A DNA stretch of 64,000 nt, taken from contig NZ_JARXRN010000025.1 in the NCBI RefSeq assembly GCF_029888045.1, positions 90,343 through 154,342 on the forward strand, read 5' to 3'. Of the stretch, positions 1 to 64,000 are shown one piece after another. The notes under the pieces were generated by a model. It saw nothing but the letters and a program-made list of their open reading frames with translations. It was not told the origin of the DNA and ran no database searches. How positions within the stretch are numbered: position 1 is the first letter of the stretch; every line of letters begins with the position of its first letter. A program made the translations under genes and the position numbers. This stretch comes from Luteimonas rhizosphaericola (GTDB lineage Bacteria; Pseudomonadota; Gammaproteobacteria; Xanthomonadales; Xanthomonadaceae).

Positions 1-1284
1 CTGGTCGCCGACCTGCTGGCGGCGGCCGACGCGCAGCACGCGCCGGAGGCGAACGCCGTCGCGGCGCTGGTGGTGCGGCACCCGCTGCAGCCGTTCGCGC
101 CGGCCGCGTTCGGCGACGCGGACGAGCCGCGGCGCTTCTCCTTCGACGCGCAGTGGTGGCCGGCGGCGGCGCAGCCGTCCACGCGGCGCCGACCGCTGCC
201 GCCGTGGTTCGACGGCGAACCGCTGCCCGCGCCCGATGACCACGAGGGCGCCGGCAGCGCGCCCGGTGCCGCCGACGCGTTCGCGGCCGCCGCTGCCGGA
301 AGGCAGGGGGCGAGCGCGCCCGCCGGCAACGCGGTGCATCCCGCGACGCTCACGCTCGACGAACTGCGCCGCTTCCTGCAGGCGCCGGCGGCCGAGTTCC
401 TGCGCCAGCGCCTCGGCCTGCGGCTGGCCGAGGTCGAGGAGGTGGACGAGGACGTCGAGCCGCTGCTCGCGCCCGCCCGCGGCTTCGCCCGGCAGGCGCT
501 GCAGCAGGCGGTGTTCGACGCGGTGCTGCGCGGCGACGACGACGCCACCACGCACACGCGGCTGCGCGCACGCGGCCTGCTGCCGTCCGGCCCGCTCGGA
601 CGGCGCACGCTGGAGCAGGTGCGCGCGCAGGTCGATCCGTACGCGCTCGCGTTCCGCGACTGGCGCGGCGCGGCGCAGCCGGCGGCGCCGAGGCTCGAGG
701 TCGCGGTCGATGGCGTGGCCCTGCGCGGCCGCATCGCCGACGCGTATCCGCAGGGCATCGCGCGCGTGCGCTTCGACCCGCCGGCCGGCCAGTCCGCGAT
801 CCGCAACGGCCTCGACTGGCTGCTTGCGAGCGCGGCCGGGCAGTCGACGCCGCTGGTCGAGTTCCACGACGGCGGCGAACTCGGCGTCGGTCCGCACGTA
901 CGCGCGCCGCTCGATCCTGCGCAGGCGCGGGACGTGCTGCGGCGGTTGATCGGACTGCGGGCGCAGGGCCTGCGCCGGCCGCTGCCGTTCGCGCCCTACA
1001 GCGGCTGGGAACTGTTCCGCGCGCCGACTTTCGAGCGTGGCCTGCAGCTGGCCGCGCAACGCTGGCACGGCAGCGAGCGCAGCTGGGGCGAGGGCACGGG
1101 CGAGGCACTGCGGCTGGCGCTGCGCGGCCGCGACCCGTTCGGCGACGAGGCGACGCAGGTCGCGTTCGTCGATCTCGCCATGGGCATCTACTCGGCGGTG
1201 GTGTCCGGCGCGGTCTACGCCGGCACCGACCTCGCCGCGCTGCGCGACATCGCGGCCGCGCTCGACCTGGAGGACGCGGAATGA
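1..1284 (+). CDS. recC: RecC subunit of exonuclease V, C-terminal part (5' truncated by window edge)
   Basis: The reading frame is open from base 1, so about 427 C-terminal residues of a protein near 1,100 residues long are present. RecC is the subunit of RecBCD that recognises Chi and splits the strands at double-strand breaks. The visible part fits the C-terminal RecC region, for example a segment around NGLDWLLASAAG and an acidic end (LEDAE). The strongest argument is context: recB follows directly, with an ATGA overlap at 1281-1284 that implies translational coupling, and recD follows recB. Nothing suggests a break. The N-terminal helicase-like domains cannot be assessed here. Confidence 0.93.
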   Translation: MVADLLAAADAQHAPEANAVAALVVRHPLQPFAPAAFGDADEPRRFSFDAQWWPAAAQPSTRRRPLPPWFDGEPLPAPDDHEGAGSAPGAADAFAAAAAGRQGASAPAGNAVHPATLTLDELRRFLQAPAAEFLRQRLGLRLAEVEEVDEDVEPLLAPARGFARQALQQAVFDAVLRGDDDATTHTRLRARGLLPSGPLGRRTLEQVRAQVDPYALAFRDWRGAAQPAAPRLEVAVDGVALRGRIADAYPQGIARVRFDPPAGQSAIRNGLDWLLASAAGQSTPLVEFHDGGELGVGPHVRAPLDPAQARDVLRRLIGLRAQGLRRPLPFAPYSGWELFRAPTFERGLQLAAQRWHGSERSWGEGTGEALRLALRGRDPFGDEATQVAFVDLAMGIYSAVVSGAVYAGTDLAALRDIAAALDLEDAE

Positions 1285-4200
1285 GCGCGACTCCCGGGCC
1301 GGGCACGCAACACGCCCGCCACATGGACGGCACATCTCCGCCGCTGCGCGACCCCTACCTCGCCCTCGCGCTCGACGGCGTGCATGCGATCGAGGCCTCC
1401 GCCGGCACCGGCAAGACCTACACCCTCGCCACGCTCGTCGTGCGCCTGGTGGTCGAGCGCGGCCTGCGCGTGGGCCAGGTGCTGGCCGTCACCTTCACCG
1501 AGGCCGCCACGCAGGAGCTGCGCAGCCGCATCCGCGCGCGCCTGCTGCTGGCCTGCGGCCTCGTCGGCACCGTGCCCGCCGCCGACGACACGCCCGAGGC
1601 CGCGCTCACCCGCGCCGTGCTCGACGCGCACCTGGCGCAGGGCACCGAAACCGCCGACGCGCTTCGCCGCCGCCTGCACGCGGCGGCCAACGACATCGAC
1701 CTCGCCGCCATCTTCACCATCCACGGCTTCTGCGCCCGCGTGCTGCGCGAGCACGCGCTGGAAGCGGGGCAGGCCTTCGACGCACCGGAGCTGCTGACCA
1801 GCGACGTGCAGCTGTACCAGACCCTCGCCGCCGACCTGTGGCGCGCGCACGGCCGCAACGCGGACGACGCCGACGACCTGCTCGCGCTGTGGCCGCAGGG
1901 CCCGCAGGCGCTGGCGGCCGACCTGCCGCCGCTGGTGCGCGAGCCCGCGCTGCGCCCCGCGCTGGCCGAACTTCCGGACGATCCCGCGCCGCGCCTGCAC
2001 GCCAGCGGCGAAGCGCTGGCCGACTCCTTCCGCGCGCACGGCGAGGACTTCCGCGCGGCGATGGTGTCGGCGGTCGAAGGCAAGGTGCTGCACGGCGGCA
2101 GCTACAAGCTCGCGTGGATCGCCGAACTGTTCGACGCCCTCCAGCAGTGGTGCAGCGCCAGGGAACGCAATACGCCGTTCGAGCACCCCAAGCTGCCCCA
2201 GCTCACGCGCGAGACGCTGCAGCTGCGCACCAGCAAGGCCGGCGCCGGGCGCACGCCCGACTCCCCGATCTGCGACACCATCCCCGCCTACCTCGACGCG
2301 CTCGCCGCGATGGCCGAGTGGCAGGACGCGCGCCGGGTCGAGCTGCTGCACCGCCTGCGCGACGATGCGCGCCAGCGCGTCGCCCGCGCCAAGCGCCAGC
2401 AGCGCGTGCAGACCTACGACGACCTGATCGACCGCGTCGCCGACGCCATCGACGGCCCGCACGCCGCCGACCTCGTCCAGCGCCTGCGCGCCCAGTACGC
2501 CGTGGCCCTGGTGGACGAGTTCCAGGACACCGACGCGCGTCAGTGGCGCATCTTCGACCACGTGTTCGGCGCCGCCAGCGCCGCACTGCACGGACAGCCG
2601 CCGGCGCTGTTCGTGATCGGCGATCCCAAGCAGGCGATCTACGGGTTCCGCGGCGGCGACGTCGAGACCTACCTGGCCGCGCGCGGCACCGCGGAAGAGG
2701 CGCCGCCGCTGTCGCAGAACTTCCGCTCGCGCCCGTCGGTGCTGCGCGCGGTGTCGGCGCTGTACGCGCAGGCGCAGATCGCGAGCGATGCCGACGACAA
2801 GGTGCCGCCGCCCTTCATCGACAGCCGCATCGAGTTCCACGACGTGCAGCCCGGCGGCGCGCGCCGCGACGACGACTTCCTCCGCGACGGCGCGCCAGCG
2901 CCCGCGCTCACCCTGTGGCGCGCGCCGCTGCCGGACGAGGTCGACAGCAAGGGCAAGCTGAAACCCTGGAAGGCCAACCGCTCGCGCGAACTCGCCACCC
3001 GCGCCTGCGTCGCCGCCATCCACCGCGTGCTGGGCGACGCGCGCGACGGCCACGCGACCATCGAGGGCCGCCCGGTGCAGGCCGGCGACATCGCCGTGCT
3101 GGTGCGTTCGCATGCCGAGGCCACGCGCATCCGCCACGCGCTGGCGATGGCCGGCATTCCCGCCGTCGCCGCCGGCCGGCAGAGCCTGTTCGCCACGCCC
3201 GAGGCGCGCGACCTGCACGCCCTGCTGCTCGCCCTGCTGCACGGCGCCGACGACGGCCGCCTGCGCATGGCGCTGTCCACCGTGCTGGTGGGCCTGGACG
3301 CCAGCGCCATCGCCGCGCTCGACGACGACGGCGACGCGCTGCGCCACTGGCAGCTAGAGGCGCTGGCCTGGCGCGAGCGCCTGCAGCGCGGCGGCCCGCT
3401 GGCGCTGGTCGCCGCGCTGTGCGCGCAGCATGCCGGCCGCCTGCTCGGCCTGCTCGACGGCGAGCGCCGCCTCACCAACTACCTGCAGCTCGCGGAACTG
3501 CTGCAGGACGCGCAGGCGCGCGCGCTGGGCCTGCACGGCCTGGTCGACTGGCTGGCCAACGCCATCGCCGATGCCAACGCCAACGACGAGAGCCAGCTGC
3601 TGCGGCTGGAGTCCGATGCCCGCCGCGTGCAGGTGGTGACCCTGCACAAGAGCAAGGGCCTGGAATACCCGCTGGTGTTCCTGCCCTTCGCCGCCATCGG
3701 CCCGCATGCGCGCAACCCCGGCCAGCGCGCCGTGGTCAATGCCGACGGCCACCGCGTGCTGCACTGGAAACTGCTGCCGTCCGCCTCCGGCTGGGAGGCG
3801 GCGAAGGACGCGTGGACGCTCGCCCAGCGCGCCGAGGACGCGCGCCTGCTCTACGTCGGCCTCACCCGCGCGCGCCACGCGCTGTGGCTCGCCACGGGAC
3901 TGTTCTGCAACTTCGACCGCTCGCCGCTGCAGCACATGGTCTCGACCCCGGATGCGCTGCGGGCCACGCTGGGCGATGCCGTCGCCATCGACGACAGCAC
4001 GCCGCCGGAGCAGCTGCCATGGCTGCCGCCGGCCAGTACCGACGCCGTGCCGCCCGCGCGCACCGCGCAGCGCGCGCTGGCCAGCGACTGGTGGGTCTAC
4101 AGCTTCACCCAGCTCGCCAGCGCGGACGGGCAGGAGGACACCGCGGCCAGCGCCACGCAGCCGACGGAGGGCGGGCGCGACGAGCCCGCGGGCGACACCG

Positions 4201-5237
4201 GGATCGGCATGGACGTGGCGCTGCCTGCGTCCGTGGAGGTGGTCGGGCGCGCCGGCGTCGAAGTCGATCCGGCCACCGGCGTCGCCCTGGATTCCGCGCC
4301 GGGCCCCGGAGCGGGCGAGGGCAGCGGCGTCGACCTGGATGCAGCCGGTGGCGCCGGCCCACGCGACATCCCGGATCCGGCGCACGCAGCCGCCGCCTTC
4401 GACCCCCGCTTCGCCGGCACCCGCTTCGGCGTGGTGCTGCACGACGTGCTGGAACGCACCGACTTCGCGCGCTGGGCCCCGTGGACGCCCGGCGCGCCGG
4501 CGCCCGGCGACGAGGACGCCGCGCTGATCGCCGAACGCCTGCGCGCCGGCGGCTATGCGCGCGAGGACATCGACGACGGCATCGCCATGCTCACGCCGCT
4601 CATCGGCCACACCCTCACCGTGCGCCTGCCCGAGGGCGTGCGCCTGGCCGACGTGCCCGCGCACCAGCGCCGTGCCGAGATCGAGTTCCAGTTCGCGCTC
4701 GCGCCCACGCGCATCGACGCGTTGCTCGCGCTGCTGCACCGCCACGGCCTGCTCGCCGCGCGCCAGGGCTTCGGCATGCGCCGCCGCCTGGAAGGCCTGA
4801 TGACCGGCCTGATCGACCTCACCTACGTGGTGGATGGCCGCTGGTACGTGCTCGACTACAAGTCCAACCGCCTGCCCGGCTACGGCCCCGCGCACCTGGC
4901 CGAGGCCATGGCCCACAGCGAATACGACCTGCAGGCGCTGCTCTACACCCTGGCCCTGCACCGCTGGCTGCGCTTCCGCCTCGGCGACGCCTACGACTAC
5001 GCCCGCGATTTCGGCGGCGCGCGCTACGTGTTCTGCCGCGGCGTCGACGCCGCGCGCGGCGACGGGCAGGGCGTCCACGCCTGGCGCTTCGCACCCGAGC
5101 TGGTGAACGCGCTCGACGCCCTGTTCGCCGGCCAAGCGCCCCAGCCCGGCGGTGCAACAGCAGAACCCCTCTCCCATTGGGAGCGGGGCAGGGGTGAGGG
5201 TCCGGCGGCGCCGCACCGGCAAAGGTCGCCGACATGA
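1281..5237 (+). CDS. recB: RecB subunit of exonuclease V (helicase-nuclease)
   Basis: This 1,318-residue protein is a superfamily I 3'-5' helicase with a C-terminal nuclease, the motor and nuclease of RecBCD. Walker A EASAGTGKT has its lysine at residue 45. The Walker B region VDEFQDTD lies near 410, and motif V/VI-type LHKSKGLEYPLVF near 785. The PD-(D/E)XK nuclease motif, GLIDL followed by VLDYKSN, lies near 1172-1195. The start overlaps the recC stop and has a GGAGGA site about 7 nt upstream; an internal ATG at 1323 is the alternative. The end overlaps recD (ATGA, 5234-5237). Residues around 885-1030 form a Gly/Ala/Asp-rich linker before the nuclease. The last 25 or so residues (PLSHWERGRGEG...) are a translated repeat element, not a family feature. 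Confidence 0.97.
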   Translation: MSATPGPGTQHARHMDGTSPPLRDPYLALALDGVHAIEASAGTGKTYTLATLVVRLVVERGLRVGQVLAVTFTEAATQELRSRIRARLLLACGLVGTVPAADDTPEAALTRAVLDAHLAQGTETADALRRRLHAAANDIDLAAIFTIHGFCARVLREHALEAGQAFDAPELLTSDVQLYQTLAADLWRAHGRNADDADDLLALWPQGPQALAADLPPLVREPALRPALAELPDDPAPRLHASGEALADSFRAHGEDFRAAMVSAVEGKVLHGGSYKLAWIAELFDALQQWCSARERNTPFEHPKLPQLTRETLQLRTSKAGAGRTPDSPICDTIPAYLDALAAMAEWQDARRVELLHRLRDDARQRVARAKRQQRVQTYDDLIDRVADAIDGPHAADLVQRLRAQYAVALVDEFQDTDARQWRIFDHVFGAASAALHGQPPALFVIGDPKQAIYGFRGGDVETYLAARGTAEEAPPLSQNFRSRPSVLRAVSALYAQAQIASDADDKVPPPFIDSRIEFHDVQPGGARRDDDFLRDGAPAPALTLWRAPLPDEVDSKGKLKPWKANRSRELATRACVAAIHRVLGDARDGHATIEGRPVQAGDIAVLVRSHAEATRIRHALAMAGIPAVAAGRQSLFATPEARDLHALLLALLHGADDGRLRMALSTVLVGLDASAIAALDDDGDALRHWQLEALAWRERLQRGGPLALVAALCAQHAGRLLGLLDGERRLTNYLQLAELLQDAQARALGLHGLVDWLANAIADANANDESQLLRLESDARRVQVVTLHKSKGLEYPLVFLPFAAIGPHARNPGQRAVVNADGHRVLHWKLLPSASGWEAAKDAWTLAQRAEDARLLYVGLTRARHALWLATGLFCNFDRSPLQHMVSTPDALRATLGDAVAIDDSTPPEQLPWLPPASTDAVPPARTAQRALASDWWVYSFTQLASADGQEDTAASATQPTEGGRDEPAGDTGIGMDVALPASVEVVGRAGVEVDPATGVALDSAPGPGAGEGSGVDLDAAGGAGPRDIPDPAHAAAAFDPRFAGTRFGVVLHDVLERTDFARWAPWTPGAPAPGDEDAALIAERLRAGGYAREDIDDGIAMLTPLIGHTLTVRLPEGVRLADVPAHQRRAEIEFQFALAPTRIDALLALLHRHGLLAARQGFGMRRRLEGLMTGLIDLTYVVDGRWYVLDYKSNRLPGYGPAHLAEAMAHSEYDLQALLYTLALHRWLRFRLGDAYDYARDFGGARYVFCRGVDAARGDGQGVHAWRFAPELVNALDALFAGQAPQPGGATAEPLSHWERGRGEGPAAPHRQRSPT
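5165..5200 (+). repeat. REP-like palindromic element inside the recB 3' end
   Basis: The sequence contains CTCCCATTGGGAG (5171-5183; 6-bp arms around one T) followed by GGGGCAGGGGTGAGGG. This is the typical layout of a common REP family in beta- and gammaproteobacteria (family assignment from memory). It is read in frame as PLSHWERGRGEG at the RecB C-terminus, which suggests insertion just before the old stop codon. Confidence 0.75.
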
Positions 5238-7387
5238 CCACCACGCTCCCGCTCTTTCCCGAAGGCCAGCCCGTCGACCCGACGGCCGCTTCCGCCGCGC
5301 GCGCCCCGAACGACCCGCGCGAACGTAGCGACCAACCCGAAGCGCAACCGTCCGAAACATCGCGCCCCACCAGCCTCCTGCAGCAACTCGCCAGGGCCGG
5401 TGCCCTGCGCACCCTCGACCACGCCCTCGCCCAGAGCCTGCGCCGGCTCGATCCGGACACGCCCGACACCGTCCTCGCCGCCGCCGCGCTCGCCTCGCTC
5501 GCCGTCGCCTCCGGCCATGCCGGCTTCAACCCCGCCGATCCCCGGCGCCTCGTCGACACGGACATCGACTGGCCCGCTCCCGATGCCTGGCGCGAAGCCC
5601 TGCGGCATTCCCGTTGGGTCGCGCTCCCGGACACCGGCGACGCCGAATCCGCCCCCGACGCCCCGCTCGTCTACGAGCACGGCCTCGTCTACCTGCGCCG
5701 CTACCGCGAATACGAACGCCGCCTCGCCGCCGGCCTACACCGCATCGGCAGCGCCGCGATCGCTTCGCCCGCGCCATCCCGTCCAGGCCGCACGGAGGCC
5801 CATGCCCCGGCGCCTTCTCTTCCGCTGTTCACAGGGGAAGATGCTCGACGGGCAGATGGCAGCAGCGCTGTGCACCCCACCGAAGACCTCCAGTCCCAGG
5901 CCATCGCCGCCGCGCAACGACACCCCCTCCTGCTCGTCACCGGCGGCCCCGGCACCGGCAAGACCACCACCATCACCCGCCTGCTGCTGGCGCTCGTCGC
6001 CCAGGCCGACGCCGCCGGCACGCCGCCGCCGCGCATCGCCCTGGCCGCGCCCACCGGCCGCGCCGCCGAGCGCATGGCCGAAAGCGTGCGCAACGCCCTC
6101 CAGGCCCTGCCCGCGCGCGGCGTCGACCCCGCGCTCGCCGCCCGCCTGCCCACCACCGGCACCACCCTGCACCGCCTGCTCGGCACCATTCCCGACTCGC
6201 CCGCCTTCCGCCACCACGCCGACAACCCGCTGCCGTTCGACGTGGTGGTGGTGGACGAAGCCTCGATGATCGACCTGCCGCTGATGGCCAAGCTGGTCGA
6301 AGCCGTGCCCGAAGGCGCGCGCCTGGTCCTGCTCGGCGACCCCGACCAGCTGCCCTCGGTGGAAGCCGGCGACGTGCTCGCCGGCATCCTCGCCGCCGCC
6401 GACCGCGTCGCCACATCTCCCACCGCCGTGGCTGCCACCTCTCCCACCACTCCCGCTGTCACCACTCCCGCTGTCACCTCTCCCGCTGTCACCACTCCCG
6501 CTGTCACCACTCCCGCTGTCACCTCTCCCGCTGTCACCTCTCCCGCAAGCGGGAGAGGTCGCGCCGAAGGCGCGGGTGAGGGCGCTCTCCCATCAGCCAC
6601 CCCCGCCTTCCCCGCCCACCACATCCACCTCACCCGCAACTACCGCCAGAGCGCCACGCTCGATCTCGCGCCCCTCGCCAGCGCCGTACGCGAAGGCGAC
6701 AGCGCCAACGCCCTGTCCCTGCTCCGCAGCGGCCAGCTCTCCGGCGTGCACTTCCACGAAGACGACATCGATCCTCTGCAATCCCACCGCGACCACCTGC
6801 TCGAACACTGGACCGCACTCGCCGACACCCGCGACCCCGCCGACGCCCTCGCCCGCGCCGCGCGCCTGCGCGTCCTTACCGCCGTGCGCGAAGGCCCGCA
6901 GGGCGCCCGCACCCTCAACGCCCGCATCGAGGACCTGCTGGCCGGCACCCGTCGCGGCGCCGGCCCCGCGTCCACCGCCGGCCGCCATTTCCACGGTCGC
7001 CTGCTGCTCATCACGGAGAACAGCTACCGCCACCGCCTGTTCAACGGCGACATCGGCATCTGCCTCGACGACGACGGCGGCACTCTCATGGCCTGGTTCC
7101 CCGGCGACGACCCGCAGCACCCGCGCCCCTTCCATCCCGCCGCGCTGCCCGCGCACGACAGCGCCTTCGCCATGACCGTGCACAAGGCCCAGGGCAGCGA
7201 GTTCGACGCCCTCTGGCTGGTGCTGCCGGCGCGCGACAACCGCGTGCTGTCGCGCGAGCTGGTCTACACCGGCATGACCCGCGCGCGCAGCGTCCTGCAC
7301 CTGGCCGGGAGCGCCGACGTCCTCGCGCAGGCGCTCGCCCGACAGACCCGACGATGGTCGGGCCTGGGACATCGCCTCGGCGGATAG
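5234..7387 (+). CDS. recD: RecD subunit of exonuclease V (5'-3' helicase)
   Basis: This 717-residue superfamily I DNA helicase is the fast 5'-3' motor of RecBCD. Walker A GGPGTGKTTT lies near residues 237-246 and the DEAS Walker B (VVVDEASMID) near 337. LTRNYRQ lies near 461, and the C-terminal motif TVHKAQGSEFDALWLVLPARDNR near 645-665 precedes the final motif YTGMTRAR. The start overlaps the recB stop. Two inserts are unusual: a variable stretch before the P-loop (about 178-215) and a PAVTT/PAVTS repeat linker at residues 407-436 that runs into a translated REP (SPASGRGRAEGAGEG) before LTRNYRQ. The helicase core is otherwise intact, so the linker is probably tolerated as a surface loop. Confidence 0.96.
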   Translation: MTTTLPLFPEGQPVDPTAASAARAPNDPRERSDQPEAQPSETSRPTSLLQQLARAGALRTLDHALAQSLRRLDPDTPDTVLAAAALASLAVASGHAGFNPADPRRLVDTDIDWPAPDAWREALRHSRWVALPDTGDAESAPDAPLVYEHGLVYLRRYREYERRLAAGLHRIGSAAIASPAPSRPGRTEAHAPAPSLPLFTGEDARRADGSSAVHPTEDLQSQAIAAAQRHPLLLVTGGPGTGKTTTITRLLLALVAQADAAGTPPPRIALAAPTGRAAERMAESVRNALQALPARGVDPALAARLPTTGTTLHRLLGTIPDSPAFRHHADNPLPFDVVVVDEASMIDLPLMAKLVEAVPEGARLVLLGDPDQLPSVEAGDVLAGILAAADRVATSPTAVAATSPTTPAVTTPAVTSPAVTTPAVTTPAVTSPAVTSPASGRGRAEGAGEGALPSATPAFPAHHIHLTRNYRQSATLDLAPLASAVREGDSANALSLLRSGQLSGVHFHEDDIDPLQSHRDHLLEHWTALADTRDPADALARAARLRVLTAVREGPQGARTLNARIEDLLAGTRRGAGPASTAGRHFHGRLLLITENSYRHRLFNGDIGICLDDDGGTLMAWFPGDDPQHPRPFHPAALPAHDSAFAMTVHKAQGSEFDALWLVLPARDNRVLSRELVYTGMTRARSVLHLAGSADVLAQALARQTRRWSGLGHRLGG
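6452..6541 (+). repeat. Six tandem 15-bp units in recD
   Basis: The units are CCCGCTGTCACCACT or CCCGCTGTCACCTCT, exactly adjacent, at 6452, 6467, 6482, 6497, 6512 and 6527. A degenerate unit precedes them. Fifteen bp keeps the frame, so each unit adds five residues (PAVTT or PAVTS). The unit looks like an amplified left arm of the REP that follows, because CTCTCCCGC is shared. Confidence 0.93.
6537..6582 (+). repeat. REP palindrome in recD
   Basis: The arms CCTCTCCCGC (6537-6546) and GCGGGAGAGG (6549-6558) are perfect inverted repeats around AA. A second small hairpin (GCGCCGAAGGCGC) and GGTGAGGG follow. This is the usual shape of a Xanthomonadaceae-type REP, and it is read through in frame as SPASGRGRAEGAGEG. 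Confidence 0.85.
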
Positions 7388-7498
7388 CTGTCGCGCGCGC
7401 GGCCCGGAGCAACCACTCCACATGCAGGCACCGGCACCGGCACGCGCTGCCGCGCTGGCGACCTTTTGGCGACATTTGCGCCCATACCCTCGCACCGC

Positions 7499-7511
7499 GT
7501 CACGACGTGAC
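7499..7511 (+). promoter_or_regulatory. Palindrome upstream of the TonB-receptor operon
   Basis: GTCACGACGTGAC is a perfect inverted repeat with a single central A, 26 nt upstream of the start codon at 7538. Its position fits an operator for the receptor/two-component operon. The binding protein is unknown; the response regulator at 9937 is a candidate. Confidence 0.4.
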
Positions 7512-7537
7512 ACGGTCAATCCTGGAGGCGGGGCGAT

Positions 7538-9922
7538 ATGGGCAGGCATGCGAGACGGGCGTTGTCGCTGGCACTTTCGGCGCAGTTGATCGGCGTTCCA
7601 CTGTTCGCGCACGCGCAGGAGGCGCCCGGTGCGCTGACCATCGTCGTCACCGACCAGACGACCGACCGGCCGGTGGCCAATGCGACGGTCACGCTCACCG
7701 AACGCGATACCGACACCGCACGCTCCCTGGAAACCGACGCGCAGGGCCGCCTCGTGGTCGACCGGCTCGATCCGGGCCTGTACGCGGTCAATATCGCCAA
7801 GCCCGGCTTCGCGCCGATCTACGAACCGAGCGTCCGCGTCATCACGCGCAAGAACTCGCAGGTCGAGTTCGAACTCGGCGTCCCGCTGCTGGACGAGGTG
7901 GTGGTCCAGGCCCGGCCGCTCGATGCACTGTCATCGCCGTCCAGCACCTACCTCGACCGGGACGCATTGCGCGACGCCGTCGGCGGCGGCGCCGATCCCC
8001 TGCTGTCGCTCGACGGACTGCCGGGGCTGGCCTCGGCGAGCGAATTCGCGAGCTTCAGCGTGCGCGGCCGCGGCCCGCGCGACAACCTGGTCTTCGTCGA
8101 CGAGTTCCCCTTCGACAAGGCGGTGCACTTCGACGCCACCCTGGGCGAAGACGAGGACGTCGGCGGCGGCGGCCGCTTCTCGATCTTCGCGCCGGACGTC
8201 ATCAGCGGCGCCGAGTTCTCGCCGGGCGGCTGGGGCCCGGCCTACGGCGGGCGCGCTGCCTCGCTGCTCAAGCTCGAGGTGGCCGGCGGCAACCCGAGCC
8301 CGTCGGCCAGCCTGCGCTACGACCTGGCCGGCTTCGAAGTCGGCTACGACGGCCCCGCCGGCATCACCAAGGACGCCACCCTGCTGGTGTCCGCGCGCCG
8401 GCTGGATTTCGGGTCCCTGTTCGAGACGATCGAGGAACTGGACATCGGCGACCCCGTGCTGCGCGACATCATCGTCAAGTCGGTCGTGCCGATCAGCCCG
8501 TCCAACACCCTCGAAGTGCTGCTGATCGACACCAACGAGACCTACACGCGCGACGTGACGCACGTGTTCGAGTCGCCCAACTTCGAGGATGCGGCGCTGC
8601 TCGACTTCCGCCAGGACAGCGACCTGTACGGCCTCACCCTGCGCTCGCTGATCGGCGAGAACGCCACCTGGACCAACAAGGTCTACCGCCGCGCCAGCCA
8701 CAAGGTCAGCTCGGAGGGCGAGGCGTTTCCCGACCTCGCGCCGCCCGGCTCGCCCGCCTCCGACTTCCCGGTGCGCGAAGACATCATCACCGTGACCGAG
8801 GACGAGACCGAGCTCGGCTGGCGCAGCGACTTCGGCACGGTGAACCGCTGGGGCACGTTCAGCGCGGGCGTCCATGCCACCCGAATCGAGCTGGACTACC
8901 GCACGGTGCTCGACGGCGACTGGATCCGCTACGTCTACGACAGCGACGACTTCAGGCCGGACCCCGCGCAGCGCTACATCGTGCTCACGCCGGAGGCCAT
9001 CGACTCCACCCTGGACCGGACCGCCACGAACTACGCGGCGTACGTGGACCAGGCCTTCAAGCGCGACGCCTGGGACCTGCGCACCGGCCTGCGCGTGGAG
9101 CGCGACGGCCTGACGGACGAAACCCTGGTCTCGCCCAGGCTGCGGGTGAACTGGCAGCCGGGCGCGAGCGCGCGGTACTTCGCGACCGCCGGCCTGTTCC
9201 ACCAGTCGCCGCGCTACCTCGACCTCGCCGCCAACGCGGCGAACACGCTGGAGAACGAGGAGGTCAGGCACGCCAGCGTCGGCTTCGAGGTCTTCTTCAA
9301 CACCCGCTGGTCGGTGCTCACCGAGGCCTACCACCAGGACCTCGACAACCTGGTGGTCGACCAGGACCGCGCCAGCGGCACCTTCGCCAACATCGGCGAC
9401 GGCACGTCCAAGGGTGTCGACGTCGTGCTCAAGGGCACGCTCCGCGAAGGCCTGTACGCCAGCGCGACCTACTCCTGGAACGATGCCGAGATCGACCGCA
9501 AGGACGGCCGCGGCGCCGTGGCCGACGAGTTCAGCCGCGAGCACGTGGCCACCCTCGGCGTAACCTGGGAAATCACCGACCGCTGGAAGGTGGCCGCGCG
9601 CTACAAGTACCTGTCCGGCCGGCCGGAGGACGCCTACCTCATCCACGCCGACGTGCTCGGTCCGGGGCAGCCCCTGCGCTACTCGCGCGAGACGGTGGAA
9701 CGCGGCGTCGGCCGCAAGGACGGCTACGGCGTGCTCAACGCCCGCGTCGACTACCGGCGCGCCTTCGGCCCGATCGACGTCACCGCCTTCCTCGATGTGA
9801 TCAACCTTACCTCGGCCTCGTCCACCGACGACACCGAGTTCGACTATCGCCGCGGCGTCAACGTGGCCGACGACAGCGAGGCCGAGCCGCTGATCGGACT
9901 TCGGCTAGACTACGCCTGGTAG
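7538..9922 (+). CDS. TonB-dependent receptor-like outer-membrane protein with carboxypeptidase-regulatory-like N-domain
   Basis: The 794-residue protein has a signal peptide (MGRHARRALSLALSAQL... to AHAQE). An Ig-like carboxypeptidase-regulatory domain follows (about 30-115, TDRPVANATVTLTE). Next come a plug domain (about 125-230, with FSVRGRGPRDNLVFVDEFPF) and a beta-barrel ending in an aromatic residue (LDYAW). SD GGAGG at 7524-7528 supports the start. It would sit in the outer membrane and bind or import an unknown ligand with TonB energy. There is no obvious N-terminal signalling domain of the FecA type, and a classical TonB box is not clear. Only 14 bp separate it from the response regulator at 9937, so receptor, regulator and kinase are probably one operon and the kinase may report on receptor cargo. 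Confidence 0.88.
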   Translation: MGRHARRALSLALSAQLIGVPLFAHAQEAPGALTIVVTDQTTDRPVANATVTLTERDTDTARSLETDAQGRLVVDRLDPGLYAVNIAKPGFAPIYEPSVRVITRKNSQVEFELGVPLLDEVVVQARPLDALSSPSSTYLDRDALRDAVGGGADPLLSLDGLPGLASASEFASFSVRGRGPRDNLVFVDEFPFDKAVHFDATLGEDEDVGGGGRFSIFAPDVISGAEFSPGGWGPAYGGRAASLLKLEVAGGNPSPSASLRYDLAGFEVGYDGPAGITKDATLLVSARRLDFGSLFETIEELDIGDPVLRDIIVKSVVPISPSNTLEVLLIDTNETYTRDVTHVFESPNFEDAALLDFRQDSDLYGLTLRSLIGENATWTNKVYRRASHKVSSEGEAFPDLAPPGSPASDFPVREDIITVTEDETELGWRSDFGTVNRWGTFSAGVHATRIELDYRTVLDGDWIRYVYDSDDFRPDPAQRYIVLTPEAIDSTLDRTATNYAAYVDQAFKRDAWDLRTGLRVERDGLTDETLVSPRLRVNWQPGASARYFATAGLFHQSPRYLDLAANAANTLENEEVRHASVGFEVFFNTRWSVLTEAYHQDLDNLVVDQDRASGTFANIGDGTSKGVDVVLKGTLREGLYASATYSWNDAEIDRKDGRGAVADEFSREHVATLGVTWEITDRWKVAARYKYLSGRPEDAYLIHADVLGPGQPLRYSRETVERGVGRKDGYGVLNARVDYRRAFGPIDVTAFLDVINLTSASSTDDTEFDYRRGVNVADDSEAEPLIGLRLDYAW

Positions 9923-9936
9923 ACGGGAGGCGGCGG

Positions 9937-10641
9937 ATGGCACGCGTTCCTGATGCGACGCCCATCAGGGCGCTGATCGTCGAGGACAACCGCGACATCT
10001 GCGGGAACATCGCCACGTACCTCGAAAAGCTCGGCTACGTGCTCGATTTCGCGCACGACGGCGTCACCGCCATGAACCTGGCGCTGACCCATCCGTTCGA
10101 CGTCATCGTGCTGGACCTGATGATCCCGCGGATGGACGGCCTGACCTTCTGCCACCGGCTGCGGGCCGAGGCCGGGATCGAGACGCCGGTGCTGATGCTG
10201 ACCGCGCGCGACACGCTCGACGACCGGCTCAAGGGCTTCGACGCCGGCGCCGACGACTACCTGGTCAAGCCGTTCGCGCTGCAGGAACTGCATGCGCGCA
10301 TCCGCGCCCTGTACAAGCGCAGCCACCGCAACACCGACAAGCTGCTGACCGTGGCCGACCTGACCTTGAACCAGTCCACGCTGCAGGTGCACCGGGCGGG
10401 GCGCCGGGTCGAACTCAACCCCGCCGGCATCAAGCTGCTGCGGCGGCTGATGGAACAGTCCCCATCGGTGGTGGATCGCGACGAACTGGAAACCCTGCTG
10501 TGGGCCGACGAGCGGCCCGATGGCGATGCGCTGCGCTCGCACATGTACAAGCTGCGCCAGGCCGTCGACCGGCCGTTCGACCGGCCGCTGATCCACACCA
10601 TCCATCGCATCGGCTACCGGATCGCGGAGGATGCCCGGTAG
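9937..10641 (+). CDS. OmpR/PhoB-family response regulator
   Basis: The 234-residue protein has an N-terminal receiver domain and a C-terminal winged helix. The phosphoacceptor is Asp60 in VLDLMIPRMDG, the acidic pocket is in VEDNRD, and the conserved lysine is in YLVKPF. The DNA-binding half ends in the usual HTIHRIGYRI strand-turn. SD GGGAGG lies at 9925-9930. The stop codon overlaps the GTG of the kinase gene (10639-10643), so the two are translationally coupled. Transcription with the upstream outer-membrane receptor suggests that the receptor gene is one of its targets, which is an inference from position. Confidence 0.95.
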   Translation: MARVPDATPIRALIVEDNRDICGNIATYLEKLGYVLDFAHDGVTAMNLALTHPFDVIVLDLMIPRMDGLTFCHRLRAEAGIETPVLMLTARDTLDDRLKGFDAGADDYLVKPFALQELHARIRALYKRSHRNTDKLLTVADLTLNQSTLQVHRAGRRVELNPAGIKLLRRLMEQSPSVVDRDELETLLWADERPDGDALRSHMYKLRQAVDRPFDRPLIHTIHRIGYRIAEDAR

Positions 10642-11879
10642 TGTCGCGGCACAGCCTGCGCAAGCGTGTCGAGGTCGCGTTCGCGCTGTGCGTGGTCGGG
10701 CTCAGCGTGGCCTGGGGGTTCGCGTTCTACGGCGCCATCCGCTTCAGCGAAGACCGGGTGCTGGCCAACCAGCTCCGGCACGCCGCCGAGCGCTATCCCG
10801 ACCTGTCGCTGAGCCTGCGCGGCTACGAGGACGCCGCGAGCCTGCCCGAACCGCTGCGGGACTGGGCGGCGCACGGGCCGGACGAAGGCACGTACGAGTT
10901 CGTGTCCGAGGAATTGCACGTGGCGGTGGTCCCGGCCGACAACCCGCAGGGGCGCGCCTTCGTGGTGTTCGATGTCGCCGGGATCGAGGCCGCCTCGTCC
11001 GAGGACTGGTGGTGGCTGCTCGTCATCACCGGCGTGGTGGGCGTGCTCGGCGCGCTGGGCTTCGGGCTCGGGGTGCTGGTGATGCGCCGGGCGATCGCGC
11101 CGGTCAGGCAGCTGGCCGACGTGGTCGCGGGCATCGACCTGGAACACCTGTCGGCCGGGGACCACAAGCTCATCGAGTCCGGCCGCTTCGGACGCGACGA
11201 GGTGGGCCTGCTCGCCGGCACCATCGAGAAGACGCTCGAGCGCATCAGCGCCTTCGTGGTGCGCGAGCGCGACTTCACCGGCTCCGCCAGCCACGAGCTG
11301 CGCACGCCGATCACCGTGATCACCGGCGCGATCGAACTGCTGGAGCAGGGCGAGCTGTCGGCCGAGGACGTCAAGGCGCTGGACCGCATCCGCCGCGCCA
11401 CGGCCGAGATGAAGTCCACGATCGAGATGTTCCTGTGCATCGCCCGCGAAGCCGACGACGGCCAGTACGGCGAGCGCTTCGGGGTGGCGCCGCTGGTGGA
11501 CCGGGCGATCGAGCAGCAGCGCTACCTGCTGGGTGGCAAGGGCGTCGACGTCGACGTCCATGTCGAAAGCCACGCCACGCCCGTCGTCCAGGGGCACCCG
11601 CAGGCGTTCCTGATCGCGGTCACCAACCTGGTGCGCAACGCGTTCGAGCACACGCCCGCCGGCCAGGGGCCGATCACCGTGCGCATCCGCGAACGCGACC
11701 TGCTGGTCACCAACCGGCGCAGCGGCGACGACGCCGGCGGGCCCACCCCGGACGGTGCCCCGGCGTCCAACGGCTACGGCCTGGGCCTCGGCATCGTGCA
11801 GCGGCTGTGCGAGCGCAACGGGTGGGAGTTCTCGCTGCAGGTGGACGAGGCGCGGGTGACGGCGTGTCTTTCCTGGTGA
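10641..11879 (+). CDS. Membrane sensor histidine kinase
   Basis: The 412-residue kinase starts at GTG 10641, with GGAGG at 10626-10630. TM1 is about residues 12-34 and a short periplasmic sensor covers about 35-120. TM2 is WWWLLVITGVVGVLGALGFG (about 126-148), followed by a HAMP linker. The HisKA motif SHELRTPI carries His218. The ATP-binding domain shows the N-box NLVRNAFEHT and the G-box GYGLGLGIVQRL. The classical D-x-G-x-G box is not evident between the N- and G-boxes, where the sequence reads VTNRRSGDDAGG. The ATP lid may therefore be shortened, as in some PhoQ-like or compact kinases. It is the partner of the regulator at 9937. Confidence 0.93.
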   Translation: MSRHSLRKRVEVAFALCVVGLSVAWGFAFYGAIRFSEDRVLANQLRHAAERYPDLSLSLRGYEDAASLPEPLRDWAAHGPDEGTYEFVSEELHVAVVPADNPQGRAFVVFDVAGIEAASSEDWWWLLVITGVVGVLGALGFGLGVLVMRRAIAPVRQLADVVAGIDLEHLSAGDHKLIESGRFGRDEVGLLAGTIEKTLERISAFVVRERDFTGSASHELRTPITVITGAIELLEQGELSAEDVKALDRIRRATAEMKSTIEMFLCIAREADDGQYGERFGVAPLVDRAIEQQRYLLGGKGVDVDVHVESHATPVVQGHPQAFLIAVTNLVRNAFEHTPAGQGPITVRIRERDLLVTNRRSGDDAGGPTPDGAPASNGYGLGLGIVQRLCERNGWEFSLQVDEARVTACLSW

Positions 11880-11973
11880 GCACCTGGGGAGGGGGATTGA
11901 ATTGATCTGCAGGAAGCGAAGGGCGGCTCTCGACCCAAAACGGACTGAAAGGAACCTATGGACTCAGAGCGAA

Positions 11974-12753
11974 TCAGTCGCGGAAGGGAACACCGGCAGT
12001 CCTGAAACAAAAGCGAATCATGTAATTACCAAAGCGCTGCTCTATCTCAGTAAGATTGTCGAAACCGCCGCCTGGTCGAAAGCTTGCGGGTATGCCGCTT
12101 CCCAACAGTTTGGCTCTAGCAAGGACACCCCCGGATACATTGAAGGCATTGCAATAAAAGCGCATCCGCAGTGTTTCCTCTAAGGGCAAGGCAGCGTAAG
12201 CAGTCTCATACTCTGCAATCTTCAGCCAAATCTTGTCGTATGGATGCAAGCTGTCAACGAACTTTGACAGACGTTGGTCCGTGAGGTTATGAATCAGATG
12301 GTTGTGTGCGAACTCATTTCGAATCTTTCTCAGGTTTGTGGCGTTAATTGCCTGTTCGTGCGTAATCCATCCGAGCCCAACGCAAACTAGAATCCTTTGT
12401 GAAAATGTTGATAACGGCCCATTAGACCCGAAATAGTCTTGCTGGGACTTGCTTGACTTCAGCGACCAATAGTTGGTTAGGCAACGTCGGAGCACATCTT
12501 CTAGGAACGATGCAGCCAAGACGCAAAAAGTCCTCGAATCACTGTCATGCAGAAAGTCAGTGAGTGATTCGGCCTCCGAAGCGATATTCGCCTCAATCTC
12601 GTTAGCTTTCCTTACTTCGACATAGCTATCCTTCAGGGTTTGCTCAAGAATTTCGACCGCCCTTGCCTGTAGAGAGAACGCTACGTTGTTGTCTGTTGCA
12701 AGCATAAAGAAGCTCGAGCGAGGCCTAGCCCATGTTAGTCCAATCTTGATCAC
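11974..12753 (-). CDS. MltR-like protein of unknown function
   Basis: This 259-residue soluble, helix-rich protein has clearly lower GC and different codon use from its neighbours. The segment NGPLSTFSQRILVCVGLGWI followed by IRNEFAHN resembles the MltR (mannitol operon repressor) fold, in which GPLG...R..L...LG.I precedes an R-x-E-x-x-H-like helix. Such proteins are often orphan genes in genomic islands with no link to mannitol. The called start is GTG at 12753; ATG at 12705 (MLATDNN) is equally possible and neither has a strong SD. It lies on the same strand as the nuclease-like gene at 12863-14350, 109 bp downstream of it. Its role in the island is unknown. Confidence 0.65.
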   Translation of the reverse strand: MIKIGLTWARPRSSFFMLATDNNVAFSLQARAVEILEQTLKDSYVEVRKANEIEANIASEAESLTDFLHDSDSRTFCVLAASFLEDVLRRCLTNYWSLKSSKSQQDYFGSNGPLSTFSQRILVCVGLGWITHEQAINATNLRKIRNEFAHNHLIHNLTDQRLSKFVDSLHPYDKIWLKIAEYETAYAALPLEETLRMRFYCNAFNVSGGVLARAKLLGSGIPASFRPGGGFDNLTEIEQRFGNYMIRFCFRTAGVPFRD

Positions 12754-12862
12754 CTTACGGGTGCGACAAGGCTTTCGTTGCTGGATCCAAGTGCGGCTCG
12801 ATTGTCTCTCGCGCCGCGTCCTCCTCCCGCCGCTGGTGGATCCATTCCACCAGAGCCGTGGA

Positions 12863-14350
12863 TTAGGGATATTTCACAGTTGACGCCGAAGGCTTGTTGT
12901 CGGACCGGCCATCGATCAGGACGATATTCTTGGCCTTGTCGATCTTCAGGTCTTGCATGATCTTCTTGACCCGCGTCCATTCACTGTCAGTGAAGTAGAG
13001 GATCACCGTGATGGACGACGACGTGTCGTTGGCCTTTTCGTAGACTTCCACTTGGTTCTGCAAGTTGGTTCTCAACTTGCTGTTACGCGCCAGCTTGAAC
13101 TCCACCAGGGTTTTGTCCGCACTGCCTTCGGACACCTTGTAATCCACCGGTCCTCGACCGTTGTTGACCTCACGGTTGACGTCCATCCGGGAAGCGAACC
13201 AAGTTAGGCGGTAAAGAAGTTGGAGATGGGCTTCCTGTGTAATGGGCCTGTCGTTGATGTAAAAGATCCGCCATCCGTCCTTGTGCTCGATGACGTTTTT
13301 CAAGAAGTTGACCCGCGCCATACTCTCGGTGAACGAGTTTCCGCCGGTGTAGAAGGCGGTACCTTCCAGGTGCTCTCTGACCAACCTGGACACCTCGTCA
13401 ACGAACTGTGCCTGAGTGTCGGCTACCTTTCTCTTGCTGGTCCGGTGCGCCTCGCTGGCGGCGTCTTCCTTGGCCCGGATGAAGTGATCAAGGAGGACCG
13501 GGAATTGCTCCACGGTCTGCGCCGCCAAGCGCTTTCGATCCTGGTCGGTCGCGCCCTCGGCCAAACGAGACATGAAGTAGGAGTCGATCTGGTTCCGCAA
13601 CTGCTGATTCGGGATGGAGTTGTAGACATCTTCGATGCCATCCAGCAGGTCGCCGCGATTGATCCATGCCTCGTCTCTGGTCAGCATGTCCTTCGGCGTC
13701 AGGATCACGTAGTCGCCGTTGATAAAGGGCAGCTCGTAGCGGCCCGGAACCCAACGCTTGGCGTCTTGGTTAAAGGCTACGCGATTGACGCCCACAGTTC
13801 TCACAAACTCTGGCCGGAGGTGGTTCTTGGCGAAGGTCTGTGTGTATTCCAGCAGGAACTGCTTGATCAAGTTGGTGACAAAATCGCTGAGGTGATCCCG
13901 TCCTACGCCTTCGCTCAACAGGCAAAGCTTTTCCAAGTGGCTGCTCTTGGTGATTTTCTCTGCGCCAAAGTCGCGAAAGATGTGATGGAGGTTCTTATGC
14001 AGCGTGTTCGCGAACTTAGCCCCCAAGCCGCTGCCACTGTTGCCTGAACGGCTAAACCCAAGCCAGTTCTGCTTGACCTCGGCGAAGCGGAACCACTGAT
14101 CGATATGCGCCTGCGTGAGCATGCCAGTGGCGGATACGTCGCGGAGAAACTTCAGGTAGTCAATGATCTGCTCATGCAAGCTTTGGTAGATCGCGTTCTT
14201 GCTGTCGAATAGGAGGAATGGATCGATGAAGAGCGGCAGGTCGTTGACCAACGATACGTTGAACGCGCCGTAGGCCTCCAAGGTCGCCTTGTCTACCTCG
14301 AAGAAGTCTGAGAAGTAGATTCCCACGCGCCCCGCCGGACTAGCTCGCAT
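12863..14350 (-). CDS. Putative PD-(D/E)XK nuclease protein of an accessory island
   Basis: The 495-residue protein starts at ATG 14350 with SD AGGAG about 10 nt upstream; the frame extends to a TTG at 14374. The N-terminal 300 residues (GIYFSDFFEVD, SLVNDLPLFIDPF) have no recognisable catalytic motif. The C-terminal 120 residues show a PD-(D/E)XK-like pattern: GRGPVDYKVSE, then KTLVEFKLA with the E-x-K pair, then a basic helix region. The local context is lower in GC than the genome. The protein is probably a DNA- or RNA-cleaving factor, perhaps of a defence system with the NERD-helicase upstream and the MltR-like gene downstream. The nuclease assignment is by motif only; the N-domain is not recognised. 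Confidence 0.6.
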   Translation of the reverse strand: MRASPAGRVGIYFSDFFEVDKATLEAYGAFNVSLVNDLPLFIDPFLLFDSKNAIYQSLHEQIIDYLKFLRDVSATGMLTQAHIDQWFRFAEVKQNWLGFSRSGNSGSGLGAKFANTLHKNLHHIFRDFGAEKITKSSHLEKLCLLSEGVGRDHLSDFVTNLIKQFLLEYTQTFAKNHLRPEFVRTVGVNRVAFNQDAKRWVPGRYELPFINGDYVILTPKDMLTRDEAWINRGDLLDGIEDVYNSIPNQQLRNQIDSYFMSRLAEGATDQDRKRLAAQTVEQFPVLLDHFIRAKEDAASEAHRTSKRKVADTQAQFVDEVSRLVREHLEGTAFYTGGNSFTESMARVNFLKNVIEHKDGWRIFYINDRPITQEAHLQLLYRLTWFASRMDVNREVNNGRGPVDYKVSEGSADKTLVEFKLARNSKLRTNLQNQVEVYEKANDTSSSITVILYFTDSEWTRVKKIMQDLKIDKAKNIVLIDGRSDNKPSASTVKYP

Positions 14351-14390
14351 CACTCGACTACTCCTGTGGTCCAAGCTTCGATAGAAGAAC

Positions 14391-14411
14391 TGGGGTCAGA
14401 GTGTAATTTCT
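14391..14411. other. Repeat-like motif GGGGTCAGAGTGTAATTT between island genes
   Basis: The GGGGTCAGAGTG(T/C)AATTT word is one I recall as a dispersed sequence near Y1/REP-associated transposase genes in many proteobacteria. Only one copy is seen here and no transposase is nearby. It may mark a past insertion at the island junction. Confidence 0.3.
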
Positions 14412-14483
14412 GGGCACGTCACCGTGGCCACAGGCAGGCATTGCTACGTTGACTTAAAGCGGTGAGAGACTTTCTAGAGCCGA

Positions 14484-16358
14484 CTAAGCCGCCAGCCGTC
14501 GCGCAACACCCTCCACTACGCTGCGGATCTGCTCCACCGTCGCGCCCTCTCCATGGTGCGACATCTCAAGCTGCCGAAGCGCGCGGGTCATGGCGACATA
14601 AAGCACGCGCACCTGTTGTTGCTTGCGGTCCGCATCATCGTCGGGGACCGCCAGCTCGCAGATCCCGGGAATGAACACCGTGTCGAACTCCAGTCCCTTG
14701 CTGGAGTGCATGGTCATCACCTTGACCGAAGCCGGGCCGCTGAACATGGCGCGCCGCTGGTCGTCCGATGCCAGCAGTACGGGCAAGCCTCGCTTCTGCA
14801 GCTGTGCGGCCATCAGTCCGGCCAGCCGGTTCGAATGGCACAACACGGCGAAATCGTTGGGATTCGCGCCGTTGTCGATCGCGTCCCGGATGCGGGCGGC
14901 GATGATGTCGGCTTCGGCCCAGATGTTCCGCGCCCGCCACAGCTCGGGCATCGGGCCGCGACGGCCGGCGCTCTCGGGCGCAACGACCGGCACGTGGTCG
15001 TCATCGGCGTCCTGTCCTGTGAGCACCTCCTCGGCGAAGGCCTTGGCGACCGCTAACACTTCGAGGGTGTTGCGGTAGTTCAGCCGCAGGATCGTGGTGC
15101 GGCCCTGGGCCTGGATGCCGACGCTGGCAAAGGAGAACTTCCGCCGGGTGCCACGACCGTACAGCGTCTGCGCATCGTCGTAGAGCAACAGCAGCGCGTT
15201 CGTCTCGGGGTCCACCATCTGCGAGACGAGCCGCAGCCATTCCGGTGCGAAGTCATGGCCCTCGTCGATCAGCACCGCCCCGTACTGCCCGCGCGGGATG
15301 GCCTTGGAGTCCACGCCGTCGATGACCGACTGCACCAGCATCTGGGCGTACGTCTCGGCGCTTTTCTGGAAGGGGGGCTTGGGCAGCCCATAGGTCTTGA
15401 GCTGTTCGCCGCACCACTCGTGGAAGTTGCGCACGCCCACCCGGTCCTGCACGCCGTGGCCCTGCATCAGGTGCTCGAGGCGACTGGCCAGGGTCTTGTT
15501 GTAACAGAGCACCAGCACCGGCTTGTGCTGCCGGCGCGCAAGCTCGACGCAGCGGTAGCCCAGGATCATTGTCTTGCCGGAACCGGCCACACCGTGGATC
15601 ACGCGGTGCCCGTCGCCCAGTGAGCGCGCCAGCAGCTCCTGCTGCAGGTCCATCACCCGGATGATGTCCGGGATCTCGACTGGTGCGGCCTCAGGCTGGC
15701 CTGGCGCCGGCAACAGGTTGCCTTGCACCTGGATGCGCAACTGCGGGAACAGATGCCAGCGCACGCGCTCGATCTGCGGCAGGCTGAGCAGGCACGCAAA
15801 GGGCATCAGGAACATGTCCCAGAGCCGCTTCTGGAACTCTTCCGCGTCCACGCCCTCGGTCATCTCGTCGCGACAGATCACGCTGCCCGCCGGCAGGAAG
15901 TGCTCCAGCTCCATCTGATCGAACTGGTTGCGGGTGATGTTGGCCAGCACCACGCCGAAGCCCCAGGGCATCAGCAGCTTGCCCGCGCGCTTGTCGCCAG
16001 GTGGGTGGCACAGGGCCGGATCGTCCTGCAGCAGGCGCACGATCTCCATCGCGTAGTCCCGCGCTTGGCGCAACGGGTTGGCCTGGGTCACGCGGCCGCG
16101 GTCGGTGTGGAGGATGGCCCGGTCCCGGTCCAGCTCGGCAAGCGTATCCGGCTTCCAGTCCTTGACCTCGAGGACCAGGAAGCCCCGGGAGGGATGCAGC
16201 ACGACGAAGTCCGGATGCCGGTAGTGCGGCCCAACCGGCACGTCGTACCAGCACAGGTACTCATCATCGAGCTTGTCGTCCAGCCGCGACGAGAACCGGC
16301 GCTCCCCCGACGTCATGCGCGTCAGGCAGGTACTGCGGCTTGGAATCAGCGTGGCCAT
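14484..16358 (-). CDS. NERD-domain superfamily I DNA helicase
   Basis: This protein has 624 residues from ATG 16358 (MATLIPSRS); the frame continues upstream without a better start. An N-terminal NERD nuclease-related domain (about 20-150) holds DFVVLHPSRGFLVLEVKDWK, the D...E-x-K signature. A UvrD/Rep-type helicase follows: Walker A HGVAGSGKT near 250, DEGHDF near 358, LRLNYRNT near 430, MTMHSSKGLEFDTVFIPG near 540 and YVAMTRALRQL near 590. It would unwind and perhaps cut DNA. The GC content is nearer the chromosome than the two genes downstream of it. NERD-helicases are frequent in islands and phage-defence loci, and a role with the nuclease-like gene (133 bp downstream) is plausible but unproven. 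A repair function is the alternative. Confidence 0.88.
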   Translation of the reverse strand: MATLIPSRSTCLTRMTSGERRFSSRLDDKLDDEYLCWYDVPVGPHYRHPDFVVLHPSRGFLVLEVKDWKPDTLAELDRDRAILHTDRGRVTQANPLRQARDYAMEIVRLLQDDPALCHPPGDKRAGKLLMPWGFGVVLANITRNQFDQMELEHFLPAGSVICRDEMTEGVDAEEFQKRLWDMFLMPFACLLSLPQIERVRWHLFPQLRIQVQGNLLPAPGQPEAAPVEIPDIIRVMDLQQELLARSLGDGHRVIHGVAGSGKTMILGYRCVELARRQHKPVLVLCYNKTLASRLEHLMQGHGVQDRVGVRNFHEWCGEQLKTYGLPKPPFQKSAETYAQMLVQSVIDGVDSKAIPRGQYGAVLIDEGHDFAPEWLRLVSQMVDPETNALLLLYDDAQTLYGRGTRRKFSFASVGIQAQGRTTILRLNYRNTLEVLAVAKAFAEEVLTGQDADDDHVPVVAPESAGRRGPMPELWRARNIWAEADIIAARIRDAIDNGANPNDFAVLCHSNRLAGLMAAQLQKRGLPVLLASDDQRRAMFSGPASVKVMTMHSSKGLEFDTVFIPGICELAVPDDDADRKQQQVRVLYVAMTRALRQLEMSHHGEGATVEQIRSVVEGVARRLAA

Positions 16359-16599
16359 TGGATCCCCCGATCCCTGGGTCACTGGCAGGCAAGCTACCGC
16401 AGAAGGGGCGGCCCGTCGACTTGTCACACGCACGGGCAGAATCGACGATTCGCTGGTCCGTCGTCAGGATGGTCTTGTCCGAAACCACGCGTAGGGGCAC
16501 ACCTGGATACGACCCGGGCCAAGGGCGAGATTCAAAGGGCGTGTCGATATTTCCCAACCCGCTTCGTCGTCAGGCCAACACCACACTTGAGAATCCGTC

Positions 16600-16971
16600 A
16601 TGAAATACCTGGGCCTCGCCTACTACAGCCCCGAAAAATTCGCCGCGATGACGCCGGAGGCCGTCGACGCCCTGGTCAGCCAGTGCCCCACGCTGGACGA
16701 GAAGATGCGCGCCACGGGCAAGGTGCTGGTGGCCGCGTCGCTCGGCGAGCCGGACAAGTGGACGACGCTGCGGCCGCGCGCGGGCAAGGTGCAGGTCAGC
16801 GACGGCCCCTACACCGAGGCCAGGGAACTGGTGGGCGGCCTGTTCGTCATCGAGGCGGAGAGTCACGACGAGGCGGTGCACCTCGCCTCCATGCATCCGG
16901 CCGCCACGCTGGGCGAGGAAGGCGGCTGGGCGGTCGAGCTGATCCCGATCGACTTCTACCTCGGCGACTGA
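16600..16971 (+). CDS. YCII/DGPF-domain protein
   Basis: The 123-residue protein belongs to the YciI-like (YCII, DGPF) family, with the signature VSDGPYTEARELVGGLFVIEAES and a dimeric ferredoxin-like fold expected. Family members often sit next to ECF sigma factors and may be small-molecule enzymes. No sigma gene is present here. The start ATG 16600 is the only reasonable one, although its SD is weak. A downstream glutaredoxin-MauE gene is 137 bp away and probably separately expressed. The substrate is unknown. Confidence 0.87.
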   Translation: MKYLGLAYYSPEKFAAMTPEAVDALVSQCPTLDEKMRATGKVLVAASLGEPDKWTTLRPRAGKVQVSDGPYTEARELVGGLFVIEAESHDEAVHLASMHPAATLGEEGGWAVELIPIDFYLGD

Positions 16972-17039
16972 GGCGCGGCGAATGCCGCATGGAAGCGCCG
17001 TTCACCCTGCGCATCCGCGGGACCGCGCTGCACACCGGT

Positions 17040-17069
17040 TTGACTTGCTCTTGCAGGGCGGCGTCTAGC
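17040..17069 (+). promoter_or_regulatory. Weak promoter candidate for the glutaredoxin-MauE gene
   Basis: TTGACT (17040-17045), an 18-nt spacer and TCTAGC (17064-17069) lie about 40 nt before the start codon at 17109. Only the -35 is a good match. Confidence 0.3.
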
Positions 17070-17108
17070 ATGGCCGCCAGTCGAGACCGGATTCCCGTGG
17101 AGGCGATC

Positions 17109-17897
17109 ATGCACACGCCAGACCGCGCGCACGGCACGCGCGCCACCCTCTATCGCATGGTGATGGACCAGCACGTCTGCCCCTACGGCCTGAAGGCCCG
17201 GCACCTGCTGCGCAGCCAAGACTTCGCCGTCGATGATCGCTGGCTGACCACGCGCGCGGAGACGGATGCCTTCAAGGCCGAGCACGACGTGGCCACGACC
17301 CCGCAGGTGTTCATCGATGGCGAGCGGATCGGCGGCTACGACGCGCTGCGGCGCCACCTCGGCAAGCGCGTGGCCGACCCCAAGGCGACCAGCTACCGGC
17401 CGGTGGCTGCGCTGTTCGGCATCACCCTGCTGATGGCGCTCGCCGCCAGCGTCGCGGTCTACGGCACGCCGTTCACCGTCCGTGCCGGCGAGTGGTTCAT
17501 CGCCTTCAGCATGGCCGTGCTGGCGCTGCTCAAGCTGCAGGACGTCGAGTCCTTTTCGACGATGTTCCTCAACTACGACCTGCTCGCCAAGCGCTGGGTG
17601 CCGTATTCCTACGTGTATCCCTTCGCCGAGGGGCTGGCGGGCATCCTGATGATCGCCGGCGTGCTGACCTGGCTGTCGGTCCCGGTCGCGCTGTTCATCG
17701 GCACGGTAGGCGCGGTGTCGGTGTTCAAGGCGGTGTATGTCGATCGCCGCGAACTCAAGTGCGCCTGCGTGGGCGGATCGAGCAACGTGCCGCTCGGCTT
17801 CGTCTCGCTGACCGAGAACCTGATGATGATCGCCATGGCGGTGTGGATGGCGCTCGGCGCCTTCGGCCTGCTGCCGGCGTGGGCGCACGGGATGTAG
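17109..17897 (+). CDS. Glutaredoxin-MauE/DoxX-like membrane fusion protein
   Basis: The 262-residue protein begins with a glutaredoxin domain (about 10-90) with the active site CPYG (Cys24, a single cysteine) and the cis-Pro loop TTPQVFIDGERIGGYDAL. A four-helix MauE-like membrane domain follows (about 98-262), ending with KCACVGGSSNVPLGF, a cysteine pair typical of the group. GGAGG at 17099-17103 fixes the start 5 nt downstream. A role in envelope thiol redox or disulphide handling is likely by analogy with MauE, which supports methylamine dehydrogenase maturation; no mau genes are nearby. A degraded copy of its 3' end lies at 18682-18850. Confidence 0.85.
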   Translation: MHTPDRAHGTRATLYRMVMDQHVCPYGLKARHLLRSQDFAVDDRWLTTRAETDAFKAEHDVATTPQVFIDGERIGGYDALRRHLGKRVADPKATSYRPVAALFGITLLMALAASVAVYGTPFTVRAGEWFIAFSMAVLALLKLQDVESFSTMFLNYDLLAKRWVPYSYVYPFAEGLAGILMIAGVLTWLSVPVALFIGTVGAVSVFKAVYVDRRELKCACVGGSSNVPLGFVSLTENLMMIAMAVWMALGAFGLLPAWAHGM

Positions 17898-18185
17898 GTG
17901 CGCTGCCCGCGTCATCCGCGTGTGCGGGCCCGGGTCCGCGGGTGGACGAGGGCGATCACAAGGCGGCGTGCGCGCCTGCGGAACGCGATCACTCCCGTCG
18001 CTGCGTCGCCCCTCGCCGCGGAACTGCCGGCACAGGCGCGCGGCGGTGATTCGTAAGGCGGGCGTGATGGCGCGCGGGTGGCGTCACCACGCCCGGCAAA
18101 GACCGCCCATGGTGTGCTGCATCGGCGCCGGGCTGCTTGGCCGACGCCGCTTTTCCCCTCGTTGTACCGCCCGGGAGGACCACCC

Positions 18186-18578
18186 ATGAAGACGACAGGC
18201 ACGCTTGCCCTGACCGCGTTGGCCACGGCCATGGCGTTCGGCACCGCGCTCGCGCAGGACACCACGCCACCCACCAGCCAGACCCCCGTGACCCAGCCGC
18301 CGCCCAACGAGGCGGCCATGCCGCCGACCCGGGTCGACGCCACCGGCGCCACGGATGGGTCCGGGCACCGGATGAAGGTCCAGGCGAGCTACGCCGAGCT
18401 CGACACCCGGGGCGACGGGCAGGTGGCGCGAACCGATCTGGCGGCGCATCCAAAGCTGCAGGACAACTTCGCGGATATTGACGCCGACGGCGACGGCGCG
18501 ATGTCCCGCAGCGAGTACGACGCGTGGACGGCGCGGAAGCAGGACAAGGCCCGCGACGGCAAGCCGTCGCAACCCTGA
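18186..18578 (+). CDS. Exported EF-hand protein
   Basis: The 130-residue protein has a signal peptide (MKTTGTLALTALATAMAFGTALAQD), a Pro/Thr-rich linker and two EF-hand loops: DTRGDGQVARTD (about 73-84) and DADGDGAMSRSE (about 97-108). The second loop has the canonical DxDxDG pattern; the first has Arg at the third ligand position. It probably binds calcium in the periplasm. SD GGGAGG at 18173-18178 supports the start. The gene ends before a good intrinsic terminator at 18613, so it is probably monocistronic. A divergent paralogue is at 54223-54756. Confidence 0.85.
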   Translation: MKTTGTLALTALATAMAFGTALAQDTTPPTSQTPVTQPPPNEAAMPPTRVDATGATDGSGHRMKVQASYAELDTRGDGQVARTDLAAHPKLQDNFADIDADGDGAMSRSEYDAWTARKQDKARDGKPSQP

Positions 18579-18612
18579 CCGCGTCCTAAGGTCCCGGACA
18601 ACCGCACCCATG

Positions 18613-18644
18613 GAGCGCCCCGAAAAGGGCGCTCTCTTCTTCTG
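18613..18644 (+). terminator. Intrinsic terminator after the EF-hand gene
   Basis: GAGCGCCC (18613-18620), loop CGAAAA, GGGCGCTC (18627-18634) form a perfect 8-bp stem followed by TCTTCTTCT. It lies 35 bp after the stop codon. Confidence 0.88.
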
Positions 18645-18681
18645 GGTGTCGATATCAGAGGCGCACACCGCCAGGCGCACC

Positions 18682-18850
18682 GGGACGGTGTATGGCGACC
18701 GCCGCGAACTGAAGTGCGCCTGCGTGGGCGGGGCGAGCAACGTGCCGCTCGCCTTCGCGTCGCTGACCGAGACTGATGATGATCGCCATGGCGGTGTGGA
18801 TGGCGCTCGGGGCCTTCGGCCTGCTGCCGGCGTGGGCGCGCGGGATGTAG
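18682..18850 (+). pseudogene. Broken partial copy of the 3' end of the MauE-like gene
   Basis: The stretch matches 17730-17897 with few substitutions, through the KCACVGG motif and the final LLPAWA.GM-stop. It starts abruptly inside the coding region and carries a 2-nt deletion (GAGAACCTGATG becomes GAGACTGATG) that breaks the frame. It has no start codon or SD of its own. It is a tandem duplication remnant separated from the parent by the EF-hand gene and its terminator. Confidence 0.88.
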
Positions 18851-19055
18851 CCCGATCGCCTCCGTCACGATCCGCTGCCCGATCTTCGGTTGGCTCCCCC
18901 GACCCCGGTCCGTCCCACTGCGTGGAACTGCAGACGTTGTGCGCCGGATTGAAGGACTCAGCCTGCGAGGCCGCCGACCGTCCGTCCAGAGATGCTGGAG
19001 ATCTTGTGCGCTCCGTTTCGCACTGGGTAATCTGGACCGCTGGCCTGGAGAACCG

Positions 19056-19847
19056 ATGATGCCCAGCACGCTCACGTCCTGTCACCTGGAGTTCGTAGAA
19101 CGAGTCCGCAATCGCGTGGAGAACGACCGACGGCTCACGGCCCTGTTGGCCGGCGGTTCGTACGTCCATGGCGGATTCGATGAACACTCCGACCTCGACT
19201 TCGTCATCGTCGTGGAAGACGAGAGCTACCGGGAGGTACTCGCCTCTCGACATGCGTTCGCGAAGAGCATCGGCAACCTGCTCGCCGCATTCACCGGCGA
19301 GCACGTCGGCGAGCCCAGGCTGCTGATCTGCCTGCATGGCCCGCCGCTGATACACATCGATCTCAAGTTCGTACTGCAGTCCGATCTGGGTCGGCTGGTG
19401 GAACGGCCCGCAGTATTGTTCGCTCGCGACGCAAGGGAAATCGAGGCGTGCCTCGACGATGCTTCGGTCGAATGGCCGAACGCATCGCCGGACTGGTTCG
19501 AGCAGAGGGCCTGGGTCTGGCTTCACTACGGCGCAGCGAAGCTCGCGAGAGGCGAGCTGTTCGAAGCCATGGGTATGCTGGGCTTCTTCAGGGAGCAGGT
19601 GTTGGGCCCGATGCTGCATCGACGGTCGGGACGGCCGCAGCGGGGAGTTCGCAGGATCGAGGCACAGGATGCGTCCTCCGCCGAGCGGCTTGCAGGCACG
19701 GTTCCAGTCGTCGATGCGACCTCTGTGCGTAACGCATATCTCGTCGCGATCGACATGTATCTGGACCTCCGGGCCGATGACCCTCCATTACGACTGACCG
19801 AGTGCATGCCAGAGGTCTTGCGTGAGTATCTGAATCCAGATTCGTGA
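19056..19847 (+). CDS. Nucleotidyltransferase-domain protein (aminoglycoside-adenylyltransferase-like)
   Basis: The 263-residue protein carries the NTP_transf_2 signature GGSYVHGGFDEHSDLDFVIVV (residues 34-54), where the Ser-Asp-x-Asp aspartates bind metal. A helical C-terminal part and a conserved IHIDLKFV strand, which supplies the third acid, follow. Tandem ATGs at 19056 and 19059 follow a GGAG about 6 nt upstream. The fold is shared by streptomycin/lincosamide adenylyltransferases and by uncharacterised proteins. Drug modification is possible, but nothing here identifies the substrate. It is flanked by independent units. Confidence 0.8.
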   Translation: MMPSTLTSCHLEFVERVRNRVENDRRLTALLAGGSYVHGGFDEHSDLDFVIVVEDESYREVLASRHAFAKSIGNLLAAFTGEHVGEPRLLICLHGPPLIHIDLKFVLQSDLGRLVERPAVLFARDAREIEACLDDASVEWPNASPDWFEQRAWVWLHYGAAKLARGELFEAMGMLGFFREQVLGPMLHRRSGRPQRGVRRIEAQDASSAERLAGTVPVVDATSVRNAYLVAIDMYLDLRADDPPLRLTECMPEVLREYLNPDS

Positions 19848-19952
19848 TCGCAGCTTGAGCGTTGGTATGGGGTGCACTGGGCCAGCGGCCGGTTCGGGCG
19901 CGCGGGTGTGCGACGAAGCCGCCAAGCGAACCCGACGTCGCCACACGGAAGC

Positions 19953-19987
19953 TTGATCCCGGAACATTACCTGACTAAAGTCAGGCA
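19953..19987 (+). promoter_or_regulatory. Leaderless-type promoter with operator for the MarR-GNAT gene
   Basis: TTGATC (19953-19958), 17 nt, TAAAGT (19976-19981) and 6 nt precede the ATG at 19988. The perfect inverted repeat CCTGACTAAAGTCAGG (19970-19985) covers the -10. No SD exists, so the transcript may begin at the start codon. Autorepression is expected for a MarR-type protein. Confidence 0.65.
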
Positions 19988-20878
19988 ATGGACGAGGACA
20001 CGATCGAGCGCGTCCGCCGCTTCAACCGGGAAGTCACCCGACGCATCGGCGCGTTGAGCGACGACTACCTGCGGCGCGGGCGATCGCTCGCCGAATCGCG
20101 GTTGCTGTTCGAGATCGGGCCCGACGGCGCCGACGTGCGCAGCCTGCGGGCACGCCTGGCGCTGGATTCTGGCTACCTCAGCCGACTGCTGCGAGCGCTG
20201 GAAGCGCAGGGCCTGGTCGAGGTGCGGCGCGGCTCGGACGACGCCCGGGTGCGGCGGGCGCGCCTGACCCGCAAGGGCCGGACCGAATTCGTCGCGCTCG
20301 ACCGCGGCTCGCGCGCGCTGGCCACCCGGCTGCTCGATCCGCTGGGTGAATCGCAGCGCGAGCGGCTGGTCAAGGCGATGACCGAAGTCGAGCGGCTGCT
20401 GCGCGCATCCGACGTGACGCTGGACGTGGCGGATCCCGCCAGCCCCGAGGCGCAGGCGTGCATCGCCGCCTACGTGCAGGAACTGCAGGCGCGTTTCGCG
20501 CATGGGTTCGACCCGGCGCGCAGCGTCTCGGCCGAGCCCGGCGAACTGGTGCTGCCCGCCGGCGTGTTCGTGCTCGCGCGCCTGGACGGCCGCGCCATCG
20601 GCTGCGGCGGCCTGAAGGTGACCGCGCCCGGCGAGGGCGAGATCAAGCGCATGTGGATCGCGCCCGATGCGCGCGGCCTGGGCCTGGCGCAGCGGCTGCT
20701 GGCCACCCTGGAAGCGCACGCCGCCGCGATGGGCCTGCGCACCCTGCGCCTGGACACCAACCGCAGCCTGTCCGAAGCCCGCGCCCTCTACCTGCGCAAC
20801 GGCTACCGCGAGGTCGCGCCCTACAACGACAACCCCTATGCGGATCACTGGTTCCAGAAGGACCGCGTTGCGGGCTAG
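19988..20878 (+). CDS. MarR-family regulator fused to GNAT acetyltransferase
   Basis: Of the 296 residues, about 1-145 form a MarR winged helix: RSLAESRLLFEIG, the recognition region LDSGYLSRLLRALEAQGLV, and the wing RRGSDDARVRRARLT. Residues 150-296 form a GNAT domain with acetyl-CoA motif A RMWIAPDARGLGLAQRLL near 221-238, then LRLDTNRSLSEARALYLRNGY. Such MarR-GNAT fusions are a known architecture, and they may sense or acetylate a small molecule. The gene stands alone. The operator over its own -10 implies autoregulation. Translation probably starts without a leader. Confidence 0.92.
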   Translation: MDEDTIERVRRFNREVTRRIGALSDDYLRRGRSLAESRLLFEIGPDGADVRSLRARLALDSGYLSRLLRALEAQGLVEVRRGSDDARVRRARLTRKGRTEFVALDRGSRALATRLLDPLGESQRERLVKAMTEVERLLRASDVTLDVADPASPEAQACIAAYVQELQARFAHGFDPARSVSAEPGELVLPAGVFVLARLDGRAIGCGGLKVTAPGEGEIKRMWIAPDARGLGLAQRLLATLEAHAAAMGLRTLRLDTNRSLSEARALYLRNGYREVAPYNDNPYADHWFQKDRVAG

Positions 20879-20930
20879 ACGGGCAGCGGCACACGACCGG
20901 GTCCGCTTGCCCGCCGCGTCGAGGTCGTCC

Positions 20931-21884
20931 CTATGAAGGCTCCGCTTTCACGCCGTCCGCTTCCGACTCCGGCTCCCGCCACCAGACGTGTCCCTCGACG
21001 TGCGCGGGAGCGAGGACCTCACGGACTTCGATGCCTTCGACGTCGCGCCCCGTGCCGCCTGCCTGCCAGTCCTTGAGCACCTTCTCGACCGACCTGCGGC
21101 TCTGCGCGGCGATGCCCAGGGCGCGGTTGGCGCTCCAGTCGTCGTTCACCACGCCGGCATCGTGCCGGTGCGGCACGCCGTAGCTGCAGCGCAGGCAGTA
21201 GTGTTGGATGCTGTGCGTCCAGTCCTCGACGTAGCCGAGGCCCGGAACGGTGGCGTCGAGCAATGTCTGCAGGTCTTCGCTGCGGTCGCAGCGCACGAAC
21301 GCGGCGTGGGTGACGAACGGCGACGGCTCCAGGCGCTGCAGTTCGTTGAACACGCTGACCTTGCGCTCGCCATTCCAGCGCCAACCCGTCGGCGCGCCGT
21401 CGTGCAGCACGATGTCGCCGAAGCGGTGGCCGCTCTCGGGGAGCGGGGCGTTGAGCAGGCGGGCGCGCACCGGATCGATGCGGCGGGCCCAGACGGTTTC
21501 GCCGCCGGCCCAGGGATTCAGCCGCACGACGGCCAGGCCGTAATCGTCCACGATCGGCCCCTGGCCGTCGGGCACGCGGATGCCCCGCGCCTGCCAGAGC
21601 GCACGGACGCGCGCCCAGTCGCCCAGCGCGGTGGCGGCGATCGCCGCGTTCCACTGTTCTGCTTCCCCGGCCTCGTCGGCCAGTTCGATCGCGCGCAGGT
21701 TGTGATCCAGGGACGTCGGCCAGTCCAGCAGGTATTTGTGCACGAGTCCGCGCATGTAGTGGTAGGCGCCGTGGCCGGGCGTGCGCGCCAGCAGCGCGTC
21801 GAAGTGGCGCGACGCCTCCTGGAGCGCGCCGCGGTCCATCGCGGCGTAGGCGAGTGCGTGCAGGTCGTCTTGCCCGTCGGCCAT
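20931..21884 (-). CDS. TPR-like protein of unknown function
   Basis: The 317-residue soluble protein has no signal sequence. The first 110 residues form two or three TPR-like helical hairpins (ALAYAAMDRGALQEASRHFDALLARTPGHGAYHYMRGLVHKYL...). The rest is not recognised; it contains a conserved-looking cysteine pair in HYCLRCSYGVPH and a Trp-rich end. It is 6 bp downstream of the YHYH/Excalibur gene and probably shares its transcript. No function can be assigned. Confidence 0.8.
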   Translation of the reverse strand: MADGQDDLHALAYAAMDRGALQEASRHFDALLARTPGHGAYHYMRGLVHKYLLDWPTSLDHNLRAIELADEAGEAEQWNAAIAATALGDWARVRALWQARGIRVPDGQGPIVDDYGLAVVRLNPWAGGETVWARRIDPVRARLLNAPLPESGHRFGDIVLHDGAPTGWRWNGERKVSVFNELQRLEPSPFVTHAAFVRCDRSEDLQTLLDATVPGLGYVEDWTHSIQHYCLRCSYGVPHRHDAGVVNDDWSANRALGIAAQSRRSVEKVLKDWQAGGTGRDVEGIEVREVLAPAHVEGHVWWREPESEADGVKAEPS

Positions 21885-21890
21885 CCGGCG

Positions 21891-22253
21891 CTACCGTCCG
21901 CGATAGGGTTCGCAGCCTATCCCATCGTCGTCGCGATCAAGGTGCGGTCCGTAGCCCGGCTCCCCGCGATGGACGGGCGCCGCGCCGGCCGCCCTGGCCT
22001 CGGCGCAGTTGGCGAACGCGCGGTCGGCGGGCGCGCGCCCCGCGGAAGCGGCGCGCGAAGGAGACAGGTTCTCGGGTGCGACGGTCGGCCGCCGAGGCGC
22101 GCCAGCGGACGCGGCACGGTGGCAGTGGTACTCGCCCGTCTTGCGGTTGGTATGGCAGCCCTCGGCATTCAGCCCGCCGCCGTGCGCCCACGCGGCGCCC
22201 GACCCGGCCAGGGCGGCGAGGAGAAGCGGGAGTCGTAACGCGATAGAGCGCAT
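21891..22253 (-). CDS. Exported YHYH-Excalibur protein
   Basis: The 120-residue protein starts at ATG 22253 (MRSIALRLPLLLAALAGSGAAWAHGGG, a signal peptide); the open frame extends 102 nt further without a better start. A YHYH-type motif (GCHTNRKTGEYHCHR) follows the signal. An Ala/Pro-rich spacer leads to an Excalibur calcium-binding domain (NCAEARAAGAAPVHRGEPGY and DRDDDGIGCE). It probably binds calcium or a metal in the periplasm. Another Excalibur protein lies at 52842-53141. Confidence 0.85.
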   Translation of the reverse strand: MRSIALRLPLLLAALAGSGAAWAHGGGLNAEGCHTNRKTGEYHCHRAASAGAPRRPTVAPENLSPSRAASAGRAPADRAFANCAEARAAGAAPVHRGEPGYGPHLDRDDDGIGCEPYRGR

Positions 22254-22445
22254 GGGTCCCCTGCAGGCTGATCGAACTCCCTCCAAATCAGCAGGATTCG
22301 TGCCAAGCGACGAGATTGCTACCGCCACTCTCCGGGGCTTGTCCGTGTACGCCATGGCGCGCTTGCCGCTTCAGGAAGCCCGTTCGTGCCGCGGCTCCTG
22401 TGCAGCGCGACGTGGCGGGTGACGGCTCCCGCCAGCTATGACGTC

Positions 22446-22480
22446 TTGCGTTATATAACGGAACACGTTATGGTTTCGAC
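22446..22480 (+). promoter_or_regulatory. higBA promoter-operator (leaderless type)
   Basis: TTGCGT (22446-22451), 17 nt, TATGGT (22469-22474) and 6 nt precede the GTG at 22481. CGTTATATAACG (22449-22460) is a perfect 12-bp palindrome between the promoter boxes, and a further half site CGTTAT lies at 22466-22471. HigA-type antitoxins repress through such palindromes. No SD is present before GTG. Confidence 0.65.
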
Positions 22481-22762
22481 GTGATCCGGAGTTTCGCCGA
22501 CAGGGAAGCGGAGAAGATGTGGCGCGGCGAGCGCTCGCGCAGGTTGCCTGCGGACATTCAGCAGACTGCCCGGCGAAAGCTGCGCATGCTCAATGCCGCC
22601 GCGGGACTGGACGACCTGCGCATTCCACCGGCGAACCGGCTGGAAGCGCTCAAGGGCGAGCGCAAGGGCCAGTACAGCATCCGGATCAACGATCAATGGC
22701 GTATCTGCTTCCGGTGGAACGACGGAGCCGCCAGCGATGTGGAGATCGTCGATTACCACTAG
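22481..22762 (+). CDS. higB: HigB-family toxin (RelE/ParE superfamily)
   Basis: The 93-residue protein matches HigB (plasmid maintenance killer), with MIRSFADREAEKMW at the start and the core LKGERKGQYSIRINDQWRICFRW...VEIVDYH. HigB is a ribosome-dependent mRNA endonuclease in characterised cases. The start is GTG without SD. The order toxin-antitoxin is the usual one for higBA, and the antitoxin begins 20 nt downstream. No frameshift or missing segment was seen. Confidence 0.95.
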   Translation: MIRSFADREAEKMWRGERSRRLPADIQQTARRKLRMLNAAAGLDDLRIPPANRLEALKGERKGQYSIRINDQWRICFRWNDGAASDVEIVDYH

Positions 22763-22781
22763 TTCGAAGAGGAGTCGGCCC

Positions 22782-23072
22782 ATGGCTGCCCTGTCCAATG
22801 TCCATCCCGGCGAGGTGCTGCAGGAGGAATTCCTGGCGCCGCTGGGCATCAGCCAGAACGCGCTGGCCCGAGCCATGGCCGTGCCGCCGCGTCGGATCAA
22901 CGAGATCGTGCTGGGCAAGCGCGGCGTCACTGCCGATACCGCCGTGCGGCTCGCTGCCGCGCTGGGCACGAGCGAGCGCTTCTGGCTGGGCCTGCAGGCC
23001 GACTACGACCTGGAGGAGGCGCGTCGCGCGCTGGGTGGGTTGGCCGGCAGGATCAAGCGACTGGCGGCGTGA
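22782..23072 (+). CDS. higA: HigA-family antitoxin (XRE-type regulator)
   Basis: The 96-residue protein starts with VHPGEVLQEEFLAPLGISQNALARAM, the typical HigA N-terminus. A helix-turn-helix PPRRINEIVLGKRGVTADTAVRLAAALGTSERFWLGLQADYDL follows. It neutralises HigB and represses the operon at the palindromes near 22449. GAGGAG about 8 nt before ATG 22782 gives an SD, unlike the toxin gene, so the antitoxin can be made in excess. Confidence 0.95.
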   Translation: MAALSNVHPGEVLQEEFLAPLGISQNALARAMAVPPRRINEIVLGKRGVTADTAVRLAAALGTSERFWLGLQADYDLEEARRALGGLAGRIKRLAA

Positions 23073-23084
23073 CCGGGTTTTGAA

Positions 23085-24548
23085 TCAGGCCCGTTCGAAC
23101 TCGCTGCCATGACATTGATCAGCTGCCTGCCGATCCATGTGCCGCTGTCCGGCTGGCTGCTGGATCAACGACTCTTCTCCGCGCTGAAGGAATGCGACGC
23201 CCTGGGCGGACCGGGCGAACTCCCTCGTAATGCCGCTGGCGCCGGCCCCGTCCCCTGCGGCAACGGCCGCGAGCATGCGGTTGAGGTACGGGTTGCCGAA
23301 CGGCATTGCCGGCGGCGATGCACCTGCCTCGGCCCGCAGCACTGGCGTCCTTGGATCGACGCGCATCAGCGTTGCCTGTCGCCCGTTCTCGTCGATCATC
23401 AACTCGGTGGTCCCGTCGCCATTGCGCACGCGCGTCAGGTCGTCCGGATCGATCCTGCGCCACCGCCCGCCGATGAACGCCTGGCCTTGGCCGTTGCGGT
23501 TCCAGTGCACGAAATCGTCCCCTGCCGCGTAAAACCCCGCCTGGCGGCTGCCATTCGCCTGCGGCTGCGGGTCGCCTTCCGCCAATGTGGCCCCACGATC
23601 GAGCGCAGCGATGAGCCGCCTGGAGGGCTCGGGCGTGAGGAACAGGGAGCGCACCATGTCGTACTCGAAGCCGAGATCCGGGTTCGCCGGGCTCGCCTGG
23701 CGTGCGGTGACCGGCCCGACGAGGGGGTCGGCCGACACGTTCGCCCATGCCCTCGCCAGCGGGTTGGCTGGATCGGAGCCTCGTAGCGCGTTGAGGACAC
23801 CGATGCCCCGGAGCGTATTGTCCGCCCCGCTCTGGAGGTAGTCCGGGTGGCCATTCCCCTGGTTCGGTAGCAGAGCATCAATGGCTGTCTTCACCGCTTC
23901 CGACGATGTCAGGGTCCCCGCTTCGACGCCGTCCAGCAAGCCTCGCCAGCGAGCCTGACCCGCCTGGTTCTGCAGCTTCATGAACATGCCTGCCAGTTCC
24001 GCCTGTTCGTCACCGGTCGCATTGCGATACAGGTCCGTGCGGAGGAGCCGTTCCAGTGCGGTGTCGCGGTTGCCGGCAACGCCGTCGGTCGCAGTCACGC
24101 CACGGACATGCGTACTGTCCATGCCATGCACGAACGTGCGCCCGGCGTCCGAGACCAGGAAACGGTTGATGCCCGAGCGGTCGATGTCCACGGCATGGTC
24201 AGCCCGCATCTGGCGACCCGTCCGCTGCAGGGACGCCAGCACGGTGTCGTAATTGTGCTGCCCGAGTTCGAGGGCAGCGCGATCCGGCTGCGTCGCCGCC
24301 CATGCCTGATATCCGTCCAGCAGCTCCCGCGCCACTGCGGGGTGCTGTCCAAGATCGACCTGCATGGTGCCAAACGAATAACCGCTGTTGGCCACCGGAT
24401 GCATGCGCCCGCCCGGACCCACGTTTCCCGCGAAGCTCAGTCGGTAGGCAACGTCGCGACCTGCAATGCTGCCTTCGGAGGTCACGCCGACGGCGAAATA
24501 GGCGACGGCGCGCAACTCGTTCTCGGTCAGGGGATTCGGGTTGGTCAT
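23085..24548 (-). CDS. Putative secreted lysozyme-fold effector (peptidoglycan-targeting candidate)
   Basis: The 487-residue protein has no signal peptide. The N-terminal domain (about 8-220) shows a lysozyme-like pattern: AVGVTSEGS with a likely catalytic Glu25, then NSGYSFGTMQVDLGQ (about 54-68). This is the layout seen in Xanthomonadales peptidoglycan-cleaving effectors. Residues about 300-410 hold short beta-type segments (FVHWNRNGQGQAFIGGRWRRID). The C-terminal part (PYLNRMLAAVAAGDGAGASGI... to the Q-rich end) resembles tails of such effectors, but I could not find the canonical XVIPCD motif of type IV killing effectors. A lipoprotein gene lies 25 bp upstream in the same operon, as for effector-immunity pairs. 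SD GGGAGA supports the start. Confidence 0.65.
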   Translation of the reverse strand: MTNPNPLTENELRAVAYFAVGVTSEGSIAGRDVAYRLSFAGNVGPGGRMHPVANSGYSFGTMQVDLGQHPAVARELLDGYQAWAATQPDRAALELGQHNYDTVLASLQRTGRQMRADHAVDIDRSGINRFLVSDAGRTFVHGMDSTHVRGVTATDGVAGNRDTALERLLRTDLYRNATGDEQAELAGMFMKLQNQAGQARWRGLLDGVEAGTLTSSEAVKTAIDALLPNQGNGHPDYLQSGADNTLRGIGVLNALRGSDPANPLARAWANVSADPLVGPVTARQASPANPDLGFEYDMVRSLFLTPEPSRRLIAALDRGATLAEGDPQPQANGSRQAGFYAAGDDFVHWNRNGQGQAFIGGRWRRIDPDDLTRVRNGDGTTELMIDENGRQATLMRVDPRTPVLRAEAGASPPAMPFGNPYLNRMLAAVAAGDGAGASGITREFARSAQGVAFLQRGEESLIQQPAGQRHMDRQAADQCHGSEFERA

Positions 24549-24573
24549 GGTCTATCTCCCGTCGAGTCAGCCC

Positions 24574-25131
24574 TTACGGACCGTTCGACAGACAGTCATG
24601 CACCCACGGCTCCGCCTGCAACGCGGTCCACTCGCGCTCCAGACTGGGCGCCGCCTCGTAGTCGGCGAAGCATTCGCCATCTGCGCGCGCCATATCCCCG
24701 AGCTTGCCGTCGCACAGCAACAGCGGCCTGTCGATGCGCTGCCAGCTATCCACGCACTCGGTATCGGTTTCGGACCCCGGGCGGCCGCACACATGCGTGC
24801 GTCGCGCTTGCGTCGCGGACATCGCGCGAGCCACGACTCTGCCCTCATAGGCCTGGCCGGACGCGACGTAGGACCAGATGCCACAGATGCGGTCGCCCCG
24901 CTGCACCAGCAGATAACGGCTGCATTCCTCCGGCGACGAGGTGCCTGCGCATGCCTGCCAGGCACCGGAAAAGGTCCCCTGGGGCGCCGATGTCGTCGGC
25001 GCTTGCGTCATCGAAGGCGCCGACTGGCGCGAATCCGCGTCTCCGTGCGCGGTACCCGCGCCCTCGCGGCCGCCACCCGCCGCGGCGCACGCCGCCAACG
25101 CCAGCAGACCCACCATCCCTAGTGCACGCAT
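24574..25131 (-). CDS. Lipoprotein, candidate periplasmic immunity protein
   Basis: The 185-residue lipoprotein has lipobox LALAAC with Cys15, so it is lipidated and probably periplasm-facing. A Ser/Thr/Pro spacer is followed by a compact domain beginning GTFSGAWQACAGTSSPEECSRYLLVQRGDRICGIWSYVASG and holding several cysteines. The gene has SD GGAGGG and precedes the effector candidate on the same strand. In Xanthomonadales killing systems, immunity lipoproteins are encoded just upstream of their lysozyme-type effectors, so it may inhibit the product of 23085-24548. The link is from context; an ordinary envelope lipoprotein is the alternative. Confidence 0.65.
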   Translation of the reverse strand: MRALGMVGLLALAACAAAGGGREGAGTAHGDADSRQSAPSMTQAPTTSAPQGTFSGAWQACAGTSSPEECSRYLLVQRGDRICGIWSYVASGQAYEGRVVARAMSATQARRTHVCGRPGSETDTECVDSWQRIDRPLLLCDGKLGDMARADGECFADYEAAPSLEREWTALQAEPWVHDCLSNGP

Positions 25132-25174
25132 CCAGAGTCCCTCCCGATGAGATGCCTACCCTACACCAGCCTGC

Positions 25175-25284
25175 GTAGCCCGGATAAGCCCGCAGGGCGA
25201 ATCCGGGAAGGCGTTGCCCGCGCCCGCATCGGACGCCCTGCGCCGGTCAAGGCCCCGGGTGCGGCTTTGCCTTACCCGGGCTAC
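25175..25284. repeat. Paired interspersed repeat (GTAGCCCGGATAAG ... CTTACCCGGGCTAC)
   Basis: The left end GTAGCCCGGATAAGCCCGCA and right end GTGCGGCTTTGCCTTACCCG plus GGCTAC are imperfect inverted repeats about 110 bp apart. The unit recurs at 27072, 27276, 43931, 48939 and (degenerate) 55862. It occupies most of the gap between the lipoprotein start and the epimerase stop. Confidence 0.88.
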
Positions 25285-25318
25285 GGGTGCTGCAAGCGGC
25301 AACGAGGGAGCAGGCGGC

Positions 25319-26146
25319 TTACATCGCAACCGCCGCCACCGCATCCGCCAGCCGCGGATACGCCGGTGCGAAGCCGAGGTCGTCGCGGATGCGGCGGGTG
25401 TCCATCACCACCTCGAACGCGGCCGCGCGTGCGGCGTCCGAGCCGTCGGGCGGCGGCGCGCCGACCGCGGCGACCAGTGTGGCCAGGTCGGGCGCGTCGT
25501 CGTCGGCGACGTTGTACAGGCGATGTGCGGGCGACGGGGCTTCCAGCACGCGCGCCACGGCCTGGGCGATGTCGGCGTGGTGGCCGATCGACATGCGCAT
25601 GCCGGGCGGGAAGCCGCGCATCAGCGGCACCACCTCGGCGATGTGCGGGTCGCCGTCGCCATAGACGAAGGGCAGGCGCAGGATGCGCACGTCCAGGCCG
25701 TCGGTGGCCAGCAGCATGCGCTCGGCTGCAAGCTTGCTCAGGGGGTAGGCGTCGACCGGCGCGGGGGCGTCGTCCTCCACCGCGGGCCGGCCGCCGGTGG
25801 AGCCGTAGCACAGGCCGGTGCTGGTGAACACGAAGCGCGCCACGCCCGCGGCGCGTGCGGCCTCGGCCAGCCGGCGCGTGCCGGCATCGTTCACGGCATG
25901 CGCCTGCTCGGGCGTCGCGCCGCGGAAGAACGCGGCGCAGTGCACCACCGCGTCGACGCCGCGCACGGCGGCGGCGAGGGTGTCGGGTTGCAGCAGGTCG
26001 CCATGCGCGAGCGCGATGCCCGCGGCGAGAGAGTCGGCGCGCGCGGGGTCGCGCACCAGGGCGCGGACGGTGTGTCCGCGGTCTTTGAGTCGGATGGCGA
26101 GCCGGCTGCCCACCTTTCCCGTTGCGCCGGTGATGAGGATGTCCAT
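25319..26146 (-). CDS. NAD-dependent epimerase/dehydratase-family protein
   Basis: The 275-residue extended-SDR protein starts MDILITGATGKVG with the dinucleotide GxxGxxG motif at residues 7-13. A conserved FTSTGLCYG segment and YPLSK (catalytic Tyr/Lys) follow. Substrate specificity is not visible; family members act on nucleotide sugars or related carbonyl compounds. A second ATG three codons upstream (26155) is possible. The gene is divergent from the AraC regulator at 26236, and the 89-bp gap could hold control sites for both. Confidence 0.88.
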   Translation of the reverse strand: MDILITGATGKVGSRLAIRLKDRGHTVRALVRDPARADSLAAGIALAHGDLLQPDTLAAAVRGVDAVVHCAAFFRGATPEQAHAVNDAGTRRLAEAARAAGVARFVFTSTGLCYGSTGGRPAVEDDAPAPVDAYPLSKLAAERMLLATDGLDVRILRLPFVYGDGDPHIAEVVPLMRGFPPGMRMSIGHHADIAQAVARVLEAPSPAHRLYNVADDDAPDLATLVAAVGAPPPDGSDAARAAAFEVVMDTRRIRDDLGFAPAYPRLADAVAAVAM

Positions 26147-26235
26147 GGCGCGCATGGTGTCGTGCGACGCAACGCGTGCATTGGAAAAATCGGACACCGC
26201 TTGTATGCGGGCGCTGCCGTCACCAGACTTCATGC

Positions 26236-27075
26236 ATGTCGTTCGCCCACACCCGCTCCCTGCCGGTCCGCGCGGAGGCCGCGCACCTGGTCGCGGGCCT
26301 GCTGGTGGACGAGAGCCCGCAGCCGCTGGCGCGCATCGCCACGCCGTCGACGGGCGTGCAGCTGGTGGCGCGCTTCGGGCCGGGCGTGCCCGGCGGCGTC
26401 GACGTGCATGTGCTGGGCGCGCAGCGGCGGGTACGGCGCAAGCAGGTGGCCGGCGGCCATCGCGCGATCCTGCTGCGGCTGCAGCCGGGCATGCAGCGCG
26501 CGGTGTCGGGTGCGTCGCCCGCGTCGCTGGTCGGCCAGGTCGTGGCGGTCGGGGATTTCTGGGGCGAGGTCGCGGGCGCGCGGCTGCGCGAAGCTCTGGC
26601 GACGGCGCCCGACGCGCACACCGCGGCCGCGCGGCTGCAGGCCGCGATCCTGGAACGCGCTCGCGCCGCGGATGGCGCGCGTGGCACCGGGTCGCGACTG
26701 GCGTTCGCGATCGAACGCTTGCAGGTCTCGGGCGTGGCCGAGGTCGCACGCGCCGCCGGCGTGAGCGAACGCCAGCTGCGGCGCGAGTTCCACGACACGC
26801 TCGGCCTGTCGCCGAAGGCGGTCGCGCGGCTGGAGCGCTTCGCGCGTGCGTTGCGCGACGCGCAATCGAGCGACGCGCCCGGCTGGGCCGCGATCGCCGC
26901 CGACGCGGGCTATTACGACCAGGCCCATCTGATCGCCGAGTTCAACACGATCGCCGGCGCGACGCCGAACGCGTTGCTGGCGGAACTGCGCGTCGCGGCA
27001 CCGGTCGGCTGGAGCCGGCTCAGCTCGCCATCGCTCCCGGCCGCGCCAGCCACGCCGCCAGCACCAGTCGCGTAG
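26236..27075 (+). CDS. AraC-family transcription regulator with repeat-derived tail
   Basis: Of the 279 residues, an N-terminal ligand-sensing domain of about 150 residues precedes the AraC/XylS DNA-binding domain: GVAEVARAAGVSERQLRREFHDTLGLSPKAVARLERFARAL and then GYYDQAHLIAEFNTIAGATPNAL, the second HTH. The final 27 residues (APVGWSRLSSPSLPAAP...) are translated from repeat-array DNA that also forms the 3' end of the gene at 27460, so the native end has been replaced or extended. It probably controls the divergent epimerase gene. Effector unknown. Confidence 0.88.
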   Translation: MSFAHTRSLPVRAEAAHLVAGLLVDESPQPLARIATPSTGVQLVARFGPGVPGGVDVHVLGAQRRVRRKQVAGGHRAILLRLQPGMQRAVSGASPASLVGQVVAVGDFWGEVAGARLREALATAPDAHTAAARLQAAILERARAADGARGTGSRLAFAIERLQVSGVAEVARAAGVSERQLRREFHDTLGLSPKAVARLERFARALRDAQSSDAPGWAAIAADAGYYDQAHLIAEFNTIAGATPNALLAELRVAAPVGWSRLSSPSLPAAPATPPAPVA

Positions 27076-27215
27076 CCCGGATAAGCCCGCAGGGCGCGTC
27101 CGGGGACCCCCCGTATCTCAGACCCCGCGTCGTCTCCGCTGTCGGGACGCGTCAGGGTCGGGTGATGGGCCGCCCGGCCACCGCCCCGGGTGCGGCGTTG
27201 CCTTACCCGGGCTAC
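27072..27215. repeat. Paired interspersed repeat, copy A
   Basis: Left end GTAGCCCGGATAAGCCCGCA and right end CTTACCCGGGCTAC are 144 bp from end to end, within the tandem array. Confidence 0.88.
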
Positions 27216-27275
27216 GGCGCGTCGCGTCGCGGCGCCGGTGGGCTGGAGCCGGCTCAGCCCGCCAGCACCAGTCGC

Positions 27276-27421
27276 GTAGCCCGGATAAGCCCGCCGGGCG
27301 CATCCGGGGATCCCCCGCATCCCAGACCCCGCGTCGTCTCCCGCGTCGGGGACGCCGCCAGGGTCGGACGGCGGGCCGCCCGGCCACCGCCCCGGGTGCG
27401 GCGTTGCCTTACCCGGGCTAC
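27276..27421. repeat. Paired interspersed repeat, copy B
   Basis: Same ends as copy A, 146 bp long, with a few internal indels and substitutions (for example GCATCCGGGG for GCGTCCGGGG). This shows that the duplication is not recent enough to be identical. Confidence 0.88.
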
Positions 27422-27459
27422 GGCGCGTCGCGTCGCGGCACCGGTCGGCTGGAGCCGGA

Positions 27460-27840
27460 TCAGCCCGCCATCGCTCCCGGCCGCGCCATCCACGCGGCCA
27501 GCACCAGCGCGCAGAACACGCCCGCGTTGATCCGCGGCGGCAGGTAGGGCGAGAACAGGAACGAGATCGCCAGCCAGCCCAGCCCGGCCAGCAGTGCGAG
27601 CGCCAGCGGTGGCGTGGTGCCCAGCAGCGGCAGCGCGCGCGCCGCGACCATCAGCCCGAGCGCGCCGAGCGCCACCTGGCCCAGCGCGTACGCCGAGTGC
27701 AGGCCGTAGTACAGCAGCGTGGCCTGCGCGCCGGGCGGATGCACGCCGCGCACATGGTGCGACACCACGTCGATCACGAAATGCGCGATGCCGGTGAGCG
27801 TGAGCCAGCCGAACGCGATGTACACGAGCCACTTGTGCAT
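27460..27840 (-). CDS. Small integral membrane protein of unknown function
   Basis: The 126-residue protein has four predicted transmembrane segments: WLVYIAFGWLTLTGIAHFVIDVV, ATLLYYGLHSAYALGQVALGALGLMV, LALALLAGLGWLAISFLF and INAGVFCALVLAAWMARPG. I do not recognise a named family. It is the last gene of the minus-strand SDR operon, 17 bp after the SDR stop. Its 3' end is duplicated in the repeat array near 27030. Confidence 0.75.
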   Translation of the reverse strand: MHKWLVYIAFGWLTLTGIAHFVIDVVSHHVRGVHPPGAQATLLYYGLHSAYALGQVALGALGLMVAARALPLLGTTPPLALALLAGLGWLAISFLFSPYLPPRINAGVFCALVLAAWMARPGAMAG

Positions 27841-27857
27841 GGAGGTGCTCCGGGGCG

Positions 27858-28844
27858 TCAGGCGTGCGCGACGTGGCGCAGACGGGCGAAGGGAGCGACG
27901 CCGCGAGCATCCGCGCCTTCGCGGGCCTCGTCGGCGACGCGCAGGCCGGTGAGCCGTTCCGATACCTCCCACAGCCGCAGCGCGTGACCAAGGTCGAGTG
28001 CGCGATCCGGCACGCGGGCGAAGCTCGGCGCGCCGCGGGTCTCGCTGAAGTACGCGGGCCCGTAGTACGCGCCGCCCTCGGCCTGCGGCGCGGTGGCCGC
28101 GAACAGTGTCGGCCAGGCGCCGTTGGCCGCCGGCTGGAACAGGAACCACAGCCAGCGCCGCGCGCGCCCGGCGGCGCTGTCGGGGCCGGCGCCGTTGAGC
28201 AGCAGGTCGGTGCGCGAGATGCCGGGGTGCGCGGCGATGCTGCGCAGGCCCCAGCCGAAGGCCTCGCTGCGCCGCTGCAGCTCCATCGCGAACACCAGGC
28301 AGGCGAGCTTGGACTGCGCGTAGGCCGCCATCGCGTCGTAGTGGCGTTCGCCCTGCAGGTCGTCGAAGTCGAAGCGGCCCGCGCGCGCGGCGACGCTCGA
28401 CAGGGTCACCACGCGCGCGTCGGTGCTCCGCCGCAGCAGCGGCAGCAGCTGCGCGGTGAGCGCGAAATGGCCCAGGTGGTTGGTGCCGAACTGCAGCTCG
28501 AAGCCGTCGGCGGTGGTGCGGCGCTCGGGCGGGGTCATGACGCCGGCGTTGTTGACCAGCAGGTCGACGCGCTCGAACGAGGCGCGCAGGCGCGCGGCGC
28601 AGGCCGCGACCGAGTCGAGGCGTGCGAGGTCGAGCGGCACGTGCTCGACGTCCGCGCCGGGCACGGCCTCGCGGATGCGGCCGGTGGCGTCGGCGCCCTT
28701 GGCCGCGTCGCGGCCGGCGATGACGACGCTGGCGCCGGCGCGCGCCAGGGCGAGTGCGGTCTCGAAGCCGAGGCCACCGGTGCCGGTGACCACGGCGGTG
28801 CGGCCGCGCTGCGAGGGGATGTCGTGGGGGGTCCAGCGGTCCAT
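27858..28844 (-). CDS. Short-chain dehydrogenase/reductase (cytoplasmic)
   Basis: The 328-residue SDR has TGTGGLGFE at residues 20-28 for NAD(P) binding, NNAGVM near 98, the Ser in TLSSVAAR and YAQSK as the catalytic Tyr/Lys. It resembles retinol-dehydrogenase-like bacterial SDRs. It is a paralogue of the two exported SDRs of the operon (28876 and 33196), with the shared blocks LQRRSEA.GWGL.S.AAHPG and AYYGP, but it lacks an N-terminal signal. It lies 31 bp after the preceding SDR gene. Substrate unknown. Confidence 0.92.
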
Positions 28845-28875
28845 GGCGATGCTCCTGTCGGGAAGGCGGCGCGCG

Positions 28876-29994
28876 TCAGCGCGCGCCGGTGGGGAAGCGG
28901 GTGCCGGTCAGCTGCTCGGTGACCGACCACAGGCGCGCGGCGACGTCGGCGTCCTGCGCCGCGGGCGGCACGGTGGCCAGGCCGAGCGGGCCGTTGACCT
29001 CCTGCGGGCCGGTGGGGCCGTAGTACGCGCCGCCGACGGCCTCGGGCGCGGTGACGGCGAACAGGGTCGGGATCGCGCCCTGCGCGGCGGTCTGGAAGTG
29101 CTCGCGGCGCGCGGCCCACTGCTGGCCCTGTTCGCTGTCCAGGCCCGGTCCGCGCGCGACCAGTTCGGTCACCGCGACGCCCGGGTGCGCGGCCAGGCTC
29201 TGCAGGCCCCAGCCGGCGGCCTCGCTGCGCCGCTGCAGTTCGCGCGCGAACATCAGGCAGGCGAGCTTGGACTGCGCGTACGCCACCATCGGCTCGTAGC
29301 TGCGCTCGGACTGCAGGTCGTCGAAATCGATCCGTCCGCGCAGCGCGGCGATGCTCGACAGCGTCACCACGCGCGGCGCCTCGCTCCGGCGCAGCAGCGG
29401 CAGCAGTTCCGCGGTGAGCACGAAGTGGCCGGCGTAGTTGATCGCGAACTGCGACTCCAGGCCGTCGGGCGAGGTGCCGCGCTCGGGCGGCGCCATGATC
29501 GCGGCGTTGTTGATCAGGCCGTCGATGCGCGGCAGCGATTCGCGCAGCCGCGCGGCCAGCGCGCGCACCGTGGCCAGGTCGCCGAGGTCCACGGATTCGA
29601 ACTGCACCTCCGCGTCCGGGTCCTCGGCGCGGATCTTCGCGATCGATTCGGCGCCGCGCTCGGCGTTGCGGGCGACGATGACCACACGCGCGCCGGCGCC
29701 GGCCAGCGCCTTGGCATCCTCGAAGCCCATGCCGCTGGTGCCGCCGGTGACGACGAAGATGCGACCCGCCTGCGACGGCATGTCGGCCGTCGACCAGTCG
29801 GGTTTGGGCGCGGCCTGCGCGCGGGCCGTGGTGCTGGCGAAGGCGGCCACAGCCACCAGGCACAGCGCGGCGATGCGCTGGCGCCAGGCGGCGGGGGCAT
29901 TGCGCGGATCGCGCGTGACCAGGCGCTGGTGGGCGCTGGACAGCGCGCCGGGGCGGTGCGCGCGGGAGGGGGTGGCGAAGCTCTGAATGGGCAT
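28876..29994 (-). CDS. SDR-family oxidoreductase with export signal
   Basis: The 372-residue protein starts at ATG 29994 with SD GAGGAG. Residues about 36-60 ([25 protein letters not shown]) form a signal-like hydrophobic segment after a long basic N-region. The SDR core then begins: [24 protein letters not shown] and YAQSK. An SDR with an apparent signal peptide is unusual, because NAD(P) is cytoplasmic; it may be anchored with the catalytic domain outside or inside. It is close in sequence to the SDR at 33196. It lies in the operon after the alpha/beta hydrolase, 47 bp away. Confidence 0.88.
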
Positions 29995-30041
29995 GTCGAT
30001 CTCCTCGTTGGGGGGCGTGGGGAAGTGCGGCGGGGGCCGCG

Positions 30042-30986
30042 TCAGGGGTCGAGGTGGAACTGCAGGAACGGCGCGATGCGGTCCAGCGCCGGGTCGATGT
30101 GCTCGTCGCGGTGATAGAGGTCGTAGTGGCCGGCGCCGGGGATCACCACCAGCGCCTTGTCCGGCCCGCGCGCCAGGCCGTACAGCGCCTGCCCGGTCTC
30201 GTACTGGCAGGTGCTGCCCTGGCGGCCGCCGACGATCACCATCAGCGGCTGCACCAGCAGGTCGGGCACCAGGTGGAAGGCGTCGAAGCCGAGCATTGGC
30301 CCGAGGCTTCGGAACAGCAGCCGGTTGCTGGCGTTCGGGTGCCGATGCGGCGATTCCCGGTAGAAGCGGATTGCTTCGAGCAGGTCGCGATCGGTGACGC
30401 TTTCGGCGCCGGCGGTCTCGAGGCTGTCGGGGATCCACGGCTCGCGCCGTTCGGCCGCGCCGCGTGCGGCGGCGGTGCGCGCGCGGCCCACCTCGGCCAG
30501 GCGCGCATGCAGGCGTTCGCCGCGCAGCATGCGGCGGAAGGCGCGGCCGACGTCGGTGGCCACCACCGTGGCCACCGCCTTGAAGCGGTGCTCGGTCAGC
30601 GCCGCGTTGACCGCGTAGCCACCGCCGGCGCAGATGCCGAGCACGGCGATGCGCGACTCGTCGACGAACGGCAGCGTCACCAGGTGGTCGACCGCGCAAC
30701 GCAGGTCCTCGACCCGCGTGGCCGGGTCTTCCAGATCGCGTGGCTCGCCGCCGCTGGCGCCCTGGTGCGACGGATCGAAGGTGATCGCGACGAAGCTGCG
30801 CGCGGCCAGCTTGCGCGCGTAGATCGCGCCGACCTGTTCCTTGACGCTGCTGCCGGGCGTGGACAGCACGACGGCCGGCCAGCTGCGGTCCTGGTCGAAG
30901 TCCGGCGGCAGGTGCAGCTGCGCGGCGATCGGGATCGCGCCGTTGTGGAACGTCGCCTCGCGCAGGGTGGGGGTCGCGGCGGCCAT
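30042..30986 (-). CDS. Alpha/beta hydrolase (dienelactone hydrolase/YcjY-like)
   Basis: The 314-residue hydrolase has the nucleophile elbow VLGICAGGGYAVN, with cysteine in the nucleophile position as in dienelactone hydrolases and YcjY-like proteins. A late GAGHYDLYH supplies the catalytic histidine. An oxyanion-type STPGSSVKEQ segment and TFDPSHQGASGG occur early. It has no signal peptide, so it should be cytoplasmic. Its start is 1 bp from the MipA stop, so it is translationally linked to that gene. Acting with several SDRs in one operon suggests catabolism or detoxification of a carbonyl/ester compound. Confidence 0.88.
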   Translation of the reverse strand: MAAATPTLREATFHNGAIPIAAQLHLPPDFDQDRSWPAVVLSTPGSSVKEQVGAIYARKLAARSFVAITFDPSHQGASGGEPRDLEDPATRVEDLRCAVDHLVTLPFVDESRIAVLGICAGGGYAVNAALTEHRFKAVATVVATDVGRAFRRMLRGERLHARLAEVGRARTAAARGAAERREPWIPDSLETAGAESVTDRDLLEAIRFYRESPHRHPNASNRLLFRSLGPMLGFDAFHLVPDLLVQPLMVIVGGRQGSTCQYETGQALYGLARGPDKALVVIPGAGHYDLYHRDEHIDPALDRIAPFLQFHLDP

Positions 30987-30987
30987 G

Positions 30988-31800
30988 TCAGAACCGCCGG
31001 CTGAAGCCGAGGAACAGGCGGCCGCTGCGGTCGCTGTCGGGCTCGAGCAGCGGGCTGTCGCGCAGCTCGTCGGGCAGGTGGCTGGCCTCGGCCGAGGCGA
31101 CCACGTGCCAGGTCGCGCCCAGCGGATGCATCCAGGTCACGCCGATGCGGTGCACCAGCGCCGAGCCCGGCGCGTAGGCGGTCACGCCGCGCGCGACTTC
31201 CTCGTCGAGGGTGCCGTAGTAGTAGCCGGCGAGATCGTCCGACAGCAGGCTGCTGCCCACGTTCGCGGTGATCGCCGAGCGCCCGAGCAGCCAGGTGTAG
31301 CGGTAGTCGAGGGCGACCTCGAAGCCGTCGCTGGCGTCGCTGACGTCGTGCACCGCCTCCAGCGCGAGCGCGCCCCAGCCGCCGCCGTAGGTCGCGCGGA
31401 AGCCGGCGTCGAGGCCGTCGTCGCGATCCTCGAGCAGGGTGGCGTCGACGCCGTTGGCGAGCAGTTCGCTGCGGCCGAGGTCGTCGATGTCGACACCGTC
31501 CAGCCGCACCGAGGCGATCGCGTCGAGCGTGAATCCCCCCGACTGCACCAGATGCACGCCCGCGGCGGTGCCGCGCACGAAGAAGCGGTCGCCGTCGAAG
31601 CCCAGGAGCGGCACGGGACGCAGCCGCGAGTCTTCGCCGGCGTAGGGGCTGTCGATGGCGATGACGCCGGCGCCGAGCGTCCATTCGCCGCGCGTGGACG
31701 GATCGGCGACCGGTGGCGCGGACTGCGCGGCCGCGGCCGCGGACAGGGCGAGGAGGACGCCGCCGGCGCTGCCGGCGATCGCGTGTCGGATCATGGTCAT
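30988..31800 (-). CDS. MipA/OmpV-family outer-membrane protein
   Basis: The 270-residue protein has a signal peptide (MTMIRHAIAGSAGGVLLALSAAAAAQS). It is a beta-barrel with the MipA/OmpV pattern, WTLGAGVIAIDSPYAGEDSRLRPVPLLGFDGDRFFVRG near the N-terminus and a final aromatic LGFSRRF. Family members include MltA-interacting MipA and porin-like OmpV. The start ATG overlaps the stop of the transporter gene (ATGA, 31797-31800). It could give the operon's substrate a way through the outer membrane. Confidence 0.9.
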   Translation of the reverse strand: MTMIRHAIAGSAGGVLLALSAAAAAQSAPPVADPSTRGEWTLGAGVIAIDSPYAGEDSRLRPVPLLGFDGDRFFVRGTAAGVHLVQSGGFTLDAIASVRLDGVDIDDLGRSELLANGVDATLLEDRDDGLDAGFRATYGGGWGALALEAVHDVSDASDGFEVALDYRYTWLLGRSAITANVGSSLLSDDLAGYYYGTLDEEVARGVTAYAPGSALVHRIGVTWMHPLGATWHVVASAEASHLPDELRDSPLLEPDSDRSGRLFLGFSRRF

Positions 31801-33194
31801 GGGAAGTCCTGCGATGGAGCCGCACTGCCGCGGGTGCGGCGAGGGGGCGCGGCGGGTGGGGGAAACGAGGGCGAGGCATCGGGCGCGGCTTCCGGCGCGG
31901 CGCGGCGCGCATGCGCGCGGCCCAGCCACAGGCCCAGCGCGGTCCAGGCGAAGGCCAGCGGCACGACCACGCCCACCAGCCCGCCGAGCGCAAAGCCCAG
32001 GCGCCCGAGCAGGCCTTCGACCTGGGCGCCGAGCACGTCGCCGCTGCGGTACACGAAGGTGTCGATCGCGGCCTTGGCCTTGTAGGTGTCCTCGCGGCCC
32101 AGCACGGTGAACAGCGCTTCGCGCGCGGGCCGTGTGATGCCGCGCTGCATCGCGCGGTTGCCCGCTTCCAGCACCACCAGCACCACGAACGAGCCGTACG
32201 CGGCCAGGCCGATGAAGCCGACCGCGGTCGCCACCGGCAGCAGCGCCAGCGCGATGCCCAGGCCGAAGCGCTGGATCAGCCGGCCGGTCAGCGTGACCTG
32301 CAGCACCAGCACCGCGATCTGGGTCCACATGTCGATGCGGCCCATCACCGCGGCGCGCGCATCGGTATCGCCGGCGACATCGGCCACCATCTGCAGCCGG
32401 GTGAAGTAGATGAAGGTCGCCATGACCGTCATCAGCAGCACGTAGCCGGCGATCCCGCTCAGGTACGGCGAGCGCACCACCGCGCGCAGCCCGGCCCAGG
32501 CGCTGCCACCCACCGGCCCGTCGCGTTCGCGCATCGATGCGGCCTTGCGGTCGGGCAGCAGCCGCAGCAGCCAGCCGCCGAGCGCCAGCGCCGCGAGCAC
32601 GAACGCGCCGGCCACCAGCAACAGCGCGGGCGTGCCGACCACCTCGGCCAGGCGCGAGGTCAGCCACGGCCCGAAGATCGCGCCCAGGGTGCCGCCGACC
32701 GAGATCGGCGCGAACAGGCGCTTGCCCTGGTCGGCATCGAAGCGTTCGGCCAGCAACGCCCAGAACACCATCGTCGCGAACAGGTTGAACACGCTGAACC
32801 AGACGTAGAACACCTGCCCGCTGGTGTCGCCCACCGCGCCGGGCGCGAACCGCAGCAGGGCCCAGAACGTGGCCAGGCCGACCGCGAAGAAGCCGTAGGT
32901 CGCGGCCAGCAGCGGGAACCGGCGCAGCCGCGCGGCCAGCCAGCCGAACGCCGGGTTCACCGCCAGCGTCACCAGCGCGGTGCCGACGAACAGCCAGCGC
33001 ACCTGGTCCATGCCCTGCGACATGCCCAGTGCGTCGCGCACCGGGCGCAGCAGCATCAGCGCGGTCAGCACGCAGAAGAAGAACAGCGCCGCGACCGCGA
33101 CCGCGGCGCGTTCGCCGTGGCGGATGTTCGCCAGCGACTGCAGCAGTCCCGGGCGGCGGCGCGCCGTCGGCGCCGGTGGCGTGGAGCCGCGCAT
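31797..33194 (-). CDS. MFS-like transporter related to NTP/NDP exchangers
   Basis: The 465-residue protein has about 11-12 transmembrane helices, and its C-terminal half carries RPAREALFTVLGREDTYKAKAAIDTFVYRSGD, characteristic of the ATP:ADP antiporter (Npt/TlcA-like) branch. Well-studied Npt proteins serve intracellular parasites, whereas free-living proteobacteria carry distant homologues whose substrates are unknown, so nucleotide transport should not be assumed. The tail is Pro/Ala-rich. Only 1 bp separates its start from the SDR stop upstream, and its stop overlaps the MipA start. Confidence 0.85.
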   Translation of the reverse strand: MRGSTPPAPTARRRPGLLQSLANIRHGERAAVAVAALFFFCVLTALMLLRPVRDALGMSQGMDQVRWLFVGTALVTLAVNPAFGWLAARLRRFPLLAATYGFFAVGLATFWALLRFAPGAVGDTSGQVFYVWFSVFNLFATMVFWALLAERFDADQGKRLFAPISVGGTLGAIFGPWLTSRLAEVVGTPALLLVAGAFVLAALALGGWLLRLLPDRKAASMRERDGPVGGSAWAGLRAVVRSPYLSGIAGYVLLMTVMATFIYFTRLQMVADVAGDTDARAAVMGRIDMWTQIAVLVLQVTLTGRLIQRFGLGIALALLPVATAVGFIGLAAYGSFVVLVVLEAGNRAMQRGITRPAREALFTVLGREDTYKAKAAIDTFVYRSGDVLGAQVEGLLGRLGFALGGLVGVVVPLAFAWTALGLWLGRAHARRAAPEAAPDASPSFPPPAAPPRRTRGSAAPSQDFP

Positions 33195-33195
33195 C

Positions 33196-34275
33196 TCAGC
33201 GCACCGCGTCCGCGAAGCGGACGCCGGCCAGCGTCTCGCTCATGTCCCACAGCCGTGCGGACGCGGCTTCGTCGGTGGCGGCCGCGGGTACCCGGGCCAG
33301 TCCGAGCGGGCCGCGCAACTCCATCACGCCGGTCGGGCCGTAGTAATGGCCGCCGCGTGCATCGGGCGCGGCTGCGGCATACAGCGTCGGCAGCGCCCCG
33401 CGTGCGGCGGGCTGCAGGAGCAGGTGGCCCAGGAGCTGGCGGACGACGCCGTTGTTGGCCTGCAGGTTGGTGCGCGAGACGCCCGGATGCGAGGCGATGC
33501 TGCGGATGCCCCAGCCGGCCGCGTCGCTGCGGCGCTGCAGCTCCAGGGCGAACATCAGGGAGGCCAGCTTGGACTGCTGGTAGGCGTCGCCGGGGTCGTA
33601 GTCGCGCACGAACTGCGGGTCGTCGAACTGGATCTCGCCCCGCCGTGCGGCGATGCTCGACAGGTTCACCACGCGCGGCGACGGCGCCTTGCGCAGCAGT
33701 GGCAGCAGCTCCGCGGTCAGCGCGAAGTGGCCGAGGTAGTTGGTCGCGAACTGCATCTCGTAGCCGTCGGCGGATTCCCCCCGCCGCGGCGGCTCCATGA
33801 TCCCGGCGTTGTTGACCAGAACGTCGATGCGCGGCAGCGATGCATCGAGGCGCCGCGCGAACCCGCGCACGGACGCCAGGTCGGAGAGGTCGAGCGATTC
33901 GAAACGGACCACCGCATCGGGCGTGTCGCCGCGGATCGCCGCCACCGCTTCCGCGCCACGCTCGGCATTGCGGGCCGCGATCACCACCTGCGCGCCGGCG
34001 GCGGCCAGCGCCTTCGCGGTCTCGAAGCCGATGCCGCTCGTCCCACCGGTCACCACGACGACGCGGCCATCCTGCGCCGGGATGTCGGCCACGGCCCAGT
34101 CGGGCGGGGGTGCGCCCTGCGCCGACGATCGCCCGGCGCTGCAGGCAGTGGCCGCCAGCAGGCAGATCAGGGTCAACGCGGTGCGCCAGCGCGCGGGGCG
34201 ACGGGCGGCGCGGACGCGTGGTGCGTGGTCGCGGTCTTCCGGCGGATGCGCGGTGGAGAGGGTGGGGGCGGTCAT
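33196..34275 (-). CDS. SDR-family oxidoreductase with export/lipoprotein-like signal
   Basis: The 359-residue protein starts at ATG 34275, with GGAG about 8 nt upstream; the frame extends to 34332. A long basic N-region precedes the hydrophobic ALTLICLLAATACSAG, which could be a lipoprotein signal with cysteine at the end. The SDR core has TGGTSGIGFE, NNAGIM, NLSSIAAR and YQQSK. It is the first gene of the operon that runs to 27460. It diverges from a two-component system across a 173-bp control region with a PmrA-box-like site. It is a paralogue of 28876. Confidence 0.88.
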   Translation of the reverse strand: MTAPTLSTAHPPEDRDHAPRVRAARRPARWRTALTLICLLAATACSAGRSSAQGAPPPDWAVADIPAQDGRVVVVTGGTSGIGFETAKALAAAGAQVVIAARNAERGAEAVAAIRGDTPDAVVRFESLDLSDLASVRGFARRLDASLPRIDVLVNNAGIMEPPRRGESADGYEMQFATNYLGHFALTAELLPLLRKAPSPRVVNLSSIAARRGEIQFDDPQFVRDYDPGDAYQQSKLASLMFALELQRRSDAAGWGIRSIASHPGVSRTNLQANNGVVRQLLGHLLLQPAARGALPTLYAAAAPDARGGHYYGPTGVMELRGPLGLARVPAAATDEAASARLWDMSETLAGVRFADAVR

Positions 34276-34387
34276 CGGCGTGCTCCTGCATGCGGCGGCC
34301 GTCGGGGATGCGGCCGTGGCGATGGAGGTCATGCTCGATGCCGGCGATTAATTCGCGTTTAAGCGATGGGCCTGCTGCACGTGCGCA

Positions 34388-34404
34388 CTTAAAACCGTTT
34401 TAAT
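34388..34404 (+). promoter_or_regulatory. PmrA-box-like site between the SDR operon and the two-component system
   Basis: CTTAAA-ACCGT-TTTAAT fits the published PmrA box HTTAAD-N5-HTTAAD exactly. It also contains the perfect inverted repeat TTAAAAC-C-GTTTTAA (34389-34403). Another TTTAA-type half site, GTTTAAG, lies at 34357-34363. The site is 44 nt before the regulator start used here. Confidence 0.6.
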
Positions 34405-34448
34405 GGGCGCCACGCATGATTGCCGGCACCGCCTGCGCACAGCCCCCA

Positions 34449-35114
34449 ATGGACGAAATCCTGCTGGTCGAAGACGACCATATGCTCGGGCGCGCGCTCA
34501 CCGCGGCGCTGGCCCAGGAGGGCTGGCGCGTGGTGCATTGCGAGGACGCGGCCGCCGCGCGCGCGGTGCTGATCGACCACGCCTTCGTCGCCGTGCTGCT
34601 CGACCTCGGCCTGCCGCAGGGCTCCGGGCTCGACGTGCTCGCCGCGATGCGCGCGCGCTACGATCCCACGCCGGTGCTGGTGATCACCGCGCGCGACCAG
34701 CTCAGCGACCGCGTGCGCGGGCTCGACGCCGGCGCCGACGACTACATCGTCAAGCCGTTCCAGCGCGACGAGATGCTGGCGCGGCTGCGCGCGGTGCTGC
34801 GCCGCAGCCGCGGCGCGGTGACGCCGATGCTGCACTGGCGCGACGTCGAGATCGATCCGGCCGCGCGCGTGGTCAGCCGCGGCGGCGAGCGCGTCGCGCT
34901 GAGCGCGAACGAACTGCGCATCCTGCTGACGCTGTTCGAGGCGCGCGGGCGCGTGCTCGGCCGCGAGCAGCTGCAGGCGCGGCTGTACGGCAGCGACGGC
35001 GGCGTGGGCAGCAACACGGTGGCGGTCTACGTGCACCAGCTGCGGCGCAAGCTGGGCGACGGCGTGGTCGTCACCGAACACGGCCACGGCTACCGCGCCG
35101 GGGACGAGTCGTGA
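34449..35114 (+). CDS. OmpR-family response regulator (PmrA/QseB-like)
   Basis: The 221-residue protein is counted from ATG 34449 (MDEILLVEDDH), the usual length; ATG 34416 would add 11 residues. The receiver has Asp52 in LLDLGLPQGSG and lysine in YIVKPF. The winged helix ends in a typical VTEHGHGYRAG hairpin. The GTGA overlap with the kinase gene at 35111-35114 shows coupling. The PmrA-box-like site upstream suggests that it controls itself and the divergent SDR/MipA/transporter operon; this is an inference. Confidence 0.93.
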   Translation: MDEILLVEDDHMLGRALTAALAQEGWRVVHCEDAAAARAVLIDHAFVAVLLDLGLPQGSGLDVLAAMRARYDPTPVLVITARDQLSDRVRGLDAGADDYIVKPFQRDEMLARLRAVLRRSRGAVTPMLHWRDVEIDPAARVVSRGGERVALSANELRILLTLFEARGRVLGREQLQARLYGSDGGVGSNTVAVYVHQLRRKLGDGVVVTEHGHGYRAGDES

Positions 35115-36499
35115 TCCGCGCGCCCCGGTCGTTGCGCACGCGGCTGCTGGCCGCGCTGGCGATCGTGCTGTTCACCGGCTGGGCCGGCTGGTTCGCGCTG
35201 CAGTATGTGCAGATGTCCAAGCGCCAGGTGGGCGACCTCGACGGCATGATCCGCAACGTCGCCGAGCAGATCCTGCAGTCGCTGCCGCAGGACATCACCG
35301 GCGCCGCGCAGCAGCCGCGGCGCTTCGAGCTCGACCTGGAGGAGAAGAAGACCCTCGGCAAGTTCGACCTGCTCGCGTTCCAGGCCTGGGACCTCGGCGC
35401 CGGGCGGCGGCTGGTGTCGTCGCGTTCCGCGCCGGCGCAGGCGATGGTGGACGACTTCGAGGACGGCTTCACCTCGCAGTCGATCGACGGCGTGCCCTGG
35501 CGGGTGTACGCGGTGCGCGACCTGGGCGGCCGCGTGCAGGTGCAGGTGGGCATCCCCGAAGCGGCGGTGCACATGGAGATGAAGCGCTGGTTCCGCTCCA
35601 GCCTCGGCACCGCGCTGGCGCTGCTGCTCGCACTGGGGCTGGCGGTGTGGCTGGTGATCGAGTGGTCGCTGCGGCCGGTGGCGCGGCTGGGCGAGGCGCT
35701 CAATGCGCGCGCGCCGCTGGATTTCGCGCCGCTGCCCGATGCCGGCCTGCCGAGCGAGGTGGTGCCCCTGGTGCAGGGCTTCAACCGGCTGCTCGAGCGG
35801 CTGGCGCAGGCGCTGCAGCACGAACGCGAGTTCCTCGGCGAGGCCGCGCACGAACTGCGCACCCCGCTGGCCGCGCTGCTTGCGCAGGCCCAGGTGCTGC
35901 AGCACGCCGGCGACCGCGAGGAGGCGCGCCTGGCGCTGTCGGAGCTGATCGCCGGCATCGAACGCACCTCGCGGCTGGCGCAGCAGCTGCTCGACGCGGC
36001 GCGGGTGGAGGCGGGCGGCGGCGCCCGCGCGACCGACCTGGACCTGGCCCTGGTCGCTGGCATGGTCGCCGACGAGTTCGCCCAGGTGGCAACGCGCGAA
36101 GGCCGCAGGCTCGAACTGGAACTGCGCCACGCGCCGGTGCGCGGCGACATCGACGATCTCGGCATCCTGGTGCGCAACCTGCTCGACAACGCCCTGCGCC
36201 ACGGCGGCGACGGCGCGCGCGTGCGCCTGTCCACCGACGTGGTCGCCGAGGGCGACGCGCGCATCGGCGTGCTGCGGGTGGCCGACGATGGTCCCGGCAT
36301 CCCCGACGCCGACCGCGAACGCGTGTTCGAGCGCTTCTACCGCGGTGCCAACGGCCACCGCAGCGCGGGCATCGGCATGGGCCTGTCGCTGGTGCAGCGC
36401 GTGGTCTCCGCCCACGGCGGCGCGGTGCGCTGCACCGCGGGCCTCGGCGGGCGCGGCTGCGCGATCGAGGTGCGGCTGCCGCTGCGGGGGCAGGACTGA
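35111..36499 (+). CDS. Sensor histidine kinase (QseC/TctE-like)
   Basis: The 462-residue kinase starts at GTG 35111. TM1 is near 10-32 (LLAALAIVLFTGWAGWFALQYVQ). The periplasmic 2CSK_N-like sensor domain covers about 33-160, and TM2 is TALALLLALGLAVWLVIEWSL. A HAMP domain follows, then HisKA with His247 in AAHELRTPL. The ATPase domain has NLLDNALRHG, DDGPGIP and GIGMGLSLV. All catalytic boxes are intact. It pairs with the regulator at 34449. The ligand is unknown; 2CSK_N kinases respond to metals, carboxylates or quorum-type signals. Confidence 0.94.
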   Translation: MIRAPRSLRTRLLAALAIVLFTGWAGWFALQYVQMSKRQVGDLDGMIRNVAEQILQSLPQDITGAAQQPRRFELDLEEKKTLGKFDLLAFQAWDLGAGRRLVSSRSAPAQAMVDDFEDGFTSQSIDGVPWRVYAVRDLGGRVQVQVGIPEAAVHMEMKRWFRSSLGTALALLLALGLAVWLVIEWSLRPVARLGEALNARAPLDFAPLPDAGLPSEVVPLVQGFNRLLERLAQALQHEREFLGEAAHELRTPLAALLAQAQVLQHAGDREEARLALSELIAGIERTSRLAQQLLDAARVEAGGGARATDLDLALVAGMVADEFAQVATREGRRLELELRHAPVRGDIDDLGILVRNLLDNALRHGGDGARVRLSTDVVAEGDARIGVLRVADDGPGIPDADRERVFERFYRGANGHRSAGIGMGLSLVQRVVSAHGGAVRCTAGLGGRGCAIEVRLPLRGQD

Positions 36500-36521
36500 G
36501 CCGCACCGGTCGCGACCCGTC

Positions 36522-37922
36522 CTACTGCCCCCACTTCCCGCTGCGCCGCATCACTCCCCAGTTGTGCTTGCGGCGCGAGAACCACTGCCACATCCCGCGG
36601 CAGCGCCACAGGGTGTTGAGCTGGCGGTAGCCGAGGTTCTCCAGCACCGCCATCGCGAACATCAGCAGCATGTCGCGCTTGCGCGCGTACACGCGGAACG
36701 ACAGGGTCTCCAGCAGCAGCCCGTTGACCGACAACAGGATGCCCATGCCGATCGCCACCAGCAGGAACACCACCAGCGCCGCGGAGGAGATCACGCCCAG
36801 GGCGAAGCCGCCGATCATCACCACGTAGCCGGCCAGCTCGATCAGTGGGCCGATCCACTCGAACACGGCCATGAACGGCCACGCCAGCAGGCCGGCCGCG
36901 CCCGCGCGCGGGCTCAGCGCCAGGCGCGCGTGCCGGGTCAGGCTCTCGGCCAGGCCGCGCTGCCAGCGGCTGCGCTGGCGGCCGAGCGTGCCCAGGTCCT
37001 CCGGCGCCTCGGTCCAGCAGATCGGGTCGGGCAGGTAGCGGATGCGATACGGGATGCGGCGCTCGCGGTGCCAGCGGTGCAGGCGCACCACCAGCTCCAT
37101 GTCCTCGCCGACGGTGGTGGTGCTGTAGCCGCCCACCGCCAGCACCCGCTCGCGGTTGAACAGGCCGAACGCGCCGGAGATGATCAGCACCGCGTTGAGC
37201 GGCGACCAGCCCAGGCGGCCGAGCAGGAACGCGCGCAGGTATTCGACGATCTGGAACCGCGCCACCCAGTTGCGCGGCAGTCCCGCGCGCACCAGGAAGC
37301 CGCCGCGCACCTCCGAGCCGTTGGCCAGGCGCACGGTGCCGCCGGCGGCCACGGTGCGCTCGTCCTCCAAGAACGGCTGCACCACGCGCAGCAGGCTGTC
37401 GCGCTGCAGGATGGAGTCGGCGTCGACCGCGCAGAACAACGTGTGGCGCGCGGCGTTGATGCCGGCGTTGAGCGCGTCGGCCTTGCCGCCGTTCTCCTTG
37501 TCGATCACCCGCAGGTTGGCGTAGCGCCGCGAGCGGTAGACCACGCGGATCGGCTTGTGCTCCAGCGTGCGCCGCATCGGCTCGGGATGCGGCACCAGCT
37601 CGAACTCCTCGCGCAGCACGTCGAGCGTGCGGTCGCGCGAGCCGTCGTTGATCACCACCACCTCGAAATCCGGGTACTGCAGCTGCAGCATCGAGCGCAC
37701 CGAAGTGCGGATGGTCGCCTCCTCGTTGTAGCCGGGCACCAGCAGCGAGATCGGCGGCTCCACGCCGAGGTATGGGGCCTCGTCGCCGAGCGCGCTGCGC
37801 TGGCGCATGTAGCCGCGCAGGCTGGCCATCGACAGCAGGTTGAGCGCCAGGTAGCCGCCGTTGAGCGCGAGGAAGTAGCCAATGAAGACCACCTGCGCCC
37901 ACCACAGCCAGCTGCCGCTCAC
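36522..37922 (-). CDS. Processive family-2 glycosyltransferase (polysaccharide synthase)
   Basis: The 466-residue membrane enzyme starts at GTG 37922, overlapping the upstream stop (GTGA, 37919-37922). An N-terminal TM segment is followed by the GT2 domain: VPGYNEE near 60, VINDGSRDR near 88, AVDADS near 167, the acceptor-side acid in TVGEDMEL near 272 and QRSRWQRG near 318. This is the D,D,D,Q(R/Q)xRW signature of NodC/PgaC/BcsA-like synthases. Several C-terminal helices would form the translocation channel. No PilZ domain is present. It is the last gene of a five-gene cluster that also encodes an outer-membrane TPR-barrel. Confidence 0.92.
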   Translation of the reverse strand: MSGSWLWWAQVVFIGYFLALNGGYLALNLLSMASLRGYMRQRSALGDEAPYLGVEPPISLLVPGYNEEATIRTSVRSMLQLQYPDFEVVVINDGSRDRTLDVLREEFELVPHPEPMRRTLEHKPIRVVYRSRRYANLRVIDKENGGKADALNAGINAARHTLFCAVDADSILQRDSLLRVVQPFLEDERTVAAGGTVRLANGSEVRGGFLVRAGLPRNWVARFQIVEYLRAFLLGRLGWSPLNAVLIISGAFGLFNRERVLAVGGYSTTTVGEDMELVVRLHRWHRERRIPYRIRYLPDPICWTEAPEDLGTLGRQRSRWQRGLAESLTRHARLALSPRAGAAGLLAWPFMAVFEWIGPLIELAGYVVMIGGFALGVISSAALVVFLLVAIGMGILLSVNGLLLETLSFRVYARKRDMLLMFAMAVLENLGYRQLNTLWRCRGMWQWFSRRKHNWGVMRRSGKWGQ

Positions 37923-39004
37923 GGATGCCGCTCCGCGATCGCGCGCCGCAGCGCGTCGCGGCCGTAGCGGTCGGCGACGGTGTCGGCGATGCGCTCCACC
38001 GCGGCGCGGTCGAACCCGGGCTGCGCGGCGATCGCGTCGGCCGCTTCCTGGCGCACGGCCCAGTCGGGATCGGGCAGCAGGGCGAGCAGCTGGTCGAGGT
38101 CCCTGAGCGCGGCCTGCTTGCCCAGCGCCTTGAGCGCGGCCAGGCGCACGCCCGCGTCGGCATCGGCCAGTGCCTGCGACAGCCGCGGCCGGTCGGCCCC
38201 GTCGCGCAGCGAGCCGACCACCTGCAGGGCGGCCTGGCGCAGGGCGGGATCGTGGGATCCGGGCGGGCCATCGAGCACCGCGCGGGCCCAGCCGGCGAGC
38301 ACGGCCGGATCCGCCCACTGCGTGAGGGGCGCGATCCGCCGCTGCGCGGCTGCCGGCGCGGACTGCAGCGCGTCGAGCAGCGGTAGCGACACCGCCGCGC
38401 GTCCGGCCAGCTGGCACAGCGCGGCGACGCGCTGCGGCGTCCAGTCCTGGCGCGCCACCGCGACCGGCAGCACGTCGCGCATCGCCCGCGGCGCGTCGAT
38501 GGTGACCAGCACTTCGGCCGCCGCCAGCGCGAGGAAGGGATTGTCGTGGCGCAGGAAGCGCGCCACCACGTCCCAGTGCACGGCGTCGGCGAGTTCGCGC
38601 AACACCGCCAGCGCGAGCAGGCGCAGGTGGATGCCGCGGCGGCGCAGCAGGTCCAGCGCGAACCGGTCCAGCGCGTACGCCTCCAGCACGCGGTTGAGGC
38701 GCGCATGCGCCTCGCCGCGCAACTGGCGCTGGGTGCGGCTCCACAGCAGCAGGAACCACAGCCGCTGCTGCGCGCGCGGCGCGGGCCACGGCGGCGGCGC
38801 GCAGTCGGAGAGCGAGGCCTCGGCCAGGCGTGGCCGCCAGTCGGCGTCGAAGCCGCGGCGCCGTGCCAGCTGACGGCTGCCGAGTTCGGCCAGCACCAGC
38901 ACCTGGCCCATGGTCAGCAGCGTCAACACCGCCAGCGCGGCGGTGACGTACACGGCCCAGCGCAGGACCGGATCGACCAGGGCGATGGCGAGCCAGTCGG
39001 GCAT
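37919..39004 (-). CDS. HEAT-repeat inner-membrane protein of the polysaccharide cluster
   Basis: The 361-residue protein has an N-terminal transmembrane segment (about 14-38, LRWAVYVTAALAVLTLLTMGQVLVLAEL). A long array of HEAT-like helical repeats follows, for example LALAAAEVLVTIDAPRAMRDVLPVAV, LRQAALQVVGSLRDG and VRLAALKALGKQAALRDLDQLLALL. HEAT arrays bind proteins, so it may scaffold the synthase to the outer-membrane exporter or to a regulator. The start lies 3 bp after the TPR-barrel gene stop and its stop overlaps the GT gene start. No enzyme motif was found. Confidence 0.85.
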   Translation of the reverse strand: MPDWLAIALVDPVLRWAVYVTAALAVLTLLTMGQVLVLAELGSRQLARRRGFDADWRPRLAEASLSDCAPPPWPAPRAQQRLWFLLLWSRTQRQLRGEAHARLNRVLEAYALDRFALDLLRRRGIHLRLLALAVLRELADAVHWDVVARFLRHDNPFLALAAAEVLVTIDAPRAMRDVLPVAVARQDWTPQRVAALCQLAGRAAVSLPLLDALQSAPAAAQRRIAPLTQWADPAVLAGWARAVLDGPPGSHDPALRQAALQVVGSLRDGADRPRLSQALADADAGVRLAALKALGKQAALRDLDQLLALLPDPDWAVRQEAADAIAAQPGFDRAAVERIADTVADRYGRDALRRAIAERHP

Positions 39005-39007
39005 GGC

Positions 39008-40174
39008 TCAGAACGCCCGCCGCACGCCCAGCTGCAGCCAGCGACGGTCGTGGAAATCGCCCTGGCGCACGTAGCCCACGCCCCACTGCAGCGACCAGGT
39101 GGACGACAGGCCGTGGCGTCCCTGCAGCGCGAGCGCCCGCACCCGGCTGGCGACGATCCCGGTGCCCTGCTGCACGTCCTCGCTGCCCGCGGTCAGCCGC
39201 AGGCCGATCACGTCGCGCTCGCCGTAGTAGCGGTCGACCGCGGCGTCGTGGCCGTTGACGCGTTCGCCGTCGACGTCGGTGCGGTTGAAGGTATAGCCCA
39301 GCCGCCAGTCGCCGACGTACTGCTCCAGCGCCAGCGCCAGCCGTTCGACGGTCGCCTCCGGGTAGCGCGTGCGGCGCAGGCCGGCGGCCAGCACCGTGCC
39401 GCCTTCGAACGCGTGCTGCATGCGCACGTCGCCGAACCAGCGCGGCTGGAAGTCCGAGCCGGGCCAGGCGCCGCCATCGAGCTGCAGCGTCCAGCGCGGC
39501 GCCACCGGCAGCGCGATCCCCGCCTCCAGGCCGCTGTCGACCAGTCCGAAGCGGCGTTCGCGCGCGGCGGCGACGTACCAGCCGCGCCCGTCGCCGCGGC
39601 CGGACACGTCGAGGCGCTGGCCCTGCCAGGCCTCGAGGCCCTGCGTCAGCCATTCGTGGCGCAGGCCGAGGCCGATCTCGCGCATGCGGGGCGCAACTGG
39701 ATCTCCTCCGTCCACCAGGCGATCGCCTGCGGGACGTTCCGGCGCTGCCGCCTGCATCGGCGCGGGCGCAGGGTCCGGCGTCATCTGCCGGCGCAGGTCG
39801 TCCACGCCCGGATACCCGGGCGTGATCGCCTCCAGCCGTGCCACGCTCGCCTGCGCCGCGGCGCGGTCGCCCGACCAAAGCTGCGCCTGGGCGCGGCCGA
39901 ACAGGTAGTCGGCATTGCCGGGTTCGCGCGCCAGCAGCGCGTCGTACAGCGGCAGCGCCTCGGCCGCGCGCTGCTGCCAGGCCAGCACCCGCGCCAGCTG
40001 GAAGCGCGCGGCATCGTCGTCGGGTGCCACCGCCAGCCGCGCGCGCAGCAGCCGCTCGGCGCCCGCCCAGTCCTGCGCCGCCAGGCGCGCGTCCACCTCG
40101 GGCCCGACCTGCGCGGCGGCCTGCGTGCCCGCCAGCGCCAGCAGCGCGGCCAGCACGCTGCGCGCGACCCTCAT
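39008..40174 (-). CDS. TPR protein with YaiO-like outer-membrane beta-barrel
   Basis: The 388-residue protein has a signal peptide (MRVARSVLAALLALAGTQAAAQ). TPR-like repeats cover about 23-130 (LAAQDWAGAERLLRARLAVAPDDDAARFQLARVLAWQQRAAEALPLYDALLAREPGNADYLFGRAQAQLWSG, given in outline). A Pro/Ala linker leads to a beta-barrel of about 220 residues ending LQLGVRRAF. TPR plus barrel is the layout of PgaA/BcsC-type export proteins, and the barrel looks like the YaiO family. The start overlaps the stop of the receiver gene (ATGA, 40171-40174). Confidence 0.88.
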   Translation of the reverse strand: MRVARSVLAALLALAGTQAAAQVGPEVDARLAAQDWAGAERLLRARLAVAPDDDAARFQLARVLAWQQRAAEALPLYDALLAREPGNADYLFGRAQAQLWSGDRAAAQASVARLEAITPGYPGVDDLRRQMTPDPAPAPMQAAAPERPAGDRLVDGGDPVAPRMREIGLGLRHEWLTQGLEAWQGQRLDVSGRGDGRGWYVAAARERRFGLVDSGLEAGIALPVAPRWTLQLDGGAWPGSDFQPRWFGDVRMQHAFEGGTVLAAGLRRTRYPEATVERLALALEQYVGDWRLGYTFNRTDVDGERVNGHDAAVDRYYGERDVIGLRLTAGSEDVQQGTGIVASRVRALALQGRHGLSSTWSLQWGVGYVRQGDFHDRRWLQLGVRRAF

Positions 40175-40557
40175 GCCGCCCTCCGCAGCAGCCGCCGCAG
40201 CCGCGCCAGCACCTCTTCGGGCTGGAACGGCTTGGTCACGTAGTCGTCGGCGCCGAGGTCGAGCGCGCGCACGATGTCCACCTCGCGCGCCTTGGCGGTG
40301 AGCATCAGCACCGGCACGTCGCGCCAGCCGGGCTGCGCGCGCAGCCGCTCCACGATCTCGATGCCGTCGTGGTAGGGCAGCATGATGTCCAGCACCACCG
40401 CGTGCGGCGGCGGCTGCTCCAGCCGTGCCAGCGCCTCGCGCCCGTCGGCGGCGTGGTCCACCGTGAAGCCTTCGCGCTGGAACAGGAAGCGCAGGATGTA
40501 GGCGATGTCCTCCTCGTCCTCGACCACCAGCACCCGTGGTGCGGCCCGTTCGTTCAT
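40171..40557 (-). CDS. Single-domain response regulator (CheY-like)
   Basis: The 128-residue receiver has phosphoacceptor Asp57 in VVLDIMLPYHDG, acidic residues in VVEDEEDIA, and the conserved lysine in YVTKPF. It has no output domain, so it would act by protein contact, perhaps on the HEAT-repeat protein or the synthase, or as a phosphorelay step. The start overlaps the stop of the hybrid kinase gene (40554-40557) and its stop overlaps the next start, so the five genes are in one transcript. Confidence 0.94.
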   Translation of the reverse strand: MNERAAPRVLVVEDEEDIAYILRFLFQREGFTVDHAADGREALARLEQPPPHAVVLDIMLPYHDGIEIVERLRAQPGWRDVPVLMLTAKAREVDIVRALDLGADDYVTKPFQPEEVLARLRRLLRRAA

Positions 40558-43373
40558 CGCGTCGGATCTCCTTGTGTCGTGGCCCGCGGAGGCCAGTTGC
40601 GCAGGTAGTCGCCGATCACCGCCGCCAGGGTGGCGCCGCTGTGGCGCGACTTCACCAGCCGTCGCAGCACCAGGCCGCTGTCGGCGCCGGGCACCACCGC
40701 GTCGGTGTCCAGCGCGGAGAAGATGATCGCGAGCGTCGGCGGGCTGGCGGCCGCGAGTTCGGCCAGCAGTTCGCTGCCGTCGCCGTCGGGCAGCATCAGG
40801 TCGAGGATGACCAGGTCGTGGTGGCGGGCCGCCAGTTCGCGGCGCGCCTCGGCGAGGCTGCCCGCGCCGTGCAGCCGCAGCGCCTCGTCCTCCAGCAGGT
40901 GCGCGACCAGGGTGCGCAGGTCGGCGTCGTCCTCCACGTGCAGCACCTGCGCGGGCGCTCCGGAACCGCGCAGGCAGGCGCGCACCGCCTCGACCACGCG
41001 CCCCGGATCCAGCGGCTTGTGCAGCCAGTCGACGATGCCCACCGCGCCGCCGCTCACCGCCTCGCGCTCGGGTGCCGGCGGCTGCACGCCCAGCGCCAGG
41101 ATCGGCAGGTGGCGGTAGGCCTGCTGGCTGCGCAGCGCGCGCACGAACGCCAGCCCGTCCTCGTCGGGCAGCGCGAGGTTGACCGTGAGCGCGTACACCG
41201 GGGTGGAGGCCAGCACCTGTCGCGCCTGGGCGGCGGAGGCGGCCACCACGGTCGCGTGGCCGTGCTGTTCCAGCAGCGCCGCAAGCTGCGTCGCCGCGGC
41301 CGCGTCGCCATCCACCAGCAGCACGCGCTGGCGGCCCTCGGCGTCGACCGGCGGGACCGCATTGCGCCGCGCCAGCGGCAGGCGCACGAAGAAGCAGGTG
41401 CCGTGGTCGGTCTGGGTATCGAAGCCGATGCTGCCGCCGAGCTGCTCGACCAGCGAGCGGGTGATCGCCAGCCCGAGGCCGGTGCCGCCGCGCGTGCGCA
41501 CGTCGGACGAATCGGCCTGGGCGAAGCGTTCGAACACGCGCCCGCGGAACGCCTCGGGTATCCCGGCGCCGCGGTCGGCGACCGAGACCTCGACGTGGTC
41601 GTCGCGCAGCGCCAGCACCACCACCACCTCCTCGCCCGGCGGCGAGTGCTTGATCGCGTTCGACAGCAGGTTCGCCATCACCTGGGCGAAGCGGTCCGGG
41701 TCCACGTCCACCTCGGCGTCCTCGCCGGGCACCAGGTGCACGCGCACGCCGAACTCGCCGGCGTAGCCGCCGATCTGCTCGATCGCCTGCGCCAGCAGCG
41801 GCCGCAGCGCCAGCGGCTGCAGGTTCAGCACCAGGCGGCCGCTCTCCAGCTTCTCGATGTCGAGGATGTCGTTGATCAGCCGCACCAGCCGCTCGCTGTT
41901 CTTGTGCGCGATCTCCAGCAGCGGCCGCATCGCTTCGGGCACCTCGCCGGCCATGCCGCCGGTGACCATCGACAGCCCGCCGCGGATCGCGGTCAGCGGC
42001 GTGCGCAGCTCGTGGCTGACGGTGGAGATGAATTCGGCCTTCATGCGTTCGACCTGGCGCCGCGCGGAGACGTCCACCGCCACCGCGAGCACCAGCGGCT
42101 GCTGGTCGGACAGCGCCATCGGCCGCTTCAGCAGTTGCAGCCAGCGTTCCCGACCGTGGACGTCGGCCACCGCCAGCTCGGGGCGGCGCAGTTCCGAGTC
42201 CTCGCGCAGCAGCGCGGTATCGCCCTCGAGCAGCGGCGCCAGCAGGTCGCCGCCGGGCAGGTCCTCCACGCGCTGGCCTTCGACCTGCCCGGGCTGCAGG
42301 CCCAGCAGGGCCGCGAAGGCCTGGTTGCACAGCAGCACCCGGCCGCCGGCGTCGCGCACGAAGATCAGGTTCTCGTCGGCGTCCACCACGCTGCGCAGGA
42401 ACGCCTGCTGGTCGCGCAGGCGTCGGCGCGCGCGCGCCGCCTCGGTGACGTTGCGCACGATGGCCAGGCTTTCGCCGCCGTCGCTGCGCGCGATCCGCAC
42501 CTCGTGGTCGCGACCGTTGTCGTCGTGCCAGTCGAACGCGACCAGGCTGCGGTCCGGATGGCGGGCGAGGTCGGCGAACGCGCCGGCCAGCCCGGCCGGT
42601 ACTTCGCCGCGCCGGCCGCTGGCCTGCGACAGCACCTTGATGCGGCCGTCGGCATGCAGTTCGTACAGGTCGTCGGGCACCGCGCGCAGCAGCGCGGCCT
42701 GGCGCGCCTCGCCGGCACTGGCGATGCGCGCCAGCTGCGCCTGGCGCCGCAGGGTGCGGTTCATCGCGCGCAGGAACCACACCATCAGCAGCGCGATCAC
42801 CAAGCTGCCGCCCAGCACCTGCCAGCGGCCGCGTTCCAGGATCGAGGCGGCCAGCGCGGTCCGCGCGGCCAGCAACGCGCGTTCCTCCGACTCGAGCGCG
42901 CCCAGTTCGGCGCGCAGCGCGTCCATCGTTTCCTTGCCGCCGGCCATGGCCATCACCTGCGCCGCCTGTTCCAGCCCGAGCCGGTCGCGCCGGGCGACAT
43001 TGGCCGCCGCGATCTCCAGCCGGCGGGCGATGTCCGCGTCCAGCGTGCCCAGCCACGCCTCGCGACCGCGGCCGGCCAGCCTGCGTCCGAGTTCGCCGCG
43101 CAGCGCCGCCACGCGCGCGCGACCGTCGCGGTAGGGCGCGAGATACGCCGGATCCGCGGTCAGCACGTAGCCGCGCGAGCCGGTCTCCACGTCCTGCAGC
43201 GCCGAGAACATGCCCTGCACCACGGTGATCAGCTCGAGGCTGTCGGCGATCGCGGCGTTGGTGTCGAGCAGCACCTCCTGGGTGCGCTTGCCCTGCCAGG
43301 CCATCAGGCTCAGCAGCACCAGCGCGGCGGCGAAGCCGAGGTTGTGCAGGGTCGTCCCGGACGGGAGGCGCAA
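40554..43373 (-). CDS. CHASE3-PAS hybrid histidine kinase with two receivers, the first degenerate
   Basis: The 939-residue protein starts at TTG 43373 after GGTGA, because a stop lies just upstream. TM1 is about 12-27. A CHASE3-like extracytoplasmic domain covers about 35-180 (QDVETGSRGYVLTADPAYLAPY), and TM2 about 185-203. Two PAS-type regions lie near 220-430. HisKA has His454 in SHELRTPL. The ATPase domain has ANLLSNAIKHS, DRGAGIP and GGTGLGLAI. Receiver 1 (about 684-800) has Asn732 where the phospho-Asp should be (TVNLALPDEDG), so it cannot accept phosphate normally. Receiver 2 (about 813-930) has Asp858. It is the probable sensor controlling the downstream synthase cluster. Confidence 0.93.
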   Translation of the reverse strand: MRLPSGTTLHNLGFAAALVLLSLMAWQGKRTQEVLLDTNAAIADSLELITVVQGMFSALQDVETGSRGYVLTADPAYLAPYRDGRARVAALRGELGRRLAGRGREAWLGTLDADIARRLEIAAANVARRDRLGLEQAAQVMAMAGGKETMDALRAELGALESEERALLAARTALAASILERGRWQVLGGSLVIALLMVWFLRAMNRTLRRQAQLARIASAGEARQAALLRAVPDDLYELHADGRIKVLSQASGRRGEVPAGLAGAFADLARHPDRSLVAFDWHDDNGRDHEVRIARSDGGESLAIVRNVTEAARARRRLRDQQAFLRSVVDADENLIFVRDAGGRVLLCNQAFAALLGLQPGQVEGQRVEDLPGGDLLAPLLEGDTALLREDSELRRPELAVADVHGRERWLQLLKRPMALSDQQPLVLAVAVDVSARRQVERMKAEFISTVSHELRTPLTAIRGGLSMVTGGMAGEVPEAMRPLLEIAHKNSERLVRLINDILDIEKLESGRLVLNLQPLALRPLLAQAIEQIGGYAGEFGVRVHLVPGEDAEVDVDPDRFAQVMANLLSNAIKHSPPGEEVVVVLALRDDHVEVSVADRGAGIPEAFRGRVFERFAQADSSDVRTRGGTGLGLAITRSLVEQLGGSIGFDTQTDHGTCFFVRLPLARRNAVPPVDAEGRQRVLLVDGDAAAATQLAALLEQHGHATVVAASAAQARQVLASTPVYALTVNLALPDEDGLAFVRALRSQQAYRHLPILALGVQPPAPEREAVSGGAVGIVDWLHKPLDPGRVVEAVRACLRGSGAPAQVLHVEDDADLRTLVAHLLEDEALRLHGAGSLAEARRELAARHHDLVILDLMLPDGDGSELLAELAAASPPTLAIIFSALDTDAVVPGADSGLVLRRLVKSRHSGATLAAVIGDYLRNWPPRATTQGDPTR

Positions 43374-43683
43374 GTGAGGTCACCTGAAGCGGTCCGGGCC
43401 GATGCTAGCGGCTCGCCGTCGTGATGTCGTGGACTCAGGTCGCAGGCCCGGACGCAGTTCACGTCCGGCGGTGCGCCGCGACCACGCGAAGTCGACATCC
43501 CCGGTGGTAACACGCAGGCACTCGCCCCCGCGCTGCGCCGCTCCGCGCACGGGCCCGGATACCGCCCGTGCCGCAGCGTGGCGCTGCGCTGCGACGGCGA
43601 GGCGATGGCACAGCGATCGCGATCGCGAAGCAAAGGCAGTCGCGAGGCACGAACACGGCGACGCGAGACGAGGACGCGAACCG
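43374..43683. other. 310-bp non-coding divergent region
   Basis: It lies between the divergent hybrid-kinase and KTSC-type genes. It holds GCGATCGCGATCGCG near 43613-43627 and a run of CGCGA repeats, but no convincing promoter, terminator or RNA gene was seen. Confidence 0.5.
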
Positions 43684-43920
43684 ATGACACCCTACCGCGA
43701 TGCCGACGGTGATTCGGGCGTGGCCGCCTACGAAAGCGGCCCCGGATGGATCGTGGTGCGCTTCCACCGCGGCGGCACCTACCGCTACGACGACAGCCAT
43801 CCCGGACGCCTGCACGTGCTGGAGATGCAGCGCCTGGCCGCCGCCGGCAACGACCTCAACACCTACATCAACCGTCACGTCCGCGACGACTACGCGCAAC
43901 GCATCACGTCGCCCGGATAA
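43684..43920 (+). CDS. Small KTSC-like protein
   Basis: The 78-residue protein has the pattern YRDADGDSGVAAYESG, then IVVRFHRGGTYRYDD, then LHVLEMQRLAAAGNDLNTYINRHVRDDYA. This compact beta-rich unit resembles KTSC-type domains and is common as a stand-alone protein in Xanthomonadaceae. A GAGGA site lies about 10 nt upstream of ATG 43684. It is followed after 10 bp by the interspersed repeat at 43931. Function unknown. Confidence 0.8.
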   Translation: MTPYRDADGDSGVAAYESGPGWIVVRFHRGGTYRYDDSHPGRLHVLEMQRLAAAGNDLNTYINRHVRDDYAQRITSPG

Positions 43921-43930
43921 GCCGTTGCCC

Positions 43931-44087
43931 GTAGCCCGGATAAGCCCGCAGGGCGCATCCGGGCGCGCCGAGACCGGACTCGCGCCACGCCGTCCGCGTC
44001 TTCCCGTTCGCCTGCGCGGTTTGCGCGCTTGACGGTTCCGGAGGTGGTGCCGTGGCCCCGGGTGCGGCTTCGCCTTACCCGGGCTAC
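43931..44087. repeat. Paired interspersed repeat
   Basis: Left end GTAGCCCGGATAAGCCCGCA and right end CTTACCCGGGCTAC are 157 bp from end to end. The repeat lies immediately after the KTSC-like gene. Confidence 0.88.
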
Positions 44088-44098
44088 GTGGCCCGCGC

Positions 44099-44132
44099 GT
44101 AGCACGGACAAGCCCGCAGGACGCATCCGGGG
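44099..44132 (+). repeat. Solo left end of the interspersed repeat
   Basis: GTAGCACGGACAAGCCCGCA and GCATCCGGGG form a single diverged left end with no partner downstream. It sits 7 bp before the -35 of the ArsR promoter. Confidence 0.8.
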
Positions 44133-44138
44133 CCCGCC

Positions 44139-44173
44139 TTGACATAATTCGATGATTAGCTAATCATCGCAAC
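44139..44173 (+). promoter_or_regulatory. Leaderless-type promoter and operator of the SdpR-like gene
   Basis: TTGACA (44139-44144), 17 nt, AATCAT (44162-44167) and 6 nt precede ATG 44174. The perfect 18-bp palindrome GATGATTAGCTAATCATC (44151-44168) covers the spacer and the -10. There is no SD. This is strong evidence for autorepression. Confidence 0.72.
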
Positions 44174-44476
44174 ATGAGCCAGGTGTTCAAAGCCCTTTCC
44201 GATCCCACCCGCCGACGCGTGCTGCAGCTGCTGCGCGAGGGCCCGCTGAGCGCGGGCGAACTGAGTGACCAGTTCGACGTGTCCAAGCCGACGATGTCGG
44301 CGCACTTCGCGGTGCTGAAGGAGGCCGACCTCGTGGACACCGAGAAGTCCGGCAAGTCCGTCATCTACCACCTCAAGCTCTCGGTGCTGGAGGAAGCGCT
44401 GCTGGGCTTCGTGCATTCCGTCGGCGTGGGCACGAGCGCATCGAAAACCAGGAAAAAGAGGGAGATCGCACGATGA
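44174..44476 (+). CDS. ArsR-family autorepressor (SdpR-like)
   Basis: The 100-residue protein has a winged helix typical of the SdpR branch of ArsR: FKALSDPTRRRVLQLLREGPLSAGELSDQFDVSKPTMSAHFAVLKEADLV, then a wing EKSGKSVIYHL. It has no metal-binding cysteine pair. Its stop overlaps the start of a membrane-protein gene (ATGA, 44473-44476), like the sdpRI pair of Bacillus, where the membrane protein SdpI relieves repression. It should bind the palindrome at 44151-44168. Confidence 0.92.
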   Translation: MSQVFKALSDPTRRRVLQLLREGPLSAGELSDQFDVSKPTMSAHFAVLKEADLVDTEKSGKSVIYHLKLSVLEEALLGFVHSVGVGTSASKTRKKREIAR

Positions 44477-44853
44477 ACAGGGAACTGACCGGCTACATTG
44501 CCTGGGCCGTCGGCATCATCGCCGTGGCGCTGGTGGCGAGCTACGCACGCAAGCTCGGCCATATCGACCAGGACACCACCACGCGCGTGGTGATCGGACT
44601 CAACGGGCTGATGATCGCCTGGATCGGCAACCGCATGCCCAAGGCCGTGGCGCCGAGCGTCGCGGTCGCCAGGGTCAAGCGGCTCGGCGGCTGGTCGATG
44701 GTGCTCAGCGGCCTGGTCTACGCGGGCCTGTGGGCGTTCGCGCCGATCCCGGTGGCGGTCGCGGGCGGCTGCGCCGCGATCATCCTCGGCATCGCGGTGA
44801 CGTTCGCCTACTGCATGCGGCTGCGACGCAGGGCGAACACCGGCGTCGCTTGA
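44473..44853 (+). CDS. Membrane protein partner of the SdpR-like repressor
   Basis: The 126-residue protein has four predicted transmembrane helices: YIAWAVGIIAVALVASYA, VVIGLNGLMIAWIG, WSMVLSGLVYAGLWAFA and AGGCAAIILGIAVTFAYCM. It is co-translated with the repressor. By analogy with SdpI it could be an immunity or signal-relay protein, but similarity to SdpI is only general. No toxin gene is seen next to it. Confidence 0.8.
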   Translation: MNRELTGYIAWAVGIIAVALVASYARKLGHIDQDTTTRVVIGLNGLMIAWIGNRMPKAVAPSVAVARVKRLGGWSMVLSGLVYAGLWAFAPIPVAVAGGCAAIILGIAVTFAYCMRLRRRANTGVA

Positions 44854-44983
44854 ATGACATCGCGGTCCTGTCTCTCTTCGTGGCGGCCGTTCCGGGAGGC
44901 GTGAAGCGTGGAGTCTTCAAGCTCGTTCGCCCACCGTCCGATCGATGCTCGACGCAGTCGCAGGTCGCGCGGCGCCTGCCAAA

Positions 44984-45064
44984 CCCCGGGTGCGGCTTCG
45001 CCTTACCCGGGCTACGCCGGAACCGCTTGCGTCGCCCGGACAAGCCCGCAGGGTGCATCCGGGG
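44984..45064. repeat. Interspersed repeat with ends in reverse order
   Basis: The right-type end (CCCCGGGTGCGG ... CTTACCCGGGCTAC) comes first and a left-type end (GTCGCCCGGACAAGCCCGCA ... GCATCCGGGG) follows. The ends therefore point outward, unlike the other copies. The repeat lies between two convergent genes. Confidence 0.85.
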
Positions 45065-45110
45065 CGGTGGCCGCGGAGCACTCCGGGGGCGCTGTCCTCC
45101 CAACTCCCGA

Positions 45111-45785
45111 TCACTCCATCAGCGCCTGCAGCGCCCAGGTGTCGAGGAAGGCGACCACGCGCACGATGCGGCCGTCGGTGTCGAACACCATGTGCCAGGC
45201 GTAGTGGTTGGCGTAGGTGCCGCCGTCGTTCGCGCGCGCGGTGCCGCGCCAGACCGCCACCACCGTATCGCCCTGCGCCACCAGGTGGTCGAGCTCGGGC
45301 ACGATCGGCGTGGCCAGGCGCGCGGTGATCGGCGCGACCGCGTTGTCCATGAAGTCGCGCTTGCCGCGGTAGACGCCCGAGACCGGACTGTCGCCGGCAA
45401 CGGTCCACACGGCGTCCTCGTGCAGCAGGTCGAACACGTTGCCGGTGCCGGCGCGCCAGGCCTCGAAGGCGGCGCGGACGCGGGCCTCGTTCGCCGCGGT
45501 GCGGGTGCCGGCATCGGCCCGCGACGGCGCCGCCGAGTTCGCCGAGGCGAGGCCCGACGGGATGGCGCCGTATGCGGCCGGTCTCGCCTGCGACGCGGAG
45601 GCGAGGCCCGAGACCAGCAGTGTTCCCGCCAGCAGCCACCCGCACCGCGCGCGCGCGCCTCCGCCTCCGGCACCTGCTCGCGGCGCCGGGGGAAGGAGGG
45701 AGCGACGCGTCACGCCGGCCTCGGCGGGCGCACGCGTGCGGGGCGCGCCGACGCGCAGGGACACACCGTTCCCGATGCCGCTCAT
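45111..45785 (-). CDS. Exported NTF2/SnoaL-like protein
   Basis: The 224-residue protein has a long N-region, then a hydrophobic segment WLLAGTLLVSGLASASQA (about 50-67) that looks like a signal or anchor. The C-terminal 130 residues are SnoaL/NTF2-like: VRAAFEAWRAGTGNVFDLLHEDAVWTVAG, then VYRGKRDFMDN, then HYAWHMVFDTDGRIVRVVAFLDTW. The pocket could bind or isomerise a small molecule. The start overlaps the SDR stop (45782-45785), so the genes act in one operon. Confidence 0.82.
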   Translation of the reverse strand: MSGIGNGVSLRVGAPRTRAPAEAGVTRRSLLPPAPRAGAGGGGARARCGWLLAGTLLVSGLASASQARPAAYGAIPSGLASANSAAPSRADAGTRTAANEARVRAAFEAWRAGTGNVFDLLHEDAVWTVAGDSPVSGVYRGKRDFMDNAVAPITARLATPIVPELDHLVAQGDTVVAVWRGTARANDGGTYANHYAWHMVFDTDGRIVRVVAFLDTWALQALME

Positions 45786-46516
45786 GCCGGGCTCCTGACG
45801 TGGCGGACCACGATGTCGGTGGTGTCCACGTCGGCCGGCTGGGCGATGGCGTGGGCGATGGCGTTGGCGATCGCCTCGGGCTTGAGCGCGATCTGGCGGA
45901 ACTGGTCGATCGTCTTGGCGGTCTCGGCGTGGGTGATGGTGTTCGCGAGTTCCGATTCCACCGCGCCGGGGTACACGCAGGTCACGCGCACGACGTCGCT
46001 CTCCATGCGCAGGCCCTCGGAGATCGCGCGCACCGCGTACTTGGTGGCGCAGTACACCGCGGCGCTGTGCATCACGAACAGGCCGGCGATCGAGGACACG
46101 TTGACCACGTGGCCGTGGCCCTGGGCTTCCATCCGCGGCAGCACGGCGGCGATGCCGTGCAGCACGCCGCGGATGTTGACGTCGATCATCGTGTCCCATT
46201 CGTCGGTCTTGAGCGCCGACAGAGGCGCCAGCGGCATCACGCCGGCGTTGTTGACCAGTACGTCGACGCGGCCGTAGCGGGCGACGGCGTCGTCGACGAA
46301 GGCCTGCATGTCCTCGCGCGAGGTCACGTCCAGCACGCGCGCATGCGCGGTGCCGCCGTCGGCGGCGATGCCGGCGGCCAAGGCCTGGAGCCGGTCGGTG
46401 CGGCGCGCGCCCAGCACCACGGTGGCGCCGCGTGCGGCCAGCGTGCGAGCGGTGGTCTCGCCGATGCCGCTGCTGGCGCCGGTGATGAGCACGATCCTGT
46501 CGTTGAGGTCTTTCAT
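45782..46516 (-). CDS. SDR-family NAD(P)-dependent oxidoreductase
   Basis: The 244-residue classical SDR has TGASSGIGE at residues 12-20, NNAGVM near 88, NVSSIAGL and the catalytic YCATK. It resembles the YdfG/serine-dehydrogenase-like group. The start is ATG 46516. It follows the Atu4866-like gene by 70 bp and overlaps the NTF2-like gene. The LysR gene at 47052 is divergent and probably controls all three. Confidence 0.92.
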   Translation of the reverse strand: MKDLNDRIVLITGASSGIGETTARTLAARGATVVLGARRTDRLQALAAGIAADGGTAHARVLDVTSREDMQAFVDDAVARYGRVDVLVNNAGVMPLAPLSALKTDEWDTMIDVNIRGVLHGIAAVLPRMEAQGHGHVVNVSSIAGLFVMHSAAVYCATKYAVRAISEGLRMESDVVRVTCVYPGAVESELANTITHAETAKTIDQFRQIALKPEAIANAIAHAIAQPADVDTTDIVVRHVRSPA

Positions 46517-46586
46517 GGTCGGGTTTCCTGTTGCAGTGGGGGAAGGGACGCACCGCGCGGAGGGCGGTGGTGCGGCGGCGCCGGGC

Positions 46587-46952
46587 TCAGCGCGCGCCGG
46601 ACGGGGCGGCCGGATCGGCCCCGGGCACCACCCGGCGCAGCACCATGCCGCCGTGGTGCAGCACGTGCTCCGACACGAACACACCGTCGGCGGTGAAGCC
46701 GGTGTCGTCCACGTAGTCGATGTGGTTGCCGGTGACCCGGTAGCGGCCCTGGTAGGCGCTTTCGCGCGTGCCGCGGGCCTCGTCGTAGCGCCCGTCGGGC
46801 AGCAGGGCGTGGCGCACGCGACCGTCGTCGGTGACCCACAGGCCGACGTAGGGGTGCGGGTCGGCCGCGGGCGCGGGGCCGGAGGCCGCCAGGGCGCCAG
46901 CGAGCAGGGCCGGGGCCAGGGCGCTGGCGGGGCGGCGGGGGGAATCGGTCAT
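46587..46952 (-). CDS. Exported Atu4866-like protein
   Basis: The 121-residue protein has an N-terminal signal (ALAPALLAGALAASGPAPAAD). The core YVGLWVTDDGRVRHALLPDG, GRYDEARGTRESAYQGRYRVTGNHIDYVDDTGF (in outline) and HHGGMVLRRV matches the small beta-barrel family named after Agrobacterium Atu4866. Function is unknown; family genes often sit next to SDR genes and LysR regulators, as here. It is the first gene after the LysR divergent promoter. Confidence 0.85.
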   Translation of the reverse strand: MTDSPRRPASALAPALLAGALAASGPAPAADPHPYVGLWVTDDGRVRHALLPDGRYDEARGTRESAYQGRYRVTGNHIDYVDDTGFTADGVFVSEHVLHHGGMVLRRVVPGADPAAPSGAR

Positions 46953-47032
46953 GGCGGGACTCCGTCGTTGGGCTCGGGAGAGACGATAGGGGCCGGAGAC
47001 TGTCGCGAGAAGCCGGCAATTGCTGATTGCAC

Positions 47033-47051
47033 TGGTTAGACTTGCTAACCA
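47033..47051 (+). promoter_or_regulatory. LysR-type operator abutting the regulator start codon
   Basis: TGGTTAGACTTGCTAACCA is a perfect inverted repeat (7-bp arms, 5-bp centre) with the T-N11-A core TTAG-N5-CTAA. It ends at the base before ATG 47052, so no SD is possible for that start. It is 81 bp from the divergent gene. Confidence 0.78.
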
Positions 47052-47948
47052 ATGTCGCCCGACCTCAACCTCCTGCGCCTGTTCCTCGCCGTCGCCGAGG
47101 CGGGCAGCTTCCGCGCCGCCGCCGACGCGCTGGGCGTCACCCGCTCGGCCGTCAGCCAGGGCATCCGCCGACTCGAGGACACGCTGGGCGTGGCCCTGGT
47201 CCAGCGCACCACCCGCAGCGTCCGGCTCACCGAGGCGGGCGAACGCCTGCATGCGCAGGTCGCCGCGCCGCTGCGCACGGTCGGCGCCGCGCTCGATGAG
47301 GCGGTCGACGACGGCCCGCCGCGCGGCCTGCTGCGGGTCAGCGTGTCGTCGATCGCCGAACGGTTCCTGTCCGGCCCGTTCGTGGCCGCCTTCGCCCAGG
47401 CGTATCCGGGCATCACCCTGGATGTCACCGTGACCGACGCTCCGGTGGATCTGGTCGCCGCCGGCTTCGATGCCGGCGTGCAGCTGGGCGAGGTGATCGA
47501 GCAGGACATGGTGGCGGTGCCGTTCAGCGGCCCGCAGCGGCAGCTGGCGGTGGCCGCGCCCGCCTACGTCGAGGCGCACGGCCTGCCGCGGCATCCGCGC
47601 GAGCTCGTGCACCACCGCTGCATCGGCTGGCGTCCCGCGCCGGAGACTGCGCCCTATCGCTGGGAGTTCAGCGAAGATGGGCGCGAGTTCGCGGTCGACG
47701 TGGATCCGCAGGTCACCACCAACGACCTGCGCGTGATGCTGACCACGGCGCTGTCCGGCGGCGGGATCACGTTCGGCCTGGAGGAGAATTTCCGGGACTG
47801 GATCCGCGCCGGACGCCTGGTGCCGATGCTGCAGGACTACCTGCCGCCGTTTGCCGGCTTCTTCCTCTACTTCCCCAACCGCCACAACCAGCCGCGCAAG
47901 CTGCGCGCGCTGGTGGAGCACGTGCGCACGTTCGGCGAGCCCGGATAA
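47052..47948 (+). CDS. LysR-family transcription regulator
   Basis: The 298-residue protein starts MSPDLNLLRLFLAVAEAGSFRAAADALGVTRSAVSQGIRRLEDTLG, the LysR helix-turn-helix. A periplasmic-binding-like effector domain follows from about 88. It is close to the PgrR/DsdC-like group that controls redox genes. It is divergent from the Atu4866/SDR/NTF2 genes and has an operator next to its start, so it probably represses itself and activates those genes. No SD is visible. Confidence 0.93.
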   Translation: MSPDLNLLRLFLAVAEAGSFRAAADALGVTRSAVSQGIRRLEDTLGVALVQRTTRSVRLTEAGERLHAQVAAPLRTVGAALDEAVDDGPPRGLLRVSVSSIAERFLSGPFVAAFAQAYPGITLDVTVTDAPVDLVAAGFDAGVQLGEVIEQDMVAVPFSGPQRQLAVAAPAYVEAHGLPRHPRELVHHRCIGWRPAPETAPYRWEFSEDGREFAVDVDPQVTTNDLRVMLTTALSGGGITFGLEENFRDWIRAGRLVPMLQDYLPPFAGFFLYFPNRHNQPRKLRALVEHVRTFGEPG

Positions 47949-48205
47949 CCTGCGATACGGCACGCAGGCAGCCGGAAACCGGATCATGCCCGGCTTCCAG
48001 CCGACCGAGGGTGACGTCAGCCAGATCCGGGGAGTGGCCGGGACTTCTCTTGCGACGTGTCCGGCGACGGCTTTGCTGGTAGGGTGCGGGCGCGAACGGC
48101 GGAGCGCATCGGCGCAAGCCGACGGCTCGCCCAGGCCGGCCCCGCTTCCCGGCGCCTGTCCGTCGGACCGAATCGCTTGTGACGCAGGAATCCGGGAGGA
48201 TACGC

Positions 48206-48916
48206 ATGGAGTTTCATGAGTTCGGGCGCGGCGGAGGCGAGCCCCTCGTGTTCTTCATGGGGACGCCGCAGCGAGGCGAATCCGGGAGCGAGTTCTCCGA
48301 ACTGGCGACCCGGTCGAACGTACGGCTGATCTGCCCGACGCGCCCCTGGTACGACCGTGCCGACTGCGAGCCTTCATTCGATGTCTGCACCCGGCACACC
48401 CTGCAGTACCTGGAATCCATCGGCATCGGCAGCTGCCATGCGATGGGGGGCAGCGGCGGCGGGCCATTCGCGCTCCACCTGGCGGCCAACGCTCCGGACC
48501 GTGTGCGGGGGTGCTATCTGCTGGCGTCGATGGGCACGCCGGAGACGTTCACCCGGACGGTGACCTCGCCGCCGACGCTCCAGCTGCTCGAGCTGTTCCG
48601 CGGCAACAGCTACGAGGATGCAATGCAGGCGCTCGGCACTTGGGGCGTGCCCCGTGACCTGGCCCACGGCGCCTGGGGCGACTTCAAGGTGCTCCTGGGG
48701 TCGTGGGACTCGATTCCGTATGCCAACGCACCGATGGTCTACGTCCATCATGGCGAAGGCGACGAGAACGCGCCCGTCGAGAGCATCGCAGACCTCGCTT
48801 CCCGGTTGCCGAAGTGCGAATGGAGAATTTCGAACGACGCCAGCCATGTCGCACTCGCGCAGGACGAATCGTTCACCGAGTTGAAAAGGATCTTTGCTGA
48901 AGTCGGCCGGCAATGA
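48206..48916 (+). CDS. Alpha/beta hydrolase
   Basis: The 236-residue protein has the nucleophile elbow MGGSGGGP with Ser83. A late acid in HHGEGDENAPV and a histidine in NDASHVAL complete the likely triad. The oxyanion region is VFFMGTPQRGES. SD GGGAGGA lies at 48194-48200, 5 nt before ATG 48206; the frame also opens at GTG 48179. The gene stands alone and is followed by an interspersed repeat. Substrate unknown. Confidence 0.88.
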   Translation: MEFHEFGRGGGEPLVFFMGTPQRGESGSEFSELATRSNVRLICPTRPWYDRADCEPSFDVCTRHTLQYLESIGIGSCHAMGGSGGGPFALHLAANAPDRVRGCYLLASMGTPETFTRTVTSPPTLQLLELFRGNSYEDAMQALGTWGVPRDLAHGAWGDFKVLLGSWDSIPYANAPMVYVHHGEGDENAPVESIADLASRLPKCEWRISNDASHVALAQDESFTELKRIFAEVGRQ

Positions 48917-48938
48917 CCGCCCGGAAACAGGGCCAGTC

Positions 48939-49063
48939 GTAGCCCGGATAAGCCCGCAGGGCGCATCCGGGATTCGCCGCCGAGTCCTGGTGCGGATCGC
49001 TCGCGCCGGTGCGGGATGACGTCGGCCGCCTTCCCCGGTGCGGCTTCGCCTTACCCGGGCTAC
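48939..49063. repeat. Paired interspersed repeat
   Basis: Left end GTAGCCCGGATAAGCCCGCA and right end CTTACCCGGGCTAC are 125 bp from end to end, between two convergent genes. The right end lacks one C of the CCCCGGGTGCGG block. Confidence 0.88.
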
Positions 49064-49141
49064 GTGGTGGCCGGTCCGGCGGCGCGAAGGCCTCGCTGCG
49101 GACCGACGCTGCGTACGGTGGCGCGGCGCCGAACCTCCGAA

Positions 49142-50002
49142 TCAACCCGCCCCGCGGGCCCTGTCCGCCGCCTGCAGGTACCGCGACGGATGCACCACCT
49201 CCACGTCATCCAGCCCGGTCATGCACTCGCGCAGCCAGTACACGTGGCCCACGCCGTACAGCACCACGATGTTGTCGCCGGGCTGCGCCACCTGCAGGAT
49301 GCGCGCGCAGATCTGCATGTTGCGCGCGTACCAGTCGGTCACCAGCTTCGCGCCGGGGTACTGGCCGTCGCCGGATACCCGCAGCCAGCGCCGGTACATG
49401 CGATGGTTGGCCTCGATCATCGCATCGCTGTTGAGCCAGTCCAGGTAGCCCGGGATCGAAAGCGTGGTGAGCCGTTCGCCCATCTGCCGGCCCACTTCGG
49501 CGCCCTCGGCCATGGTCTCGCGCATCTCGCGCGCGCCACGCGCCGCGGTCACCGCGCGCAGCGGATCCAGGTCGAACTCGCCGGTCACGTCCACCGCGTG
49601 CAGGCGCTTGATGCCGGCCTTCATCGCCAGCCGCTGCGCCACCTGGACAATCTCGTTGCGGTCGGTACGCAGCGCATCGGGATCCAGCGGCTCCGGCCAC
49701 ACCAGGTCGGTGCCGCCGGTGCGCGCTTCCACCGCCACCTTGGTGGGCGCGAACGCCAGCAGCGCGTCGGCCAGCGCTTCCAGCTCGGCCTGGCGGCGCG
49801 GCGCCAGGACGTCGTCGCTGTCGATGTTGACCGCGTCCTGGCCGGGGTTGTGCATGTGGAAGGTCCCCAGCAGCAGGATGCGGATCGGTCTGGCGTCCGC
49901 CGCAGCGACCGGGCCGGCCAGCAGCAGCGTGGCGGCAAGGCCCGCGGCCAGCAGGCGCGGGAGCGGCAGGAATCGCATGGCGAAGGAATGCGTAAGGGTC
50001 AT
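49142..50002 (-). CDS. Exported DUF5694/TraB-like protein
   Basis: The 286-residue protein has a signal peptide (about 8-35). The core starts IRILLLGTFHMHNPGQD and later has KVAVEARTGG and VVLYGVGHVYWL, the pattern GTFH...VE...GxGH seen in DUF5694 and TraB/PrgY-like proteins. The three motifs suggest a metal-dependent hydrolase fold. The start overlaps the stop of the upstream metalloprotease-like gene (49999-50002), so the two are coupled. Confidence 0.85.
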   Translation of the reverse strand: MTLTHSFAMRFLPLPRLLAAGLAATLLLAGPVAAADARPIRILLLGTFHMHNPGQDAVNIDSDDVLAPRRQAELEALADALLAFAPTKVAVEARTGGTDLVWPEPLDPDALRTDRNEIVQVAQRLAMKAGIKRLHAVDVTGEFDLDPLRAVTAARGAREMRETMAEGAEVGRQMGERLTTLSIPGYLDWLNSDAMIEANHRMYRRWLRVSGDGQYPGAKLVTDWYARNMQICARILQVAQPGDNIVVLYGVGHVYWLRECMTGLDDVEVVHPSRYLQAADRARGAG

Positions 50003-51126
50003 GGGGCCTCGTCGTCGACGCTGCTGATGAAGCCGGCCAGGGCCGGCAGGTAGGCGCGGAAATCGCGTTCGTGGCGGCCGGGCGCGTACGCATCGCGAAA
50101 ATGCTCGACCACTGGCCGGTACAGCGTGCCGCCCATCGCCTCGTTCTGCGCGAGGTGTGTCTCCGCCGACGTGCTGCCGAAACGTTCGCCCTTGAGGTGG
50201 ATCGCCACCGCATCCGACAGCACTTCGTGCACGAAGAAATAGGTGTCCAGCCGCGGATCCTCGAACACCTTGAACTGGCGGGAGAAGTCGTCGGCGTAGT
50301 CGATGGCCATCAGCACCTCGCGCTGGCCCTCGGCGAACTGCTCCAGCGCGATGTGGGTGGCTTCGTGCCAGACCGCGTTGGCCAGGGGTTCGTCGGCATA
50401 GTCGAAGCGCGCGGCATCGGTCGGGCCCTCGGGCAGGAACCGCGGGTCGAACGGCACCAGGATCGGGCCGTAGCCGGCGTGCCGCGGCGCCACCTCGTCG
50501 ATCACGATGTTGGCCTTGAGCACCACGCCCAGCGGCGAGATCGAGAAGTACAGCGTCTTGTCCAGCCCGGTGCCGTAGAAATCGGCGAGTTCGGGCAACG
50601 GGTCGGCCGCGTCCAGCCGCGCCTCGAACTGCGCCACCCAGCGCGCGTACTCGGCCTCGTGGGCGGCGAAGAAGCCGGCGAAATCCGAGTCCTTCGCGAA
50701 CTCGACCGCCAGCCGCAGGTACTCGCGCAGGTAGGCCTCGTCCCTGATCAGGCCCAGGTGGGCGAAGCCCTCCGGTTCCGCCAGCCTGGGGCCGGGGAAC
50801 TCGAGCGCCCAGCCCAGCTCGGCGAAGTCGTTGTACGGCAGCGTGCGCGCATGCACCACCGCGGGGTGATCGCGCAGGTGGCCGAACCATGCGTCCACGT
50901 CGCGGCGATAGTCGTACTCGCGCACCGGCGGGCCGTACACGCGCGCCAGGTAGTTGATGACGTGCAGCAGTTCGGTGCCCGGATGCACCGCCACCACGTG
51001 CGCGATCGCCGGGGCGTCGGGTGCAGCGAGTGTCGGTGCGGCGGTGGCGTCTCCGGGAACGGGAGGCCGGCTGCAGGCGGCCAGCAGCAGGGCGAGGCCG
51101 ATCGGGAACAGTCGCGTCACGTGCAT
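49999..51126 (-). CDS. Lipoprotein with HExxH motif (DUF4932-like metalloprotease candidate)
   Basis: The 375-residue lipoprotein has lipobox LLAAC with Cys18. The central AVWHEATHIALE carries the zinc-protease motif HEATH (His254, Glu255, His258). A third ligand may be the Glu in FFVHEVLSDAVAIHL about 40 residues later. The family resembles DUF4932. It would act in the periplasm, anchored to a membrane. It is co-transcribed with the TraB-like gene. Substrate unknown. Confidence 0.83.
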   Translation of the reverse strand: MHVTRLFPIGLALLLAACSRPPVPGDATAAPTLAAPDAPAIAHVVAVHPGTELLHVINYLARVYGPPVREYDYRRDVDAWFGHLRDHPAVVHARTLPYNDFAELGWALEFPGPRLAEPEGFAHLGLIRDEAYLREYLRLAVEFAKDSDFAGFFAAHEAEYARWVAQFEARLDAADPLPELADFYGTGLDKTLYFSISPLGVVLKANIVIDEVAPRHAGYGPILVPFDPRFLPEGPTDAARFDYADEPLANAVWHEATHIALEQFAEGQREVLMAIDYADDFSRQFKVFEDPRLDTYFFVHEVLSDAVAIHLKGERFGSTSAETHLAQNEAMGGTLYRPVVEHFRDAYAPGRHERDFRAYLPALAGFISSVDDEAP

Positions 51127-51288
51127 CGGTTGGAGCGGGACACGCGATGCATGGTAGCAACACCCATCGGCGCTACCCCGCGATGCTCGCCGCCGAAACG
51201 CGAAGGGCGCGCGTGAATGCGGACGCAGCGTGCCGCATCGGCCCTCCCACCGGAAGGCGGCCGCATGGCCCGCGCTTCCGCACGCACG

Positions 51289-51690
51289 TCAGCGCCGTCG
51301 CACCTGCGCCTGCCGCCGGCGCTCGGCCACGCCGGCCCAGTGCACCAGCCCGTGCAGCACCGCGAAGCACAGCACCAGCAGCGTCCACGCGACATCCAGG
51401 TTGAGGTACACGTTCGCCGCCCGGTTCAGCGCCCCCCATCCGGAGCGGCGCATCAGCCACGAGCCCTCGCCCAGCAGGCCGTGGACCGCCTGCGCCACCG
51501 ACGGCGAGCCCCAGCGCCCCGCCTCGACCAGCCCCCAGAGGCCCAGCCCCAGGCAGGCGAAGAACGCCACCGCCAGCGCGCCCCCCAGCCACGGCAGCAC
51601 CGCGCCCGCCCATCGCGCGTGCGGCCACAGCTGCAGCGCGCCCAGCCCCCAGGCCAGGGCAATCAGGCACAGCGCGAACAGCAGGGACAT
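51289..51690 (-). CDS. Small integral membrane protein
   Basis: The 133-residue protein has three or four hydrophobic helices (LLFALCLIALAWGLGALQLW, VLPWLGGALAVAFFACLGLGLWGLV, VAWTLLVLCFAVLHGLVHW) and a basic end. An ATG 15 nt upstream (51705) is also possible; neither start has a good SD. No family recognised. Confidence 0.68.
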   Translation of the reverse strand: MSLLFALCLIALAWGLGALQLWPHARWAGAVLPWLGGALAVAFFACLGLGLWGLVEAGRWGSPSVAQAVHGLLGEGSWLMRRSGWGALNRAANVYLNLDVAWTLLVLCFAVLHGLVHWAGVAERRRQAQVRRR

Positions 51691-51893
51691 GGGCGGCTCA
51701 TCCATCGTGGCGAGGCCACAGCATCGCCGGACGGCCCGGGAGGCGCGATGAACCGGGGCTCCGCCGCACGCGCGCAACCGCGCCGGCTGTGCGCGCCGGT
51801 GCCGGGAGTCCCGGTGCGGAGGCCGCCCTGTCTTCCGTCCGGTGCGCCGGCGCGCTATCGTCGCCGCCGGGGAAAAATGTGACGGGGGTCCGC

Positions 51894-52793
51894 ATGGGAC
51901 GCGGAAGGGGTAGCGCGCTCGGGACGCTGGCCAGGCTGCCTTGGCCAGTGGCGCTGGCGGCCGGCATCGCGGGCTTCGCACTGCTCCGCCATGGGCTGCC
52001 GGCATGGTTCGCGGATGGCGGCGGCGCGTTCGGCCAGCTCTTCGCACACGGCAATCCGTTCGCCCCGCTGGCCTGGCTGGTCCTCGCCGCGTGCGCCCTG
52101 GCCTCGCTGGCGTCGTTCGCCGCCGCCAGGCGGAGACGGACGCTGCTGGACGCGCAGACCGGACTGGATTCAGTGGCCGCGCTGGGCTGGCGCGACTTCG
52201 AGCGCCTGGTCGGCGAGGCTTTCCGCCGCCAGGGGTACGTGGTGGAAGAAAGCGGACTCGGCGGCGCCGACGGCGGCATCGACCTGGTGCTGCGCAAGGA
52301 CGACCGGCGCACGCTGGTGCAGTGCAAGCAGTGGCGCCGGCGCAAGGTGCCGGTCAACGTGGTGCGCGAAATGATGGGCCTGCTGGTCCATCACCGCGCC
52401 CACGCCGTGCGCATCGCCGCGCTGGGCGGCTTCAGCCGCGATGCGGCACGCTTCGCGGCCGCCAAGCCGATCGCGCTGATCGACGGCGACACCCTGCTGG
52501 CGATGATCCGCGGGGTGCAGGCGACGCCGCCGGGCGCGACCCGGGTGGCGCCCGGTGGCGCTCCGGGCACGCCAGCCAGCGCGCCGGCCGCCGACCGTGC
52601 CCGCGCTGCGGCCACGACCGCCGCATCCGCTGCCCAGGACGACGCGGCCCCGGACGATCCGCCCGCGCTCGCCGCCGAGACCACGCCCGACTGCCCGCGC
52701 TGCGGCGCGGCCATGGTCAGCCGCATCAACCGTTTCACCGCCGCCACGTTCTGGGGCTGCGCGAGCTTTCCCGCCTGCCGCGGCACGCGCTGA
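51894..52793 (+). CDS. Membrane-anchored Mrr-like nuclease with topoisomerase-type zinc ribbon
   Basis: The 299-residue protein starts at ATG 51894 after GGGGG. Two N-terminal TM segments (about 16-33 and 56-75) precede a restriction-endonuclease-like domain: FERLVGEAFRRQGYVVEESGLGGADGGIDLVLRKDDRRTLVQCKQWRRRKV (outline), with the D...Q-x-K signature. An Ala/Pro-rich linker leads to a C-terminal zinc ribbon CPRCG...WGCASFPACRGT like those of topoisomerase I. It may cut foreign or damaged DNA at the membrane. Similar proteins occur widely in Xanthomonadaceae. Confidence 0.88.
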   Translation: MGRGRGSALGTLARLPWPVALAAGIAGFALLRHGLPAWFADGGGAFGQLFAHGNPFAPLAWLVLAACALASLASFAAARRRRTLLDAQTGLDSVAALGWRDFERLVGEAFRRQGYVVEESGLGGADGGIDLVLRKDDRRTLVQCKQWRRRKVPVNVVREMMGLLVHHRAHAVRIAALGGFSRDAARFAAAKPIALIDGDTLLAMIRGVQATPPGATRVAPGGAPGTPASAPAADRARAAATTAASAAQDDAAPDDPPALAAETTPDCPRCGAAMVSRINRFTAATFWGCASFPACRGTR

Positions 52794-52841
52794 CCGGCCG
52801 CGGGTTTCGACCATCGCAGTCGCCACTCCGGGAGATCCGTC

Positions 52842-53141
52842 ATGAAGACGCTCGTCGTGCTGTTGATCCTTGCGGTCGCCGCCTGGGGCGGCTGGCGCCA
52901 CTTCAGGTCGAATGACGCGCGTGCCGGGGCGCCGCCGCGCCCGGCCCTCACGACGTCATCCGCGCCCGCGGTCGCACCCGGGCGGCCGGAGGTCGTGTCC
53001 GGCTTCACCTGCGATGGCCGCACCCATTGCTCGCAGATGCGCTCCTGCGAGGAGGCGACCTATTTCCTGCGGCATTGCCCGGACACGAAGATGGACGGCA
53101 ACTGCGACGGCGTCCCGTGCGAACGGCAGTGGTGCGGCTGA
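52842..53141 (+). CDS. Small membrane-anchored Excalibur protein
   Basis: The 99-residue protein has an N-terminal hydrophobic anchor (MKTLVVLLILAVAAWGGW), a Pro/Ala spacer and an Excalibur domain with six cysteines: FTCDGRTHCSQMRSC, then HCPDTKMDGNCDGVPCERQWC. A calcium-binding DGNCDG is visible. It lies 48 bp after the Mrr-like gene and may share its transcript. Exact function unknown. Confidence 0.87.
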   Translation: MKTLVVLLILAVAAWGGWRHFRSNDARAGAPPRPALTTSSAPAVAPGRPEVVSGFTCDGRTHCSQMRSCEEATYFLRHCPDTKMDGNCDGVPCERQWCG

Positions 53142-53192
53142 GTCCGCACGCGCCATCGCCGTTCCAAGGGCCGATCCGGGCGGGCCATGCGC

Positions 53193-53750
53193 TCAGGTGC
53201 CCGCCAGCCGCACCTCGATGCCCAGTGCGGAGGCGACCACGCGCATGCCTTCGTCGTCGCCGGCCAGCGTCATCCAGCCGGCGCGCGCGTCCGTGCCGGT
53301 CTCCCAGGTCCACAGGCTGTAGCCGTCCAGGCGCAGCTGGTCGTGCGCGGTCTCGAGCAGGGCATCGGTCGACGCCTGCGCGAGGAAGGCGTCGTCGGTC
53401 GGGTCTTCCACGCCCCAGTCGAAGGTGATGCCGAAGCGCGCGGCCAGTTCGGCGAGACAGTCGATCAGGGCGCCGGGATCGGTCTCCTCGATGTGGAAGC
53501 CGGACTTCCAGTCGATCACGTCCTTCAGCACCCACGCTACGTCGACGTCCTCCGCATCGCCGCCGTCGAGCGCTTCCTGGAACGCGCCGAACTGCTGCAG
53601 CGCCGCGTCCTCGTCGCCGGGATTGACGAGCAGCAGCAGCTGCCAGACCAGGGCCTCGGCCGAGAGGTCCTCGTCCAGGTCCATGCGATCGGCGTCGCCG
53701 GTGTAGTTGTCGTCCGGGTCGAATTCGGGGTCGGGCGTGGCCATGGTCAT
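53193..53750 (-). CDS. DUF6630-like acidic cytoplasmic protein
   Basis: The 185-residue acidic protein starts with an Asp-rich head. Then comes LVWQLLLLVNPGDEDAALQQFGAFQEAL, a typical segment of an uncharacterised family (DUF6630 by recollection), and later VLKDVIDWKSGFHIEETDPGALIDCLAELA. The start is ATG 53750 or 53744; neither has a good SD. No catalytic motif is seen. Confidence 0.75.
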   Translation of the reverse strand: MTMATPDPEFDPDDNYTGDADRMDLDEDLSAEALVWQLLLLVNPGDEDAALQQFGAFQEALDGGDAEDVDVAWVLKDVIDWKSGFHIEETDPGALIDCLAELAARFGITFDWGVEDPTDDAFLAQASTDALLETAHDQLRLDGYSLWTWETGTDARAGWMTLAGDDEGMRVVASALGIEVRLAGT

Positions 53751-54222
53751 GGGATCCGCGGGCAGGTGGGGCGCAGCGGCCGCGCGCGTGGTCGCACGGG
53801 CGGGTGCGTATGACATGCTAATGCGTCCATGGCCGCGGGCGTGTCGGGCACGTGCCGATGGCTGGCGGGAGCGCGCAACGGTTCGCGGGTTCAGGCGATG
53901 GACGCGTGCGTCGCCGCCCGGCGCAGGCGCGATGGAATCGGACGCCGCAGCGGAATCCCGCTCGCCTGCATGCGCCCGCACGCGCATTCCACAGCGCGGT
54001 GGCCCGGCTCCGTGCATCAGGCGTGGCGCATTGCGCGCCGCCCATGCAGCCACTTCCGATCCGTACCCGGACGGTAAGACGGCGTGAGGCCGCGGCCGGC
54101 GTGTCCGCACGGGATGCGAATCCCCGGTGTGGTCTCCTGCATGCGCAGGGCGGCCACGCGGGCGGCCGATCCGGCGTCACGGCGTTCGAGTCGTGTGCCC
54201 GAATCCGGAGAGGACAACCGAC
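53751..54222. other. 472-bp divergent non-coding region
   Basis: It lies between the DUF6630 gene and the EF-hand gene. I found no convincing gene, RNA, palindrome or promoter pair. The open frames in it lack SD sequences and have arginine/alanine-rich compositions typical of high-GC shadow frames. Confidence 0.5.
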
Positions 54223-54756
54223 ATGATGACCATCCACGCGTTCGCACTGACGGCCATGGCCATCGCCCTCTCCACCGGCGTCGCGTACGCTCAACAGCGC
54301 GCTGGTACCGGCAGCGAGGGTGCGCAACCGACGCCACCGGCGCGCCCTGCCGTGCAGCCCGTGCGACCGGTGGCACAGCCGGCCCGGCCGCTCGGCCAAT
54401 CCGCGCGTCCGCTCGCGCAGCCGACGCGTCCGCTGACGCAGCCGGTGCGGCCGCTCGCGGAGCCCACCCGGCCGCTGGTGCAGCCGCAGGTGCCCACCAC
54501 GCGTATCCCGGGGCAACCGCCGGGCACGGCGACGCGGGAGTTCGGCGGCGACCGCACGCCCGGCTACGAGGAGATCAACGCGCGCGGCGACGGCAGCGTG
54601 CGGCGGGTCGACCTGTCCCGGCACGCCGACCTGCAGGAGCGTTTCGGCGAGATCGACACCGTGCCCGACGGCACCATCACACGCGCCGAATACGAGGCCT
54701 GGAAGGCGCGCGAGCGGACCGGCGAGATGCTGCGTCCGCCGGACGGCGACGACTGA
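54223..54756 (+). CDS. Exported EF-hand protein with Pro-rich heptad repeat
   Basis: The 177-residue protein has tandem ATGs, SD GGAGAGGA and a signal peptide (MMTIHAFALTAMAIALSTGVAYAQQ). Seven copies of a seven-residue unit [AVT]RP(L/V/A)xQP cover residues 40-88. Two EF-hand-like loops follow, NARGDGSVRRVD (weak) and DTVPDGTITRAE. Same order and motifs as the protein at 18186: signal, Pro-rich spacer, two EF-hands separated by LSRHADLQ or LAAHPKLQ. The repeat region would form an extended polyproline stalk. A periplasmic calcium-binding role is likely. Confidence 0.85.
   Translation: MMTIHAFALTAMAIALSTGVAYAQQRAGTGSEGAQPTPPARPAVQPVRPVAQPARPLGQSARPLAQPTRPLTQPVRPLAEPTRPLVQPQVPTTRIPGQPPGTATREFGGDRTPGYEEINARGDGSVRRVDLSRHADLQERFGEIDTVPDGTITRAEYEAWKARERTGEMLRPPDGDD
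54340..54486 (+). repeat. Seven 21-bp coding repeats
   Basis: The repeats encode [AVT]RP[LVA]xQP units in the EF-hand protein. Units differ at the DNA level, so expansion is old or under coding selection. Confidence 0.82.
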
Positions 54757-55025
54757 CGCGCACGCTGCACGCCGGATCCGGGGCGACCTAGGCCACCCGA
54801 GGCCTGCGCGTCTGCGGCGACCCTGTCCGAGTCCGCGAGGCGCGCGCCGCAAGCGATGGGCGCGCTGCAGGATCGATGCCTCGTGCGCCTGTCCTGACGG
54901 TTGGCGTCAGGGGCGTGCCGGCACCGCGCAGGCGCTCGGCGCGCCCGACGCGATTCGGTCGCTGCGGGCGCCTGCGTTCACCCGCCAAGCGCCCGATATC
55001 GAAGTTCGGCCCCACACGCGTCCGA
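54757..55025. other. Non-coding stretch before the ArsR promoter
   Basis: This 269-bp segment begins with GCCGGATCCGGGG near the EF-hand stop and has no gene, repeat family member or clear terminator that I can identify. Confidence 0.5.
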
Positions 55026-55064
55026 TTGACATGCCTGATAACATTCACCAAGATGGGTGAATGT
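55026..55064 (+). promoter_or_regulatory. Leaderless-type promoter and operator of the ArsR/AHSA1 operon
   Basis: TTGACA (55026-55031), 17 nt, CAAGAT (55049-55054, weak) and 6 nt precede ATG 55061. The inverted repeat ACATTCACC (55041-55049) and GGTGAATGT (55056-55064) spans the -10 and the start codon. No SD is present. Confidence 0.65.
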
Positions 55065-55390
55065 TGAAGCACGACGCCCGCGACAATGTGCTGATCGCCT
55101 TCGCCGATCCGGTGCGGCGCGCGATCCTGGAGCGCCTCGCGCGCGGCGAGGCGCGCGTGACCGACGTGGCCGCGCCGTTCGCGATCTCGCTCAACTCGGT
55201 CTCCAAGCACATCCGCATCCTCGAGCGCGCGCGCCTGGTGCGGCGCCGCCGCGTGGGGCGCGAACACCTGCTGCGGATCGACCCGCGGCCGATCGAGGAC
55301 GCCGCGGCGTGGATGCACGCCCGCACCGCCCAGTGGAGCGGGCGCCTCGAGCGCCTCGCCCGGGTCCTCGATTCCGCATCGCCCGACTGA
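55061..55390 (+). CDS. ArsR-family transcription regulator
   Basis: The 109-residue winged-helix protein has NVLIAFADPVRRAILERLARGEARVTDVAAPFAISLNSVSKHIRILERARLVRRRRVGREHLL. It belongs to the ArsR branch that is paired with AHSA1-type genes. No metal-site cysteines are present. Its stop is 10 bp before the AHSA1-type gene. The inverted repeat over its start codon suggests that it represses its own operon. Confidence 0.93.
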   Translation: MLKHDARDNVLIAFADPVRRAILERLARGEARVTDVAAPFAISLNSVSKHIRILERARLVRRRRVGREHLLRIDPRPIEDAAAWMHARTAQWSGRLERLARVLDSASPD

Positions 55391-55400
55391 AGGAGCCCGC

Positions 55401-55832
55401 ATGACCGCGCCGATCCTGATCCGCGTCACCCACCGCTACGCGCATCCAGCCGCACGCGTGTTCGATGCCTGGCTGGACCCCGCCACCGTCGCGCGCTTCA
55501 TGTTCTCCGCCGAGACCGGCGGTCTGGTGCGCTGCGAACTCGACCCGCGCGTAGGCGGCCGCTTCGTCATGGTCGACCGCCGCGCCGATGGCGATGTCGA
55601 GCACTGCGGCCGCTACCTGGAGATCGACCGTCCGCACCGGCTGGTGTTCACCTTCGGCATTCCCGCCGTCTCGCCCGACGAGGACCGCATCACGCTGGAC
55701 TTCCGCGCGCTCGACGACGGCTGCGAACTCACGCTCACCGCCGAAATGGATCCGGCCTGGCGCGAGTACGAGGACAGCAGCCGCCAGGCCTGGGCGAAGA
55801 TGCTGGCGGCGCTGGAGCAGGCGTTGGACTGA
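55401..55832 (+). CDS. SRPBCC (AHSA1/CalC-like) protein
   Basis: The 143-residue protein has the AHSA1-type start VTHRYAHPAARVFDAWLDPATVARFM and later GGLVRCELDPRVGGRFVMVDRR, HCGRYLEIDRPHRLVFTFG and the C-terminal long helix WRE...WAKMLAALEQAL. The helix-grip fold forms a hydrophobic cavity. The pairing with ArsR is very common and no ligand is known. It is the second gene of the operon. Confidence 0.92.
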   Translation: MTAPILIRVTHRYAHPAARVFDAWLDPATVARFMFSAETGGLVRCELDPRVGGRFVMVDRRADGDVEHCGRYLEIDRPHRLVFTFGIPAVSPDEDRITLDFRALDDGCELTLTAEMDPAWREYEDSSRQAWAKMLAALEQALD

Positions 55833-55861
55833 CGGATGCGGGGCCCGGCGCGATCAGACGC

Positions 55862-56027
55862 GTCGCCCGGATACGGCCGCAGGCCACATCCGGCGAGACG
55901 GAGACATCGGAGCACGATCCGAGCCCGCGTCGTTCTGAGGGCGGCGGCGCTCCGTTGTGCCGGAGCGGGGGCGCTCGTCGTGTGGCCTGGCAGCGGCAGC
56001 CGGGTGCGCTTTGCTGACCCGGGCTAC
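55862..56027. repeat. Degenerate paired interspersed repeat
   Basis: The left end GTCGCCCGGATACGGCCGCA and right end GGTGCGCTTTGCTGACCCGG plus GCTAC carry several substitutions. The span is 166 bp. It fills the 338-bp gap before the peptidase gene, and no other feature was found there. Confidence 0.72.
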
Positions 56028-56170
56028 GGGACCGGCATGCGTGGCCGGAACCCGAATTCGCCGCATCCGGCAGGGGACCGCAATGGTGTGCCTGTCGGTT
56101 CGTCGGCGCTTTTCGCGTTCAAAACCAGGCACCCCGCACCTTGCGTTTCGTCCCGATCCGGAGAGCCCTG

Positions 56171-58312
56171 ATGCCCCATGTCCGCCTGTCGCGACCGCTG
56201 TGCCTGCTCGCCCTGCTGGTTCCCTGCCTGGCCGTCGCCCAGCCGCCCGTCGCGAAGGTCGAGCCGGTGGTCGACGACTACTACGGCACCCGCGTCACCG
56301 ACCCGTACCGCTGGATGGAGAGCGGCAAGGATCCGGAATGGCTGCCGTGGCTGAAGGCGCAGGGCGCGCACACGCAGACGGTGTTCGCGGCGCTGCCGGG
56401 GCGTGCGTCGCTGCTGGCCGACGTGGCCGCACGCTCGGGAGAACTGAGCAGCGTGGGCCGCAGCGAACTGGCGGGCGGCCGCGTCTTCCACGAGATCCGC
56501 GCCGCCGGCGAGCAGGACACCAAGCTGATGGTGCGCGAGGCCGACGGCACGGTGCGCGTGCTGCTCGACCCCACCCAGCTGCAGGGCGACGGCGAACAGG
56601 TGCTCGACACCTGGTCCGCCGCACCCGACGGCATGCACGTGCTGGTGGCGCTGTCCAAACGCGGTACCGAACATTCCACCCTGCGGGTGCTCGAGGTGGC
56701 CGGCGCGACCCTGCTGCCCGCGGCGATCCCGCACGCGATGGCAATGGGCTGGACCACCGACGGCCGCGCCTTCAGCTATCTCAAGTTCGTCGGCGAGCCG
56801 GGCACGCCCGGGTACTTCGTCGGCAACGAGCCGCGCCTGCACCGCGTGGGCGCGGACGCCGCCGACATGGTGCTGGCGCGACGCGGCGAAGGCGGCATCG
56901 AGGCCGCGCCGACCCAGTTCCTGCCGGTGCTGTTCGATCCGGGCAGCGACACCGCGCTGGCCTTCGTGCGCGACGGCCGCAGCGAGATGGCCATGTACCG
57001 CGCCGATGCCGACACGGCGATGACCGGCCAGGCGCAGTGGACCCGCTTCGCCGGCTTCGACGATCTGGTTGTGGACGCCGCGCTGCACGGCGACCGCATG
57101 TTCCTGCTGTCGAAGCAGGGCGCGTCCGGTGGCCGCGTGCTGGAAACCTCGGCGACCGCGCCGGACCTGGCGCGGGCGCGCGCGCTGTCGCTGCCGGGCG
57201 ATCCGGTGATCGAATCGTTCCTGCCCACCCGCACCGGGCTGCTGGTGCGCACGCTCGAGGGCGCGGTGTCCGGGCTGTGGCGGATCGCCGACGGGCAGGC
57301 GCCCGAGCGCATCGCCCTGCCGTTCGACGGCCAGGTCTCGTGGCTGCGCGGCGACACGCACGCGGACCACGTGCTGGTGGCGATGACCGGCTGGTTCACG
57401 CCGCTCACCGTCTACCGCCTGGACCTGGACAGCGGCCGCATGGAAGACCTGACCCTGGTACCGCCGCCGCCGTTCGACATCGCGGGTTACGAGGCGCGCC
57501 GCAGCGTGGCCACCGCGCGCGACGGCGTGCAGGTGCCGTACACCCTCGTGATGAAGCAGGGCGCCACGCCCGACGCCAGTACGCCGGTGCTGCTCGAGGC
57601 CTACGGCTCCTACGGCTATCCCGCCTCGCCGCGGTTCAACGCGCGCCTGCTCGCCTTCCTCGATCGCGGCGGCGTGTACGCGGTGGCCAACGTGCGCGGC
57701 GGCGGAGAGTTCGGCCGCGACTGGCACTACGCCGGCAAGGCCGGCACCAAGGCCAACACCTGGCGCGATGCGATCGACGTGGCGGAGACGCTGGTGGCGG
57801 GCAAGGTGGGGTCGCCGGCCACGCTCACGCTGCTCGGCACCTCCGCCGGCGGGGTGATGCTGGGCGGCGCGATCAACGAACGCCCCGACCTGTTCAGCGG
57901 CGCGATCGCGAACGTTGGTTTCATGAATCCGATCCGCTACGTATCCGAGCAGAACTACGCCGACATCGAGGAGTGGGGCGGGCCGATCACGGATGAGGCC
58001 TCGTTCCGCACCATGTACGACCTCGATCCCTACCAGCACATCCGCGAGGGCGTGGACTATCCGGCGACGCTGGTGGTGAGCGGCCTCAACGATCCGCGCG
58101 CGGCCACCTTTCACAGCGCCAAGTACGCCGCGCGCCTGGCCGCCGCCACTGCCAGCGACGAACCGGTGCTGCTGCGCATCGATTTCGAGGCCGGCCACGG
58201 CATGGGGTCCAGCCGCAGCCAGCTCGACGAGGTATGGACGGACATCTACGCGTTCGCGCTGTGGCAGGGCGGCCTGCAGGCGTTTCAGCCGCCCGTGTCC
58301 GCGACGCCGTAG
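56171..58312 (+). CDS. Prolyl oligopeptidase-family serine peptidase (exported)
   Basis: The 713-residue protein starts at ATG 56171 (MPHVRLSRPLCLLALLVPCLAVAQ, a signal peptide). The N-terminal part has DDYYGTRVTDPYRWME, the family's typical start, and a beta-propeller. The C-terminal alpha/beta hydrolase domain has GTSAGG with Ser558, GLNDPR with Asp641 and AGHGMG with His676. Family members cut short peptides after proline. The Ser motif GTSAGG differs from the usual GGSNGG. It is a periplasmic peptidase, probably for nutrition. It has no operon partners. Confidence 0.93.
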   Translation: MPHVRLSRPLCLLALLVPCLAVAQPPVAKVEPVVDDYYGTRVTDPYRWMESGKDPEWLPWLKAQGAHTQTVFAALPGRASLLADVAARSGELSSVGRSELAGGRVFHEIRAAGEQDTKLMVREADGTVRVLLDPTQLQGDGEQVLDTWSAAPDGMHVLVALSKRGTEHSTLRVLEVAGATLLPAAIPHAMAMGWTTDGRAFSYLKFVGEPGTPGYFVGNEPRLHRVGADAADMVLARRGEGGIEAAPTQFLPVLFDPGSDTALAFVRDGRSEMAMYRADADTAMTGQAQWTRFAGFDDLVVDAALHGDRMFLLSKQGASGGRVLETSATAPDLARARALSLPGDPVIESFLPTRTGLLVRTLEGAVSGLWRIADGQAPERIALPFDGQVSWLRGDTHADHVLVAMTGWFTPLTVYRLDLDSGRMEDLTLVPPPPFDIAGYEARRSVATARDGVQVPYTLVMKQGATPDASTPVLLEAYGSYGYPASPRFNARLLAFLDRGGVYAVANVRGGGEFGRDWHYAGKAGTKANTWRDAIDVAETLVAGKVGSPATLTLLGTSAGGVMLGGAINERPDLFSGAIANVGFMNPIRYVSEQNYADIEEWGGPITDEASFRTMYDLDPYQHIREGVDYPATLVVSGLNDPRAATFHSAKYAARLAAATASDEPVLLRIDFEAGHGMGSSRSQLDEVWTDIYAFALWQGGLQAFQPPVSATP

Positions 58313-58315
58313 TCA

Positions 58316-58332
58316 AGCGGGCCTCGCCCGCT
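58316..58332 (+). terminator. Hairpin after the peptidase gene
   Basis: AGCGGGC-CTC-GCCCGCT forms a perfect 7-bp stem 3 bp after the stop codon. No T-tract follows, so intrinsic termination is uncertain. Confidence 0.4.
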
Positions 58333-58509
58333 CGCATGCCTGCGCCGCCGCAGCGCTGCTGGCGCCGGCCAACCGGGTGCAGGGGCGGCCGATGGTGGAA
58401 CAGGCGTCGCTCGGCATCCGCCTCGTCCACCGCCGCCGCATCGGGCCCGGGTGCGCGTCTATTGCGCGATGTCCTGGTGCCGGCCGCGCTGAGCCGCGCG
58501 GCGCCGCGC

Positions 58510-59520
58510 TCAATTGTCGCTCGGCAACGGCGCCAGCGGATGCACCAGCTGCGCTTCGCGCAGCTCGCGCCAGAAATCGTCGGGCACGGTTTCGGCGAGC
58601 GCGGCGCGGTCCTCGGCGATCCGGTCGGGCCGGCTTGCGCCGGGAATCACCGCGGCCACCGCCGGATGGGCGAGCGCGAACTGCAGGCCCGCGGCCTTCA
58701 TGCTCACGCCGTAGCGGTCGGCGATCGCCTTGATCCGCGCTACCTTGCCGAGGATGTGCGGCGGCGCGGGTGCGTATTCGAAATTCGGCCCGCCCACCAG
58801 CACCCCGGAGCTGTACGGGCCGCCGACCACGATGCCCAGGCCGCGTTCGGCCACCTTCGGCATCACCCGCTGCAGGGCGAGGTCGTGGTCGAGCAGGGTG
58901 TAGCGGCCGGCCAGCAGGAAGCCGTCGGGGCGCGGTTCGTCCAGGTCCAGCAGCAGCTCGATCGCCTCCACCTTGTTCACGCCCAGGCCCCAGGCCTGGA
59001 TCACGCCCTCGTCGCGCAGCCGGTCGAGCGCGCGGAACGCGCCGGTGCGCGCGTGTTCGAACTGGCCGATCCATTCGTCGCCGTAAAAGTCCTGGGCCAC
59101 GTCGTGCACCCAGGCAATCTCGATGCGGTCGGTGCGCAGGCGCTGCATGCTGTCGTCGAGCGAACGCAGGGTGGCGTCGTGCGAGTAGTCGTTGACCACG
59201 CGGTTGGGCCGGCCGTGCTCGAACAGGCCGCCCTTCTCGCCCTGGTCGCGTGCGCCGGTCTCGCGTTCGTCGAGGATCAGGCGGCCGACCTTGGTGCTGA
59301 TCACGTACTCGTCGCGCGGGCGCGCCGAGAGCATCTCGCCCAGGCGCAGTTCGGCCAGCCCCGCGCCGTACAGCGGCGCGGTGTCGAAGTAGCGGATGCC
59401 GTCGTCCCAGGCGGCGTCGACCGTGGCGCGGGCTTCGTCCTCGGGGATGTCGCGGAACATGTTCCCAAGTGGCGCGGTCCCGAAGCCGACGCGCTGGGGC
59501 AGGAGGTCTTTCAGGGGCAT
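58510..59520 (-). CDS. Aldo/keto reductase
   Basis: The 336-residue (beta/alpha)8 protein starts at ATG 59520 with SD GAGGA. Catalytic Asp/Tyr are in RYFDTAPLYGAG, the Lys in YVISTKVGR and the His in IAWVHDV. The pattern matches the L-fucose/D-threo-aldose 1-dehydrogenase group rather than the small AKRs. It is 116 bp downstream of the LysR gene on the same strand. Sugar or aldehyde oxidation is likely. Confidence 0.9.
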   Translation of the reverse strand: MPLKDLLPQRVGFGTAPLGNMFRDIPEDEARATVDAAWDDGIRYFDTAPLYGAGLAELRLGEMLSARPRDEYVISTKVGRLILDERETGARDQGEKGGLFEHGRPNRVVNDYSHDATLRSLDDSMQRLRTDRIEIAWVHDVAQDFYGDEWIGQFEHARTGAFRALDRLRDEGVIQAWGLGVNKVEAIELLLDLDEPRPDGFLLAGRYTLLDHDLALQRVMPKVAERGLGIVVGGPYSSGVLVGGPNFEYAPAPPHILGKVARIKAIADRYGVSMKAAGLQFALAHPAVAAVIPGASRPDRIAEDRAALAETVPDDFWRELREAQLVHPLAPLPSDN

Positions 59521-59636
59521 GGGGGAATTCCTCGGAAAGCGGGGGAAGGCATGCGCGTGCGGGCACGCGAAGGCGCCAGCATGCACCCGCGCGCCTTCAG
59601 GCGATGTCGTCGCGGGCATCGAGCGCGGCGGCGAAC

Positions 59637-60521
59637 TCAGCCGAACTCGCGCGCCGCCCAGTCGATGAACGCGCGCAGACGTGGCGAGGGCAGGCGCGTG
59701 CGGGTGTAGACGATGTGGACCGGGCTGGGCCTGGGCGGGGTCGCCGCCAGCAACGGCACCAGTTCGCCGGCGGCGAAATGCGGCTCCAGCCGGTAGCGCG
59801 GCGCCTGCAGCAGGCCGAAGCCGGCGAGCGCGGCGCCCAGGTACGACTCGGCGCCACCCACGCGCACGCGGGTGGGCAGCACCAGCTCGCGCACGCGGCT
59901 GCCGAGCTGGAATTCCAGCGGCAGCAGGCCGCCGGTCGAGGTCGACTGGAAGCCCACCATCAGATGGCCGTCCTGCAACGCGTCGATGGTGGCCGGGGTG
60001 CCGTGGCGCGCGCAGTAGCCGGGCGAGGCCGCGGTGGCTTCGGGAAGGGTGGTCAGCCGGCGTGCGACCAGGTCGCTGTCGCGCAGTTCGCCCACGCGCA
60101 CCGCGCAGTCCACGCCCTCGCGCACCAGGTCGACGTAGCGGTCGCCCTCGCTGACGTCCAGTTCGATGCCGGGGTGCTGCGCCAGGAAGTCCGGCAGCCG
60201 CGGGAACAGCAGGTGCCGCGCCAGCATGCCGTGCACGTCGATGCGCAGCGGCCCGGCGGGTGCGGAGGCGCTGAACGCGCTTTCGGCATCCTCCATGTCA
60301 GCGATCAGGCGCAGGCACCGGCCGTAGAACGCCTCGCCCTCGAGCGTGGGCGCCACCTGGCGGGTGGTCCGCTGCAGCAGCTGCACGCCCACCCGCGCCT
60401 CGAGCGATTTGATCGCATCGGTGACGGTCGCGCGCGGCAGGTCCAGGTCGTCCGCGGCGCGGGTGAAGCTGCGGCGCTCCACGATCCGCGCGAATACGCG
60501 CATGGCGTCGATGCGGTCCAT
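59637..60521 (-). CDS. LysR-family transcription regulator
   Basis: The 294-residue protein starts MDRIDAMRVFARIVERRSFTRAADDLDLPRATVTDAIKSLEARVG, the LysR helix-turn-helix, then has an effector domain from about 90. It is divergent from the SDR gene at 60775, and an inverted repeat lies 25 bp from its start. It probably controls the SDR genes 60775-62468 and perhaps the aldo/keto reductase. Confidence 0.94.
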   Translation of the reverse strand: MDRIDAMRVFARIVERRSFTRAADDLDLPRATVTDAIKSLEARVGVQLLQRTTRQVAPTLEGEAFYGRCLRLIADMEDAESAFSASAPAGPLRIDVHGMLARHLLFPRLPDFLAQHPGIELDVSEGDRYVDLVREGVDCAVRVGELRDSDLVARRLTTLPEATAASPGYCARHGTPATIDALQDGHLMVGFQSTSTGGLLPLEFQLGSRVRELVLPTRVRVGGAESYLGAALAGFGLLQAPRYRLEPHFAAGELVPLLAATPPRPSPVHIVYTRTRLPSPRLRAFIDWAAREFG

Positions 60522-60545
60522 TGTCCGGTCTCTCGGATAGAGTTG

Positions 60546-60568
60546 CCGGATTATCGGGGATTATCCGG
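60546..60568. promoter_or_regulatory. LysR-type operator in the LysR/SDR divergent region
   Basis: CCGGAT-N11-ATCCGG is an inverted repeat. The centre also holds a direct repeat GGATTATC-GG-GGATTATC, offset from the inverted arms. It is 25 bp upstream of the LysR start. Confidence 0.55.
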
Positions 60569-60774
60569 AAAAGATGAACGGATAAGGTCGTCGCACACCC
60601 AACCGACCCGTAAGACCGCCGCAAGCCGCCCCTGCCGACCATGCCGATGCGGCGCCGGCGAACCCTGGCGCGGCGCACGCGCCACCGGCCTTCCCCGGCG
60701 CCACGCCCGGCCTCGCCCTTCCCCCGTCAGCGCGGTCGCGCGCCGCGGCGCGCGCCCCTTCCCCGGAGTCCCCC

Positions 60775-61521
60775 ATGTCCCAGCCAGCCCCGCCCCGTCC
60801 CGTCGCCCTGGTCACCGGCAGTTCCCGCGGCATCGGCGCCGCCATCGCGCAGCGTCTGGCCGCCGATGGCCACGCGGTGGTCCTCAATTACGCCGGCGGC
60901 CGCGAGGACGCCGACCAGGTCCTCGCGCGCATCGCCGATGCCGGTGGCGAGGCCATCGCCCTGAAGGCCGACGTGGCCGATCCCGCCGCCGTGCGACGGA
61001 TGTTCGATGCGGCCGAGGCGCGCTTCGGCGGCATCGACGTGCTGGTCAACAACGCCGGCGTGATGCAGCTCGCGCCGCTGTCGGACACCGAAGACGACGT
61101 GTTCGACCGCATGCTGGCCATCAACCTCAAGGGCAGCTTCAACGCCATGCGCGAGGCGGCGCGGCGACTGCGCGACGGCGGGCGCATCGTCAGCCTGTCC
61201 ACCAGCGTGGTCGGCCTGAAGCTGGAAACCTACGGCGCCTACGCCGCCACCAAGGCCGCCATCGAGACGCTGACCGCGATCCTCGCGAAGGAGCTGCGCG
61301 GTCGCTCGATCACGGTCAACGCGGTCGCGCCCGGTCCGACGGGCACCGCCCTGTTCCTCGACGGCAAGTCGCCCGAACTGATCGAGCGCATGGCCAAGAT
61401 GACTCCGCTCGAGCGCCTCGGCACGCCCGACGACATCGCCTCGGTCGTGTCCTTCCTCGCCGGCGCCGACGGCGCCTGGATCAACGGCCAGGTGCTGCGC
61501 GCCAACGGCGGCATGGTCTGA
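60775..61521 (+). CDS. SDR-family oxidoreductase (FabG-like)
   Basis: The 248-residue classical SDR has TGSSRGIGAA at 14-23, NNAGVMQ near 92, SLSTSVVG and catalytic YAATK (about 157-161). It closes with the usual INGQVLRANGGMV end. SD GGAG lies 8 nt upstream. It resembles FabG-like carbonyl reductases. The next SDR gene follows 17 bp downstream, so they are co-transcribed. It is divergent from the LysR gene. Confidence 0.93.
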   Translation: MSQPAPPRPVALVTGSSRGIGAAIAQRLAADGHAVVLNYAGGREDADQVLARIADAGGEAIALKADVADPAAVRRMFDAAEARFGGIDVLVNNAGVMQLAPLSDTEDDVFDRMLAINLKGSFNAMREAARRLRDGGRIVSLSTSVVGLKLETYGAYAATKAAIETLTAILAKELRGRSITVNAVAPGPTGTALFLDGKSPELIERMAKMTPLERLGTPDDIASVVSFLAGADGAWINGQVLRANGGMV

Positions 61522-61538
61522 ACACGGGAGATCAAGAC

Positions 61539-62468
61539 ATGACTGAGCACATGCAGGCCTCGCGAGAGGCGCGCACGACCATCCTGGTCACCGGCGCCTC
61601 GTCCGGCTTCGGTGCGCTGAGCGCGCGCCGCCTGGCCGCGGCCGGGCACACCGTCTACGCCAGCATGCGCGACATCGCCGGGCGCAACGCGAAGCAGGCC
61701 GCCGCGGCCGCGTTGCATGCGTCCGAACACGGTGTCGACCTGCGCACGGTCGAGCTCGACGTGCTGTCGCAGGCGTCGGCCGACGCCGCCGTGCAGCACG
61801 TCCTCGACCAGGCCGGGCGCCTGGACGTGCTGGTCCACAACGCCGGCCACATGGTGTTCGGCCCCACGGAGGCGTTCACGCCGGAACAGTTCGTCGAGCA
61901 GTACGAGGTCAACGTGGTGGGTACCCAGCGTGTCAACCGCGCGGCGCTGCCGCACCTGCGCGCGCAGCGCAGCGGCCTGCTGGTGTGGGTGGGGTCGAGC
62001 AGCACGCGCGGTGGCACGCCACCGTACCTGGCGCCGTACTTCGCGGCGAAGGCGGCGATGGATTCGATCGCGGTCTCCTACGCGACCGAACTCTCGCGCT
62101 GGGGCATCGAGACCACCATCGTGCTGCCCGGTGCCTATACGCAGGGCACCAACCACTTCGCCAACGCCGGCAAGCCCGGCGATGCCGGGCGCGCGCGCGA
62201 GTACGACGAAGGCCCCTATGCCGGGCTGCCCGATCAGATCCTGGAGCGGCTGAAGGCGCTCGAGCCCGACGACGCCGACGTGGCCGATGTCGCCGCCGCG
62301 ATCGCGCGCGTGGTCGAGCTGCCGCATGGCACGCGTCCGTTCCGCGTGCATGTGGACCCCAGCGAAGACGGCGCCGAAGCGGTGAACGCCGTGGGCGACC
62401 GCGTGCGCCGCGAGTTCTACCGCAACCTCGGGCTGGAAAGCCTGCTCAGGCCCGCTGCACCCGGCTGA
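61539..62468 (+). CDS. SDR-family oxidoreductase
   Basis: The 309-residue SDR starts at ATG 61539 with SD GGGAG. It has TGASSGFGALSARRLA (about 18-33), HNAGHM near 102, GSSSTRG and catalytic YFAAK. An insert and a longer C-terminal part are typical of the retinol dehydrogenase-like or 17-beta-HSD-like group. It is the second gene of the LysR-linked SDR operon. Confidence 0.92.
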   Translation: MTEHMQASREARTTILVTGASSGFGALSARRLAAAGHTVYASMRDIAGRNAKQAAAAALHASEHGVDLRTVELDVLSQASADAAVQHVLDQAGRLDVLVHNAGHMVFGPTEAFTPEQFVEQYEVNVVGTQRVNRAALPHLRAQRSGLLVWVGSSSTRGGTPPYLAPYFAAKAAMDSIAVSYATELSRWGIETTIVLPGAYTQGTNHFANAGKPGDAGRAREYDEGPYAGLPDQILERLKALEPDDADVADVAAAIARVVELPHGTRPFRVHVDPSEDGAEAVNAVGDRVRREFYRNLGLESLLRPAAPG

Positions 62469-62541
62469 TCGCGGCGCAGGCACCCCGCCGGCCCCCCGCA
62501 CGACCGCGGCCCCTCGCATTCGCCCGACCCGGACAGCACCC

Positions 62542-63054
62542 ATGGGCCCTGCCCGAACCCCGCCCCGCGTGTTCTTCCTCACCACCCTCATCGCCGCCAT
62601 CGTCGCGTCATCGGCGGCGGCGCTGAGCCTGACCGTCGGCTTGCCCGTCTGGGCGATGTTCGTCGGCTGGATCGCGTTCTACACCCGCGGCCTGACCACC
62701 CGCAGCACGTTCGAGAACCTCGGCTGCGTCGGCCTGGGTCTCGCGATCGGCCTGCTGGCCTCGCTCGCCCTGCCGCGCGTGGCGGCGATGACCGGGCCGG
62801 GCGTCGCGCTGCCGCTGGTAGTGCTCGTGGTCGCGTTCCAGGTCGTGAGCCTGCGCGGCCTGCCGGCGATGAACAACCTGCTGGCCTACTTCCTCGGCCT
62901 GGTGACGTGGTTCGCCGCCCACCTCGAACCGACCGTCGCGAGCTGGCTGCACCTGTTCGTTGCGACCGCGATCGGATCGGCCGCCGGCTGGATCGCGCAT
63001 CGCCTGCCGGCGCGCATGGCGCGGGGAGATCGACCGGATCGTCACCGCGCGTGA
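62542..63054 (+). CDS. DUF1097-like membrane protein
   Basis: The 170-residue protein has four or five predicted TM helices, starting VFFLTTLIAAIVASSAAALSL, then WAMFVGWIAFYTRG, and later LLAYFLGLVTWFA. The arrangement fits the DUF1097 family of small membrane proteins of unknown function. It is 73 bp after the SDR gene and 32 bp before the next SDR gene. Confidence 0.83.
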   Translation: MGPARTPPRVFFLTTLIAAIVASSAAALSLTVGLPVWAMFVGWIAFYTRGLTTRSTFENLGCVGLGLAIGLLASLALPRVAAMTGPGVALPLVVLVVAFQVVSLRGLPAMNNLLAYFLGLVTWFAAHLEPTVASWLHLFVATAIGSAAGWIAHRLPARMARGDRPDRHRA

Positions 63055-63086
63055 CTGACCCTTCCCACCGACATCAGGAGCATCCC

Positions 63087-63842
63087 GTGAGCAAGATCAC
63101 CCTCATCACCGGCGGCAGCCGCGGCTTGGGCCGCAATACCGCCCTGGCCGTCGCCCGCAACGGCGGCGATGTCATCCTCACCTACCGCAGCCAGGCCGAC
63201 GAGGCCGCGGTGGTCGTCGCCGAGATCGAAGCGCTCGGCCGGCGCGCGGTCGCGCTGCCGCTCGACACCGGCGACGTGTCCGGCTTCGAGGCCTTCGCCG
63301 AACGGGTCGACGCGGCGCTGCGCGGGACGTGGCGGCGCGACCGCTTCGACCACCTGGTCAACAACGCCGGCCACGGCCTCATGGCGCCGTTCGCCGAGAC
63401 CACGGTCGAGCAGTTCGACCGCCTGATCGACGTGCAGCTCAAGGGCGTGTTCTTCCTCACCCAGGCGCTGCTGCCGCGGCTGGCCGACGGCAGCCGCATC
63501 GTCAACCTGTCCAGCGGACTCACCCGCTTCGCGTATCCGGGCTACGCCGCGTACGCGTCGGCAAAGGGCGCGGTCGAGGTGCTCACGCGCTACCTCGCCA
63601 AGGAGCTGGGCGAACGCGGCATCGCGGTGAACTGCGTCGCGCCCGGCGCGATCGAGACCGACTTCGGCGGCGGCGCGGTGCGCGACAACGCCGAGCTCAA
63701 CGCCCACATCGCCAGCGCCACCGCGCTCGGCCGCGCGGGCGTGCCGGACGACATCGGGCCGATGATCGCCTCGCTGCTCACCGACGCCAACCGCTGGGTC
63801 AACGCGCAGCGAATCGAGGTCTCGGGCGGGCAGGGGATCTGA
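63087..63842 (+). CDS. SDR-family oxidoreductase
   Basis: The 251-residue SDR starts at GTG 63087 with SD AGGAG 6 nt upstream. It has TGGSRGLGRN (8-17), NNAGHG near 93, NLSSGLTR and the catalytic YASAK (about 155-159). It is the seventh SDR-type gene in the window and the last gene before the window ends. The final 158 bp show no feature. Confidence 0.92.
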   Translation: MSKITLITGGSRGLGRNTALAVARNGGDVILTYRSQADEAAVVVAEIEALGRRAVALPLDTGDVSGFEAFAERVDAALRGTWRRDRFDHLVNNAGHGLMAPFAETTVEQFDRLIDVQLKGVFFLTQALLPRLADGSRIVNLSSGLTRFAYPGYAAYASAKGAVEVLTRYLAKELGERGIAVNCVAPGAIETDFGGGAVRDNAELNAHIASATALGRAGVPDDIGPMIASLLTDANRWVNAQRIEVSGGQGI

Positions 63843-64000
63843 GCCCTGCACGGGGCGAGCGCATCCCCGGGCCGCGGAGTGCGGCGGCCGGGATGCGCGC
63901 CTGCGACGTGCCGTGTCGGGTCGTGGCCGCCCCCGCGAGGCGCGACTGGCAGGCGACACGGACATCGTCGCACCACTCGTCCGCCCGGCGGTTCCCCGGG

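Follow-up and report, generated by a model that had tools for sequence, protein, structure and literature searches.

The best-studied synthase-dependent polysaccharide systems, those for cellulose and PNAG, are gated by c-di-GMP. A locus in the 3.9-Mb genome of Luteimonas rhizosphaericola, contained in the 64,000-nucleotide stretch of DNA analysed here (the window), raises the question of whether a machine of this type may instead be governed by a dedicated phosphorelay. A preliminary description of the window had suggested as much, reading five adjacent genes as an undescribed exopolysaccharide system controlled by protein contact.

Positions 36522–43373 are filled by these five genes, all on the minus strand, which encode, in this order, a kinase, a receiver, a TPR protein with a YaiO barrel, a HEAT-repeat protein, and a family 2 glycosyltransferase (GT2). 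From kinase to GT2, the junctions are two successive 4-bp overlaps, a 3-bp gap, and a last 4-bp overlap; the preliminary description had reported this packing, and every gene lies where it had been placed. The kinase gene starts with TTG, with AGGTGA ahead of it, and the GT2 gene with GTG. Terminators were looked for at the cassette and none were found, and the sole promoter-like site (44139–44167, plus strand) precedes a neighbouring ArsR-type gene. As for the flanks, a reading frame of 78 aa that has no match in Pfam (43684–43917, plus strand) diverges from the kinase gene and has a look-alike in another locus of our genome scan (L008, 4984–5211), and genes for a regulator (receiver plus winged helix) and a sensor kinase (34416–36499, plus strand) converge on the GT2 gene, a similar pair occupying the same place in L008.

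The enzyme that gives the cassette its character is the GT2 (36522..37922, minus strand, 466 aa), which matches Pfam Glyco_tranf_2_3 and is assigned to the processive type by its motifs and predicted fold. It carries the features of the broad processive group, namely D, DxD, [GT]ED, and QxxRW, together with C-terminal membrane helices; ND, DxD, GED, and QRxRWQ are invariant in 21 aligned relatives, with G following ND in 20 of them, and the predicted fold is hyaluronan-synthase-like among the matches listed. The preliminary description had made its proposal hinge on a GT2 of the processive type, and both lines of evidence bear it out. Compared with the solved structures of hyaluronan synthase, the fold is alike at 17% identity; no HEAT partner is known to be needed by hyaluronan synthases.

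The third gene (39008..40174, minus strand) encodes a 388-aa protein that combines TPR_19 with a YaiO outer-membrane β-barrel, recognized by both Pfam (PF19413, 66.2 bits, cut-off 23.9) and NCBIfam (TIGR04390, 121.7 bits, cut-off 32). The AlphaFold2 model has a 14-strand barrel at residues 164–387 (mean pLDDT 89.3, pTM 0.59), supported by PDB fold matches among those listed, and the TPR region is predicted to be periplasmic. Of 31 aligned YaiO proteins, 9 lack this region, and every one of the nine comes from a Halomonas relative; the YaiO of Litchfieldella (L048) keeps it. The TPR part is, by this alignment, dispensable.

The 361-aa HEAT-repeat protein (37919..39004, minus strand) has a HEAT_2 match in Pfam, one N-terminal transmembrane helix, and an orthologue family of its own. 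A database search in which 7996 candidates were scored returned 45 matches, 40 of them relatives of similar length that are 43–98% identical (the one at 98% is perhaps the record of the window protein itself), with a sharp drop from these to generic HEAT proteins. When at most 25 residues were counted on either side of the helix, Lys plus Arg were in excess on its C-terminal side in all 40 relatives (means of 0.9 before and 6.4 after). Since the positive charge lies after the helix, the positive-inside rule predicts that the helix sits in the inner membrane and that the solenoid is cytosolic, on the side of the receiver and of the GT2 active site.

Pfam divides the 939-aa hybrid histidine kinase (40554..43373, minus strand) into a CHASE3 sensor (39–173), PAS, HisKA with His454, HATPase_c, and Response_reg, and there are two receivers, the first degenerate, with Asn732 at the phospho-site, and the second intact, with Asp858. 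In an alignment of 41 kinases the phospho-acceptor His is kept throughout; both receivers are missing from 11, and in the 30 that have them the Asp of the first is always lost (to Ser in 24, Asn in 5, and Gly in 1) and that of the second always kept. The response regulator (40171..40557, minus strand, 128 aa) is a Response_reg domain alone, with Asp57, Thr87, and Lys109 present and no output domain. Its 57 relatives, a redundant set, retain Asp57 in 56, Thr87 in 54 (Ser in the other 3), and Lys109 in 55, and their length of 126–149 aa leaves no room for a DNA-binding domain. Trp78 (49 of 57) and Tyr62 (47 of 57) are also conserved in this redundant set, which would be unusual for receivers.

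How, then, does the cassette relate to systems that already have a name? It resembles E. coli pgaABCD in pairing a TPR-barrel exporter with a processive GT2, and of the NCBIfam synthase models that for PgaC scores highest (E. coli PgaC, 29% over 286 aa), but HEAT and receiver stand in place of PgaB and PgaD. Membership in the Pga (PNAG) group was rejected, with 141.1 bits against a cut-off of 422.3 for PgaC (TIGR03937) and 26.5 against 366.65 for PgaA (TIGR03939); PgaB (PF14883) has no match in the cassette or the whole own genome, the E. coli control being positive, and no PgaD family match occurs among the five proteins in Pfam. Cellulose synthase was dismissed likewise, as none of the five proteins has a PilZ domain and the CelA model TIGR03030 gives 53.4 bits against 699.1; the cassette also differs from BcsABC in lacking a BcsB domain in Pfam and in its modelled 14-strand barrel. 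The E. coli yaiO-yaiX-yaiP-yaiS locus is similar in having a YaiO barrel gene near a GT2, but it encodes a deacetylase (YaiS) and an acyltransferase (YaiX, interrupted by IS2) and has neither HEAT nor receiver. Membership there was rejected as well, YaiP being weakly similar to our GT2 (26% over 227 aa) and YaiO giving no significant BLASTP match (best E 0.14). The logic of synthase plus exporter seen in the preliminary description is therefore upheld, and PilZ, PgaB, and PgaD are indeed missing from the cassette by Pfam and NCBIfam. In kind, this is a synthase-dependent exopolysaccharide system, and the control module is its new part. No description of the cassette was found in the literature covered, which takes in few subscription journals.

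Whether the five genes belong together was addressed by scanning genome contigs with the HEAT alignment, which yielded 47 loci. In 42 of them (L008–L049) the HEAT match covers 307 or more of the 361 residues, and in all 42 kinase, receiver, YaiO, HEAT, and GT2 follow one another in this order on one strand, a recurrence that is far from chance; the genome search thus confirmed the five families as regular neighbours. Cassette genes are split in L023, L027, L029, and L049, and the kinase gene of L021 is cut by the contig edge; in L049 (Halomonas olivaria) the splitting affects kinase, YaiO, and HEAT alike, perhaps through joint decay or sequencing error. The sample is uneven, as, going by record titles, 25 of the loci fall in Pseudomonadaceae, 12 in Halomonadaceae, and 5 in Lysobacteraceae. 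A further locus, L050, starts within HEAT at a contig edge and continues into GT2, and the weak HEAT matches L051–L054 have no matching GT2 in the examined stretch and were not counted as members. Of the named relatives that the scan reached, Luteimonas saliphila is the nearest (HEAT 92%, GT2 97%).

Co-presence was examined in 61 genomes, of which 37 belong to the genus (own included) and 24 to the order. GT2 (E ≤ 1e-60), YaiO, and full-length HEAT each occur in four of these, the same four, and a fifth genome (G039) has two partial, weak HEAT matches. Recent foreign origin of the cassette is unsupported, because its GC content (0.72–0.76 in 2-kb steps) is like that of the flanking DNA, yet it is distributed patchily, occurring in 4 of the 37 genomes from the genus. 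Carriage on plasmids was also considered, and a search of 72,556 plasmid records with the HEAT protein gave no match at E 1e-5.

Beyond close relatives, the unit becomes smaller. In 369 genomes of the class, the GT2 query had 11 matches at E ≤ 1e-130, own included, and HEAT adjoins GT2 in all ten others, seven of which have receiver, YaiO, HEAT, and GT2 in order. The HEAT query, run against 398 genomes of the phylum, had 23 matches at E ≤ 1e-12, 13 of them with a matching GT2 adjoining (full order in 11 of these); the other ten (L109–L118) are generic, have no matching GT2 in the examined stretch, and were not counted. Once the two sets were merged and freed of repeats, of the own genome, and of G705 (which is the L022 contig), 19 distant loci remained, 15 of them with the full four-gene order; they represent fewer genera, as L066, L067, and L075 share one genus, and so do L101 with L102, L104 with L105, and L106 with L108. 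The exceptions are L070 (HEAT-GT2-YaiO, no receiver), L071 (no YaiO), L072 (YaiO-HEAT tail to tail with GT2, no receiver), and L103 (HEAT-GT2 alone), and HEAT adjoins every examined GT2 of this clade. Around the distant loci the kinases vary in placement and in several cases were not found. The conserved unit is thus the four genes receiver-YaiO-HEAT-GT2, which also reaches distantly related proteobacteria, and the kinase is an exchangeable part. The five-gene unit of the preliminary description stands as far as the order in the 42 loci is concerned and gives way in its first member, since the CHASE3 kinase is replaced by one of GAF type in L041 and was not found nearby in several of the distant loci.

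These observations lead us to a mechanism to which we give an even chance, in which the cassette is a synthase-dependent exopolysaccharide machine whose synthase is switched by the phosphorylated receiver through the membrane-anchored HEAT protein. The CHASE3 kinase would sense a periplasmic cue and phosphorylate the receiver, which, having no DNA-binding domain, would dock on HEAT. HEAT, in turn, would act as an accessory subunit of the synthase, possibly in the position that PgaD has beside PgaC, and would alter how active the synthase is or how it assembles with the exporter. In the inner membrane, the GT2 would build a sugar polymer and extrude it, and the YaiO barrel would likely be the polymer's route across the outer membrane; polymer product, export, and the contact of receiver and machine are what we infer here. 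The path from kinase through receiver and HEAT to GT2 is the simplest reading, because a receiver without output needs a protein target, which is likely to be co-encoded, and HEAT is the candidate because it is tied to both the receiver operon and the GT2. Control by protein contact, as the preliminary description had it, would fit this anatomy. The weak links of the mechanism are the three cassettes without a receiver and the c-di-GMP enzymes encoded nearby.

The latter suggest an alternative that we consider less likely, namely that c-di-GMP controls the synthase as in PgaCD or BcsA, with the receiver acting on some other target, such as a diguanylate cyclase, and HEAT being merely a structural subunit. 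In 22 of the 25 Pseudomonadaceae loci (all but L017, L033, and L038; L028 is cut by the contig edge), an Hpt-REC-GGDEF gene lies directly upstream of the cassette, within a second signalling cluster of kinases and receivers on the same strand (L022, 3–5397, and its equivalents). A 7TM-GGDEF gene follows the GT2 gene after 71 bp in L009 (Luteimonas deserti; 12546–14243, plus strand), and a GGDEF-EAL gene lies downstream of GT2 on the same strand in L073 (3466–5670, minus strand), after a kinase-receiver pair. Moreover, PgaC, the nearest of the named synthases compared, is of a type that binds c-di-GMP. Given these neighbours, c-di-GMP may exert control, alone or with the receiver. Against its taking the receiver's place, none of the five proteins has a PilZ or GGDEF domain, and in 57 of 61 loci the receiver adjoins YaiO-HEAT-GT2 rather than a cyclase; nor did the Stutzerimonas GGDEF protein, used as query, find a full-length match in other loci, a search that differently built GGDEF proteins, such as that of L009, can escape. 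The absence of deacetylase and c-di-GMP parts noted in the preliminary description consequently holds for the window cassette but not in general: GGDEF genes lie near some other cassettes, and in two loci of remote lineages a gene for a polysaccharide deacetylase-domain protein of 610–620 aa adjoins (L017, 3528–5393, plus strand; L107, 4214–6049, minus strand; 43% mutual identity).

It is more doubtful still that signalling stops short of the synthase, with receiver and kinase regulating only transcription of the operon by phosphoryl transfer to an unlinked partner. A receiver that consists of a single domain can serve as a phosphotransfer intermediate, the kinase of the window carries an additional receiver that is intact, and an Hpt gene lies beside the L104 cassette; the receiver, however, stands at the head of the four-gene unit also in loci with no kinase nearby, and in two full cassettes that it heads, its residues fit a binding protein better than a relay, with Glu at the phospho-site and Arg for Lys in L101 (6952–7389, minus strand) and Arg for Lys in L102 (9703–10146, minus strand). 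That the GT2 builds a glycan that stays in the envelope, whether lipid- or protein-linked or a periplasmic glucan, with YaiO as an unrelated outer-membrane protein, we find quite improbable: hyaluronan and cellulose synthases cover more of the GT2 model (385 and 365 residues), QRxRW is invariant in 21 of 21 relatives, and YaiO adjoins HEAT-GT2 in 59 of 61 loci (all except L071 and L103).

If the receiver does act on the synthase through HEAT, machines of this type would have a second gating route, or would receive a second input in addition to c-di-GMP, and kinases could be exchanged in front of a gated synthase. More broadly, and at somewhat less than even chances, the cassettes may represent exopolysaccharide systems of a class that is widespread and has no name, where a phosphorelay, through receiver and HEAT, gates a processive synthase directly in the role that c-di-GMP has for cellulose and PNAG, with a core that extends beyond its own bacterial class and interchangeable kinases. 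Proteins of Stutzerimonas, Halomonas, and Luteimonas that are annotated only as "HEAT repeat domain-containing protein" and "glycosyltransferase" would then become one testable unit.

Some further genes accompany individual cassettes. Crude gene clustering of L008–L050 gave no gene common to all three families around the cassette, and the only further cluster shared between families, one antisense-frame cluster aside, is that of ExoD-family genes, found a few kb upstream in one Pseudomonas and two Halomonas relatives (L038, 3216–3800; L044, 4798–5391; L048, 4501–5238, plus strand; Pfam was run on L038 and L044). In L066 (4951–9145) and L067 (10535–14704), a convergent second cluster beside the cassette encodes a GT2, a 123-aa protein without Pfam match, and a TPR protein that matches the PgaA barrel weakly, short of the Pfam cut-off. 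Lastly, the receiver-less cassette of L070 is followed by a gene for a sulfatase-family protein (11668–14046, plus strand), possibly a polymer-decorating transferase.
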